Origin: Candidatus Eisenbacteria bacterium
GTDB taxonomy: Bacteria; Eisenbacteria; RBG-16-71-46; SZUA-252
Direction: 5' to 3'
Assembly (NCBI GenBank): GCA_035712245.1
Contig: DASTBC010000060.1
Location: 1 to 36,420, forward strand
Length of the DNA: 36,420 nt
Part shown: piece by piece, positions 1 to 36,420 of the stretch
Layout: each line of letters starts with the position of its first letter
How positions within the stretch are numbered: the stretch's first letter is position 1
Made by a program: the position numbers and the translations under genes
Notes under the pieces: generated by a model
What the model was told of the DNA's origin: nothing
Database searches by the model: none
What the model saw: only the letters and a program-made list of their open reading frames with translations

Positions 1-1413
1 GGGGTCAATCGCGACTTCGCTCACGGGAACGCCCTTTCCACCGCGAATCGCGAGCCGTTCGGGATAGGCGCCGATCGCGGGTTTGAGCGCGCGCAGGCGG
101 CGGTCCTCCTCGTTGGGGTAGAGCTGCGCGCGAAGGCCTTCGCGCAGCGTGGACGCGTTGATCGCGCCCGATTCGACCGCGCGGGCGATCGCGAGGCCCG
201 TCAGGTACCCGCGCACCGACATCCGCGTGGGCTCCGCCTTGTGCGCGCGCTGATAGCGCGCGCGGAAGGAGTCCGCCGGAGCGCCGTCGAGCGCGTAGTC
301 GGAGAGGAAGAAGACCGCCCCCTCGAGCCCCTGCCGCGCCTCGGGATCCAGCTCCTCGGGATCGAGCGAGTGGAATCCGAAGACGCGCGCGCCCGGCCAC
401 GTCGTGGGGAGCTGCGCCCCCGCGATGCCCATGAGCCGCGGAGGGCCGATCAGGATCAGCGCCGTGGGCTTCTTCGACTGGAGCGCCTTGAGCTCCTTCG
501 TGAGGTCGGCCTCGGTCTCCTTCACGCGCTCCGTGCCCACGATGCGGATCGCGGCGAAGTCGCACGCCTTCGCAACCTCGGCCGCGAGGGTCGAGTCCTC
601 GCGCGTGCGTGCGACCAGGATCCCGGCGGTGGCGCGGGGAGCGACGCCCGCGAGATGGCGCGCGAGCGCGGACGCGGACGTCTGGGGCCCGATGTGGAGC
701 TGGAAGACGCCCTCCCCCAGGATCGCGAGCCGCTCGTTCGTCGCCGACGGCGAGATCAGGACCGCGTCGAGCACCTGGGTCGCGGCGGCGAGCGGCGCCG
801 TGTTCGCGCTCAGGATCTCCCCCACGAGGAGCGAGACACCGTGATCCTTGAGCAGCCATCGCGCCTTCCGCGCCCCGACGAGGGGATCCCCTTCCGAGTC
901 GTGGAGGATGAGCCCGATCGGCGGCGCCCACTCGCGGTTGTGCTCCTCGACCGCGACGCGGAGTCCGTTCACGAAGGTCTCCCCGAAGCGCTCGTAGCGG
1001 CCGCTCAGGGGAACGACCACGCCCACCTTGGTCAGGCCCTGGGCCGCCCGCTTCACCGCGACCGAATCGGCGGCGCAGCTCGCGGCGCCCGCGAGAACCG
1101 CCTCGAGCTTCGCCTTCTCCGCGGAAGCGGCTCCCGCCGCGAGGCCGATCCGGGCCGCCCACTCCCGCTCCGCCGCGCGCGGCATCGGCTCGAGCCGCCC
1201 CACCTCCGGCGATTCCGCGTACTCGACCGCCCAGCGCGGCACGTCGGGGTGCTTCCCCTTCTCCATGAGCCGCGCCTTGAGCTCCGCGGCACGATTGTCC
1301 GGATACCGCTTCTCGGATGGGCTCTTGCCGCTCTTCTGCGCGGCCGCATCCGAAACGCCCATCGCGAAGAAGAGAACCAGCGCCGGCGCCCAGAGAGGGA
1401 AACCGGGCCTCAT
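1..1413 (-). CDS. Periplasmic binding protein, Peripla_BP_6 / Leu-Ile-Val-binding type, 3' end outside window
   Basis: The frame is open for 471 codons from an ATG and runs off the left edge, so the C-terminus is missing. An N-terminal signal peptide (hydrophobic ALVLFFAMG, then AAA) points to export. After a charged spacer of about 100 residues the type-1 periplasmic-binding fold begins (VGVVVPLSGRYERFGETF), followed by the segment GLILHDSEGDP and a pattern like Leu/Ile/Val receptors and LpoA-type activators. No transporter genes are seen beside it, so solute receptor and envelope-enzyme activator are both possible. A GAGGTGAC ribosome site precedes the ATG. The ATG lies 1 nt after the stop of the carbonic anhydrase-like gene, so the two are probably co-translated. 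A longer open frame on the other strand is a GC-bias shadow. Confidence 0.8.
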   Translation of the reverse strand, partial: MRPGFPLWAPALVLFFAMGVSDAAAQKSGKSPSEKRYPDNRAAELKARLMEKGKHPDVPRWAVEYAESPEVGRLEPMPRAAEREWAARIGLAAGAASAEKAKLEAVLAGAASCAADSVAVKRAAQGLTKVGVVVPLSGRYERFGETFVNGLRVAVEEHNREWAPPIGLILHDSEGDPLVGARKARWLLKDHGVSLLVGEILSANTAPLAAATQVLDAVLISPSATNERLAILGEGVFQLHIGPQTSASALARHLAGVAPRATAGILVARTREDSTLAAEVAKACDFAAIRIVGTERVKETEADLTKELKALQSKKPTALILIGPPRLMGIAGAQLPTTWPGARVFGFHSLDPEELDPEARQGLEGAVFFLSDYALDGAPADSFRARYQRAHKAEPTRMSVRGYLTGLAIARAVESGAINASTLREGLRAQLYPNEEDRRLRALKPAIGAYPERLAIRGGKGVPVSEVAIDP

Positions 1414-1414
1414 G

Positions 1415-1930
1415 TCACCTCGGAATGGCCGCATGCTCCCTCGCGAGCAGGACGTAGTGATCCGCCGACTCCTTCAGTCGCGCCAGGTAGGCCGATGGAA
1501 TGGGACCGCGGACGACCGCCGGAACGCCGGCGACGAAGGAACGAGGCGGCACGACGGTGCGCTCGAGCAGGACGCTCCCGGCCGCGATCAGCGACTCCTC
1601 GCCGATCTCGCAGTCGTCGAGCACGACCGCCCCCATGCCGATCAGACATCGATGGTGGATCGTCGCGCCGTGAAGGATCGCCCGGTGTCCCGCCGTCACC
1701 TCGTCCCCGATCTGGAGTGCGCCCCGCCCCCGGGTCAGGTGCAGGATACAACCGTCCTGGATGTTCGTGCGAGCCCCGATGCGGATCGGGCCCACGTCTC
1801 CCCGCACCACGCAGCCGTACCAGATGCTCGCGTCCTCGCCCAGAACGACGTCGCCCACCACGACGGCGGTGGGCGCGACGAAGACCGATGGGGGTACGAC
1901 CGGAGAGCGTCCCGGGAGCGCGGCGATCAA
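1415..1930 (-). CDS. Gamma-class carbonic anhydrase family protein (left-handed beta-helix)
   Basis: A 171-residue protein made of hexapeptide repeats (VVVGDV, VVRGDV, IRIGAR, IQDGCI). It matches the YrdA/PaaY/CaiE group of gamma-carbonic-anhydrase-like trimers. Candidate zinc histidines are in CILHL and the later TAGHRAILHG and IHHRC segments, so the three-His site appears kept. Family members hydrate CO2 or act as acyltransferase-like scaffolds, and the sequence alone does not separate these. The start is TTG, the most upstream start codon in this frame, with no clear Shine-Dalgarno, so the N-terminus is uncertain by a few residues. It follows the DUF151 gene by 34 nt and precedes the binding-protein gene by 1 nt. 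Confidence 0.88.
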   Translation of the reverse strand: MIAALPGRSPVVPPSVFVAPTAVVVGDVVLGEDASIWYGCVVRGDVGPIRIGARTNIQDGCILHLTRGRGALQIGDEVTAGHRAILHGATIHHRCLIGMGAVVLDDCEIGEESLIAAGSVLLERTVVPPRSFVAGVPAVVRGPIPSAYLARLKESADHYVLLAREHAAIPR

Positions 1931-1964
1931 GGCCGCGTGCGGCGCGGGGCGCCGGCGGGATTTC

Positions 1965-2480
1965 CTAGAGATCCTCGGGATTCCACTTCCCGAAGTCCTC
2001 GGGGTTCATCTCCTCCAGGTAGCGTCGCAGCTCCTCGGCCTTCTCCTCGGGGCTCTTGTCCGGCGGGGCCGCCTCGGTGGGCTTTCGCGCGGACTTCCGG
2101 AACACCTCGTCGACCACGAAGATCGGCACGCGGGACCGGAGCGCGATGGCGATGGAGTCGCTGGGACGGGCGTCGACGGGCACCGCGCCGCCGCCGCCGT
2201 CCAGGTAGATGTTCGCGAAGAACGTGGTGTCCTTGAGATCGGTGATCACGACCCGCGAGACCTTCGCCTTCAGGGACTCGATGATCGTGACCACGAGATC
2301 GTGCGTGAGAGGACGCTGGTAGCGCTTCCCCGCCAGCTCCATGTGGATCGCGGTCGCCTCGGTCGGTCCGATCCAGATCGGAAGGACGCGGTCTCCCTCG
2401 ATCTCCTGCAGGATCACGACCGGGCTCTTGGACCGCTCGTCGATGGCGAGACCGCCGACGCGTACCGGTATCATCCCCAT
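1965..2480 (-). CDS. Bifunctional nuclease family protein (DUF151)
   Basis: A 171-residue protein of the DUF151 family. The N-terminal part carries the diagnostic run around VVILQEIEGDRVLPIWIG, then EATAIHMEL, TFFANIYLDG and the signature VDARPSDSIAIALR. Characterised plant and bacterial relatives have nuclease activity; whether this copy does is not shown. The last 45 residues are a charged tail rich in Glu, Lys and Pro. The ATG lies 3 nt after the PpiC lipoprotein stop, so they are one transcription unit. Family identity is secure and the cellular role is not. Confidence 0.9.
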   Translation of the reverse strand: MGMIPVRVGGLAIDERSKSPVVILQEIEGDRVLPIWIGPTEATAIHMELAGKRYQRPLTHDLVVTIIESLKAKVSRVVITDLKDTTFFANIYLDGGGGAVPVDARPSDSIAIALRSRVPIFVVDEVFRKSARKPTEAAPPDKSPEEKAEELRRYLEEMNPEDFGKWNPEDL

Positions 2481-2483
2481 GCG

Positions 2484-3830
2484 CTACTTTCCTTCGGGCG
2501 GTCCCGTAGACGGCGCGTCCGGCGGCGGTGCGTTCTCGGCGCCCCCGGGAGGCGCGCCCTCCTCCAGCGTGGGCGCGGGCTTTTCCATGTTCTCGAGCAT
2601 CCACTTGGCGGAGCCCGCGAGCTCGGCGTCGGGATGGACGCGGAGGAACTCCTCGAATTCCTTCTTCGCCATCTCGTACTCGCCCATCTCCTCCGCGTAC
2701 GTGAACCCTATCATGAACCTCGCCTGTACCGAAACCGAGTCCTGGGGGAATCGCGCGATCAGGTCGCGGTAGAGCTGGATGCGCTGCACCGGCGTGGTCG
2801 CCGCCTGCGCTTCCTTGAAGTAGTCCGCCGCCGTCTTGTTCGGCGCGAGCGCCGCCCGGATCGAATCCTCGAAGATCGTGGCGTTGTAGAACTGACGGAG
2901 CGAGTCGCTGAGGGATTTCCCGTACGCCTCGCGGGCCTCCATGCGCAACCGGCTCCGGAGCCGCTCGGCCACCGCGTCGTAGGGCTGGAGCGTCTTCTCG
3001 TGCCGCTCCTCGACCTTGATCAGGTGCCAGTTCTTCTCGACCTGGAGCGGCTGGCTGACCCGTTCGACCGGGAGCTCGAACGCGGCCGCGGTGATCGGCG
3101 GCGCCTTTCCGATACCGGGGACGATCTCGCTCTCCCGCGTGACCCATCCGAGGTTCCCGCCGGTCTGCTTCGTGGTCATGTGGGTCGAGTACTTGGACAC
3201 GGTCGCGTCCCACGCAGCACCCTTCTGGAGCTCCTTGCGCACCCGCTGGGCCTTGGTCTTGCTTTCGAGCTGGATGTGCCGGACGCGGGCGCGGGGCATG
3301 ACCGTGAACTCGTCCGGATGCTGGTCGTAGTAGGCCCGGACGGAGTCCTCGGGAACGTCCGGAGCCCTCGCGAGCATGACGTCGTAGTAGCGGCGCATCA
3401 GGAGGAGCCGGCGGTTCTTCTCCAGCTCCGCCTGGAAGGTCGAGTCCTTCGCGATCCCTTCCTGGACCGCCGCCCGGTAGAAGGTTTCCTCGGTGATGAG
3501 CCGGTTGATCGCCTCCTTGTACCCTTCGGGCTCGCGGAGCTGTGTCCGCATGTTCGCCGGGGCCGTCTGGATCAGCGAATCCACCTCGTGGCGCGTGATC
3601 TTGCGTCCGGCCACGGTCGCGACGACCGGTCCGAGGGTGTCCGGCGCCGCGGGCTTCCAGCCCTTCGCGGCGCCCGCGGACGTGGCGCCCTGCCCGTCCG
3701 CCGGACGGGATCCGCCGCTCGAGCAGCCGGCCAGCGCGAGGAGGAACATCACGAGAGACGCCGCGATCGCGCGGCGCGAGCCATTTCGATCGCCGACCGT
3801 GCGGCGCGACACTACTTGCGTACGACCCAT
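2484..3830 (-). CDS. PpiC-type peptidyl-prolyl isomerase lipoprotein (SurA/PrsA-like) with C-terminal TPR
   Basis: A 448-residue exported chaperone. A basic N-terminus and hydrophobic segment end in the lipobox LALAGC (Cys36), predicting a lipid anchor. A SurA-N-like helical region (about 70-165) is followed by a parvulin domain (about 175-275, starting near RARVRHIQL and including GGNLGWVTRES and WHLIKVEERHE). A C-terminal TPR-like repeat (about 345-420, RFMIGFTYAEEMGEYEMAKKE fold type) and a Pro-rich tail follow. It probably assists folding of exported or outer-membrane proteins. The chosen ATG overlaps the rplI end by 19 nt; an internal GTG seven codons downstream (Val7) is an alternative start and would keep the signal sequence. 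Linkage to DUF151 is tight (3 nt). Confidence 0.9.
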   Translation of the reverse strand: MGRTQVVSRRTVGDRNGSRRAIAASLVMFLLALAGCSSGGSRPADGQGATSAGAAKGWKPAAPDTLGPVVATVAGRKITRHEVDSLIQTAPANMRTQLREPEGYKEAINRLITEETFYRAAVQEGIAKDSTFQAELEKNRRLLLMRRYYDVMLARAPDVPEDSVRAYYDQHPDEFTVMPRARVRHIQLESKTKAQRVRKELQKGAAWDATVSKYSTHMTTKQTGGNLGWVTRESEIVPGIGKAPPITAAAFELPVERVSQPLQVEKNWHLIKVEERHEKTLQPYDAVAERLRSRLRMEAREAYGKSLSDSLRQFYNATIFEDSIRAALAPNKTAADYFKEAQAATTPVQRIQLYRDLIARFPQDSVSVQARFMIGFTYAEEMGEYEMAKKEFEEFLRVHPDAELAGSAKWMLENMEKPAPTLEEGAPPGGAENAPPPDAPSTGPPEGK

Positions 3831-4255
3831 ACCTTGACCGGTGCCTCGATGTCCTGGAAGAGGTGGATGGGGACTTCGAACATGCCGAGCGCCTTGAGCG
3901 GCTCGGCGAGACGGATGTTCTTGCGCTCGACGGCGAATCCCTGCTTCTCGAGCGCCTCCTGGATGTCGCTCACGGTGACGGAGCCGTAGAGCTGGTCCTC
4001 GTCGCCGACCTGGACGCTGAACTGGAGCGACTGCTCCACGAGCCGCTGCCGGAGGGCCTCCGCGGCCTGCCGCTGCTTCTGCTCCCGCGAGTGGCGGGCG
4101 CGCTCCCGGTCCTTGAAGACCGCCTGCGAGTTCCCAACCGCCGCGATCGCCTTCTTCCGCGGCAGGAGGAAGTTTCGCGCGTAACCATCCGCCACCTTGA
4201 CCGCGGCCCCGCGCGACCCGAGCCCGTCGATGTCTTCGAGAAGAATGACCTCCAT
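3812..4255 (-). CDS. rplI: 50S ribosomal protein L9
   Basis: A 147-residue L9, the normal length. The N-terminal rRNA-binding domain is clear (MEVILLEDIDGLG, then VKVADGYARNFLLPRKKA), followed by the long connecting helix and the C-terminal domain (VQVGDEDQLYGSVT, IHLFQDIEAPVKV). The open frame extends 29 codons upstream, but the internal ATG at MEVILLED is the family start and is preceded by AGGAGG at good spacing. It is the last gene of the rpsF-rpsR-DUF2232-rplI order and overlaps the start of the PpiC lipoprotein gene. Confidence 0.97.
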   Translation of the reverse strand: MEVILLEDIDGLGSRGAAVKVADGYARNFLLPRKKAIAAVGNSQAVFKDRERARHSREQKQRQAAEALRQRLVEQSLQFSVQVGDEDQLYGSVTVSDIQEALEKQGFAVERKNIRLAEPLKALGMFEVPIHLFQDIEAPVKVWVVRK

Positions 4256-4269
4256 CGTTCCTCCTGTGC

Positions 4270-5262
4270 CTACTCGTCGCCGCCCCGCCCGCCCCGGGGG
4301 CCGAAGAACCCCTGGACCGCGCGCCGGCGGAAGTCGAACCATGCGTCGAAGAAGCCGATCCCCAGCACCAGAGGGAGCACGAGGATCGGAGCGAGTCCTA
4401 CCAGGATCAGGCTCGCGATCTGGACCGCGGGCCTCACTTCATAGGCGATCGCGAGAAACCGCAGCACCGCGAATCCCTGGATCGCGTACGCGATCGCGAG
4501 CGGGAACGCCAGGTTCACGCCCGCCTCGACCGCGGGGCTCAGGCGCGTCGCCATGAGGGCGAGCGCCACCGCCGCGACCCAGGCACCGACCGCGTGCACC
4601 CTCCACGTCGAGAACTCCGCGAACGTCGGGAACCCACCGCGGTCCTGGAACAGGACCGACGCGAGCCAGCAGTTGATGGAGAGCACCAGGATCCACTTGA
4701 GCGCGAAGAGCGACGGCAAAAGGAGGTTCCACATCCTCCCCGCCTGCGTGAGCACGCGCTCGAACTCCGCGGCCGAGATGCCCAGCGTCTGCGACACGCG
4801 CCGCTCGCTCTCGAGCTGGCGGATCGCCTCGATCCGCTCCGTCAGGAGCCGGCTCAGCTCGTCCAGCCCGCCGGTGAGCAGGTACCCCGCCGCGACCAGG
4901 AGCACGGGCGCCACCGCGAGCACGAGCGTGGTGGAGGCCGGGACGCCCCGCCTCGCGCACGCCGCCAGGCAGAGTCCCGAGCCCGCGAGCACCGCCACGA
5001 AGAAGAGCTGGGAGGGTTCCTGCACGCCGGCGGCGTACACCGCCCCCAGCGTGGACGTGGCGGCGAGGAGCCCCAGAAGGAGCCCCACGCGTCGCGTGAG
5101 CCAGAGGATCCCGAGCGGCATGAGCCCGTAGAGCCAGGGAACCGGCGCGGGTATGTCGTTCGACGCGATCGCGATCAGCAGCACTCCCAGGAGGAGAGCA
5201 CCGAGCACGCGGACAGCCTCGAAGAAGAAAGCCGGACGTTCCGGCTCCGCTACCTGATCCAC
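4270..5262 (-). CDS. DUF2232 (YybS-like) integral membrane protein
   Basis: A 330-residue polytopic membrane protein between rpsR and rplI, the usual place of DUF2232/YybS genes. About eight hydrophobic segments are visible, starting with VLGALLLGVLLIAIA and ending with LILVGLAPILVLPLVLG. A central cytosolic loop (about 135-185) is amphipathic and charged. The C-terminus is short and Gly/Arg-rich. The open frame continues upstream through rpsR in another frame, which is an artefact; the GTG 2 nt after the rpsR stop is taken as the start. The biochemical role of the family is not established. The gap to rplI is 14 nt, consistent with co-transcription. Confidence 0.85.
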   Translation of the reverse strand: MDQVAEPERPAFFFEAVRVLGALLLGVLLIAIASNDIPAPVPWLYGLMPLGILWLTRRVGLLLGLLAATSTLGAVYAAGVQEPSQLFFVAVLAGSGLCLAACARRGVPASTTLVLAVAPVLLVAAGYLLTGGLDELSRLLTERIEAIRQLESERRVSQTLGISAAEFERVLTQAGRMWNLLLPSLFALKWILVLSINCWLASVLFQDRGGFPTFAEFSTWRVHAVGAWVAAVALALMATRLSPAVEAGVNLAFPLAIAYAIQGFAVLRFLAIAYEVRPAVQIASLILVGLAPILVLPLVLGIGFFDAWFDFRRRAVQGFFGPRGGRGGDE

Positions 5263-5264
5263 TA

Positions 5265-5507
5265 CTACCGATACTGCTCGCTGGTGAACGGCAGGAGCGC
5301 CAGGATGCGCGCCCGCTTCACGGCCTCGGTGATCTGCGACTGATGCCGCGCGCATGTTCCGGAGATCCGCCTCGGAACGATCTTCCCGCGATCCGTGATG
5401 AAGCGCGTCAGTCGCCGGTCGTCCTTGTAGTCGATCCGGTCGACCTTGTCGAAGCACAGCTTGCAGAACTTCCGTCGAAACGATCGCGATTCGCCGTCGC
5501 GAGCCAT
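5265..5507 (-). CDS. rpsR: 30S ribosomal protein S18
   Basis: An 80-residue S18 with the family core [17 protein letters not shown], then [24 protein letters not shown] and the C-terminal [10 protein letters not shown]. It retains the paired cysteines (CKLC) and the CARH cysteine, as in zinc-type S18. It binds S6 and 16S rRNA in the small-subunit platform. It follows rpsF by 41 nt; no ssb gene lies between, unlike in many Firmicutes. The stop codon is 2 nt before the start chosen for the DUF2232 gene. Confidence 0.97.
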
Positions 5508-5548
5508 TCAACCTCCTCGTGGCGTGACGTGGATTCCCGTACCCGTAC

Positions 5549-5929
5549 CTAACCCGAGACCGCGGCCGATTCTCCGCCAGGAGCGGGGGCTGCCGTCTCC
5601 GTCCCGGGCGCCTTGCCGGCCTCCTCCGCGGGCTTCGGCGACTCCTTCGGAGCGATCACCGTGAGATGGCGCAGGATTCCCTCGTTCAGGCGGAACCGGC
5701 GGTCCATCTCCGCGATGAGCGTCGCGGGGCTCTTGTGCTTCACGTGGACGTAGGTGCCGTCGCGGCGCTTGCCGATCATGTAGGCGAGCTTCCGCTTGCC
5801 CCAACGCTGGACCTCGGCGACCTCGCCGCCGGCCTGCGTGATGGCCTGCGTCACGCGATCCACTTCCTCGTTCACCCGCGCCTCCTCGAGGCCCGGGTCG
5901 TAGATGACCGTCGTCTCGTACAGTTTCAT
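5549..5929 (-). CDS. rpsF: 30S ribosomal protein S6
   Basis: A 126-residue S6. The ferredoxin-like core is recognisable (MKLYETTVIYDPGLEE, WGKRKLAYMIGKRRDGTY, RFRLNEGILRHLT). The last 30 or so residues are a Glu, Ala and Pro-rich extension, longer than the minimal S6. An upstream ATG eight codons earlier is in frame, but MKLYETT matches the family start and has GAGGAG just upstream. It begins 7 nt after the pth stop and is followed by rpsR. Confidence 0.96.
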   Translation of the reverse strand: MKLYETTVIYDPGLEEARVNEEVDRVTQAITQAGGEVAEVQRWGKRKLAYMIGKRRDGTYVHVKHKSPATLIAEMDRRFRLNEGILRHLTVIAPKESPKPAEEAGKAPGTETAAPAPGGESAAVSG

Positions 5930-5936
5930 CGTCTCC

Positions 5937-6515
5937 TCACTCGTCCGTTGCATCGCGTCCGAATCGATTCCACCGGTTCATGGCCTGGGTCAGGCCCGCC
6001 GCGGAAGCGTCGAACGCGCAATCGCAGGCCGCCTGGACCACCGGCGGCACCAGCTCCCGCTCGTCTTCCCGAAACGGAGCCAGAACGTACTGCGGCAGAT
6101 CCGCCGAAGCGGGAGCGGGGCCGACCCCGATCCGCAGCCTCGGAAATTCCCCGGAGCCGACCGCCGCGATGATCGATTCCAGTCCGTTGTGTCCGCCGGC
6201 GCCGCCTCGCGGACGGAGCCGGATCGTGCCCAGCGGCAGATAGACGTCGTCCGCGATCACGAGGATCTCGGACGCCACCCAGCCCTCCGCGACGAGATCC
6301 CGTACCGCCTGGCCGCTCCGGTTCATGTATTGCTGCGGCTTCACCAGGGTGACGGGCTTGCCCGCGGCGCGTCCCTCTCCGCGAAGCATTCCCTTGTCGC
6401 GCTTCCACCCCGAGAACCGGTGCAGCTTCGCCGCCAGCGCGTCCACCGCCCAGAAACCGGCGTTGTGTCGCGTCTGCTCGTACTCGGAGCCGGGGTTCCC
6501 GAGGCCCACGACCAC
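5937..6515 (-). CDS. pth: Peptidyl-tRNA hydrolase
   Basis: A 192-residue Pth, which recycles peptidyl-tRNA released from stalled ribosomes. Family motifs are all present: GLGNPGSEYEQTRHNAGF with the catalytic His, KPQQYMNRSG, the conserved Asp segment VIADDVYLPLG, and GGAGGHNGLES. The start is a GTG preceded by GAGG, 10 nt after the rplY stop, so prs-rplY-pth is one operon. This order matches the widely conserved prs-ctc-pth arrangement. Confidence 0.96.
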   Translation of the reverse strand: MVVGLGNPGSEYEQTRHNAGFWAVDALAAKLHRFSGWKRDKGMLRGEGRAAGKPVTLVKPQQYMNRSGQAVRDLVAEGWVASEILVIADDVYLPLGTIRLRPRGGAGGHNGLESIIAAVGSGEFPRLRIGVGPAPASADLPQYVLAPFREDERELVPPVVQAACDCAFDASAAGLTQAMNRWNRFGRDATDE

Positions 6516-6525
6516 GCCGACCTCG

Positions 6526-7191
6526 TTAACCTTCCTTGCCTCCCGCCTCGGCGGCCTCTTCCTTCTTCTCCTTCACCAGCTCCGGCTCCGCGGCCGCGGC
6601 TTCCTCGGCCGGCTTCGCCTCCTCCAGCACCGTCGGCGGCACCACCGTCGCGATGGCGCGGTCCGCCTCGGTGAGGATCTCGACCCGGTCGGCCTTGAGA
6701 TCGCTCACGTGGAGCGAGTCGCCGATGTTGAGCGCGGAGACGTCCACCTCGAGCTTGGAGGGGATGTCGGTCGGAAGGCACTCGACCTCGACCTCGCGGA
6801 GCAGGTGCTCGAGGATGCCGCCTCCGTCCTTGACGCCGATCGCCGTCCCGACGAGCACGACCGGGACCTCGACGACGATGCGCTCCGTGAGCGAGATGTG
6901 CTGGAGATCGAGATGCAGGATGTTGCCGCCGACCGGATCCCGCTGGATCTCGCGGATCAGGGCCTTCCGGTCTCCGACGCCGTCGCCCTCCACCTTGAGG
7001 TCGACGATGACGTTGGACCCCTCGGCGCTCTCGATGACGAACTGCAGATCCTTGAGCCCCACCGTGAGCGCGATCGGCTCCTCGCCGCGCCCGTAGTACA
7101 CGGCGGGGATGCTGCCCGCCTGGCGGAGCTTCCTGGCGACGCCCTTGCCGACGCCGCTCCGGCGCTCGCCTTTCAGTGCTTGCATGGCCAT
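6526..7191 (-). CDS. rplY: 50S ribosomal protein L25/general stress protein Ctc form
   Basis: A 221-residue two-domain L25 (TL5/CTC type). It binds 5S rRNA through the N-terminal beta-barrel (LKGERRSGVGKGVARKLRQ, then IPAVYYGRG, HLDLQHISL). The C-terminal TL5 domain follows (ERIVVEVPVVLVG, LPTDIPSKLEVDVSALNIGD). The final 35 residues are an Ala, Glu and Lys-rich disordered tail. Two ATGs lie two codons apart, and either could be used. It sits 19 nt after prs and 10 nt before pth. Confidence 0.96.
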   Translation of the reverse strand: MAMQALKGERRSGVGKGVARKLRQAGSIPAVYYGRGEEPIALTVGLKDLQFVIESAEGSNVIVDLKVEGDGVGDRKALIREIQRDPVGGNILHLDLQHISLTERIVVEVPVVLVGTAIGVKDGGGILEHLLREVEVECLPTDIPSKLEVDVSALNIGDSLHVSDLKADRVEILTEADRAIATVVPPTVLEEAKPAEEAAAAEPELVKEKKEEAAEAGGKEG

Positions 7192-7210
7192 CGTGCTTCT
7201 TCCTCCGTTC

Positions 7211-8224
7211 CTAGATGAACAACGAGCTCAGCGATTCCTCGTCGTGGATCCGGCGGATCGCCTCGCCGAGCAGCGCCGCCACCGAGAGAACCTTGATCCG
7301 TTCCGGGATCCCCTCCGGGTCGTGCGGGATCGTGTCCGTGATCACCAGCTCCTTCACGTCGGAATCCAGGATCCGCTCCTGCGCGTCGCCGCACAGCACC
7401 CCGTGCGTGGCGGCCGCGAAGATCTCGCGCGCGCCCGCTTCGCGCAGCGCGCGCGCCGCCTCGACCAGCGTCGAGCCGGTCGAGATGATGTCGTCGAAGA
7501 TCACGACGTTCATCCCCTCCACCTCCCCGATCACGTTCATCATCTCGACCGCGTCGGGCCGCGGCCGGCGCTTGTCCACGATCGCGAGGCTCCCGGAGAG
7601 CCGCTTCGCGTAGGCGCGGGCCATCTTCACGCTCCCGATGTCCGGCGCCACGACCACCGTGTTCGGGATCCGGAGCCTGAGGAAGTAGTCCACCAGGACC
7701 GGCGCGGCGTAGAGATGGTCGAACGGGATGTCGAAGAATCCCTGGATCTGCGCCGAGTGCAGATCCATCGTCATCACCCGGTCCGCGCCCGCGGTCGTGA
7801 TCAGGTTCGCCACGAGCTTCGCCGTGATCGGCACGCGCGGCTGATCCTTCCGGTCCTGGCGCTGGAATCCGAAGTACGGAATCACCGCCGTGACCCGCCG
7901 CGCGGACGCGCGCCGCACCGCGTCGATCATGACGAGCAGCTCCATCAGATTCGTCGCCGGCGCGAACGTCGGCTGCACGATGAAGATGTCCGAGCCGCGG
8001 ATGTTCTCGTTGATCTTCACGAGCGTCTCGCCGTCCGCGAACTGGTCCACCGTCGCGTCCCCGAGCTCGATCCCGAGGTACTCGCAGATGGCCGCGGCCA
8101 GGGGGCGGTTCGCGTTCCCCGTGAAGAGACGCAGGCGCGTCTCCGCCGAGCGCATCCGGGGCGGCTCCGGTTGAGCCTTGATCGAGGGCGCCGCGCGCCG
8201 ATCCGTCGCCAGCTTCACCGTCAT
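7211..8224 (-). CDS. prs: Ribose-phosphate pyrophosphokinase
   Basis: A 337-residue class I PRPP synthetase that makes PRPP from ribose 5-phosphate and ATP for nucleotide, His, Trp and NAD synthesis. Motifs include LFTGNANRPLA, YFGFQRQDRKDQPR, DLHSAQIQGFF, the divalent-metal region VAPDIGSVKMARAYAKRL and the PRPP loop FDDIISTGSTL. An extra N-terminal stretch of about 25 residues precedes the usual start near RLRLFTG; an internal ATG (MRSAETRLRLF) would remove most of it, but the upstream ATG has a GGGAGGAGGG site. The product may feed the phosphoribosyltransferase encoded at 9.9-10.8 kb. The leader contains a large structured inverted repeat. Confidence 0.96.
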   Translation of the reverse strand: MTVKLATDRRAAPSIKAQPEPPRMRSAETRLRLFTGNANRPLAAAICEYLGIELGDATVDQFADGETLVKINENIRGSDIFIVQPTFAPATNLMELLVMIDAVRRASARRVTAVIPYFGFQRQDRKDQPRVPITAKLVANLITTAGADRVMTMDLHSAQIQGFFDIPFDHLYAAPVLVDYFLRLRIPNTVVVAPDIGSVKMARAYAKRLSGSLAIVDKRRPRPDAVEMMNVIGEVEGMNVVIFDDIISTGSTLVEAARALREAGAREIFAAATHGVLCGDAQERILDSDVKELVITDTIPHDPEGIPERIKVLSVAALLGEAIRRIHDEESLSSLFI

Positions 8225-8254
8225 CCCTCCTCCCGGTGCATGGACCCCAAAACG

Positions 8255-8378
8255 AAGCGACCCAAAGACCGGCTGACGACTTCATCAGCCGGGCCCGACG
8301 CGCCGCGCGGCGGTCGACGGACCGGAGGGCTTCGCCTCCGGGGCCCGCGATCGAAATCTGTGGGTCTTTGGGTCGCTT
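8255..8378. repeat. 124-nt structured inverted repeat in the prs leader
   Basis: Arms 8255-8270 and 8363-8378 are perfect 16-bp reverse complements (aagcgacccaaagacc and its complement). They enclose smaller inverted repeats: 8271-8276 with 8285-8290 (6 bp), 8291-8296 with 8341-8346 (GGGCCC with GGGCCC), 8301-8304 with 8309-8312, and 8322-8328 with 8335-8341 (7 bp; its last pair competes with the GGGCCC pairing). The predicted shape is one long closing stem with several internal hairpins on either strand. On the minus strand it lies between tRNA-Gln and prs and ends about 30 nt before the prs ATG. It could be a cis-regulatory leader, a processing site or a miniature repeat element; no known riboswitch consensus was recognised. 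Confidence 0.75.
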
Positions 8379-8382
8379 GCCG

Positions 8383-8401
8383 GCGCCGCCGAAAGCGGCG
8401 C
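8383..8401 (-). terminator. GC hairpin between tRNA-Gln and prs leader
   Basis: A perfect 7-bp stem (8383-8389 with 8395-8401) closes a 5-nt loop. It lies downstream of tRNA-Gln on the minus strand, next to the larger prs-leader structure. There is no U-run, so an intrinsic terminator is only one option; a processing or stabilising hairpin is equally possible. Confidence 0.3.
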
Positions 8402-8452
8402 GCGGAACGAACGTCTAGTCTACCACGACGGCCTGTGCCCTAGGGCGTCGGA

Positions 8453-8527
8453 TGGTTGGGGCGGGAGGATTCGAACCTCCGAATGGGAGATCCAAAGTCT
8501 CCTGGCTTACCACTTGCCGACGCCCCA
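8453..8527 (-). tRNA. tRNA-Gln (anticodon TTG), CCA encoded
   Basis: The minus strand folds as a full cloverleaf: acceptor TGGGGCG with CGCCCCA, anticodon stem GGAGA/TCTCC around loop CTTTGGA (anticodon TTG), and T-arm GGAGG-TTCGAAT-CCTCC. Discriminator A is followed by an encoded CCA (8453-8455). It sits 13 nt after spoVG and upstream of prs, so it may be cut from a longer transcript. Confidence 0.96.
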
Positions 8528-8540
8528 AGACACCGGAGCC

Positions 8541-8831
8541 CTACAGCACGTTGCCGATGAGACTGGGAGCCTTCGCCCTCTCCCTCTGATACTCGTCGAG
8601 GATGCGATCCTCGATGAACTTCCTCGTGTCGTTGTTGATCGGATGGGCCACGTCTTGGTAGGTCCCGTCCGGTCGCTTCCGGCTCGGCATGGCCACGAAC
8701 ATCCCGTTCGTCCCCTCGATGATCTTGAGACCACGGATGACGAACGCGTCGTTGAAGGTCATGCTGGCGAAGGCTTTCAGCTTGTCGTCGTCCCTGAGCG
8801 ATATCCGCACTTCTGTGATCTCGAGTGTCAT
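8541..8831 (-). CDS. spoVG: SpoVG family regulatory protein
   Basis: A 96-residue SpoVG homologue. The core is highly conserved: LEITEVRISLRDDDKLKAF, FVIRGLKIIEGTNGMFVAMP and the basic SRKRPDGTYQDVAHPIN. Characterised homologues bind RNA and DNA and affect septation, virulence or sporulation genes in several phyla, and the gene also occurs in non-sporulating bacteria. It lies 71 nt after ispE and upstream of tRNA-Gln and prs. In Bacillus the order is spoVG-glmU-prs-ctc-pth; here glmU is missing and a tRNA gene takes its place. Confidence 0.95.
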   Translation of the reverse strand: MTLEITEVRISLRDDDKLKAFASMTFNDAFVIRGLKIIEGTNGMFVAMPSRKRPDGTYQDVAHPINNDTRKFIEDRILDEYQRERAKAPSLIGNVL

Positions 8832-8902
8832 ACCGTTTCACCCACCTCGAGTTCCGGACTCCGATCCCTCGGAGCCCCTGGACCCCCCAACCAGGACTCT
8901 GG

Positions 8903-9868
8903 CTACGCGAGGCCCGTTCTGCCTCGGGCCTGCGATGACGCTAGTGGAGCAACGGCTACGCCACGTTCCAGAGTACGAACCACCCGGACCTCCGCACCCG
9001 TCCCCGCGATTCCCTTCGCGATCGCCAGGGCTTCGTCGTGGGTGCACACGAAGCCGAAGAGACTCGAGCCGCTCCCTGTCAGCTGCGCCTTGATCGCGCC
9101 GCGGCTCTCCATCGCACGTTTCAGCGCGTCAAGCACCGGATACTCCGGAAGGACCACGTCCTCGAATACGTTCCGCATCGCTGCCGCCACGTCAGGTAGG
9201 CGCCCGGCCGCAATCGCGGTTTCCAAAACGTTACCGGCGGTCCCGAGATGTGTCAAACGTTTTCTGACCTGACCGTATGCCCAAGTCGTTGATATACCGA
9301 AAGGTGGACTCGCGAGGACCGTCCAAACGGGGGGAATGGGACAAAGTTGTCTCACCTGATCTCCTCGGCCCGTTCCTCTTGCCGTTCCGCCCCTTAGGAG
9401 AAACGGCACGTCCGCGCCGAGCCGGGCTCCGAGCGCGCGGAGATCGTCGATCGAGAGCTCGAGATCGAAGAGCCGGCTTGCGCCCGCGAGGAGGCCCGCC
9501 GCGTCGCTGCTGCCCCCTCCGAGTCCGGCGCCCACGGGGATCCGCTTCGTGAGACGCGCGTGCACACCGAGATTCGTCACGAGACCTTCCGCGCGCAGGA
9601 GATCCCACGCGCGCTCCACGAGATTGGGGCCCGGCCCCTGGATCGCGCGACCGCGCATCTCCAGCCGAATGCCCTCCTCCGTCGCGGGAACGAGCGTCAG
9701 CTCGTCCTCGAGCGTGATGGTCTGCAGAATCGTGTCGACCTCGTGATATCCGTCCGGCCGCCGGCCCGCGATCCAGAACCCGAGGTTGATCTTCGCGGGG
9801 CACCGGACGCGCACGCCGGCCGCGGATGGCGCGCGGCTCCGGCCCGTGGCGGCGCTCAGCGCGGCCAC
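8903..9868 (-). CDS. ispE: 4-diphosphocytidyl-2-C-methyl-D-erythritol kinase
   Basis: IspE phosphorylates CDP-methylerythritol in the MEP isoprenoid pathway. It is a GHMP kinase with the N-terminal signature CPAKINLGFWIAGRRPDGYH, the ATP loop KRIPVGAGLGGGSSDAA, LGADVPFLL and the C-terminal LTGSGSSLFGF. The start is uncertain: the GTG at 9868 overlaps the upstream stop by 13 nt, while a GTG at 9814 gives MRVRCPAKINL, closer to the usual family N-terminus (303 residues). Its product pathway supplies the polyprenyl carrier used by the UbiA-type enzyme just upstream. The open frame that extends much further upstream is a shadow. Confidence 0.92.
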   Translation of the reverse strand: MAALSAATGRSRAPSAAGVRVRCPAKINLGFWIAGRRPDGYHEVDTILQTITLEDELTLVPATEEGIRLEMRGRAIQGPGPNLVERAWDLLRAEGLVTNLGVHARLTKRIPVGAGLGGGSSDAAGLLAGASRLFDLELSIDDLRALGARLGADVPFLLRGGTARGTGRGDQVRQLCPIPPVWTVLASPPFGISTTWAYGQVRKRLTHLGTAGNVLETAIAAGRLPDVAAAMRNVFEDVVLPEYPVLDALKRAMESRGAIKAQLTGSGSSLFGFVCTHDEALAIAKGIAGTGAEVRVVRTLERGVAVAPLASSQARGRTGLA

Positions 9869-10761
9869 GAGAGGATCGCCATGACCGCGAGTCCCCACAG
9901 CACGACGTTCACGAACGTGGCCCGGTCGCGGAGGAGGTGCTCCGAGGGATTCCCGCCCTGGTCGCGCGCGTACATGAGGTAGAGGTACCGGAAGATCCCG
10001 TAGAGGACGAACGGAATGGTGAGATAGAGCGGCCTGCCGTGGAACTTGGCCACGGTCTCGGGGGAAATCGTGTAGACCGAGTACGCGAGCACGGTGGCGC
10101 CCGTCACGACGGTCACGAGCTGGTCCAGGAGCTTCATGTTGTAGGCGCCGAGCGCGCCCCGGTGCCTCACGGCGTCGCTCTCGAGCACGGCCAGCTCGTG
10201 CCGCCGCTTCCCGATCGCGAGGAAGAGCGCGAGGAAGAAGGCGCACACGAGGAGCCACGGCGAGATCTCGATCGTTCCCGCCGTTTCCGCCGGCATGCGG
10301 TCGCGGATGAGCTCGACGCCCGCGGTGGCGCGGAGCACGAATCCCAGCGCGATCGAGATCACGTCGAGCAGCACGATCTGCTTCAGCACCGTGGAGTAGA
10401 GGAGCGTCAGGACCACGTAGGCGAGCGCGGTGGCGCCGAATCGCGGCCCCAGGAGGAAGCATCCCGTGAGGCCGGCGAGGATGAGGATCGCGGACGTGGC
10501 GACGGCGGCCGGAACCGGGAGCCTCCCGGACGCGACGGGACGGTTCCGCTTCTCCGGATGGAGCCGGTCGCGCTCCACGTCCAGCACGTCGTTCAGCACG
10601 TACACCCCGGACACGGCGAGCGAGAACGTGAAGAACCCCGCCATCGCGGCGAGGACGAAGGACGGGTCGAGGAAGTGGAGCGTGAAGACGAGTCCGGCGA
10701 AGAGGACGAGGTTCTTCGTCCACTGATAGACGCGCATGGAGCGAAGGATCGCTCCGGTCAT
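9856..10761 (-). CDS. UbiA-family prenyltransferase, decaprenyl-phosphate phosphoribosyltransferase-like
   Basis: A 301-residue integral membrane protein of the UbiA superfamily. The first metal-binding motif NDVLDVERD (Asn57, Asp58, Asp61, Asp65) is followed by RNRPVASG, a combination typical of the DPPR-synthase branch (5-phosphoribosyl-1-diphosphate:decaprenyl-phosphate transferase) rather than of quinone or heme enzymes. The N-terminal RVYQWTKNLVLFAGLVF fits the same branch. About eight or nine membrane helices are visible. It probably transfers phosphoribose from PRPP to a polyprenyl phosphate for a ribose- or arabinose-containing surface glycan. The start ATG overlaps the gmhA stop (ATGA), and the gene ends inside the ispE start region. 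Confidence 0.85.
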   Translation of the reverse strand: MTGAILRSMRVYQWTKNLVLFAGLVFTLHFLDPSFVLAAMAGFFTFSLAVSGVYVLNDVLDVERDRLHPEKRNRPVASGRLPVPAAVATSAILILAGLTGCFLLGPRFGATALAYVVLTLLYSTVLKQIVLLDVISIALGFVLRATAGVELIRDRMPAETAGTIEISPWLLVCAFFLALFLAIGKRRHELAVLESDAVRHRGALGAYNMKLLDQLVTVVTGATVLAYSVYTISPETVAKFHGRPLYLTIPFVLYGIFRYLYLMYARDQGGNPSEHLLRDRATFVNVVLWGLAVMAILSWPR

Positions 10762-11351
10762 GCGCGGCCCCGCCGCTTCTTCACGGCCGCCGCCTCGGCC
10801 CGCTCGCAGCAGAGGTGCCCCACCACGAGGTGCATCTCCTGGATGCTCGGCGTGTCGCGGCTCGGCACCACGAGACACGCGTCGCACCGCCGCGCGAGCG
10901 CGGCTCCGCCGGCGCCCGTCATCGCCGCGACGCGCATCCGCTTCTTCCGCGCGGCGCGGATCGCCTCGAGCACGTTCGGAGAACGGCCGCTCGTCGTGAG
11001 CACGACGAGGAGGTCTCCCGCCCGGCCCAGCGCCTCGACCTGGCGCGCGAAGACGCTCGCGAATCCGAAATCGTTCCCCACCGAGGTGAGGATCGAGGAG
11101 TCCGTGGTGAGCGCCACGGCGGGAAGGCCTTGGCGCTCCCGCTGGAAACGCCCGACGAGCTCGGCGGCGAAGTGCTGGGCCTCGGCCGCGCTGCCGCCGT
11201 TCCCGCAGAAGAAGATCGTGCGGCCCCGCGCGGACGTGTCGGCGAAGAGCCGCGCGAGCGCCTCCACGCGGTCGCCTTCCTCCTCGAGGAGCTGGATCAG
11301 GAGGCGCGCGCGCTCGGTGAGCGCGAGCCGCACCGCGTCGCCGGCCCTCAC
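10758..11351 (-). CDS. gmhA: Sedoheptulose-7-phosphate isomerase, SIS domain (GmhA/DiaA-like)
   Basis: A 197-residue SIS-domain protein. The motifs FFCGNGGSAAEAQHFAAEL, GNDFGFASVFARQ, LTTSGRSPNV and IQEMHLVVGH match GmhA, which makes D-glycero-D-manno-heptose 7-phosphate for LPS core or S-layer glycans. DiaA, a paralogue that binds DnaA, shares the fold, but the rml genes next to it favour sugar metabolism. The start is a GTG that overlaps the rfbD stop (GTGA); the open frame upstream of it is a shadow. The end overlaps the UbiA-type gene by 4 nt. Confidence 0.88.
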   Translation of the reverse strand: MRAGDAVRLALTERARLLIQLLEEEGDRVEALARLFADTSARGRTIFFCGNGGSAAEAQHFAAELVGRFQRERQGLPAVALTTDSSILTSVGNDFGFASVFARQVEALGRAGDLLVVLTTSGRSPNVLEAIRAARKKRMRVAAMTGAGGAALARRCDACLVVPSRDTPSIQEMHLVVGHLCCERAEAAAVKKRRGRA

Positions 11352-12208
11352 GCTTCCTCCGTGGAGCGGGACCGGCGCGCCGCGAGGTAGTGGCCGACCG
11401 CCTCCTCCCACGGGCGCAGGTTCTCGCCGGTCCATGCGCGGAACCGCGCGCCGGAGAGGACGGAGTACCGGGGACGGGCCGCGGGTCGCGGGAACTCCTC
11501 GGTCGTGACCGGCGCGATCGGGGCGTCGCTTCCGAGCACGCGCGCGATCTCGCGCGCGAGGCCGTACCAGGTGGTCGTCCCGGAATTCGTGGCGTGCACG
11601 GTTCCCGTCGCGCCGCGCCGCAGCAGGAGCTCGATCGCGTGGGCGAGATCGCGCGTGTACGTGGGGGATCCCTTCTGGTCGTCCACCACGCGGAGGCTCT
11701 CTCCGCGCTCGAGCTTCGAGGCGACCGTGTCCACGAAGTTCTTCCCTCCGGATCCGAAGAGCCAGGAGGTGCGGACGACGAGGCACCTCGCGCCGGACGC
11801 GGAGACCGCCCGCTCTCCCTCGAGCTTCGACCGGCCGTACGCGTTGATCGGGCCCACGGGATCCTCCTCGAGATAGGGGCTCCGCTTCGCGCCGTCGAAC
11901 ACGTAATCGGTGCTGAGGTAGACGAAGAGCGCGCCGCGGTCCCTGGCGAGACCCGCCACGTTCGCGGCGGCGTCCCGGTTCACGGCGAGCGCCCGCTCCG
12001 GCTCCGACTCGCACCGGTCGACGTCGGTCATGGCGGCGGCGTGGACGACGGCGTCGAAGGTGATGCCTTGTGCGGCGACCCGCACCTGCGCCACGTCGGT
12101 CAGGTCCGCCTCCTCCCTTCCCCAGAGGAACAGCGTGTGCGCGCCCTGGAGCTTCTCCCGGAGCGCGCGCCCCAGCATGCCGCCGGCCCCCGTGACCAGG
12201 ACGCGCAT
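11348..12208 (-). CDS. rfbD: dTDP-4-dehydrorhamnose reductase
   Basis: A 286-residue RmlD, an extended short-chain dehydrogenase that reduces dTDP-4-dehydrorhamnose to dTDP-L-rhamnose. Visible features are the Rossmann glycine motif VTGAGGMLGRAL, the YxxxK catalytic pair in YGRSKLEGE, TSWLFGSGGKNFV and DDQKGSPTYTRDLA. It begins 7 nt after rfbA and its stop overlaps the gmhA start. Only rfbA and rfbD of the four-gene dTDP-rhamnose pathway are in this window. Confidence 0.95.
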   Translation of the reverse strand: MRVLVTGAGGMLGRALREKLQGAHTLFLWGREEADLTDVAQVRVAAQGITFDAVVHAAAMTDVDRCESEPERALAVNRDAAANVAGLARDRGALFVYLSTDYVFDGAKRSPYLEEDPVGPINAYGRSKLEGERAVSASGARCLVVRTSWLFGSGGKNFVDTVASKLERGESLRVVDDQKGSPTYTRDLAHAIELLLRRGATGTVHATNSGTTTWYGLAREIARVLGSDAPIAPVTTEEFPRPAARPRYSVLSGARFRAWTGENLRPWEEAVGHYLAARRSRSTEEA

Positions 12209-12215
12209 GGGTCCG

Positions 12216-13276
12216 CTACAGGACGTCCACCGCGCTCGAGTCGCCCACCATGAACCGGTAGGCCGAGGGCTTCCGCTGCGAGCGCTGGATGCGCGCCTCC
12301 TTGCCGATCAGGGACGCCTCGATCCGGACCGGGATGTCGTCGATCGTGCACCGCTCGAGCACGATCGAGTGCTCGATCTCGGAGTTCCGGATGCTCACGC
12401 CGTCGTGGATCGAGGTGAACGGACCGACGTACGCGCGCTCGATCGTGCACTTCGAGCCGATGCAGAGCGGTCCGCGCAGGATCGAGTCCGTGACCTGGCT
12501 CCCTTCTCCGATCACCACGTCCCCCTCGATCCGCGTCTTCGCGTCGACCGTGCCGAGGATCGAGCGCCGGACGCGCGAGAGGACCATCCGGTTGGCCTCG
12601 AGGATGTCGTCGAGCTTCCCCGTGTCCTTCCACCATCCCTGGATGATGTGGTGGTGGACGGCGCGGCCCTTGTCGATCAGGTACTGGATCGCGTCCGTGA
12701 TCTCGAGCTCGTTCCGGAACGAGGGACGGATCGCCTCCACCGCCTCGAAGATCGTGGAGTCGAACATGTAGACGCCCACGAGCGCGAGATCCGTTCGAGG
12801 CTCCTTCGGCTTCTCGACGAGCCGCACCACCCGGTTGCCGTCCAGCTCCGCGACTCCGAACTCCTCGGGATGCGGCACGTGCGCGAGGAGGATCTGGCTG
12901 TTCGGACGGTCGCGCCGGAACTCCTCGACCAGCGGGGTGATGCCGTCGAGGATCAGGTTGTCGCCCAGGTACATGATGAAGGGATCGTCCTTCAGGAACC
13001 CCTTCGAGACCTTCACCGCGTGCGCGAGGCCGAGCGGCGCCTCCTGGCGGATGTAGGTCGCGCGCACGCCGAACGCCGATCCGTCACCGACGGCGGCGCG
13101 GATCTCGGCCTCGGTGTCGCCGACCACGATCCCGACGTCGGTGACGCCGGCCTCGCGGATCGCCTCGATGCCGTAGAAGAGGATCGGCTTGTTGGCGATC
13201 GGAACGAGCTGCTTCGCGCTCGTGTGGGTGATGGGGCGGAGCCGCGTGCCTTTCCCGCCGCTCAGGATGAGCGCCT

Positions 13277-13280
<4 letters not shown>
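12216..13280 (-). CDS. rfbA: Glucose-1-phosphate thymidylyltransferase, long form
   Basis: A 354-residue nucleotidyltransferase. The N-terminal catalytic domain has the signature LILSGGKGTRLRPITHTSAK with KQLVPIANKP, and the middle holds MYLGDNLI and the sugar-binding EKPKEP and GWWKDTG. Residues from about 250 form a left-handed beta-helix of hexapeptide repeats, marking the long form rather than classic RmlA. It makes dTDP-glucose, though other NDP-sugars cannot be excluded. The start is a GTG overlapping the alaS stop (GTGA). The huge open frame upstream in the same register is a shadow of alaS. Confidence 0.92.
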
Positions 13281-15957
<2,677 letters not shown>

Positions 15958-15961
<4 letters not shown>

Positions 15962-16479
15962 TGTGGCTCGGATTGCTCCTCGGGTTCGCTCACGAGATCC
16001 CGGATCACGTTCCAGTCGAAGCCGCGGCGCAGGAGCGCCGACGCGAGCTTCCTCGAACGGACCGGACCGGCCGTCCCGCGCGCGCGCCGCTCGATCTGCG
16101 ACAGCGCCGCGCGGGCGCGCCCTTCCTCCGTGTGGAGCTCCCGCTCCGCGAGGTCCGGATCCTCGGCGACGAGGTCATCCAGCTCCTCGAGGAGGACCGG
16201 CGCGACCCCGCGCCGCTTCAGCGTGGCGCGAAGGAGCCGCCGGCCCTGCGGTTTCCTCGTCACTTCCGTGCGCAGGAACGAGCGCACGAACGCGCGGTCG
16301 TCCAGAAGCGAGACGCGGCGGAGCCGCTCGACGGCGCGCTCCACCGCGTCCGGGTCGAACCCGCGCGCGAGCAGCCGGTCCAGGACCTCGCGCTCCGTCC
16401 GCGGCCCGCGGCCGAGGATCCGGAGCGCCGCTTCCTTGGCGGCGTCCTCCGACGCCGCCCGGTCCGGCCGGATCGGCAT
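15958..16479 (-). CDS. recX: RecX family regulator of RecA
   Basis: A 173-residue RecX. It shows the three-helix repeats of the family, beginning AALRILGRGPRTEREVLDRL, then DDRAFVRSFLRTEV and a third repeat near RKLASALLRRGFDW. RecX limits RecA filament growth. It follows recA by 3 nt and overlaps alaS by 4 nt, so RecA and its inhibitor would be made together. The Glu-rich C-terminus is short. Confidence 0.93.
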
Positions 16480-16482
16480 CGC

Positions 16483-17610
<1,128 letters not shown>

Positions 17611-17690
17611 GTCGCAACTCCCCCTGATCTGGTCTCTGGCGGTCCGTGCCGGGACGCCGGTTCGGGTCGGGGCGATCTCTGGGTTCTGGG

Positions 17691-18299
17691 TCAGGACTCC
17701 GAGTTCGAGCCGGGACGGGATGGAGTCGGGGCGGTCCCGCCCGGCGGCCGGAGGCGAACCTCCGTGAGCGCAGTATAGCGAGAGCCGGCCGGATGCAGTT
17801 CACTTTTCATCACGGCGATACGGTCGAGCGGCTCCGCGGGCGGCGGGGCCGGAAGCGTGGCCGTGCGGATCGCGTCGAGCCCCCGCGCCCCCTCGCGCAC
17901 GCGCGCCAGCGTCATGTGCGGGCGAAAGGGCTTCTCGGGAGGACCGAATCCGGCGAGACGGAGCCCGTCCACCAGCGCGTTTCCCGCCGCGCGGACCGCC
18001 TCCTCCCCTTCGGAGAGCCCCATCCAGAGGACCCGCGGACGCGTGAGGGACGGGAACGCGCCCAGCCCGCCGAGCCGCGCGACCGGCGCTTCGAGCGACG
18101 CCGCGGTCCTGAGGATCCCATCCGACGCGCGCTTCACCCCGGAATCGCCCAGGTCGCCGAGAAAGCGGACCGTCACGTGGATGTTCCCGGACTTCACCCA
18201 CGACATCCCCGACGTCCCCTCGCGAAGCCGCTCGGTGACCGCGCCGAGGTACTCGATCCACGCGGGCGGGAGCAGGAGCGCGACGAAGGTGCGGGTCAC
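17691..18299 (-). CDS. thpR: RNA 2',3'-cyclic phosphodiesterase (LigT/ThpR)
   Basis: A 202-residue 2H phosphoesterase. Both catalytic HxTx motifs are present (HVTV near residue 42, HMTL near residue 129), separated by the expected distance. The N-terminus [13 protein letters not shown] is typical of the family. It opens 2',3'-cyclic phosphates of RNA in vitro; the physiological substrate is uncertain. The last 20 residues are a Pro, Ser and Gly-rich tail. The start is a GTG overlapping the cinA stop (GTGA); the longer upstream frame is a shadow. It is 80 nt upstream of recA. Confidence 0.92.
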
Positions 18300-19543
18300 G
18301 CGGCAGAAACGGCGGCGAGGTGGCGGCGGGCGAGATCGAGCGCGTACGCGGCCGAACGCGCGGCGATCTCCCCGCGCGTGCCTCCGAAGACGTACCGCGC
18401 CGTGTGGGCTCCTTCCCGCGTCGCGAGTCCCAGGTACACGAGCCCGACCGGCTTCTCCGGAGTCCCGCCTTCCGGGCCCGCGATGCCCGTGCTCGAGAGC
18501 GCGAGGTCGGCTCCGAGGCGGTCCCGCGCCCCGAGCGCCATCTCGCCGGCGACCTCGGCGCTCACCGCGCCGTGCCGGCCGAGGGTCGCGGCCTGGACGC
18601 CGAGGAGGTCCTGCTTCGCCCGGTTCGCGTACGCCACGATGCCGCCGAGGAAGTACCGCGACGCGCCGGGCGTATCCGTGAGGAGGCGCCCCATCGCGCC
18701 ACCCGTGATGGACTCCGCCGTGGCGATCGTGAGCCCGCGGTCGAAGAGGAGCCGCCCCAGCACGGCGGAGAGCGTGTCCCCCTCGGAGCCGTAGACCACC
18801 TCGCCCGCCGCCTCGCGCACGTCGCGCTCGAGACGGTCCAGCGCGGTCACCGCCCACGCCGCGTCGGGGTCGTGCGGCACGAGGTAGACGTCGACGCCGG
18901 AGCTGTGCGGGAGATATCCGAACCGGACCCGCTCCTCCGACCCCTCGAGGCGCTGGAGCCGCTCCGCGAGCACCGACTCCGAGATCCCGGCCGTCCGGAT
19001 CACGCGCCGGAGCGGCGCCGCGAGCGGATGGCGGGCGCGCAGGTACGGGAGGACGTACCCCGTCATCATCGCGTCCGCTTCCGCGGGGATGCCCGGCAGA
19101 CAGAAGTACTCGGAGTCCTGGTGCGTGAAGTGGAGCCCCGGGGCGAGCCCGCGCGGGTTCTCGATGATGCGCGCGCCGCGGGGAACCAGGGCCTGCGCCT
19201 CGTTCATCGCGGGCATCTCGACGCCGCGCTCGCGGAAGCGCGCGCGCATGCGCTCGAGCACCGTCTCGTCGAGCACGAGCCGGCGGCGGAACACGGTCGC
19301 GATGATCTTCCGCGTCACGTCGTCGGGGGTCGATCCCAGGCCGCCGGTCACGAGGATCGTGTGGGCGCGGTGCCCCGCGGTCCGGAACGCCTCGCCGATC
19401 CGCGCGGCGTCGTCCCCGACCGTGGTGCGGAACGTGACGAGAAGTCCGATCGAGGCGAGCTGCTCCACGATCCGGGGCCCGTTCGTGTCGCGCGTGAGCC
19501 CGTTCAACAGCTCGCTCCCGATCGTGATCACCTCGACGCTCAT
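18296..19543 (-). CDS. cinA: CinA family nicotinamide-nucleotide amidohydrolase
   Basis: A 415-residue full-length CinA. The N-terminal MoaB-like domain starts EVITIGSELLNG and has TGGLGSTPDDVTRK. The C-terminal PncC-type domain has ATAESITGGAMGRLLTD, GGIVAYANRAKQDLLGV and STGIAGPEGGTPEKPVGLVY. Family members deamidate NMN in pyridine-nucleotide recycling and may hydrolyse ADP-ribose. The ATG overlaps the pgpA stop (ATGA). A second in-frame ATG four codons upstream is possible but lies inside pgpA. Linkage of cinA to recA is known from other bacteria. Confidence 0.95.
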   Translation of the reverse strand: MSVEVITIGSELLNGLTRDTNGPRIVEQLASIGLLVTFRTTVGDDAARIGEAFRTAGHRAHTILVTGGLGSTPDDVTRKIIATVFRRRLVLDETVLERMRARFRERGVEMPAMNEAQALVPRGARIIENPRGLAPGLHFTHQDSEYFCLPGIPAEADAMMTGYVLPYLRARHPLAAPLRRVIRTAGISESVLAERLQRLEGSEERVRFGYLPHSSGVDVYLVPHDPDAAWAVTALDRLERDVREAAGEVVYGSEGDTLSAVLGRLLFDRGLTIATAESITGGAMGRLLTDTPGASRYFLGGIVAYANRAKQDLLGVQAATLGRHGAVSAEVAGEMALGARDRLGADLALSSTGIAGPEGGTPEKPVGLVYLGLATREGAHTARYVFGGTRGEIAARSAAYALDLARRHLAAVSAA

Positions 19544-20001
19544 GGCGCGAGCCATCCTACCAGGAGGCGGAGGACCGCGTTCGTCGCGAGCCCCGCGAGG
19601 AGATCGTCCGCGACCACGCCCCAGCCTCCGGGAAGCGACTGGCTCCGGCGGATCCCGAGCGGCTTCCAGATGTCGAACACGCGGAAGAGGACGAAGAGGA
19701 GGCCGAGCGTGACGAGCGGGCTCGATCCCATCGGGACGGCGCACACGCCGACCAGCATGCCCGCCACCTCGTCGATCACGATCGGCTTCGCGTCCGTTCC
19801 GAGCGTCTTCTCGGCCTCGCCCGCGCTCCACACGCCGATCGCGGCCACCGCGAGCGCGGCGCCGCCGACGATCCACGGATCGAGGGAGCCGGCGAAGGGA
19901 AGGAGCGCCAGGGCGACGAGGAGGGAAGCGAGGGTCGCGGGCGCGAACGGGAAGGATCCGATCCCGAACCCCGTCGCGATCCAGACGGCGGCGCGCCGCA
20001 C
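19540..20001 (-). CDS. pgpA: Phosphatidylglycerophosphatase A
   Basis: A 153-residue membrane phosphatase that turns phosphatidylglycerophosphate into phosphatidylglycerol. Family motifs are GIGSFPFAPATLASL, the metal-binding KPIVIDEVAGML and FRVFDIWKPLGIRR, with GWGVVADDLLAG near the end. Four hydrophobic segments are visible. The start is GTG, 5 nt after the mglA stop, and the stop overlaps cinA. No close regulatory signal is seen, so it is probably read through from mglBA. Confidence 0.93.
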   Translation of the reverse strand: MRRAAVWIATGFGIGSFPFAPATLASLLVALALLPFAGSLDPWIVGGAALAVAAIGVWSAGEAEKTLGTDAKPIVIDEVAGMLVGVCAVPMGSSPLVTLGLLFVLFRVFDIWKPLGIRRSQSLPGGWGVVADDLLAGLATNAVLRLLVGWLAP

Positions 20002-20006
20002 GAACG

Positions 20007-20585
20007 TCAGCCGAGCGTCTTCAGGACTTGCTTGCAGGAGAGCTTGAGCGTGTCGAACACGCCCGCGCCCTTCAACGCCACCGCCTCGTAGAACGGCACG
20101 CTGCCAGGATTCAGCTCCCGCTCGAGATCCGGCACCGACACCACCCGGGGGAGGTCCCGCTTGTTGTACTGCATCACGAGCGGCACCTTGTCGACCGACA
20201 GCCCGTGCTCGGCCAGGTTGTCGTGCATGTTCATCAGGCTCTCGACGTTCGCGTCGAAGCGGTCGATCTGCGAGTCGGCCACGAACACGATCCCGTCCAC
20301 GCCCTTGAGGATCAGCTTGCGGCTCGCGTTGTAGTAGACCTGCCCGGGCACCGTGTAGAGATGGAAGCGCGTGCGAAATCCACGTATTTGTCCCAGCTCG
20401 ATCGGAAGGAAGTCGAAGAAGAGCGTGCGGTCCATCTCGGTGGCGAGGGAGATCATCTTCCCGCGGGTCTCCTGCGGGACCCGGGAATAGATGTGCTGCA
20501 GATTCGTCGTCTTGCCACAGAGTCCCGGGCCGTAATAGACGATCTTGCAGTTGATCTCCCGGGACGAATAGTTGATCAGCGACAC
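20007..20585 (-). CDS. mglA: MglA-type Ras-like GTPase
   Basis: A 192-residue small GTPase of the MglA family, the switch that sets front-rear polarity in gliding or twitching cells. The Walker A motif is GPGLCGKT (19-26). The switch II region is TVPGQ with Gln82, the position known to matter in Myxococcus MglA, and the base-recognition motif is NKRD. The N-terminal [18 protein letters not shown] is nearly diagnostic. It lies 15 nt after mglB, its GTPase-activating partner. No motility genes are in the window, so here it may regulate type IV pili, polarity or another process. Confidence 0.96.
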
Positions 20586-20600
20586 GCGGCGCGCACGCTC

Positions 20601-21104
20601 CTACTCCCGAAACAGACTGTCGATCTCGCTCTCCGCTTCGGCCGCGAAGTCCGCTCCCAGCGTGGTCGCGGACATCTCCTCGTTGCGGTACTGCAGCTTG
20701 TCGAACAGCTGGCTCAGGACCCCCATGAGCTCATCCCCCGCCCGGCGCGCCTTGAGCCGCACCAGACCCAGCGAGGTCTTCTTGTCGAACAGGACGACGA
20801 GAATGACCCGATTCGCGATCATCGAGAGATACAGGCTGTCGTTCTGACCCTGGTGGACGAGGGTCGCGAAGTCCTTCTCGCCGACCATCTCGGCGAGCTG
20901 GGCGTTGGCGGCGAAGTCGGCGGCCGCCAGCGAGGAGAAGGAGGTGACGTCGAATCCGGGCGGCTCGCCGATCGAGTTGATGAGCTGCCCCGTCTTGTCG
21001 ATCAGCATCACGCTTCGAGCGCTGGCGCTCCGCATGAGCGATTGGAGAATCGCGTTGATCGACCAGAAGTCTTCCTCGAAGAGCGCCCAATTCCCCTTGA
21101 CCAT
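20601..21104 (-). CDS. mglB: MglB-type Roadblock/LC7 domain protein
   Basis: A 167-residue Roadblock/LC7 protein, partner and likely GTPase-activating protein of MglA. The core is RSVMLIDKTGQLINSIG, then DVTSFSSLAAADFAANAQLAE and FDKKTSLGLVRLK. The C-terminal helix contains NEEMSATTLGADFAAEAESE. The open frame extends 54 codons upstream, but the ATG at MVKGNWALFEEDFW matches where homology begins and has GGGAG in front. It is the first gene of the long minus-strand run and has a palindrome-bearing leader. Confidence 0.93.
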   Translation of the reverse strand: MVKGNWALFEEDFWSINAILQSLMRSASARSVMLIDKTGQLINSIGEPPGFDVTSFSSLAAADFAANAQLAEMVGEKDFATLVHQGQNDSLYLSMIANRVILVVLFDKKTSLGLVRLKARRAGDELMGVLSQLFDKLQYRNEEMSATTLGADFAAEAESEIDSLFRE

Positions 21105-21181
21105 GGTCCGGCTCCCTGGACACCTGGGACGAGCGTCCGTCCGGCATCGGCGTTGCACGCGACAGAGGTGTCCATCCCTTG

Positions 21182-21256
21182 CCACGCGTGGGATGCCGGC
21201 GGCGAGACCGAATCCCCCCACCCACGGGTCTAGTTTCCGCGTGGTCCTCCACGCGG
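21182..21256 (-). promoter_or_regulatory. Repeated CCACGCG palindromes upstream of mglB
   Basis: Within about 150 nt upstream of mglB there is a perfect 10-bp palindrome CCACGCGTGG (21182-21191) and an 8+8 inverted repeat with a 4-nt spacer (21237-21244 with 21249-21256) whose right arm is CCACGCGG. Both share the half-site CCACGCG. They could be operators for a dimeric regulator or, for the second, an RNA hairpin in the leader. A TTGACC further upstream (about 21302-21307) could be a -35 element, but no good -10 was found. Confidence 0.4.
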
Positions 21257-21311
21257 CGCTGCTCAAGGAATTGGCGGAAACCTAACCACCGGCCCGGGGG
21301 CGGTCAAGGAG

Positions 21312-21332
21312 AAAAAGCGCGAAGTGCCGCTT
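21312..21332 (-). terminator. Weak intrinsic terminator after recR
   Basis: Directly after the recR stop the minus strand reads a 5-bp stem AAGCG/CGCTT with an 8-nt loop followed by a run of five T. The stem is short for an intrinsic terminator, but the position at the end of the dnaX-ybaB-recR unit and before the mglB leader fits. Confidence 0.4.
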
Positions 21333-21935
21333 CTATAGCTCCTTGCGACCGCTCAGGGCGCGCGCGAGGGTGATCAGGTCGGAGAATTCGAGGTCCGACC
21401 CCATCGGAACGCCGCGCGCGATGCGCGTGACCTTGACCGAGGGCTCGCTCTGGAGGAGCCGCGCGATGTAGAGCGCGGTGGCCTCGCCCTGCGCGGTTGG
21501 GTTCGTCGCGACGATGACCTCGGCGACGCCGCCCGCGCGCACGCGATCGAGGAGCTCCCGGAGCCGGAGCTGGTCCGGGCCGATCCCGTCCACGGGCGAG
21601 AGGGCGCCCTTCAGGACGTGGTAGCGCCCGTGGAACTCGCCCGTGCGCTCGAGCGCGAGCACGTCCATCGCCTGCTCCACCACGCAGAGGACCGAGGCGT
21701 CGCGCCGCTCGTCCGCGCAGAGCGCGCACGGATCCGTCTCGGTGACGTTCCCGCAGATCGAGCAGTCGTGGACGTTCGTCTTGAGATCCACGATCGCGGA
21801 CGCGAGCCGGCGGGAGTCGGCCTCGGGCGAGCGCAGCAGATGGAAGGCGATCCGCTGCGCCGATTTCCTGCCGAGTCCGGGAAGGCGGGTCAGCTCGGTG
21901 ATGAGGGCTTCGAGGAGGGCGCTCGAGTACTGCAT
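21333..21935 (-). CDS. recR: Recombination mediator RecR
   Basis: A 200-residue RecR, which with RecO/RecF loads RecA at gapped DNA. It has the helix-hairpin-helix LTRLPGLGRKSAQRIAFHLL, a four-Cys zinc motif (CSICGN...CALC) and a Toprim domain (CVVEQAMDVLALER, LKGALSPVDGIGPD, VATNPTAQGEATALYI). Length and motif order are normal. It starts 7 nt after ybaB and closes the SRP RNA-dnaX-ybaB-recR unit. Confidence 0.96.
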   Translation of the reverse strand: MQYSSALLEALITELTRLPGLGRKSAQRIAFHLLRSPEADSRRLASAIVDLKTNVHDCSICGNVTETDPCALCADERRDASVLCVVEQAMDVLALERTGEFHGRYHVLKGALSPVDGIGPDQLRLRELLDRVRAGGVAEVIVATNPTAQGEATALYIARLLQSEPSVKVTRIARGVPMGSDLEFSDLITLARALSGRKEL

Positions 21936-21942
21936 GAAGCCG

Positions 21943-22254
21943 CTAGAAGAGTCCCGGCGGAAGCCCCGCGCCGCCCGTGATCTTCCCCATCTCCTCCTCG
22001 ACGAGCCGCGTCACCTTGCCGCGCGCGTCGCGGAACGCGGCGAGGACGAGGTCTTCGAGGAGATCCGCTTCGGACGGGTTCACGACCTCCGGGTCGATCG
22101 AAATGGCGGTCACTTCCTGAGAGCCGTTCATCGTCACCTTCACCTTGCCGCCGCCCGCGGAGCCGATCACTTCCTTGCCCTTCAGCTCCTCCTGGGCCTT
22201 CGTCATCTTGGCCTGGAGGGCCTGGGCCTGCTTCAGCATCTGCTGGATGTTCAT
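21943..22254 (-). CDS. ybaB: YbaB/EbfC family nucleoid-associated protein
   Basis: A 103-residue YbaB/EbfC. The start MNIQQMLKQAQALQAKM and the segments GGGKVKVTMNGSQEV and ISIDPEVV are typical. Family members are dimeric DNA-binding proteins of the nucleoid. The ATG overlaps the dnaX stop (ATGA), so translation is likely coupled; a longer frame reading into dnaX is a shadow. Conserved neighbours dnaX and recR support the identification. Confidence 0.95.
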   Translation of the reverse strand: MNIQQMLKQAQALQAKMTKAQEELKGKEVIGSAGGGKVKVTMNGSQEVTAISIDPEVVNPSEADLLEDLVLAAFRDARGKVTRLVEEEMGKITGGAGLPPGLF

Positions 22255-24086
22255 GTCACGCCGCTCCCCTGGGTGCCGGGACCGAGCACCTCGCCGTCGA
22301 AGAGCTCCACGATCCGCTGGACGAGCCCGCCCGTCACGGAGGGCGTCTCGCGAACCGTGTCCGGACCGGGTTCCTCCGGCTCGGCATCGCGCGCGATCCG
22401 GACGCCGCCGGTCACGGCCTCGCCGCTCCCCACGCAATGAAGCGTAGCACCGCGGCCGTAGGTCCGCTCGAACTCCTGGTTCAAGATCTCCCGGTTCTCC
22501 TTCATCTCGAGCATCGCGCGATGGAAGGAGTGCTCGGGGGCGAGCGCGACCCGCACCATGCTCCCGGCCAGGCCGAGGAAGAGGCCCTCCTCGAGACAGG
22601 TGCCGAGGAGGAGCTTCTTCTGCTTCACCCGCTCCACGATCTCACGCCACCGCGCGACGAGCTCGGAGTCGGCGAGGGAAGCGCCGCCCGCCTCGGCGGC
22701 CGCGGCGAGCGCCGGGGCCGCAACCGGTCCGGTCACGGCGACGGCAGGTCCCCTCTCGGCGGATCCGCTCTCGGCGCGCAGGGGGCGTTCGGGACGGACG
22801 CCGGGCCCGGGCCGCTCCACGCGCGGAGGCGTCTCGGCCGACGCGCGCTCGGCCGCCCTCCTCGTCGGGCCGGGATCTCCCCCGCCCGATGTCGCCGGCC
22901 GGCGCGGGGCCGCGCTTCCGGCCGTGCCGGAGCCTCCGAGCCGCGCCTCGAGATCGAGGAGGCGGCGGATGAGATCGCCCACGTCCGTCGCGGACGGCAT
23001 CGTGCAGAGCTCGACCAGCGCGACCTCGAGAAGCGCCCGCGGCGCCTCCGCCTTCCGGAGATCCGCGCGCGTGGTGAGGAGCTGGGAGAGCATCGTCGTG
23101 AGGTCTCCCGGCGTGAACGACCGTGCCTGCTCCGCATACCGCTCGCGGTCCGACGGGGCGGCCTCGATGAGCCGCGCGAGCGAGGGATCCACCGCCACGA
23201 GGAGGAGCTGCCGGAGATGGCTCGCGAGCCCGTCCGCCAGCTCCTCCACGTCCATGCCGGCGTCGTGGAGGCGATCGAGGGTCTCGAGCGCCCGCTTCGG
23301 GTCCCGGGCGGCGATCGCCTCGGCGAGGTCGAAGTACGAGTCGAGCCCCGCGAGGCCGAGCACCTGCGCGACGGTGGCCGCGTCGACTCCCTCCGGCGAG
23401 ACCGCGAGCGCCTGGTCCAGCCGCGAGAGCGCGTCCCGCACGCTCCCCTCGGACGCGCGCGCGATGAGCCCGGCCGCGTCCTCGTCGAGCGTCACCTTCT
23501 CCGCCTTCGCGATGGAGAGGAGATGCTCCGTGAGCTCCTCGCTCCGGAGCCTGCGGAACTCGAAGACCTGGCAGCGGGAGGCGATCGTGTCCGGGACCTC
23601 GAGCGGCTCCGTGGTCGCGAACACGAAGCGGACGTGGGCCGGGGGCTCCTCGAGGGTCTTCAAGAGCGCATTCCACGCGAAGTCGGTCAGCTGGTGCGCC
23701 TCGTCGATGATGTAGACCTTGTACTTCCCGCCGGAGGGCGCGTACTTCACGTTCTCGCGGAGGTTCCGGATCTCCTCGATGCCGCGGTTGCTCGCGCCGT
23801 CGATCTCGAGGACGTCCATCGACGTGCCCGCGGTGATCTCCCGGCAGGGCCCGCACGTGTTGCAGGGCTCGGACTGACCGTCCTTCCGGTTCGCGCAGTT
23901 CACCGCCTTCGCGACGAGACGGGCGGTCGTGGTCTTGCCGCTTCCGCGGGGTCCGGCGAAGAGATACGCGTGCGCGACGCGGTTCGTGGCGACCGCCCGC
24001 TCGAGGGTCGTGCGGATCGGATCCTGTCCGACCAGATCCGAGAAGCGCTGCGGACGGTACTTCCGGGCGAGGGCCAGATGCGACAC
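22251..24086 (-). CDS. dnaX: DNA polymerase III subunit tau
   Basis: A 611-residue clamp-loader ATPase. It starts LALARKYRPQRFSDLVGQ and has Walker A GPRGSGKTTT, the zinc cysteines around CNTCGPC, Walker B VYIIDEAHQL, sensor FVFATTEP and SRCQVFEFRR. From about residue 370 a Pro, Ala, Glu and Arg-rich linker leads to a small C-terminal domain (about 480-565), as in tau. No A-rich frameshift site was seen, so a shorter gamma form is not obvious. The start is GTG. The SRP RNA gene lies just upstream and ybaB overlaps the stop. Confidence 0.95.
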   Translation of the reverse strand: MSHLALARKYRPQRFSDLVGQDPIRTTLERAVATNRVAHAYLFAGPRGSGKTTTARLVAKAVNCANRKDGQSEPCNTCGPCREITAGTSMDVLEIDGASNRGIEEIRNLRENVKYAPSGGKYKVYIIDEAHQLTDFAWNALLKTLEEPPAHVRFVFATTEPLEVPDTIASRCQVFEFRRLRSEELTEHLLSIAKAEKVTLDEDAAGLIARASEGSVRDALSRLDQALAVSPEGVDAATVAQVLGLAGLDSYFDLAEAIAARDPKRALETLDRLHDAGMDVEELADGLASHLRQLLLVAVDPSLARLIEAAPSDRERYAEQARSFTPGDLTTMLSQLLTTRADLRKAEAPRALLEVALVELCTMPSATDVGDLIRRLLDLEARLGGSGTAGSAAPRRPATSGGGDPGPTRRAAERASAETPPRVERPGPGVRPERPLRAESGSAERGPAVAVTGPVAAPALAAAAEAGGASLADSELVARWREIVERVKQKKLLLGTCLEEGLFLGLAGSMVRVALAPEHSFHRAMLEMKENREILNQEFERTYGRGATLHCVGSGEAVTGGVRIARDAEPEEPGPDTVRETPSVTGGLVQRIVELFDGEVLGPGTQGSGVT

Positions 24087-24142
24087 GGACGCTCCTATCC
24101 GGCGGTTGCCGTTGGCATGGTTACGGCCCCCCCGCGCCCGGC

Positions 24143-24244
24143 TCGGGTCCGTGGAATCCGCGGCACATCGAGTCGATCACTGACCGCTGCTACCTTCCGG
24201 TCCTGACGGGGTTCGTGACTCTCGATTGCGCGGGAACGGACCGT
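24143..24244 (-). ncRNA. ffs: Bacterial small signal recognition particle RNA
   Basis: The minus strand carries the SRP helix-8 signature: a GGAA tetraloop closed by ACC/GGT, flanked by GTCAGG and AGCAGCGGTCA. The 5' GGTCCGT (24242-24236) pairs with ACGGACC near 24146-24152, giving a hairpin of about 100 nt, with further pairing of ATCGAG with CTCGAT. This RNA binds Ffh and targets membrane proteins. Its location next to dnaX-ybaB-recR matches the order known in Firmicutes and others. The ends are estimated to within a few nt. Confidence 0.9.
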
Positions 24245-24316
24245 CAACGCCAAGCCACGAGGAGGCCAGTGCCGGGTCTCCGAGGCCCGTGGGCCAGGGC
24301 CTGCTGCGTCAAGGGG

Positions 24317-24392
24317 TGGTGGAGATGACCGGGATCGAACCGGTGACCTCCTCGTTGCGAACGAGGCGCTCTCCCAACTGAGCTACATCCCC
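24317..24392 (-). tRNA. tRNA-Ala (anticodon CGC), CCA encoded
   Basis: The cloverleaf on the minus strand has acceptor GGGGATG with CATCTCC, D-arm TAGCTCAGTTGGGAGAGC, anticodon stem CCTCG/CGAGG around TTCGCAA (anticodon CGC) and a standard T-arm GGTTCGATCCC. An encoded CCA follows discriminator A. It lies about 70 nt upstream of ffs and reads GCG, a codon expected to be frequent in this GC-rich genome. Confidence 0.95.
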
Positions 24393-24414
24393 ACACGTTC
24401 TCGCGTTGCGTTAC

Positions 24415-24504
24415 TGGCGGAGAGAGAGGGATTCGAACCCTCGAAGCACTTTCATGCTTACACGGTTTCCAACCGTGCTCCTTCAGCCACTCGGACATCT
24501 CTCC
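24415..24504 (-). tRNA. tRNA-Ser (anticodon GGA), CCA encoded
   Basis: A class II tRNA with long variable arm. Acceptor GGAGAGA pairs with TCTCTCC, anticodon stem CACGG/CCGTG surrounds TTGGAAA (anticodon GGA), the variable arm forms a hairpin around AAGCATGAAAGTGCTT, and the T-arm GGGTTCGAATCCC is standard. Discriminator G and an encoded CCA follow. Confidence 0.95.
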
Positions 24505-24577
24505 GGGAAGGCATACGATATGCGCGCCTCCCGGCCGCGGTCGATGCCGGACCGGGCCCGCGCGCCCTACCTCAAGA

Positions 24578-24667
<90 letters not shown>

Positions 24668-24692
24668 GCGCGCGAGAATACGGGAATCGGGG

Positions 24693-25175
24693 TCAGTTTT
24701 CCAGGCGGTTGATGGCCCGGCGCCGCTCCCGGAAGAACCGCTGCAAGAGCTCCGCGGCCTCCTCGGCGAGCACCCCCGAAACCACTTCGACGCGGTGATT
24801 CAGGCGGAGATCCTGGGGCACCATGGCGAGCGAGCCGCATGCGCCCGCCTTGGGGTCGAGCGCCCCGAAGACGAGCCGGGCGATCCGCGCGAGCACGATG
24901 GCCCCCGCGCACATGTGGCAGGGCTCCAGGGTGACGTAGAGGACGGCTTCGTCCAGCCGCCAGGTCTTGACGGTCTGGGCGGCGGCACCGATCGCGAGGA
25001 TCTCGGCGTGGGCGGTGGGGTCCTGGGTGGTCTCGACCCGGTTGTGCCCGCGGCCGACGATCCGGTTCCCCCAAACGACGACCGCCCCGATGGGAACCTC
25101 TCCCTCCGAGGCGGCGGCTTCGGCCTCGGCGAGCGCGGCTTCCATGAAGCGCTCGTCCAGGCCCTCCGGCGTCAC
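24693..25175 (-). CDS. tadA: tRNA-specific adenosine deaminase
   Basis: A 160-residue TadA that deaminates A34 to inosine in tRNA-Arg(ACG). Zinc and catalytic motifs are TAHAEILAI (His and catalytic Glu) and EPCHMCAGAIVLARI (two Cys). The N-terminal FMEAALAEAEAAASEGEVP and GNRIVGRGHNRVE are typical. The start is a GTG overlapping the upstream stop (GTGA); the longer upstream frame is a shadow. Its substrate tRNA-Arg(ACG) is encoded about 760 nt upstream on the same strand. Confidence 0.95.
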   Translation of the reverse strand: MTPEGLDERFMEAALAEAEAAASEGEVPIGAVVVWGNRIVGRGHNRVETTQDPTAHAEILAIGAAAQTVKTWRLDEAVLYVTLEPCHMCAGAIVLARIARLVFGALDPKAGACGSLAMVPQDLRLNHRVEVVSGVLAEEAAELLQRFFRERRRAINRLEN

Positions 25176-25837
25176 TTCTTCTGTTTCTGCTGCGGGAAGT
25201 TCTTGAAGGCGCTCCGGACGAGGTCGGCCGCGACGTCCTCGTACCGGGGCGGATCCGTCACGTTCCGGGACTGGATGTAGCCGGTCTCGTCGTAGTTCAC
25301 CGTGCCGCTCGAGACGTCGATCTCCTGCGCGAACCGCTGCTCCCGGGGCTCGCGCCACCAGGTCTTCTTCCCGGATTTCAGATCGAAGAGGGCGAACTGG
25401 AGACCCACGGTGGTATTCGACTCGCCCCGCCCGATCGTGTTCACGCGGGTGTTCTCCCACTCCGTGATCTTCACGAAGAGGAGGGCGTCGGACATGACGA
25501 TCTCGTCGAGACCCGCGGCCGCGGTCGAGTCGAGCGTGCCGTAGTCGGACCAGGTGTTGAGGAGCACGTCTCCGCGCTCCGTGGCCTCGCGGTCCGAGAG
25601 GAGGCGCTCCGTGTCCGCCGGGTAGAGGAACGTGGCCCGCTCCGCGGGCACCTCCTTGAGCCGGTCGCGGAGGATGTCGAGCATGATCTTCGGGGCGCCC
25701 ACCTCGGGCGAGCTGTTCAGGACGGGCATGATCGCGACCCGCAGGCCCTTCGCCTTCTCGTCGGCCCTTGCCGGAGCCACGGCCACGAGGAGGAACGCCA
25801 GTACCGCGAGCGGAGGAAACCAGTTCGAACGTGACAT
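25172..25837 (-). CDS. Exported protein of unknown function, resembling DUF799/GNA1162-type lipoproteins
   Basis: A 221-residue protein with a signal peptide (FPPLAVLAFLLVAVAPARAD) but no lipobox Cys. The mature part starts VAIMPVLNSSPEVGAPKIML and contains LLFVKITEWENT, GLQFALFDLKSGKKTWWRE and a C-terminal AADLVRSAFKNFP. This resembles periplasmic DUF799-like proteins (CsgG/TolB-like fold), but the match is from memory and weak. The internal ATG with GAGGT upstream is preferred over an ATG 17 codons earlier. It overlaps tadA by 4 nt although no functional link is evident. Confidence 0.75.
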   Translation of the reverse strand: MSRSNWFPPLAVLAFLLVAVAPARADEKAKGLRVAIMPVLNSSPEVGAPKIMLDILRDRLKEVPAERATFLYPADTERLLSDREATERGDVLLNTWSDYGTLDSTAAAGLDEIVMSDALLFVKITEWENTRVNTIGRGESNTTVGLQFALFDLKSGKKTWWREPREQRFAQEIDVSSGTVNYDETGYIQSRNVTDPPRYEDVAADLVRSAFKNFPQQKQKK

Positions 25838-25936
25838 GTCGTCGTTACCTCGTGCGGGGCAGTCCAAGGGTGCGGAGACGGGGGGCACTCATCCTATGAG
25901 TACGACAGCGGGACCGCTGGGTTTCGTTGGAAATGG

Positions 25937-26013
25937 TGGCGCGCCCAGGAGGATTTGAACCCCCAACCTTCTGATCCGTAGTCAGACACTCTATCCAGTT
26001 GAGCTATGGGCGC
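25937..26013 (-). tRNA. tRNA-Arg (anticodon ACG), CCA encoded
   Basis: The cloverleaf has acceptor GCGCCCA with TGGGCGC, D-arm GCTCAACTGGATAGAGT, anticodon stem TCTGA/TCAGA around CTACGGA (anticodon ACG) and a T-loop TTCAAAT. Discriminator G and CCA are encoded. A34 is the expected target of TadA, whose gene lies one gene downstream. Confidence 0.96.
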
Positions 26014-26039
26014 GCGCAAGGCGCTGATCGATCATGGGA

Positions 26040-26131
26040 TGGCGGAGAGGAGAGGATTCGAACCTCCGGACCGGTATTACCCAGTCAACCGCTTAGCAGG
26101 CGGCTGCCTTCAGCCACTCGGCCACCTCTCC
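26040..26131 (-). tRNA. tRNA-Ser (anticodon GCT), CCA encoded
   Basis: A class II tRNA with acceptor GGAGAGG/CCTCTCC, anticodon loop CTGCTAA (anticodon GCT), a long variable arm (GACTGGGTAATACCGGTC) and a T-arm GGAGGTTCGAATCCTCT. Discriminator G and encoded CCA follow. It ends 26 nt from tRNA-Arg(ACG), so the two are probably one transcript. Confidence 0.95.
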
Positions 26132-26220
26132 CCCTCGTCGAAAATCCTTCCGCCGTTGCATGATAGCCGCGGTCCCGCCCTCGGTCAAGGAGCGCGCCCG
26201 TTCCCAAAACCCGGCCTCGC

Positions 26221-27150
26221 TCAAGGGGTTCCCACGGAGCGGCCGGGCTCGCTGCCGGACGGCTCCACGTGGATCGTCACCTCCACGACCTGAGGAACGT
26301 GGCGCTGCACGTCCTCTTTGACGTCGTGCGCGAGCGCGTGACTCACCCGGACCGACATCTCCGGGTCGACCTCCATGTGCATGTCCGCCACGTAATAGAG
26401 GCCCATCTTGCGCAGGAACAGCTTCTCGACGCGGTGCACCTCCGGCCGGGTCTCGGCCACGCGGCGCACCTCCTCGGTCAGGTCGGGAGCCGCGCTCGTG
26501 TCCATGAGCTCCTCGACCGAGGGTTTGAGGAGCCGCCAGCCGGTCAGGAGGATGATCCCGCTCGCGAAGAGCGCGGCCCAGTCGTCGGCGGCGGCCCAGC
26601 CCGGCCCTCCGAGGAGCGCGATCGTGATCCCGACCGCGGCCGCGCCGGAGGTGATCGCGTCGCTCCGCTGGTGCCAGGCATCCGTCCGGACCGCGTGGCT
26701 CCCGGTCTCGTGGCTCACGCGGGCCATCCGCCGGAAGAGGATCTCCTTCACCAGCACGACCACGAGCACCACGGCGAGCGTGAAGGGCTCCGGGCTCTGG
26801 TGCGGCACGACGATCTGGTGGACCGACTCGACCGCGATCCCGATCGCGGCGGCGAAGAGGAGCACGGCGACGAGCGCAGCCGCGAGCGGCTCGGCCTTGC
26901 CGTGGCCGTAGGGGTGGTCGCTGTCGGGAGGCTTCGAGGCGACGTGGAGCGCGCGCCACACGATGAGGGAGCCGACCGAGTCACCGAGGGATTCCACCGC
27001 GTCGGCGACGAGCGCCTGGCTGTGTCCCAGCACCCCCGCGACGAGCTTCCCGCCACCCAGGACGAGATTCACCAGGAGCCCGACCGCGCTGGCGCGCTTT
27101 CCCCGGACGTAGCTCCCCGCGTGGATCGGGTGCGTGGTGCGTAGCGGCAT
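26221..27150 (-). CDS. Cation diffusion facilitator (CDF) metal efflux transporter
   Basis: A 309-residue CDF protein. Six membrane segments fit the family (for example ASAVGLLVNLVLGGGKLVAG and EPLAAALVAVLLFAAAIGI). The transport-site motifs are E53-SLG-D57 in helix 2 and H160-QRS-D164 in helix 5, so the first site has Glu where YiiP has Asp. HPYGHGKAE lies between helices 2 and 3. The cytosolic C-terminal domain has VEKLFLRKMGLYYVADMHME and VTIHVEP. Substrate may be Zn, Fe, Mn or similar. The ATG overlaps the stop of the M48-like gene by 1 nt (TGATG-type junction), so they are coupled. A longer upstream frame is a shadow. Confidence 0.92.
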   Translation of the reverse strand: MPLRTTHPIHAGSYVRGKRASAVGLLVNLVLGGGKLVAGVLGHSQALVADAVESLGDSVGSLIVWRALHVASKPPDSDHPYGHGKAEPLAAALVAVLLFAAAIGIAVESVHQIVVPHQSPEPFTLAVVLVVVLVKEILFRRMARVSHETGSHAVRTDAWHQRSDAITSGAAAVGITIALLGGPGWAAADDWAALFASGIILLTGWRLLKPSVEELMDTSAAPDLTEEVRRVAETRPEVHRVEKLFLRKMGLYYVADMHMEVDPEMSVRVSHALAHDVKEDVQRHVPQVVEVTIHVEPSGSEPGRSVGTP

Positions 27151-27977
27151 CAGTCGACGGCCGCCGCGGAGTCCGCGGGATCGTGCTCTTCCATCTCGTC
27201 CGCGTGGTCGGGCGATTCGGGCGGCTCGGGCGCGAACCATCGCCCCAAGGTCAGCGTGCTCGGAATGCCCTGCGCGTAGGTCCGCGCGATGGCCTCGTTG
27301 AGGAGCTTCCTTCGATCCTCGGGAAAGGGGTGGCGGAGCGAGAACCCTCGCCCGCCGCCCAGGCGCGTCGCCTCTTCCGCGACGCGCAGGAGCTCGATCA
27401 ACGCCCTCGGGTCGTATCCGGCGTTCCCGAGGAGCCGCACGGAGAGCGTGTCGGCCTCGGTCTCTTCCTCGACTCCGTACGTACGATCCAGCACGCGCCG
27501 CACGGCGCCGGCGGTGGTGTCGGCGCGAGTGAAGGGCTTCACGGTATGCCGCGCGAGCACGTGCGCGACCTGATGGGCGAGCACGCCCGCGAGCTGCGCC
27601 TCGTTCTCGAGCCGTTCCAGGAGACCACGCGTGAGGAAGATGTGGCCTCCGGGGAGCGCGTAGGCTTCGGCCAGTGCCGTATCGGCGAGGACGTGGAACT
27701 GGAACCGATACGTGCTACCGCCCGCCACGGCCGCCCCCGCGATCCGGTCACCCGCGGCCGTGACCATTCCCTGCGCGTCGGTGTCCGGATCCAGACCTCC
27801 CAGCTGCTGGGACATCCAGGGAGCCATGTGGGTCCCGAGCGCCGACTCGTCCTCCGGGGTCATCTCGACCGGCAGCACCCTGCCCGAGTATGGGTTCTTC
27901 TGGCTCATCGCCAGGATCACGACGACCAGGCCTGCCAGGATCACTCCGAACACGATGAGGCCGCGCTTCATCAGCAC
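27150..27977 (-). CDS. M48-family-like membrane-anchored protein with altered active site (HQVAH)
   Basis: A 275-residue protein with an N-terminal membrane anchor or signal (GLIVFGVILAGLVVVILAM) and an M48 peptidase domain. The domain has AEAYALPGGHIFLTRGLLERL, then LAGVLAHQVAHVLARH, and the downstream ligand segment EEETEADTLSVRLLGNAGYDP. The zinc ligands His135, His139 and Glu174 are kept, but residue 136 is Gln (CAG) where the family has the catalytic Glu (GAG). If the sequence is right the protein is probably a poor or dead protease and may act as a chaperone or binding protein. The C-terminal tail is acidic. A GGAGGTG ribosome site precedes the ATG. Confidence 0.9.
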   Translation of the reverse strand: MLMKRGLIVFGVILAGLVVVILAMSQKNPYSGRVLPVEMTPEDESALGTHMAPWMSQQLGGLDPDTDAQGMVTAAGDRIAGAAVAGGSTYRFQFHVLADTALAEAYALPGGHIFLTRGLLERLENEAQLAGVLAHQVAHVLARHTVKPFTRADTTAGAVRRVLDRTYGVEEETEADTLSVRLLGNAGYDPRALIELLRVAEEATRLGGGRGFSLRHPFPEDRRKLLNEAIARTYAQGIPSTLTLGRWFAPEPPESPDHADEMEEHDPADSAAAVD

Positions 27978-28096
27978 CTCCGATCCGGGCGCCCGGGGGC
28001 CCCGTGTCGGATCAGGGAATCAGGTTGCGGCGGCGAGGGAAAGGGAAAAGGTCGCCGCGCTTGTGTCTCCTCCGTCGTCTCCCTCACACTTCACTC

Positions 28097-28582
28097 GTGG
28101 AACGGATACGGGTCCGGCCTGCCGTCGCGGAGGATGCGGCGGCGGTGGCGCGCATGGGGAATGCCCTGAACCGCGAGCTCGGGGTGGACGTCGAGTCCTT
28201 CACGACGGAGCGAATCCTCGAGGACGGGTTCGGCGCGGCTCCCAAGTTCTCGCTGCTCGTTGCGGAGATGGGCGGAGTCCCCGCCGGCTATGCCCTCTAC
28301 CACGCATCCTACGACTCGGATATCGCGGCGCCGTCCCTCTGGCTGGTGGATCTCTATGTCGAGGAGCGCGCGCGACGGGCCGGTGCGGGGCGAGCCCTCA
28401 TGCGCGCTCTCGCTCGGGAGGCGCTTCGATCGGGCGCGAGAACGGTCGCGTGGTGCGTCCAGGACCGGAACGAGCGCGCGATCGCGTTCTATCGTGCGCT
28501 GGGGGCCCCCGGGCTCCCCGTTCACGTCATGGAGCTCCGTGACGAGAAGCTGAGCGCTCTGGCGGACGGAACCTCGCCGTGA
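28097..28582 (+). CDS. GNAT family N-acetyltransferase
   Basis: A 161-residue acetyltransferase. The family order is seen: N-terminal RVRPAVAEDAAAVARM, central VAEMGGVPAGYALYHASYD, motif A WLVDLYVEERARRAGAGRAL (acetyl-CoA binding R-R-A-G-A-G) and motif B NERAIAFYRALGA. It resembles the diamine/spermidine N-acetyltransferase branch, but substrate cannot be stated. The GTG at MERIRVRP is preferred over an upstream ATG (28004) that would add 31 basic residues lying in the divergent promoter region. The stop overlaps the next gene (GTGA). Confidence 0.88.
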   Translation: MERIRVRPAVAEDAAAVARMGNALNRELGVDVESFTTERILEDGFGAAPKFSLLVAEMGGVPAGYALYHASYDSDIAAPSLWLVDLYVEERARRAGAGRALMRALAREALRSGARTVAWCVQDRNERAIAFYRALGAPGLPVHVMELRDEKLSALADGTSP

Positions 28583-28884
28583 GGACCATCCCCGACGACC
28601 GGCGGCGGCTGGCGCGCGTGATCGCGCTCGCGGTGGACGCGCTCCAGATCGCGATCCTTCCGCTCCTCTTCCCCGGGAGCCCGTGGAACCACGCGATCGA
28701 CGTCGTCACCGGCGGGGTGATGGTCTGGCTCCTCGGCTGGCACATCGCGTTCCTGCCGACCTTCCTCACCGAGCTGGTCCCCTTCGTCGATCTCTTCCCC
28801 ACCTGGACCGTTGCCGTGCTCTACGTGACCCGAAGGAAGAAGAGCCCTCCGGCACCGGACGGCTCGAAAGGAGTGATTCCATGA
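28579..28884 (+). CDS. Small integral membrane protein, unknown function
   Basis: A 101-residue protein that I do not recognise. Three hydrophobic segments are visible (VIALAVDALQIAILPLLF, VVTGGVMVWLLGWHIAFLP, LFPTWTVAVLYV), with a basic, Pro-rich C-terminal tail. The GTG start overlaps the GNAT stop as GTGA, and its own stop overlaps the start of the next gene by 4 nt (ATGA), so three genes are coupled. Real coding is supported by these junctions and by the hydrophobic pattern. Confidence 0.75.
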   Translation: MRTIPDDRRRLARVIALAVDALQIAILPLLFPGSPWNHAIDVVTGGVMVWLLGWHIAFLPTFLTELVPFVDLFPTWTVAVLYVTRRKKSPPAPDGSKGVIP

Positions 28885-29801
28885 TCGGTCGTGCCCTCGG
28901 CTTCTTCGTCACCGCCGCCTTGGCGGGTGCCGCCGGCGCCGCGCCTTCCGCGCTCGCGCAAGGCAACGATCTCTCCAAGGTGACGATCCAGACCGAGAAG
29001 CTCGCGGACGGAGTCGCGATGCTCCAGGGCGCCGGAGGGAACATCGGCGTTTCCTACGGCGCGGACGGGCCGGTTCTCGTCGACGACCAGTTCGCGCCGC
29101 TCACGTCCAAGATCCGCGCGGCCGTCTCGGTGTTGAGCCCGAAGCCGATCCGGTTCGTCCTGAACACCCACTGGCACCCGGACCACGTCGGCGGGAACGA
29201 GAACCTCGGCAAGGGCGGCGTCGCCATCGTCGCGCACGAGAACGTCCGAAAGCGGATGTCCGTGGGCCGCGCCGCGACCGAGCTGCGCGGAGCCGTGCCT
29301 CCGGCCACGAAGGAGGCGCTCCCGGTCGTCACGTTCACCTCGGACGTGACCTTCCACTGGAATGGCGACTCGATCCACGTGTTCCACGTCGGCCCCGCGC
29401 ACACGGACGGAGACGCGATGGTGCACTTCACGCGCGCGAACGTGCTCCACATGGGGGATGTGTTCTTCAACGGGAACTACCCGTTCGTGGACGTGTCGAG
29501 CGGCGGGTCGTTCCTCGGATATCTCGCGGCCGTGGACCGGGCGATGGCTCTGGTGAATGACCGCACGCGGATCATCCCGGGGCACGGTCCCGCGGGAGAT
29601 CGCGCGGCGCTCGTGAAGTACCGCGAGATGCTCGTCGGCGTGCGCGAGGCGGTGCAGGCGCTCGTCACCGCGGGCAAGACCGCGGACGAGGCGGTCGCGG
29701 CGAAGCCGACGGCGGCATGGGATCCGGCGTGGGGCGGAGGATTCATCAAGGGCGACGCGCTCACGCGGACGGTGTTCGAGGAGCTCGCCCGGAAGAAGTA
29801 G
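28881..29801 (+). CDS. Exported metallo-beta-lactamase-fold hydrolase
   Basis: A 306-residue MBL-fold enzyme with a signal peptide ending near ALAQG. The metal site motifs are THWHPDHVGG (His97, His99, Asp101, His102), the second-shell HTDGD, GDVFFNG (bridging Asp) and IPGHGP (last His), so a binuclear site is complete. The layout resembles periplasmic MBL proteins related to class B beta-lactamases or quinoprotein relay enzymes; the substrate is unknown and resistance should not be assumed. The ATG has AAGGAG upstream. It overlaps the preceding small membrane protein gene by 4 nt, and its 3' end overlaps the convergent hydrolase gene by 41 nt. Confidence 0.9.
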   Translation: MIGRALGFFVTAALAGAAGAAPSALAQGNDLSKVTIQTEKLADGVAMLQGAGGNIGVSYGADGPVLVDDQFAPLTSKIRAAVSVLSPKPIRFVLNTHWHPDHVGGNENLGKGGVAIVAHENVRKRMSVGRAATELRGAVPPATKEALPVVTFTSDVTFHWNGDSIHVFHVGPAHTDGDAMVHFTRANVLHMGDVFFNGNYPFVDVSSGGSFLGYLAAVDRAMALVNDRTRIIPGHGPAGDRAALVKYREMLVGVREAVQALVTAGKTADEAVAAKPTAAWDPAWGGGFIKGDALTRTVFEELARKK

Positions 29802-30708
29802 CGCTCGGTCGCCGCGTTCGGCGAGAGGTGCGGCGCTCGGGGACGAGCGCGATCGCGCTGCTCGCGCGCCACGCCGCGGCCAGGTGATCCGCGATCGTCT
29901 CCGCGACCGAGCGGCTTCCCCAGTACGCCGTGTGCGAGAGCGGCGTCCAGCGCGTGAGGAGGGACCCCACGTCCACCGCGCGATCCTCCGTCACGGCCTT
30001 CCGGTACTTCGCGTTCAAACCACGCAGCGGATATCCGATCACGTCATCCGGATCGTAGACGTTGATCCACCTTCCGTGGAGCCCCGGATGGTGCCGCTCG
30101 AGGCACGGCATCCGGACCGGCTCGCCGAATCGCGGATAGCGCAGACTCCAGAGCGCGATCGGGCTCCCCATCGTGACGAGGAGCGCGAGCGTCTCCCCTC
30201 GCTCGAGCGGCGTGCCGTTGATGCGCTCGCGGACACACTCCCCCATGAAGGAGCCGCGCCGCTTCATCAGGTCGTAGAGATAGTTGCTGGCGATCACGGT
30301 CCCCAGGCTGTGCGCGATGACGCAGAGCGGCGCGCGCGCCCCAGCGCGCGCGGCGAGGCTCGCGAGCGAATCGGCCACGACCTCGTGGATGGCGTCGTAG
30401 GCCGAACGATCGTGCGGCGACGGCTGGTACGCGATCGCGTCCCCGGCGAAGTGGACCATGAAGTCACGGAGCCGTCCGTACCGGAGGGGTCCGTCCTCGT
30501 GGACGCGTCTCCAGAGCTCGGCCTCGGGGCGGCTCAGCGCGGGGCTCCAGTTCACCTCCTCGAAGACGAGCTCCTCCGTCACGTCCGTCTCCGGAACGCC
30601 CGCACCGGAAGCGAACGCCCGCAGGAGGGCGCTTCGCATCGGTTCGGAGTATCCGGGCTCGGTGCGTCCGATGCCGTGCAGGAAGGCGATCGCGAGCTTG
30701 TGCGGCAT
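29761..30708 (-). CDS. Alpha/beta-fold hydrolase (lipase/esterase-like)
   Basis: A 315-residue protein without signal peptide. The oxyanion-side start is LAIAFLHGIGR, the nucleophile elbow is IAHSLGT with Ser134, a likely acid is in NVYDPDDVIGYPL, and a candidate catalytic His is in TPLSHTAYW. The overall pattern is like PGAP1/serine-esterase-type hydrolases. Substrate is unknown. The start MPHKLAIAF is preceded by GGGGGA; a longer upstream frame is a shadow. The Arg-rich C-terminus overlaps the convergent MBL gene by 41 nt. Confidence 0.82.
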   Translation of the reverse strand: MPHKLAIAFLHGIGRTEPGYSEPMRSALLRAFASGAGVPETDVTEELVFEEVNWSPALSRPEAELWRRVHEDGPLRYGRLRDFMVHFAGDAIAYQPSPHDRSAYDAIHEVVADSLASLAARAGARAPLCVIAHSLGTVIASNYLYDLMKRRGSFMGECVRERINGTPLERGETLALLVTMGSPIALWSLRYPRFGEPVRMPCLERHHPGLHGRWINVYDPDDVIGYPLRGLNAKYRKAVTEDRAVDVGSLLTRWTPLSHTAYWGSRSVAETIADHLAAAWRASSAIALVPERRTSRRTRRPSATSSGRAPRTPSA

Positions 30709-30890
30709 GAGAGGTCCCCCTGCCCCTGTATCGGCAGGTGGCGGCGAGGACTGGAGGGCGGCCCAGGGACGTCCGCCCCGGGACGGCATTCGCCAACGGG
30801 ACATGGGCCTCGCCGGTAGTCCCGGACGAGGCGGCCTGCGAGCCGCGGGAGATCCCCGGGGTTCGCCACTCGCCGCCCAAGGAGCGGAAC

Positions 30891-32072
30891 ATGGCACCAC
30901 GGTTCCACGTACCGGCACTTCTTCTCGCTGCGGCGCTCATCTCGGTCGGTTGCGCCTCGACCCGGGATCTGGACCTCGGGACCGAGACCGGGTACTCGGA
31001 CGAAGGCACCCTCTACGACGACCTCGATACGTACGGCGCTTGGGTCGACGTTGCGCCTCTTGGCTGGGTGTGGTGCCCCGAGGTCGCGACCGCCTGGCAG
31101 CCCTACACGGCGGGGTACTGGGTCTCCAGCGACCAGGGCTGGCTCTGGGTTTCCGAGGACCCGTGGGGCTCCGTTCCCTACCACTATGGGCGGTGGGCCT
31201 TCGATGACGGTTACGGCTGGATCTGGGTGCCGGGAGACGTGTGGGCGCCCGCGTGGGTTGCCTGGCGGTACGGAGACGGTTGGGTCGGCTGGGCACCCCT
31301 TCCCCCGGAGGTGCCGTGGTCCGTCCACGTGGGCACCGATCTCTCGCCGGACGATCTCGACCGGCGCATCCGCCGCCGCTACTGGTCGTTCACGAAGGCG
31401 GACGAATTCGGCACGAGGCGTGAGCGGGTCCGTGTGGCGTCATCCGAGAAGGACGAGTCGCTCCTCGAGCGAACCCGGAACATCACGAAGCTCGCCGCGG
31501 GACAGCGTCCGGTGGAGACGGGCCTCCGTCCCGATCTCATTCACGAGCTCCGCGGGAAGCAGATCGAACGGGTTCGGATCGTCGACGCGGCGAAACCGGG
31601 GGCCAAAGGCGTTCGCATACGCGATGGAAACGCGGAGGTCTATCGCCCTCAGGCGCAGGTGAACTCCCTGGTTCGGGACCGCGTGCGATCGGTGCCGTCG
31701 GCCAAGGAGTCGAAGCCGGATGTCCCGGCGAGAACGCGCGCGGAGCGCGAGCCGGCGATGCCTGCCCAGGTGGCGCCGCGCGAGACAACCGAGCCAGTCC
31801 AGGTGTCGCGGCGCGAGGACGTGACGCGCGAGGACCGCGACGAGAGCGTCCGGCAACGCGCCGAGAGAGTCGCGCGGCAGCGCGAGGACGTCGCCCGTCA
31901 GAAGGAAGAGGCCGCGGCGCGGCAGCGGGAGCTGGCCCTTCGGGAGCGCGAGGCGGCGGCGAAGCGGCGCGAGGTGATGTCCCGCGAACGGAAGCAGGAC
32001 ACCGTCGACTCCGAGGATCGGGAGCGCGGCAACTCACCCAAACGGTCCCGAGGACCCAGGGCCGACTCGTAG
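30891..32072 (+). CDS. DUF6600-like W-rich lipoprotein with charged coiled-coil tail
   Basis: A 393-residue predicted lipoprotein (lipobox ISVGC, Cys21). Residues about 45-165 are repeats rich in Trp, Tyr and Gly (YGAWVDVAPLGWVWCPE, YHYGRWAFDDGYGWIWVPG, WVAWRYGDGWVGWAPLPPE), the pattern of DUF6600 proteins often found near FecR-like proteins. The second half changes to a long Arg, Glu and Ala-rich region (about 290-393) likely to form a coiled coil. Function is unknown; surface exposure is inference. An AAGGAG ribosome site precedes the ATG, and a longer upstream frame lacks support. Confidence 0.85.
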   Translation: MAPRFHVPALLLAAALISVGCASTRDLDLGTETGYSDEGTLYDDLDTYGAWVDVAPLGWVWCPEVATAWQPYTAGYWVSSDQGWLWVSEDPWGSVPYHYGRWAFDDGYGWIWVPGDVWAPAWVAWRYGDGWVGWAPLPPEVPWSVHVGTDLSPDDLDRRIRRRYWSFTKADEFGTRRERVRVASSEKDESLLERTRNITKLAAGQRPVETGLRPDLIHELRGKQIERVRIVDAAKPGAKGVRIRDGNAEVYRPQAQVNSLVRDRVRSVPSAKESKPDVPARTRAEREPAMPAQVAPRETTEPVQVSRREDVTREDRDESVRQRAERVARQREDVARQKEEAAARQRELALREREAAAKRREVMSRERKQDTVDSEDRERGNSPKRSRGPRADS

Positions 32073-32077
32073 CCTGG

Positions 32078-32113
32078 GAGGCGCCGCACTACGAAGATCG
32101 GGCACGGCGCCTC
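32078..32113. terminator. Bidirectional hairpin between convergent genes
   Basis: A perfect 9-bp inverted repeat (32078-32086 with 32105-32113, GAGGCGCCG/CGGCGCCTC) with an 18-nt loop lies in the 78-nt gap between two convergent lipoprotein genes. There is no T-run on either strand, so it may be a GC-type terminator or 3'-end stabiliser. Confidence 0.4.
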
Positions 32114-32150
32114 TCGATGTTCGAGCCCGGCTCGAGGGGTTGGGGGTCGG

Positions 32151-33137
32151 TCAGAATGGAGAGCCGCTTTGGGACGCGGTTCGCCGGATCTTGGCCGACG
32201 AGATGCGCCAGGCGCGCTGCTCGGGCGTGGCGCCGTCCACGACACTCCTTCGGAGCGTGTACGTGCCTCCCAATGACTCCCGCGTGCCGTCCGTGCGGCG
32301 GGCGGTGACGAGAACGGGAACCTCGACATAGCGGGATCCGGCGGCGCCTTCGACACGGCTCGGCGGCGCCACGTCGACCTCCACGGAAGCCGTACCCTCG
32401 AATCCGCGCTGGAACTGGTCGAGGGTCTGACCGCTCGCCCGGCCACTGGACGCCCACATGCGGTAGGCGTCCGGATAACGCCGCTCCGCGATCGCACGGT
32501 AGTACTCCCGGATCAGGTCGGCCGCGTGCTCGGGGGATGGCTCGCCGAGGGTGGTGTCCTGGATTGCCTCGCGCGGCGACGCCGGTGCCCGCTCCGTCGC
32601 GCGCGTCCCCTGGAGGAGCTGCGCGATCCGCCATCCCTCGGGGCCGCGTACGACCGTGACACGAACCGGAATCCTTCGCGACGCGCCGCCGGGAGGCGTG
32701 GCGCTCGTGCGCTCCACGACCGAGCCCACATAGATGATCTGGGCAGTCCCCCCGTGGGGAGCCTCGATCGCGTCCGTGATCTCGATCCCGGCGGGCCAGG
32801 GGCTGGACGTCAGCCTTCCGGGCGAGTCGGCGGGCCGATCGAGCCACGTCTCGAGGAGCGCCGGCGTGACGAACGCGCCATACTCGGAGCGAAGGGAGAC
32901 GCGGAGGAGCGAATCGGGCGCGAGGAGGGGGACGCGCTGGAGACGCTCGCCGAAGCGGAGGACGACGGCGCGAGCCGCGGCCGAGTCCGCGGCGCTCGGT
33001 GGCTTGGGACGCGAGTCCGGGATCCCCCCCGAGCACCCGGCGACGATCGCCACGAAGCAGATCGCCGCGAGGCGCCGTGGAGCGCAACCCGCCGCCCGCA
33101 AACCGCTTCGACCCGGATCAGGATCGATGGAGCCCAT
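32151..33137 (-). CDS. Lipoprotein with two NTF2-like domains, unknown function
   Basis: A 328-residue lipoprotein (lipobox IVAGC, Cys35). The mature part looks like two SnoaL/NTF2-like halves: the first from about 50 (SAAARAVVLRFGERLQRVPL) to 175 (VTVVRGPEGWRIAQLLQG), the second from about 208 (AADLIREYYRAIAERRYPDA) to the end (RAWRISSAKI). Each half has the N-terminal helix and final beta-strand with W-R-I expected for this fold. A pseudo-repeat within one protein suggests an internal duplication. No enzyme motif is evident. AAGGA lies 9 nt before the ATG. The next gene starts divergently 47 bp away. Confidence 0.78.
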   Translation of the reverse strand: MGSIDPDPGRSGLRAAGCAPRRLAAICFVAIVAGCSGGIPDSRPKPPSAADSAAARAVVLRFGERLQRVPLLAPDSLLRVSLRSEYGAFVTPALLETWLDRPADSPGRLTSSPWPAGIEITDAIEAPHGGTAQIIYVGSVVERTSATPPGGASRRIPVRVTVVRGPEGWRIAQLLQGTRATERAPASPREAIQDTTLGEPSPEHAADLIREYYRAIAERRYPDAYRMWASSGRASGQTLDQFQRGFEGTASVEVDVAPPSRVEGAAGSRYVEVPVLVTARRTDGTRESLGGTYTLRRSVVDGATPEQRAWRISSAKIRRTASQSGSPF

Positions 33138-33184
33138 GTCGATAATTCCTTAGGTTACGTGGAGGATTCCCGAGGGCAGGCTCG

Positions 33185-33592
33185 ATGAACCGCTACGCCA
33201 CGCATCTGCTCCTGGACATCGTGCGAAAGGTCCTGAGCCTTCTCCTACCGCTTGCGACGATACTCCTTGCGGCGCCTGCCATGGGGGTCCTGATCTTCGG
33301 CATGTTTGGAGGGGTGAACGGCTTCATCCTGCTCGTGAATGTCGGCGTCGTGCTCGGACTGCTGGCGGCACCCGGTTACCTGTTCGCCGTGTTCCGAACG
33401 CACGGCCTCGCACGAGTCCCACCGGGTCAGCGTGTGTGGATCGCGCGGAGCCTGATCGCGGCCTCCCTGGCCTGCGTCATCGCGCTTCCGTTCACGGCCG
33501 TGGCGTGGCAGCTGGCCTTGCTGCCGCTCGCGACACTGGGCCTCTGCCTCGAGCGCCTCCACCACTGCAGGGCGGTCTGGCGGAGGGGGTAG
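33185..33592 (+). CDS. Small integral membrane protein, unknown function
   Basis: A 135-residue protein with four hydrophobic segments (VLSLLLPLATILLAAPAMGVL, GFILLVNVGVVLGLLAAPGYLF, SLIAASLACVIALPFTAV, and a last one near ALLPLATLGLCL). I do not recognise a family. GAGGGCAGG precedes the ATG. Its last five codons overlap the 3' end of tRNA-Ser(TGA), which is encoded on the other strand. The gap to the divergent lipoprotein gene is only 47 bp. Confidence 0.65.
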   Translation: MNRYATHLLLDIVRKVLSLLLPLATILLAAPAMGVLIFGMFGGVNGFILLVNVGVVLGLLAAPGYLFAVFRTHGLARVPPGQRVWIARSLIAASLACVIALPFTAVAWQLALLPLATLGLCLERLHHCRAVWRRG

Positions 33593-33665
33593 GATTCGAA
33601 CCCACGGTGCCTTGCGGCACAGCGGTTTTCAAGACCGCCGCCTTAAACCACTCGGCCACCCCTCC
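33578..33665 (-). tRNA. tRNA-Ser (anticodon TGA), CCA encoded
   Basis: A class II tRNA with acceptor GGAGGGG/CCCCTCC, D-arm TGGCCGAGTGGTTTAAGGC, anticodon stem GCGGT/ACCGC around CTTGAAA (anticodon TGA), variable arm GTGCCGCAAGGCAC and T-arm GGGTTCGAATCCT. Discriminator G and CCA are encoded. Its 5' half is repeated at 36256-36302, which suggests it served as an integration site. It overlaps the convergent membrane protein gene. Confidence 0.96.
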
Positions 33666-33738
33666 GCTCCGGGCAGCATTGTAAGCTGCACCTCCTTCCT
33701 GCAGACAACCGGCTTCCAGCGGAATAAACTTCCGCGGC

Positions 33739-36054
33739 ATGGCGCTCTCCCCCAAGACCCGCCTCGGAACCTACGAAATCCTGGGTCACCTCGGCTCGGG
33801 CGGGATGGGCGAGGTCTATCGAGCCCGGGACCTCCGCCTGGGCCGCGACGTGGCGGTCAAGGTGTTGCCCGCGGGCGTTGCCTCCTCCCCCGACCAACTC
33901 GCCCGGCTCGAGCGCGAGGCGAGGACGGTGGCGGGGCTCAATCATCCCAATATCGTCACGCTTCATTCGGTCGAGGATGAGGACGGCATTCGATTCCTCA
34001 CGATGGAGCTGGTCGAGGGGCAGAGTCTCGCGGATCTGATCCCCTCGGGCGGGCTCCCTTTCAACCGCGTCCTCGAGCTATCGATTCCCCTCGCCGACGC
34101 CTTGGTCGCGGCCCATGAACGCGGCGTGGTCCATCGGGATCTCAAGCCCGGCAACGTGATGGTGAATCGCGACGGCCGGGTCAAGGTCATGGACTTCGGC
34201 CTCGCGAAGATGGCCAGCGTGGAGTCGGCCCTCGGAACCATCGATGCCACGGTCGATTCTCCCGTTTCCGCTCCTGGGCAGGTCGTGGGTACGATTCCCT
34301 ACATGGCGCCGGAGCAGATTCGAGGCGAGGCGGTTGACGCACGAGCCGATCTCTTTGCCTTGGGAATCATCCTCTTCGAGCTGACGACCGGCCGCCGCCC
34401 GTTCGCAGGCGCGAGCCCCGCGGACGTGAGCTCATCGATTCTCCGCGACACGCCGGAGCCGCTCACGCGAGCGCGCAAGGATCTGCCCAAGGATCTCGAG
34501 CGCCTCGTGAGCCGTTGCCTGGAGAAGAACCCTAGAGATCGGGCGCAGACGGCGCTCGACATCTCGAACGAGCTTCGGCGGATGAGGCGCGAGCTGGAGC
34601 GGGCGGCGTTGGAGAAGGAGCCTTCGGACAAGGTCGCCTCGATCGCCGTGCTTCCCTTCGTGAATCGAAGCGCGAGCGTGGACGACGAATACTTCTCCGA
34701 TGGCCTCGCCGATGAGCTGCTCAACGTATTGGCGAAGATCAGGGGACTCCGGGTGGCGGCGCGGACGTCGGCGTTCCACTTCAAGGGAAAGGACACGACC
34801 ATCGCCGAGATCGGCAGCGCGCTCCATGTCGCCACCGTGCTCGAAGGAAGTGTCCGGAAGGCCGGGAATCGCGTGCGGATCTCGGTGCAGCTCGTGAAGG
34901 TCTCCGACGGCTATCACCTCTGGTCCGAGACGTACGACCGGACGCTCGAAGACATTTTCGCGGTCCAAGATGACATTGCTCAGTCCGTGGTGAAGGAGAT
35001 GAGGACGGTGCTCCTGGGTGAACAGGCGGACTCGGACGCGAGCGGCCAAGCGAAGGCGGAGGTTGCCAGGGCGGCGAAAGGGCGGGCCACGCATCCCGAG
35101 GCGCACCGTCTTTACCTCATGGCCCGCCACCATATCAATCAATCCAGTCCGGAAGAGACCGCCATCGGGATCGATCACCTGATGAAGGCGCTGGAGCTGG
35201 ACCCGGAGTTCACGCTCGCGTTCGTCGAGGTCAGTCGAGCTCGGATGAACCAAGCCGCTTTTAACTGGGTCCCTTTGGTCGAGGGATTCAAGCAAGCGAG
35301 AGAAGCGGCGGAGCGGGCTCTTGCGCTTGAGCCGGAGCTGGCGGAGGGGCACGCCCAAATGGCCTGGATCCAAGTGAGCCATGACCGAGACTGGCGAGGA
35401 GCGGAAGCTTCGGTCGCACGAGCGTTGGAGATTGCGCCAGCGGACCCAAAGGTGCTCCGCGCCGCGGGGATGATGGCGAGAGTCCTGGGGCGTGTAGATG
35501 AGGCCATTCGCTTCTCTCGTCGCGCCTTGGAACAGGACGCGCTGAACTCGGTGGCCTACAGAAACCTCGGGGGCATCCTACATTCGGCGGGCCAGCTTGC
35601 GGAGGCGGAGGCAGCCATGCGAAAGGGCCTTGACCTCTCCCCGCAAGCGACAGGCCCGCGGGGACAACTCGCGCAGATTCTCGCCGCCCAGGGCCGCATT
35701 GAGGAGGCGGCGGCCGAGGCGATGCAGGAACCTGACGAGCTATTTCGACTCTGGTCGCTGGCGATCGTGAGTCACATCGCGGGGCATCGTGCGAAGTCGG
35801 ATGAAGCGCTGCGTGAAATGATCGAGAAGTACGCGGGTGATTCCGCCTATCAGATTGCTGAAGTCTTCGGCGCGCGCGGCGAGGTGGATGCCGCCTTCGA
35901 ATGGCTCGATCGGGCGGCGGTCCAGGGCGACCCCGGCATCATGCATCTTAGGGCGTCCGTGCCCCTTCGCTCGCTCCACCGCGATTCGAGGTGGGGTGCG
36001 TATTTGAAGAAGGTGGGGTTGGAGGAGCGCGCGACCCCGTCGCGCGGCGGCTAG
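33739..36054 (+). CDS. Serine/threonine protein kinase with TolB/FlgO-like domain and TPR repeats
   Basis: A 771-residue multidomain protein. Residues about 12-275 are a Hanks-type kinase with all key residues: GSGGMG (19-24), VAVK Lys41, HRDLKPGN (Asp134), DFG (Asp152) and YMAPEQIRG. Residues about 305-430 resemble the TolB/FlgO-like domain of adenylate-cyclase and OmpR-type regulators (IAVLPFVNRSAS, FSDGLADELLNVLAK, EGSVRKAGNRVRISVQLV, WSETYDRTLEDIF). From about 465 onward at least five TPR units follow (for example AMRKGLDLSP, AEAAMRK). No membrane helix is seen, so it is cytosolic. It carries more A/T third bases than its neighbours (ttt, ttg, caa, aga codons in 35.2-35.5 kb) and lies between two copies of a tRNA half, suggesting transfer. 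Confidence 0.93.
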   Translation: MALSPKTRLGTYEILGHLGSGGMGEVYRARDLRLGRDVAVKVLPAGVASSPDQLARLEREARTVAGLNHPNIVTLHSVEDEDGIRFLTMELVEGQSLADLIPSGGLPFNRVLELSIPLADALVAAHERGVVHRDLKPGNVMVNRDGRVKVMDFGLAKMASVESALGTIDATVDSPVSAPGQVVGTIPYMAPEQIRGEAVDARADLFALGIILFELTTGRRPFAGASPADVSSSILRDTPEPLTRARKDLPKDLERLVSRCLEKNPRDRAQTALDISNELRRMRRELERAALEKEPSDKVASIAVLPFVNRSASVDDEYFSDGLADELLNVLAKIRGLRVAARTSAFHFKGKDTTIAEIGSALHVATVLEGSVRKAGNRVRISVQLVKVSDGYHLWSETYDRTLEDIFAVQDDIAQSVVKEMRTVLLGEQADSDASGQAKAEVARAAKGRATHPEAHRLYLMARHHINQSSPEETAIGIDHLMKALELDPEFTLAFVEVSRARMNQAAFNWVPLVEGFKQAREAAERALALEPELAEGHAQMAWIQVSHDRDWRGAEASVARALEIAPADPKVLRAAGMMARVLGRVDEAIRFSRRALEQDALNSVAYRNLGGILHSAGQLAEAEAAMRKGLDLSPQATGPRGQLAQILAAQGRIEEAAAEAMQEPDELFRLWSLAIVSHIAGHRAKSDEALREMIEKYAGDSAYQIAEVFGARGEVDAAFEWLDRAAVQGDPGIMHLRASVPLRSLHRDSRWGAYLKKVGLEERATPSRGG

Positions 36055-36255
36055 GCCCGGTCGAGCCTGTCCCTGTCCTGAGGAGCGTCGTTTCCGCGGT
36101 GATCTCTGGATCAACGCTCCCTGTGACCGGATTGTGACCACTTGAGCGCCCTCTCATGTCCCCTTCTGATCAAAGAGAAGCGCCCCGGAAGCTGACTGCC
36201 CCCAAGGCGCTGAATGACTCGCGGACGTAAACCAGGTTCGGGGCGAATGACGTGT
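36055..36255. other. Gene-free stretch after the kinase
   Basis: No credible gene is seen. A 7-bp inverted repeat (36082-36088 with 36114-36120) lies shortly after the kinase stop and might stabilise its transcript end. Two copies of TGTGACC lie 11 bp apart (36122-36128, 36133-36139), the spacing of one helical turn. Confidence 0.5.
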
Positions 36256-36300
36256 AGCGGTTTTCAAGACCGCCGCGTTAAACCACTCGGCCACCCCTCC
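36256..36300 (-). pseudogene. tRNA-Ser(TGA) 5'-half fragment, candidate attachment site
   Basis: This matches the 5' half of the intact tRNA-Ser(TGA) from acceptor to the end of the anticodon stem. The repeat as a whole (36256-36302 against 33621-33667) is 47 nt with one mismatch (36277 g, 33642 c). The mismatch breaks a D-stem pair. The variable arm, T-arm and 3' acceptor strand are absent, so it cannot make a tRNA. Both copies point the same way and flank the kinase gene, as expected for the ends of an integrated element or a tandem duplication remnant. Confidence 0.88.
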
Positions 36301-36302
36301 GC

Positions 36303-36420
36303 GCTTACGTGACCGTATCTCAGCGGAACTCGGCTGAAGCATCAGGGACCTTGAGTAGCTTATGTGTAGCTTATCGTCTCGGAGAATCCATGTGCCTTGG
36401 ATCCCTGCTATGATTGGCCC
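36303..36420. other. Gene-free stretch at the right edge
   Basis: No gene start, RNA or terminator is supported. GTAGCTTAT occurs twice, 11 bp apart (36355-36363, 36366-36374). The stretch is visibly richer in A and T than most of the window. Confidence 0.4.

Follow-up and report, generated by a model that had tools for sequence, protein, structure and literature searches.

A stretch of 36,420 nucleotides from a Candidatus Eisenbacteria genome, here called the window, encodes a membrane-anchored protein of the M48 peptidase family in which the zinc-site motif HExxH reads HQVAH, with Gln in place of the general-base Glu. Judging from its sequence, the protein has very probably lost peptidase activity. 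On balance, and with modest confidence, we favour the reading that it is a lineage-specific M48 pseudoprotease that has been retained as a non-cutting polypeptide binder and probably still binds zinc. An earlier note on this DNA had described an open frame at 27,150–27,977 of the minus strand with HQVAH at residues 135–139, and had read Gln136 as the codon CAG at plus-strand positions 27,570–27,572; translation of the window bears out both statements (Table 1).

Peptidase_M48 (PF01435) was the only Pfam match in the 275 residues of the window protein, scoring 74.5 bits against a cut-off of 20.3. Because a GGAGG ribosome-binding-like sequence overlaps the listed GTG start, the ATG at 27,969–27,971 (codon 3) is the likelier start and would give a protein of 273 residues; residue numbers throughout count from the GTG (275-residue version), as they did previously. 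The N-terminal membrane anchor proposed before is supported by hydropathy, with a Kyte–Doolittle 19-residue maximum of 2.99 at residue 6, and the positive residues preceding the anchor suggest that the body of the protein would be periplasmic and held at the inner membrane. Against the BepA equivalog model NF052400, the protein scored 68 bits, well under the cut-off of 570, and the C-terminal TPR domain of BepA was absent from its 275 residues in the Pfam search. The same genome encodes three further M48 proteins, all with HExxH.

Table 1. Positions of the M48 gene, its motifs and its neighbours in the window.
Feature	Position	Strand	Basis or remark
Predicted M48-type pseudoprotease, open reading frame	27150..27977	-	275 aa from GTG, 273 aa from ATG; PF01435
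GGAGG ribosome-binding-like sequence	27977..27981	-	5 nt 5' of ATG, overlapping GTG
N-terminal membrane anchor	27906..27965	-	About residues 5-24, hydropathy; topology inferred
EAYALPGG (104-111), equivalent to the substrate edge-strand NAFALPGG	27645..27668	-	Alignment
HQVAH replacing HExxH, residues 135-139	27561..27575	-	Alignment with relatives
Putative active-site lid, shortened to 32 residues from HQVAH to Glu172	27465..27560	-	Lengths compared
Glu172, third zinc ligand	27462..27464	-	Aligned to Glu of RxxExx(A/S)D
HPFPEDR (216-222), HPx4R active-site plug with fourth zinc ligand His216, kept	27312..27332	-	Alignment; PMC7950410
TGATG overlap	27148..27152	-	M48 stop and CDF ATG, one base in common
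CDF cation-efflux transporter, downstream of M48	26221..27150	-	Kept in family genomes, not tied to M48 gene
Hydrolase-like gene, synteny marker	29761..30708	-	No Pfam match; label is a reading of the AHSLG motif

The zinc site is complete, although one of its ligands had been misplaced. His135 and His139 stand as previously assigned, but the third ligand is Glu172 rather than Glu174, since Glu172 falls in the Glu column of the RxxExx(A/S)D motif, which is Glu in 86 of 86 relatives and in all 218 aligned in a larger census. BepA is reported to bind zinc through H136, H140, E201 and H246, with HPx4R as an active-site plug (PMC7950410). Glu172 is the counterpart of BepA E201, and Glu174 is the variable residue preceding Ala-Asp. 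In an alignment made without a motif filter, the columns of His135, His139 and Glu172 were conserved in 86/86 relatives, and those matching His216, Pro217 and Arg222 in 85/85. The window protein thus keeps all four ligands (H135, H139, E172 and H216). Its H, H and E ligands and its HPx4R plug place it within M48, and it lacks two features of active M48 enzymes, namely the general-base Glu (Gln136 here) and a full-length lid. The stretch from motif to ligand Glu, 32 residues long here, measures 49–58 in 37 relatives; in BepA, the stretch from L146 to I194 is reported as unresolved in the structure and has been proposed to form an active-site lid (PMC7950410).

The Gln is accompanied by further departures at otherwise conserved positions, which the earlier note did not mention, any more than the short lid or the kept fourth ligand and plug. 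Edge-strand Asn104, which is Asn in 86/86 relatives and in 215/218 in the larger census, is replaced by Glu. Val169, three residues before Glu172, stands where Arg occurs in 208/218 relatives in the larger census; since Val is found at this column in two other relatives, Val169 alone is not unique, and N104E and R169V are each rare rather than unique. Among 22 near-invariant positions (at least 98.5% conserved across the 86 relatives), the window protein keeps 17 and changes five: N104E, E136Q, R169V, G179S and L200A. It departs at 14 of 47 near-invariant columns, compared with at most 3 of about 50 in any of its 37 closest members, a set that was selected with an expression demanding HE; the conserved-position counts were repeated without the motif filter on the sets of 86 and 219 relatives.

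The Gln was found in none of the M48 relatives that we collected. The searches covered 59 genomes around the window's own, 47 of its class and phylum, 385 spread genomes, 386 in the phylum of genome G369 and 343 in the phylum of genome G319, with the window's own genome counted where included. Genome and contig searches together yielded 38 distinct members of a short membrane-anchored M48 subfamily, all with HExxH; the edge-strand Asn and the Arg preceding the third ligand are likewise present in 38/38. Glu stood in HExxH throughout an initial set of 86 relatives, made up of the 38 subfamily members and 48 rows of other M48 proteins, with one place (L019, L070) counted twice. Enlarging the census to 219 distinct M48 relatives gave 218 with Glu, one with Met (L161) and none with Gln; duplicates, recognised by identity over a fixed stretch, were removed, and 17 of the 47 places from the 343-genome search in the phylum of G319 were left out of the counts.

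We also searched the DNA of 349 genomes with an HQ pattern that demands A or G before the second His, V, I or M after it and His at the tenth position, and therefore misses other HQ variants; it occurred at 28 places in 25 genomes. The M48 profile scored 25 of the 28 frames (E ≤ 10), with 331 bits for the window and 12.7 for the best other frame, and no place other than the window's own was M48-like. The matching HE pattern was present in 58 of 146 genomes, counted without regard to M48 identity. We accordingly rejected the idea of a pseudoprotease subfamily with conserved Gln, which the earlier note had proposed to settle by aligning orthologues: Gln stands in 0/219 distinct relatives, and the close, syntenic orthologue L007, from genome G004, has HExxH, an outcome that the note itself had named as a refutation. 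The observation of HQVAH itself stands. Because no second species or strain with Gln was found among the relatives examined, retention by selection is not demonstrated.

The window protein has diverged strongly and on its own side. L007, from the same taxonomic family, is its nearest relative at 43% identity, and identity to the seven subfamily members in alignment A1 (a profile of eight rows, one of them the window protein) was 34–43%. L007 is 55% identical to L037, a Pseudomonadota record, which puts the acceleration on the window's side. Indeed, with L037 as outgroup, unique changes numbered 59 in the window protein and 19 in L007 (p = 6e-6), and the window protein was the faster of the two with each of the six outgroups tried. 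Its end branch, at 2.38, was the longest in the family tree (family median 0.22).

An AlphaFold2 model built from 5 sequences had a mean pLDDT of 64.6, with values below 50 at residues 147–163 and 208–217 (lid and plug), so that zinc-site geometry is not established by it. The best structural match was the Geobacter sulfurreducens M48 peptidase Q74D82 (PDB 3c37; Z 18.0, rmsd 3.0, 183 residues), closest in fold but with HExxH intact in the aligned sequence; BepA gave Z 17.7 (6ait) and 15.9, and other zincins about 8 and less. As modelled, the window protein has the M48 fold. The earlier statement that cleavage would be lost while the zinc site is kept finds support in the sequence, through the lost general base, the short lid and the kept ligands and plug, and preservation of the fold is indicated by the model.

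Downstream, the gene adjoins that of a CDF cation-efflux transporter, to which the earlier note had called it coupled, and the two do overlap, with one base of TGATG shared. The two genes may be translationally coupled through TGATG, which does not imply a common metal function. About 41 kb separate the CDF and M48 genes in G004, the congener G001 has the CDF gene but no M48 gene, and we detected no CDF homologue in the six M48 neighbourhoods compared (L036–L039, L041 and L042). The suggested metal-binding role, which rested only on the CDF neighbour, is not supported by these arrangements.

In G004, the gene immediately upstream of the M48 orthologue is a homologue of the hydrolase-like gene; in G001, such a homologue is followed directly by the CDF gene, and no M48 remnant was found there. 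The simplest inference from these gene orders is that hydrolase-like, M48 and CDF would be the ancestral arrangement, with loss of the M48 gene in G001 and separation in G004. In the window, three plus-strand genes at 28,004–29,801 (a GNAT acetyltransferase, a small unmatched ORF and a metallo-beta-lactamase fold) lie between the hydrolase-like and M48 genes; none is there in G001 or G004. On the other side, the bacterial large SRP RNA (95.8 bits) and five tRNA genes (Ala, Ser, Ser, Arg, Ser) at 24,123–24,667 and 25,937–26,131 share a block with dnaX, tadA and the CDF gene; in G001, the protein genes of this stretch are collinear. A GNA1162-like gene occupies 25,175–25,888 (27.1 bits, cut-off 25.9), and in four of the five family loci that were compared its homologues stand next to the CDF gene. 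At 1,932–2,024, ARAGORN called a tRNA-Pyl with a CTA anticodon that had no Rfam match at the gathering score and is probably a false positive.

A second M48 protein lacking the catalytic Glu occurs in a genome of the window's taxonomic family. This protein, L161 (G005:C141:33000-35400, plus strand, frame from about base 892), carries HMMAH in a 277-codon M48 frame with a lipoprotein-like start. Its identity is 40% to a G001 protein with HEIAH but only 29% to the window protein over 142 residues, and its edge-strand Asn and its plug His and Arg are missing from the alignment. L161, which has Met rather than Gln, belongs to another M48 lineage, so the catalytic Glu was lost there separately. M48 rows without Glu, those of the window and L161, made up 2/18 in the window's family, against 0/53 in the rest of the phylum (Fisher p = 0.06) and 0/202 among all other rows (Fisher p = 0.006), an enrichment that is a hint only, because the comparison is post hoc and the rows are related and were gathered at different thresholds. 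L161 is compatible both with pseudoprotease formation and with gene decay.

Decay of the window's own gene is quite possible, though we doubt it. The gene would then be that of a dispensable protease whose constraint has relaxed and whose catalytic and lid residues have drifted, its open frame being a remnant headed for the loss that the congeners already show. Such a history is in keeping with the strong acceleration and the 14 altered columns, with the direct junction of hydrolase-like and CDF genes in G001, and with L161, whose missing Glu, together with a plug His and Arg that do not align, shows that losses of this kind have happened more than once in the family. The distribution of the gene points the same way: a close match occurred in just one of six other family genomes and was absent from both congeners (G001, 95% complete; G002, 78% complete). 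Against it, the frame has neither stop nor frameshift despite the low identity to L007, and the chance of a stop-free frame under pure drift is about 0.06, a rough figure for about 137 changed codons. GC by codon position in this stop-free frame is 0.74/0.48/0.87, a contrast resembling that of neighbouring genes. Counting rather against retention, GC3 (0.868, against 0.935) and leave-one-out codon preference (0.353, against 0.525) are both lower than in the CDF gene, though within the span of the neighbours (0.242–0.525 for codon preference). The zinc ligands, plug, PGG and membrane anchor have also been retained. Each of these three points is suggestive only; the low no-stop chance and the coding-like composition favour, without settling on, a protein that is still under selection. 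We saw no sign of recent transfer of the gene, with one weak tblastn match in phage records and 42 plasmid records, all below 60% identity.

That an otherwise active protease has been misread through a sequencing or assembly error at 27,572, or through a chimera, is highly improbable. The assembly is in 312 contigs and CAG is one base from a Glu codon, but N104E, R169V, G179S, L200A and an in-frame shortening of the lid stand alongside the Gln, and the downstream genes are collinear with those of G001, so the contig is apparently sound here. With so many near-invariant columns changed, a true substitution is far likelier than a single-base error, and the worry voiced before over C against G is largely answered, the Gln being one of the 14 departures. 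An active zinc hydrolase, in which an alternative base or chemistry replaces Glu136, also strikes us as improbable. The four kept ligands would allow it, and Glu104, Glu170, Glu171 and Glu174 are near in sequence; yet Glu to Gln is the usual substitution by which BepA is made protease-dead (PMC7950410, PMC8423444), and the structure model is too weak for placing a substitute base.

We therefore return to a retained, non-cutting M48 protein as our preferred reading. The sequence shows an orthologue of a short membrane-anchored M48 peptidase that has lost its general-base Glu, edge-strand Asn, conserved Arg and much of its putative lid. The present protein would fold and bind zinc, yet fail to activate the catalytic water, so that no peptide is cleaved; its likeliest job, if any, would be to bind client polypeptides along the edge-strand and in a cleft less covered by the lid, without cutting them. 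Binding of this kind would resemble the weak chaperone-like activity that engineered BepA E137Q retains. BepA is reported as both a protease and an assembly helper, and its E137Q form as devoid of protease activity, accumulating and dominant-negative, keeping part of the chaperone-like activity without restoring the outer-membrane barrier (PMC7950410, PMC8423444). In E. coli, the E137Q protein is described as worsening outer-membrane defects instead of helping (PMC7950410), so a dead copy need not be useful. A bolder proposal, that the zinc site and His-switch plug are kept under selection, that the window protein is a periplasmic client binder and natural counterpart of BepA E137Q in which the chaperone-like half of M48 function has been parted from proteolysis, and that, L161 included, M48 pseudoproteases perhaps arose repeatedly in one family, is tentative and, taken as a whole, rather unlikely.

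The window protein resembles the short anchored M48 subfamily (L007, L008, L009, L036–L039 and others) in its anchor, NPxxG, LPGG, four ligands and HPx4R, and differs from it in the motif, edge-strand Asn and Arg that all 38 members have, and in lid length. With engineered BepA (YfgC of E. coli) E137Q it shares the replacement of Glu by Gln within an M48 zinc site that has a His-switch plug (PMC7950410, PMC8423444), whereas in natural BepA the Glu is present, the lid region is longer and there is a TPR domain. The mammalian M2 homologue ACE3 is likewise reported to carry HQxxH, but it belongs to another zincin family, and its Gln is common to four species (PMC1925091). Among zincins in which HExxH is substituted, ADAM and CLCA proteins included, the Glu is reported to be replaced most often by Gln; their roles are described as little understood, decoy or accessory functions having been suggested, and loss in the CLCAs was inferred to have occurred five times independently (PMC3650047). 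A natural bacterial M48 protein with HQxxH was not found in the open-access literature searched, though this argues only weakly for its absence. The M48 protein described in PMC8621943 has an intact motif, and the HQXXH passage in PMC7804941 concerns an M10A entry. Glu-to-Gln pseudoproteases of the zincin type are already known in other families, and the M48 instance would be a further variety of them.

If the preferred reading is true, pseudoproteases arise among M48 enzymes as they do among the ACE and ADAM zincins, and the non-proteolytic half of M48 function could be studied by itself. For this bacterial family, annotation of a protein as M48 need not imply an active peptidase.

Follow-up and report, generated by a model that had tools for sequence, protein, structure and literature searches.

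A displaced 5' half of tRNA-Ser(TGA) in an Eisenbacteria genome as the probable scar of an element integrated on the 5' side of the tRNA gene

Introduction

Small islands without an integrase, such as those related to tycheposons, carry small cargo at tRNA genes, as does the segment described here. Integrative elements of 5' orientation were reportedly described by Zhao and Williams in 2002 (cited in PMC6563490). Islander-type islands combine a tyrosine integrase with a tRNA gene (tDNA) and a displaced fragment of that gene, and a 5' fragment is found in 159 of 3919 of them (4.1%) (PMC4383910). Integration on the 5' side is documented but uncommon (PMC6563490, PMC8371274). Archaeal pTN3-like elements recombine with the 5' part of a tRNA gene and lie on its 5' side (PMC8371274), and the thaumarchaeal CalSub-E1 is a 5'-oriented integrative element in tRNA-Ser (PMC6563490).

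The window analysed here, that is the whole stretch of 36,420 nt of contig DASTBC010000060.1 from a Candidatus Eisenbacteria genome (GCA_035712245.1), contains a segment that resembles Islander-type islands in being bracketed by an intact tRNA gene and a direct fragment of it, with a crossover that we place at the anticodon loop and a target gene apparently rebuilt by the element. Unlike in most Islander islands, the fragment is the 5' half; moreover, the segment has no integrase, for which the Islander filter would reject it, and its length is near Islander's 2-kb limit. Like the pTN3-like elements and CalSub-E1, it would have recombined with the 5' portion of its tRNA gene, and it lies on the 5' side of that gene. 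In contrast to these archaeal elements, it belongs to an uncultivated bacterial class in which the fragments found often have this orientation, and it is probably a remnant. A literature search found no paper joining Eisenbacteria with an integrase and a tRNA.

Results and discussion

The half copy is bounded by landmarks of the tRNA

The features of the locus are collected in Table 1. Positions 36256-36302 are a direct copy of 33621-33667 in the same orientation with 46 of 47 nt identical, the sole mismatch being a C at 33642 that is a G at 36277. The copy spans tRNA positions 1-45, i.e. through the anticodon stem, and 2 nt of the 5' flank. Hence, an intact tRNA gene is accompanied by a same-orientation fragment of the same tRNA, as in an island, and this 5' fragment lies upstream of the minus-strand gene, at a distance of 2.6 kb. 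The boundaries of the copy are the 5' end of the tRNA and the end of the anticodon stem, which speaks for an attR scar; the latter boundary lies 6 nt beyond the end of the anticodon loop and fits a crossover at this loop. Searching the genome with the half tRNA returned the intact gene, the half copy and one tRNA-Ser(CGA) gene only, and thus the half copy is not a dispersed repeat. A preliminary description of this DNA had reported the 47-nt repeat with its one mismatch, which we confirm, and had named a genome-wide dispersed repeat as the finding that would speak against an island; this is not what we found.

Table 1. Features of the tRNA-Ser(TGA) locus (positions of the window)
Feature	Position	Strand	Remarks
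Intact tRNA-Ser(TGA)	33578..33665	-	Anticodon loop 33627-33633; called by ARAGORN; family members have 97-99% identical genes
5' flank of intact tRNA	33666..33738		Promoter-like TACAAT on the minus strand; expected place of the element's left arm
Ser/Thr protein kinase with C-terminal TPRs, 771 aa	33739..36054	+	Pfam PF00069, 169.6 bits, and TPR families; large paralog family
TGTGACC direct-repeat pair	36122..36139		Starts at 36122 and 36133, 11 bp start to start; candidate integrase arm-type (P') sites
Element side of junction	36218..36255		Conserved in G001:C11 (84% across 62 bp); the similarity extends into the tRNA core
Displaced 5' half of tRNA-Ser(TGA)	36256..36302	-	Anticodon-loop core 36262-36268
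Outer flank to contig end	36303..36420		Carries an 11-bp-spaced GTAGCTTAT pair

Chance, an assembly artefact or the random duplication of a segment with part of the tRNA gene might be invoked instead, as the end of the contig is near and the exact locus comes from one genome only. We consider such an origin very improbable. No match comparable to the half copy was obtained in 100 shuffled controls, both boundaries of the copy fall on tRNA landmarks, as they do in many further examples from the class, and the copy has a mismatch of its own. In addition, its non-tRNA flank is conserved beside the tRNA core in a sister species of the same genus (G001), and judged from these sequence features a chimeric join at the half copy is unlikely. 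A Group I intron in the anticodon loop was also considered and is ruled out, as the loop is retained in both halves. The outer flank (36303-36420) gave no match in the relatives; the contig ends 118 bp past the half copy, at position 36420, which prevents a comparison of this flank and weakens the case for an attR scar. Elsewhere in the window, ARAGORN calls a tRNA-Pyl and an undetermined tRNA at 1932-2024 and 31610-31692, which are probably false positives.

The kinase gene is probably cargo

The 2.6 kb between the two sites hold a single gene, encoding a Pkinase domain followed by TPRs, in agreement with the one large kinase gene noted previously. The less GC-biased codons ascribed to it are weakly borne out: GC3 is 0.79, as compared to 0.80-0.84 in neighbouring genes and 0.80-0.87 in paralogs of the same genome. 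The family is heavily expanded in this genome (G000), with 106 first-look candidates and ten strong matches. In G001, a kinase of the same family, 60% identical to that of the window, likewise lies directly upstream of tRNA-Ser(TGA). Orthology of the two was considered and is rejected by the tree, which places the window kinase as sister to a paralog of its own genome (support 96/95). It had been proposed to look for the same half tRNA beside kinase-TPR genes elsewhere; neither a tRNA-Ser nor a half copy was present at 79 loci of kinase relatives from the genome collection, indicating that the half is tied to the tRNA and not to kinase genes. The kinase itself as the mobile unit was likewise discarded, as no tRNA or half lies near its relatives or paralogs, the window and G001 excepted. 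The kinase is probably the cargo of the insertion, and the non-orthologous kinase at the same place in G001 could mean that its position has another cause.

One such cause would be that the kinase has long occupied its place upstream of tRNA-Ser(TGA), the half copy stemming from an unrelated insertion or from a rearrangement involving two insertions. The arrangement in G001 would fit, and so would the GC3 of the kinase, which is near that of its paralogs. However, the kinases of the window and G001 are not orthologs, and a kinase is missing from this place in G004, a member of a different genus within the family. We therefore regard this explanation as possible, yet doubtful.

Comparison with relatives, which is above strain level, shows tRNA-Ser(TGA) with neither half copy nor kinase in G004 and several other members of the class. 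An empty version of exactly this site was seen in no genome compared, and this counts against reading the half copy as an attR scar. On a 6.4-kb contig of G001, the element-side flank of the window lies beside a tRNA-Ser core, and a piece of the tRNA 5' end is found 1.3 kb farther; this contig may conceivably adjoin the tRNA-Ser(TGA) contig of G001. Two further leads were abandoned. The element end, GCGGACGTAAACC..TTTCAAGACC, is not a specific mobile signature in that it had no match in genome or viral collections, and its first part gave weak matches in its own genome with no tRNA half adjoining. A link across the contig end through a neighbouring ORF of G001 and G006 failed, as the homolog in G000 is on another contig without a half tRNA.

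Displaced 5' halves recur across the class

Our sample of the class comprises 47 genomes, the nearest named member being Candidatus Eisenbacteria SZUA-252. In these genomes, 24 displaced 5' halves of tRNAs for Ser, Arg, Lys and Thr were tabulated, 17 of which end between -2 and +1 nt from the last base of the anticodon loop. Likewise, 6 of the 7 tabulated 3' halves start at most 2 nt from the first loop base. Such ends are the product expected of strand exchange across a 7-bp overlap in the anticodon loop. The proportion of 5' to 3' halves is biased by the way the fragments were sought; in searches started from integrases, 5 of 9 halves were 5' halves by a hand tally, versus 4.1% in Islander. 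That usually the 3' half is displaced, as stated in the preliminary description, holds for bacteria at large, whereas the 5' half is the commoner one among the fragments found here. Integration on the 5' side is known but rare, and its frequency in the class is the notable point.

Querying the class with tRNA-Ser(TGA) revealed further 5' halves in G006 and G026 and one 3' half, while the halves in G002 and G036, as read by eye, belong to Ser(GGA) and Ser(CGA), respectively. Queries with tRNA-Arg(CCT) and tRNA-Lys(TTT) yielded many matches ending at the anticodon loop. According to ARAGORN and a tRNA library, most are true fragments; those in G020 and G022 are intact genes and that in G017 is a longer fragment. 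A control class of 60 genomes gave no matches to positions 1-39 of this kind, but its tRNA is too diverged for a fair query.

Both sides of one gene are invaded at tRNA-Arg(CCT) of the present genome (G000:C35:47786-49803, L242), where a 3' half follows the gene by 0.6 kb and a 5' half precedes it by 1.3 kb. Another of its contigs, which has no intact tRNA, carries two tRNA-Lys(TTT) 5' halves that flank a 687-aa ORF and are separated by 2.5 kb (G000:C224:2381-4981, L255).

Integrases accompany the same geometry elsewhere

Complete elements show the order 5' half, cargo, integrase, rebuilt tRNA. At tRNA-Thr(TGT) of G009, the integrase adjoins the rebuilt tRNA and the 5' half lies 35.3 kb off on the same contig; at tRNA-Ser(CGA) of G021, tRNA and 5' half are 76.8 kb apart, again on one contig. 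For tRNA-Arg(CCG) of the present genome, the C-terminus of the integrase is found on contig C91 and the 5' half on another contig, C35. tRNA-Ser(TGA) itself has a 3' half in G026, with an integrase at a distance of 65 bp. This integrase has 25 matches in the class, 7 of which have their C-terminus directed at the 5' end of an intact, same-strand tRNA (8 integrases once that at tRNA-Arg(CCG) is added); among the others, 5 face a tRNA 3' end, 3 a 3' half and 2 a 5' half. A tree of the integrases by orientation lacked the resolution needed to reveal a clade of 5'-side integrases. Accordingly, the type of element suggested earlier for the window, placed 5' of the tRNA and crossing over at the anticodon loop, has counterparts with an integrase at tRNA-Arg(CCG) of the same genome and in relatives. 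In G021, tRNA-Ser(CGA) is represented twice (C3 and C21; L207, L199): intact, with an element of 77 kb on its 5' side, and as a 3' half that has an integrase of its own and lies upstream of tRNA-Ser(GGA). This arrangement suggests two stacked elements.

A tblastn search with 17 integrases, of which relatives supplied 16 and this genome one, gave no match between the two sites of the window, in line with the earlier observation that none is present. Integrase-less intervals of 0.9-7 kb occur elsewhere in the class, including those at tRNA-Lys and tRNA-Arg(CCT) of the present genome. At tRNA-Arg(CCT), G006 has a 2.3-kb interval bounded by 5' halves with no match to the integrases of the class, and in G021 two 5' halves precede the tRNA by 5.2 and 8.2 kb. 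Integrase remnants of 26-45 aa are found close to other tRNA-Arg(CCT) sites.

Candidate arm sites are retained at one end

To find arm-type repeats, 7-bp direct repeats 10-12 bp apart were sought within 200 nt on the element side, and at 10-13 bp in the flank of the intact tRNA. TGTGACC occurs in the window in two copies only, counting either strand, at 36122 and 36133, and the pair is also present in G001 and G036 beside junctions derived from tRNA-Ser. Repeats of this type, for which the search was designed once the first pair had been noticed, were found on the element sides of 16 of 27 junctions, as compared to 12% of pieces taken at random from the window. Not all of these junctions are independent, and their tRNAs were assigned by BLAST to a library. 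Both ends of one element in each of G009 and G021 carry an identical 7-mer with a spacing of 11 or 12 bp. From their spacing and placement we infer that these repeats are integrase arm sites. Beside the intact tRNA (33666-33738), there are no 7-bp direct repeats 10-13 bp apart, which counts against an attR scar. In the outer flank, GTAGCTTAT is repeated at 36355-36363 and 36366-36374, i.e. with an 11-bp spacing; it differs from the TGTGACC pair and may be the left arm of an adjacent element. With a possible arm site beyond 36302, an integrase past the contig end is conceivable.

We consider it very probable that the half tRNA is the attR scar of a tyrosine-recombinase element that inserted at the anticodon loop, an integrase-less relic being what remains. 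The element would have entered the 7-bp anticodon loop of tRNA-Ser(TGA) from the 5' side of the tRNA. By analogy with the complete elements of the class, its own tRNA 5' half and promoter would have rebuilt the gene at 33578-33665, displacing the previous 5' half to 36256-36302. The right end of the element, including the candidate arm repeats at 36122-36139, would have been retained, while the integrase and the matching left arm may have been lost or replaced, leaving the 2.6-kb segment with the kinase as its probable cargo. As neither an integrase nor a matching repeat beside the intact tRNA was found, the segment is probably a decayed relic, in keeping with the decayed island considered in the preliminary description. 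Unless a related integrase acts on it in trans, it is probably no longer mobile.

Alternatively, the 2.6-kb segment may never have been autonomous, being a cassette that integrases belonging to other elements captured and mobilised in trans, such segments stacking 5' of tRNA genes. We consider this unlikely. Short intervals bounded by 5' halves and without a match to the class integrases do recur (tRNA-Lys of G000, tRNA-Arg(CCT) of G006 and G021), and along 53-58 bp the element sides at the tRNA-Lys halves of G000 and G001 resemble that of the tRNA-Arg(CCG) element, which bears an integrase. However, decay accounts for the same data, one such interval, in G032, contains an integrase remnant, and a mobile cassette would be expected to have kept its left arm, which the window lacks. 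More speculative still, and in our view rather improbable, is a general scheme of integron-like accretion, in which tRNA genes of the class seed stacks of small, often integrase-less segments. Each would be added 5' at the anticodon loop, would leave a 5' half and promoter, and would be moved in trans by integrases reading shared arm repeats. An integron cassette array was considered in view of the gene-by-gene segments; the sites here are tRNA halves.

With the half copy read as an attR scar, the puzzling half tRNA of the window is explained as an ordinary scar. Beyond this locus, 5' halves are the commoner kind among the fragments found in the class, involve several tRNA species and include repeated insertions at one gene. 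The class thus offers a natural set for asking why orientation is normally fixed, how tRNAs are expressed after promoter replacement at each insertion, and whether integrase-less segments are relics or passengers.

Two minor observations concern tRNA-Ser(TGA) in other genomes. In G026, contigs C102 and C107 (L069, L068) carry both halves of the gene, and the search returned no intact copy, which may be on a missing contig. In G001, a 21-nt exact piece of the tRNA 3' end, possibly a scar of the T-arm type, lies ~320 bp downstream of the intact gene (G001:C17:5096-5116, L063).
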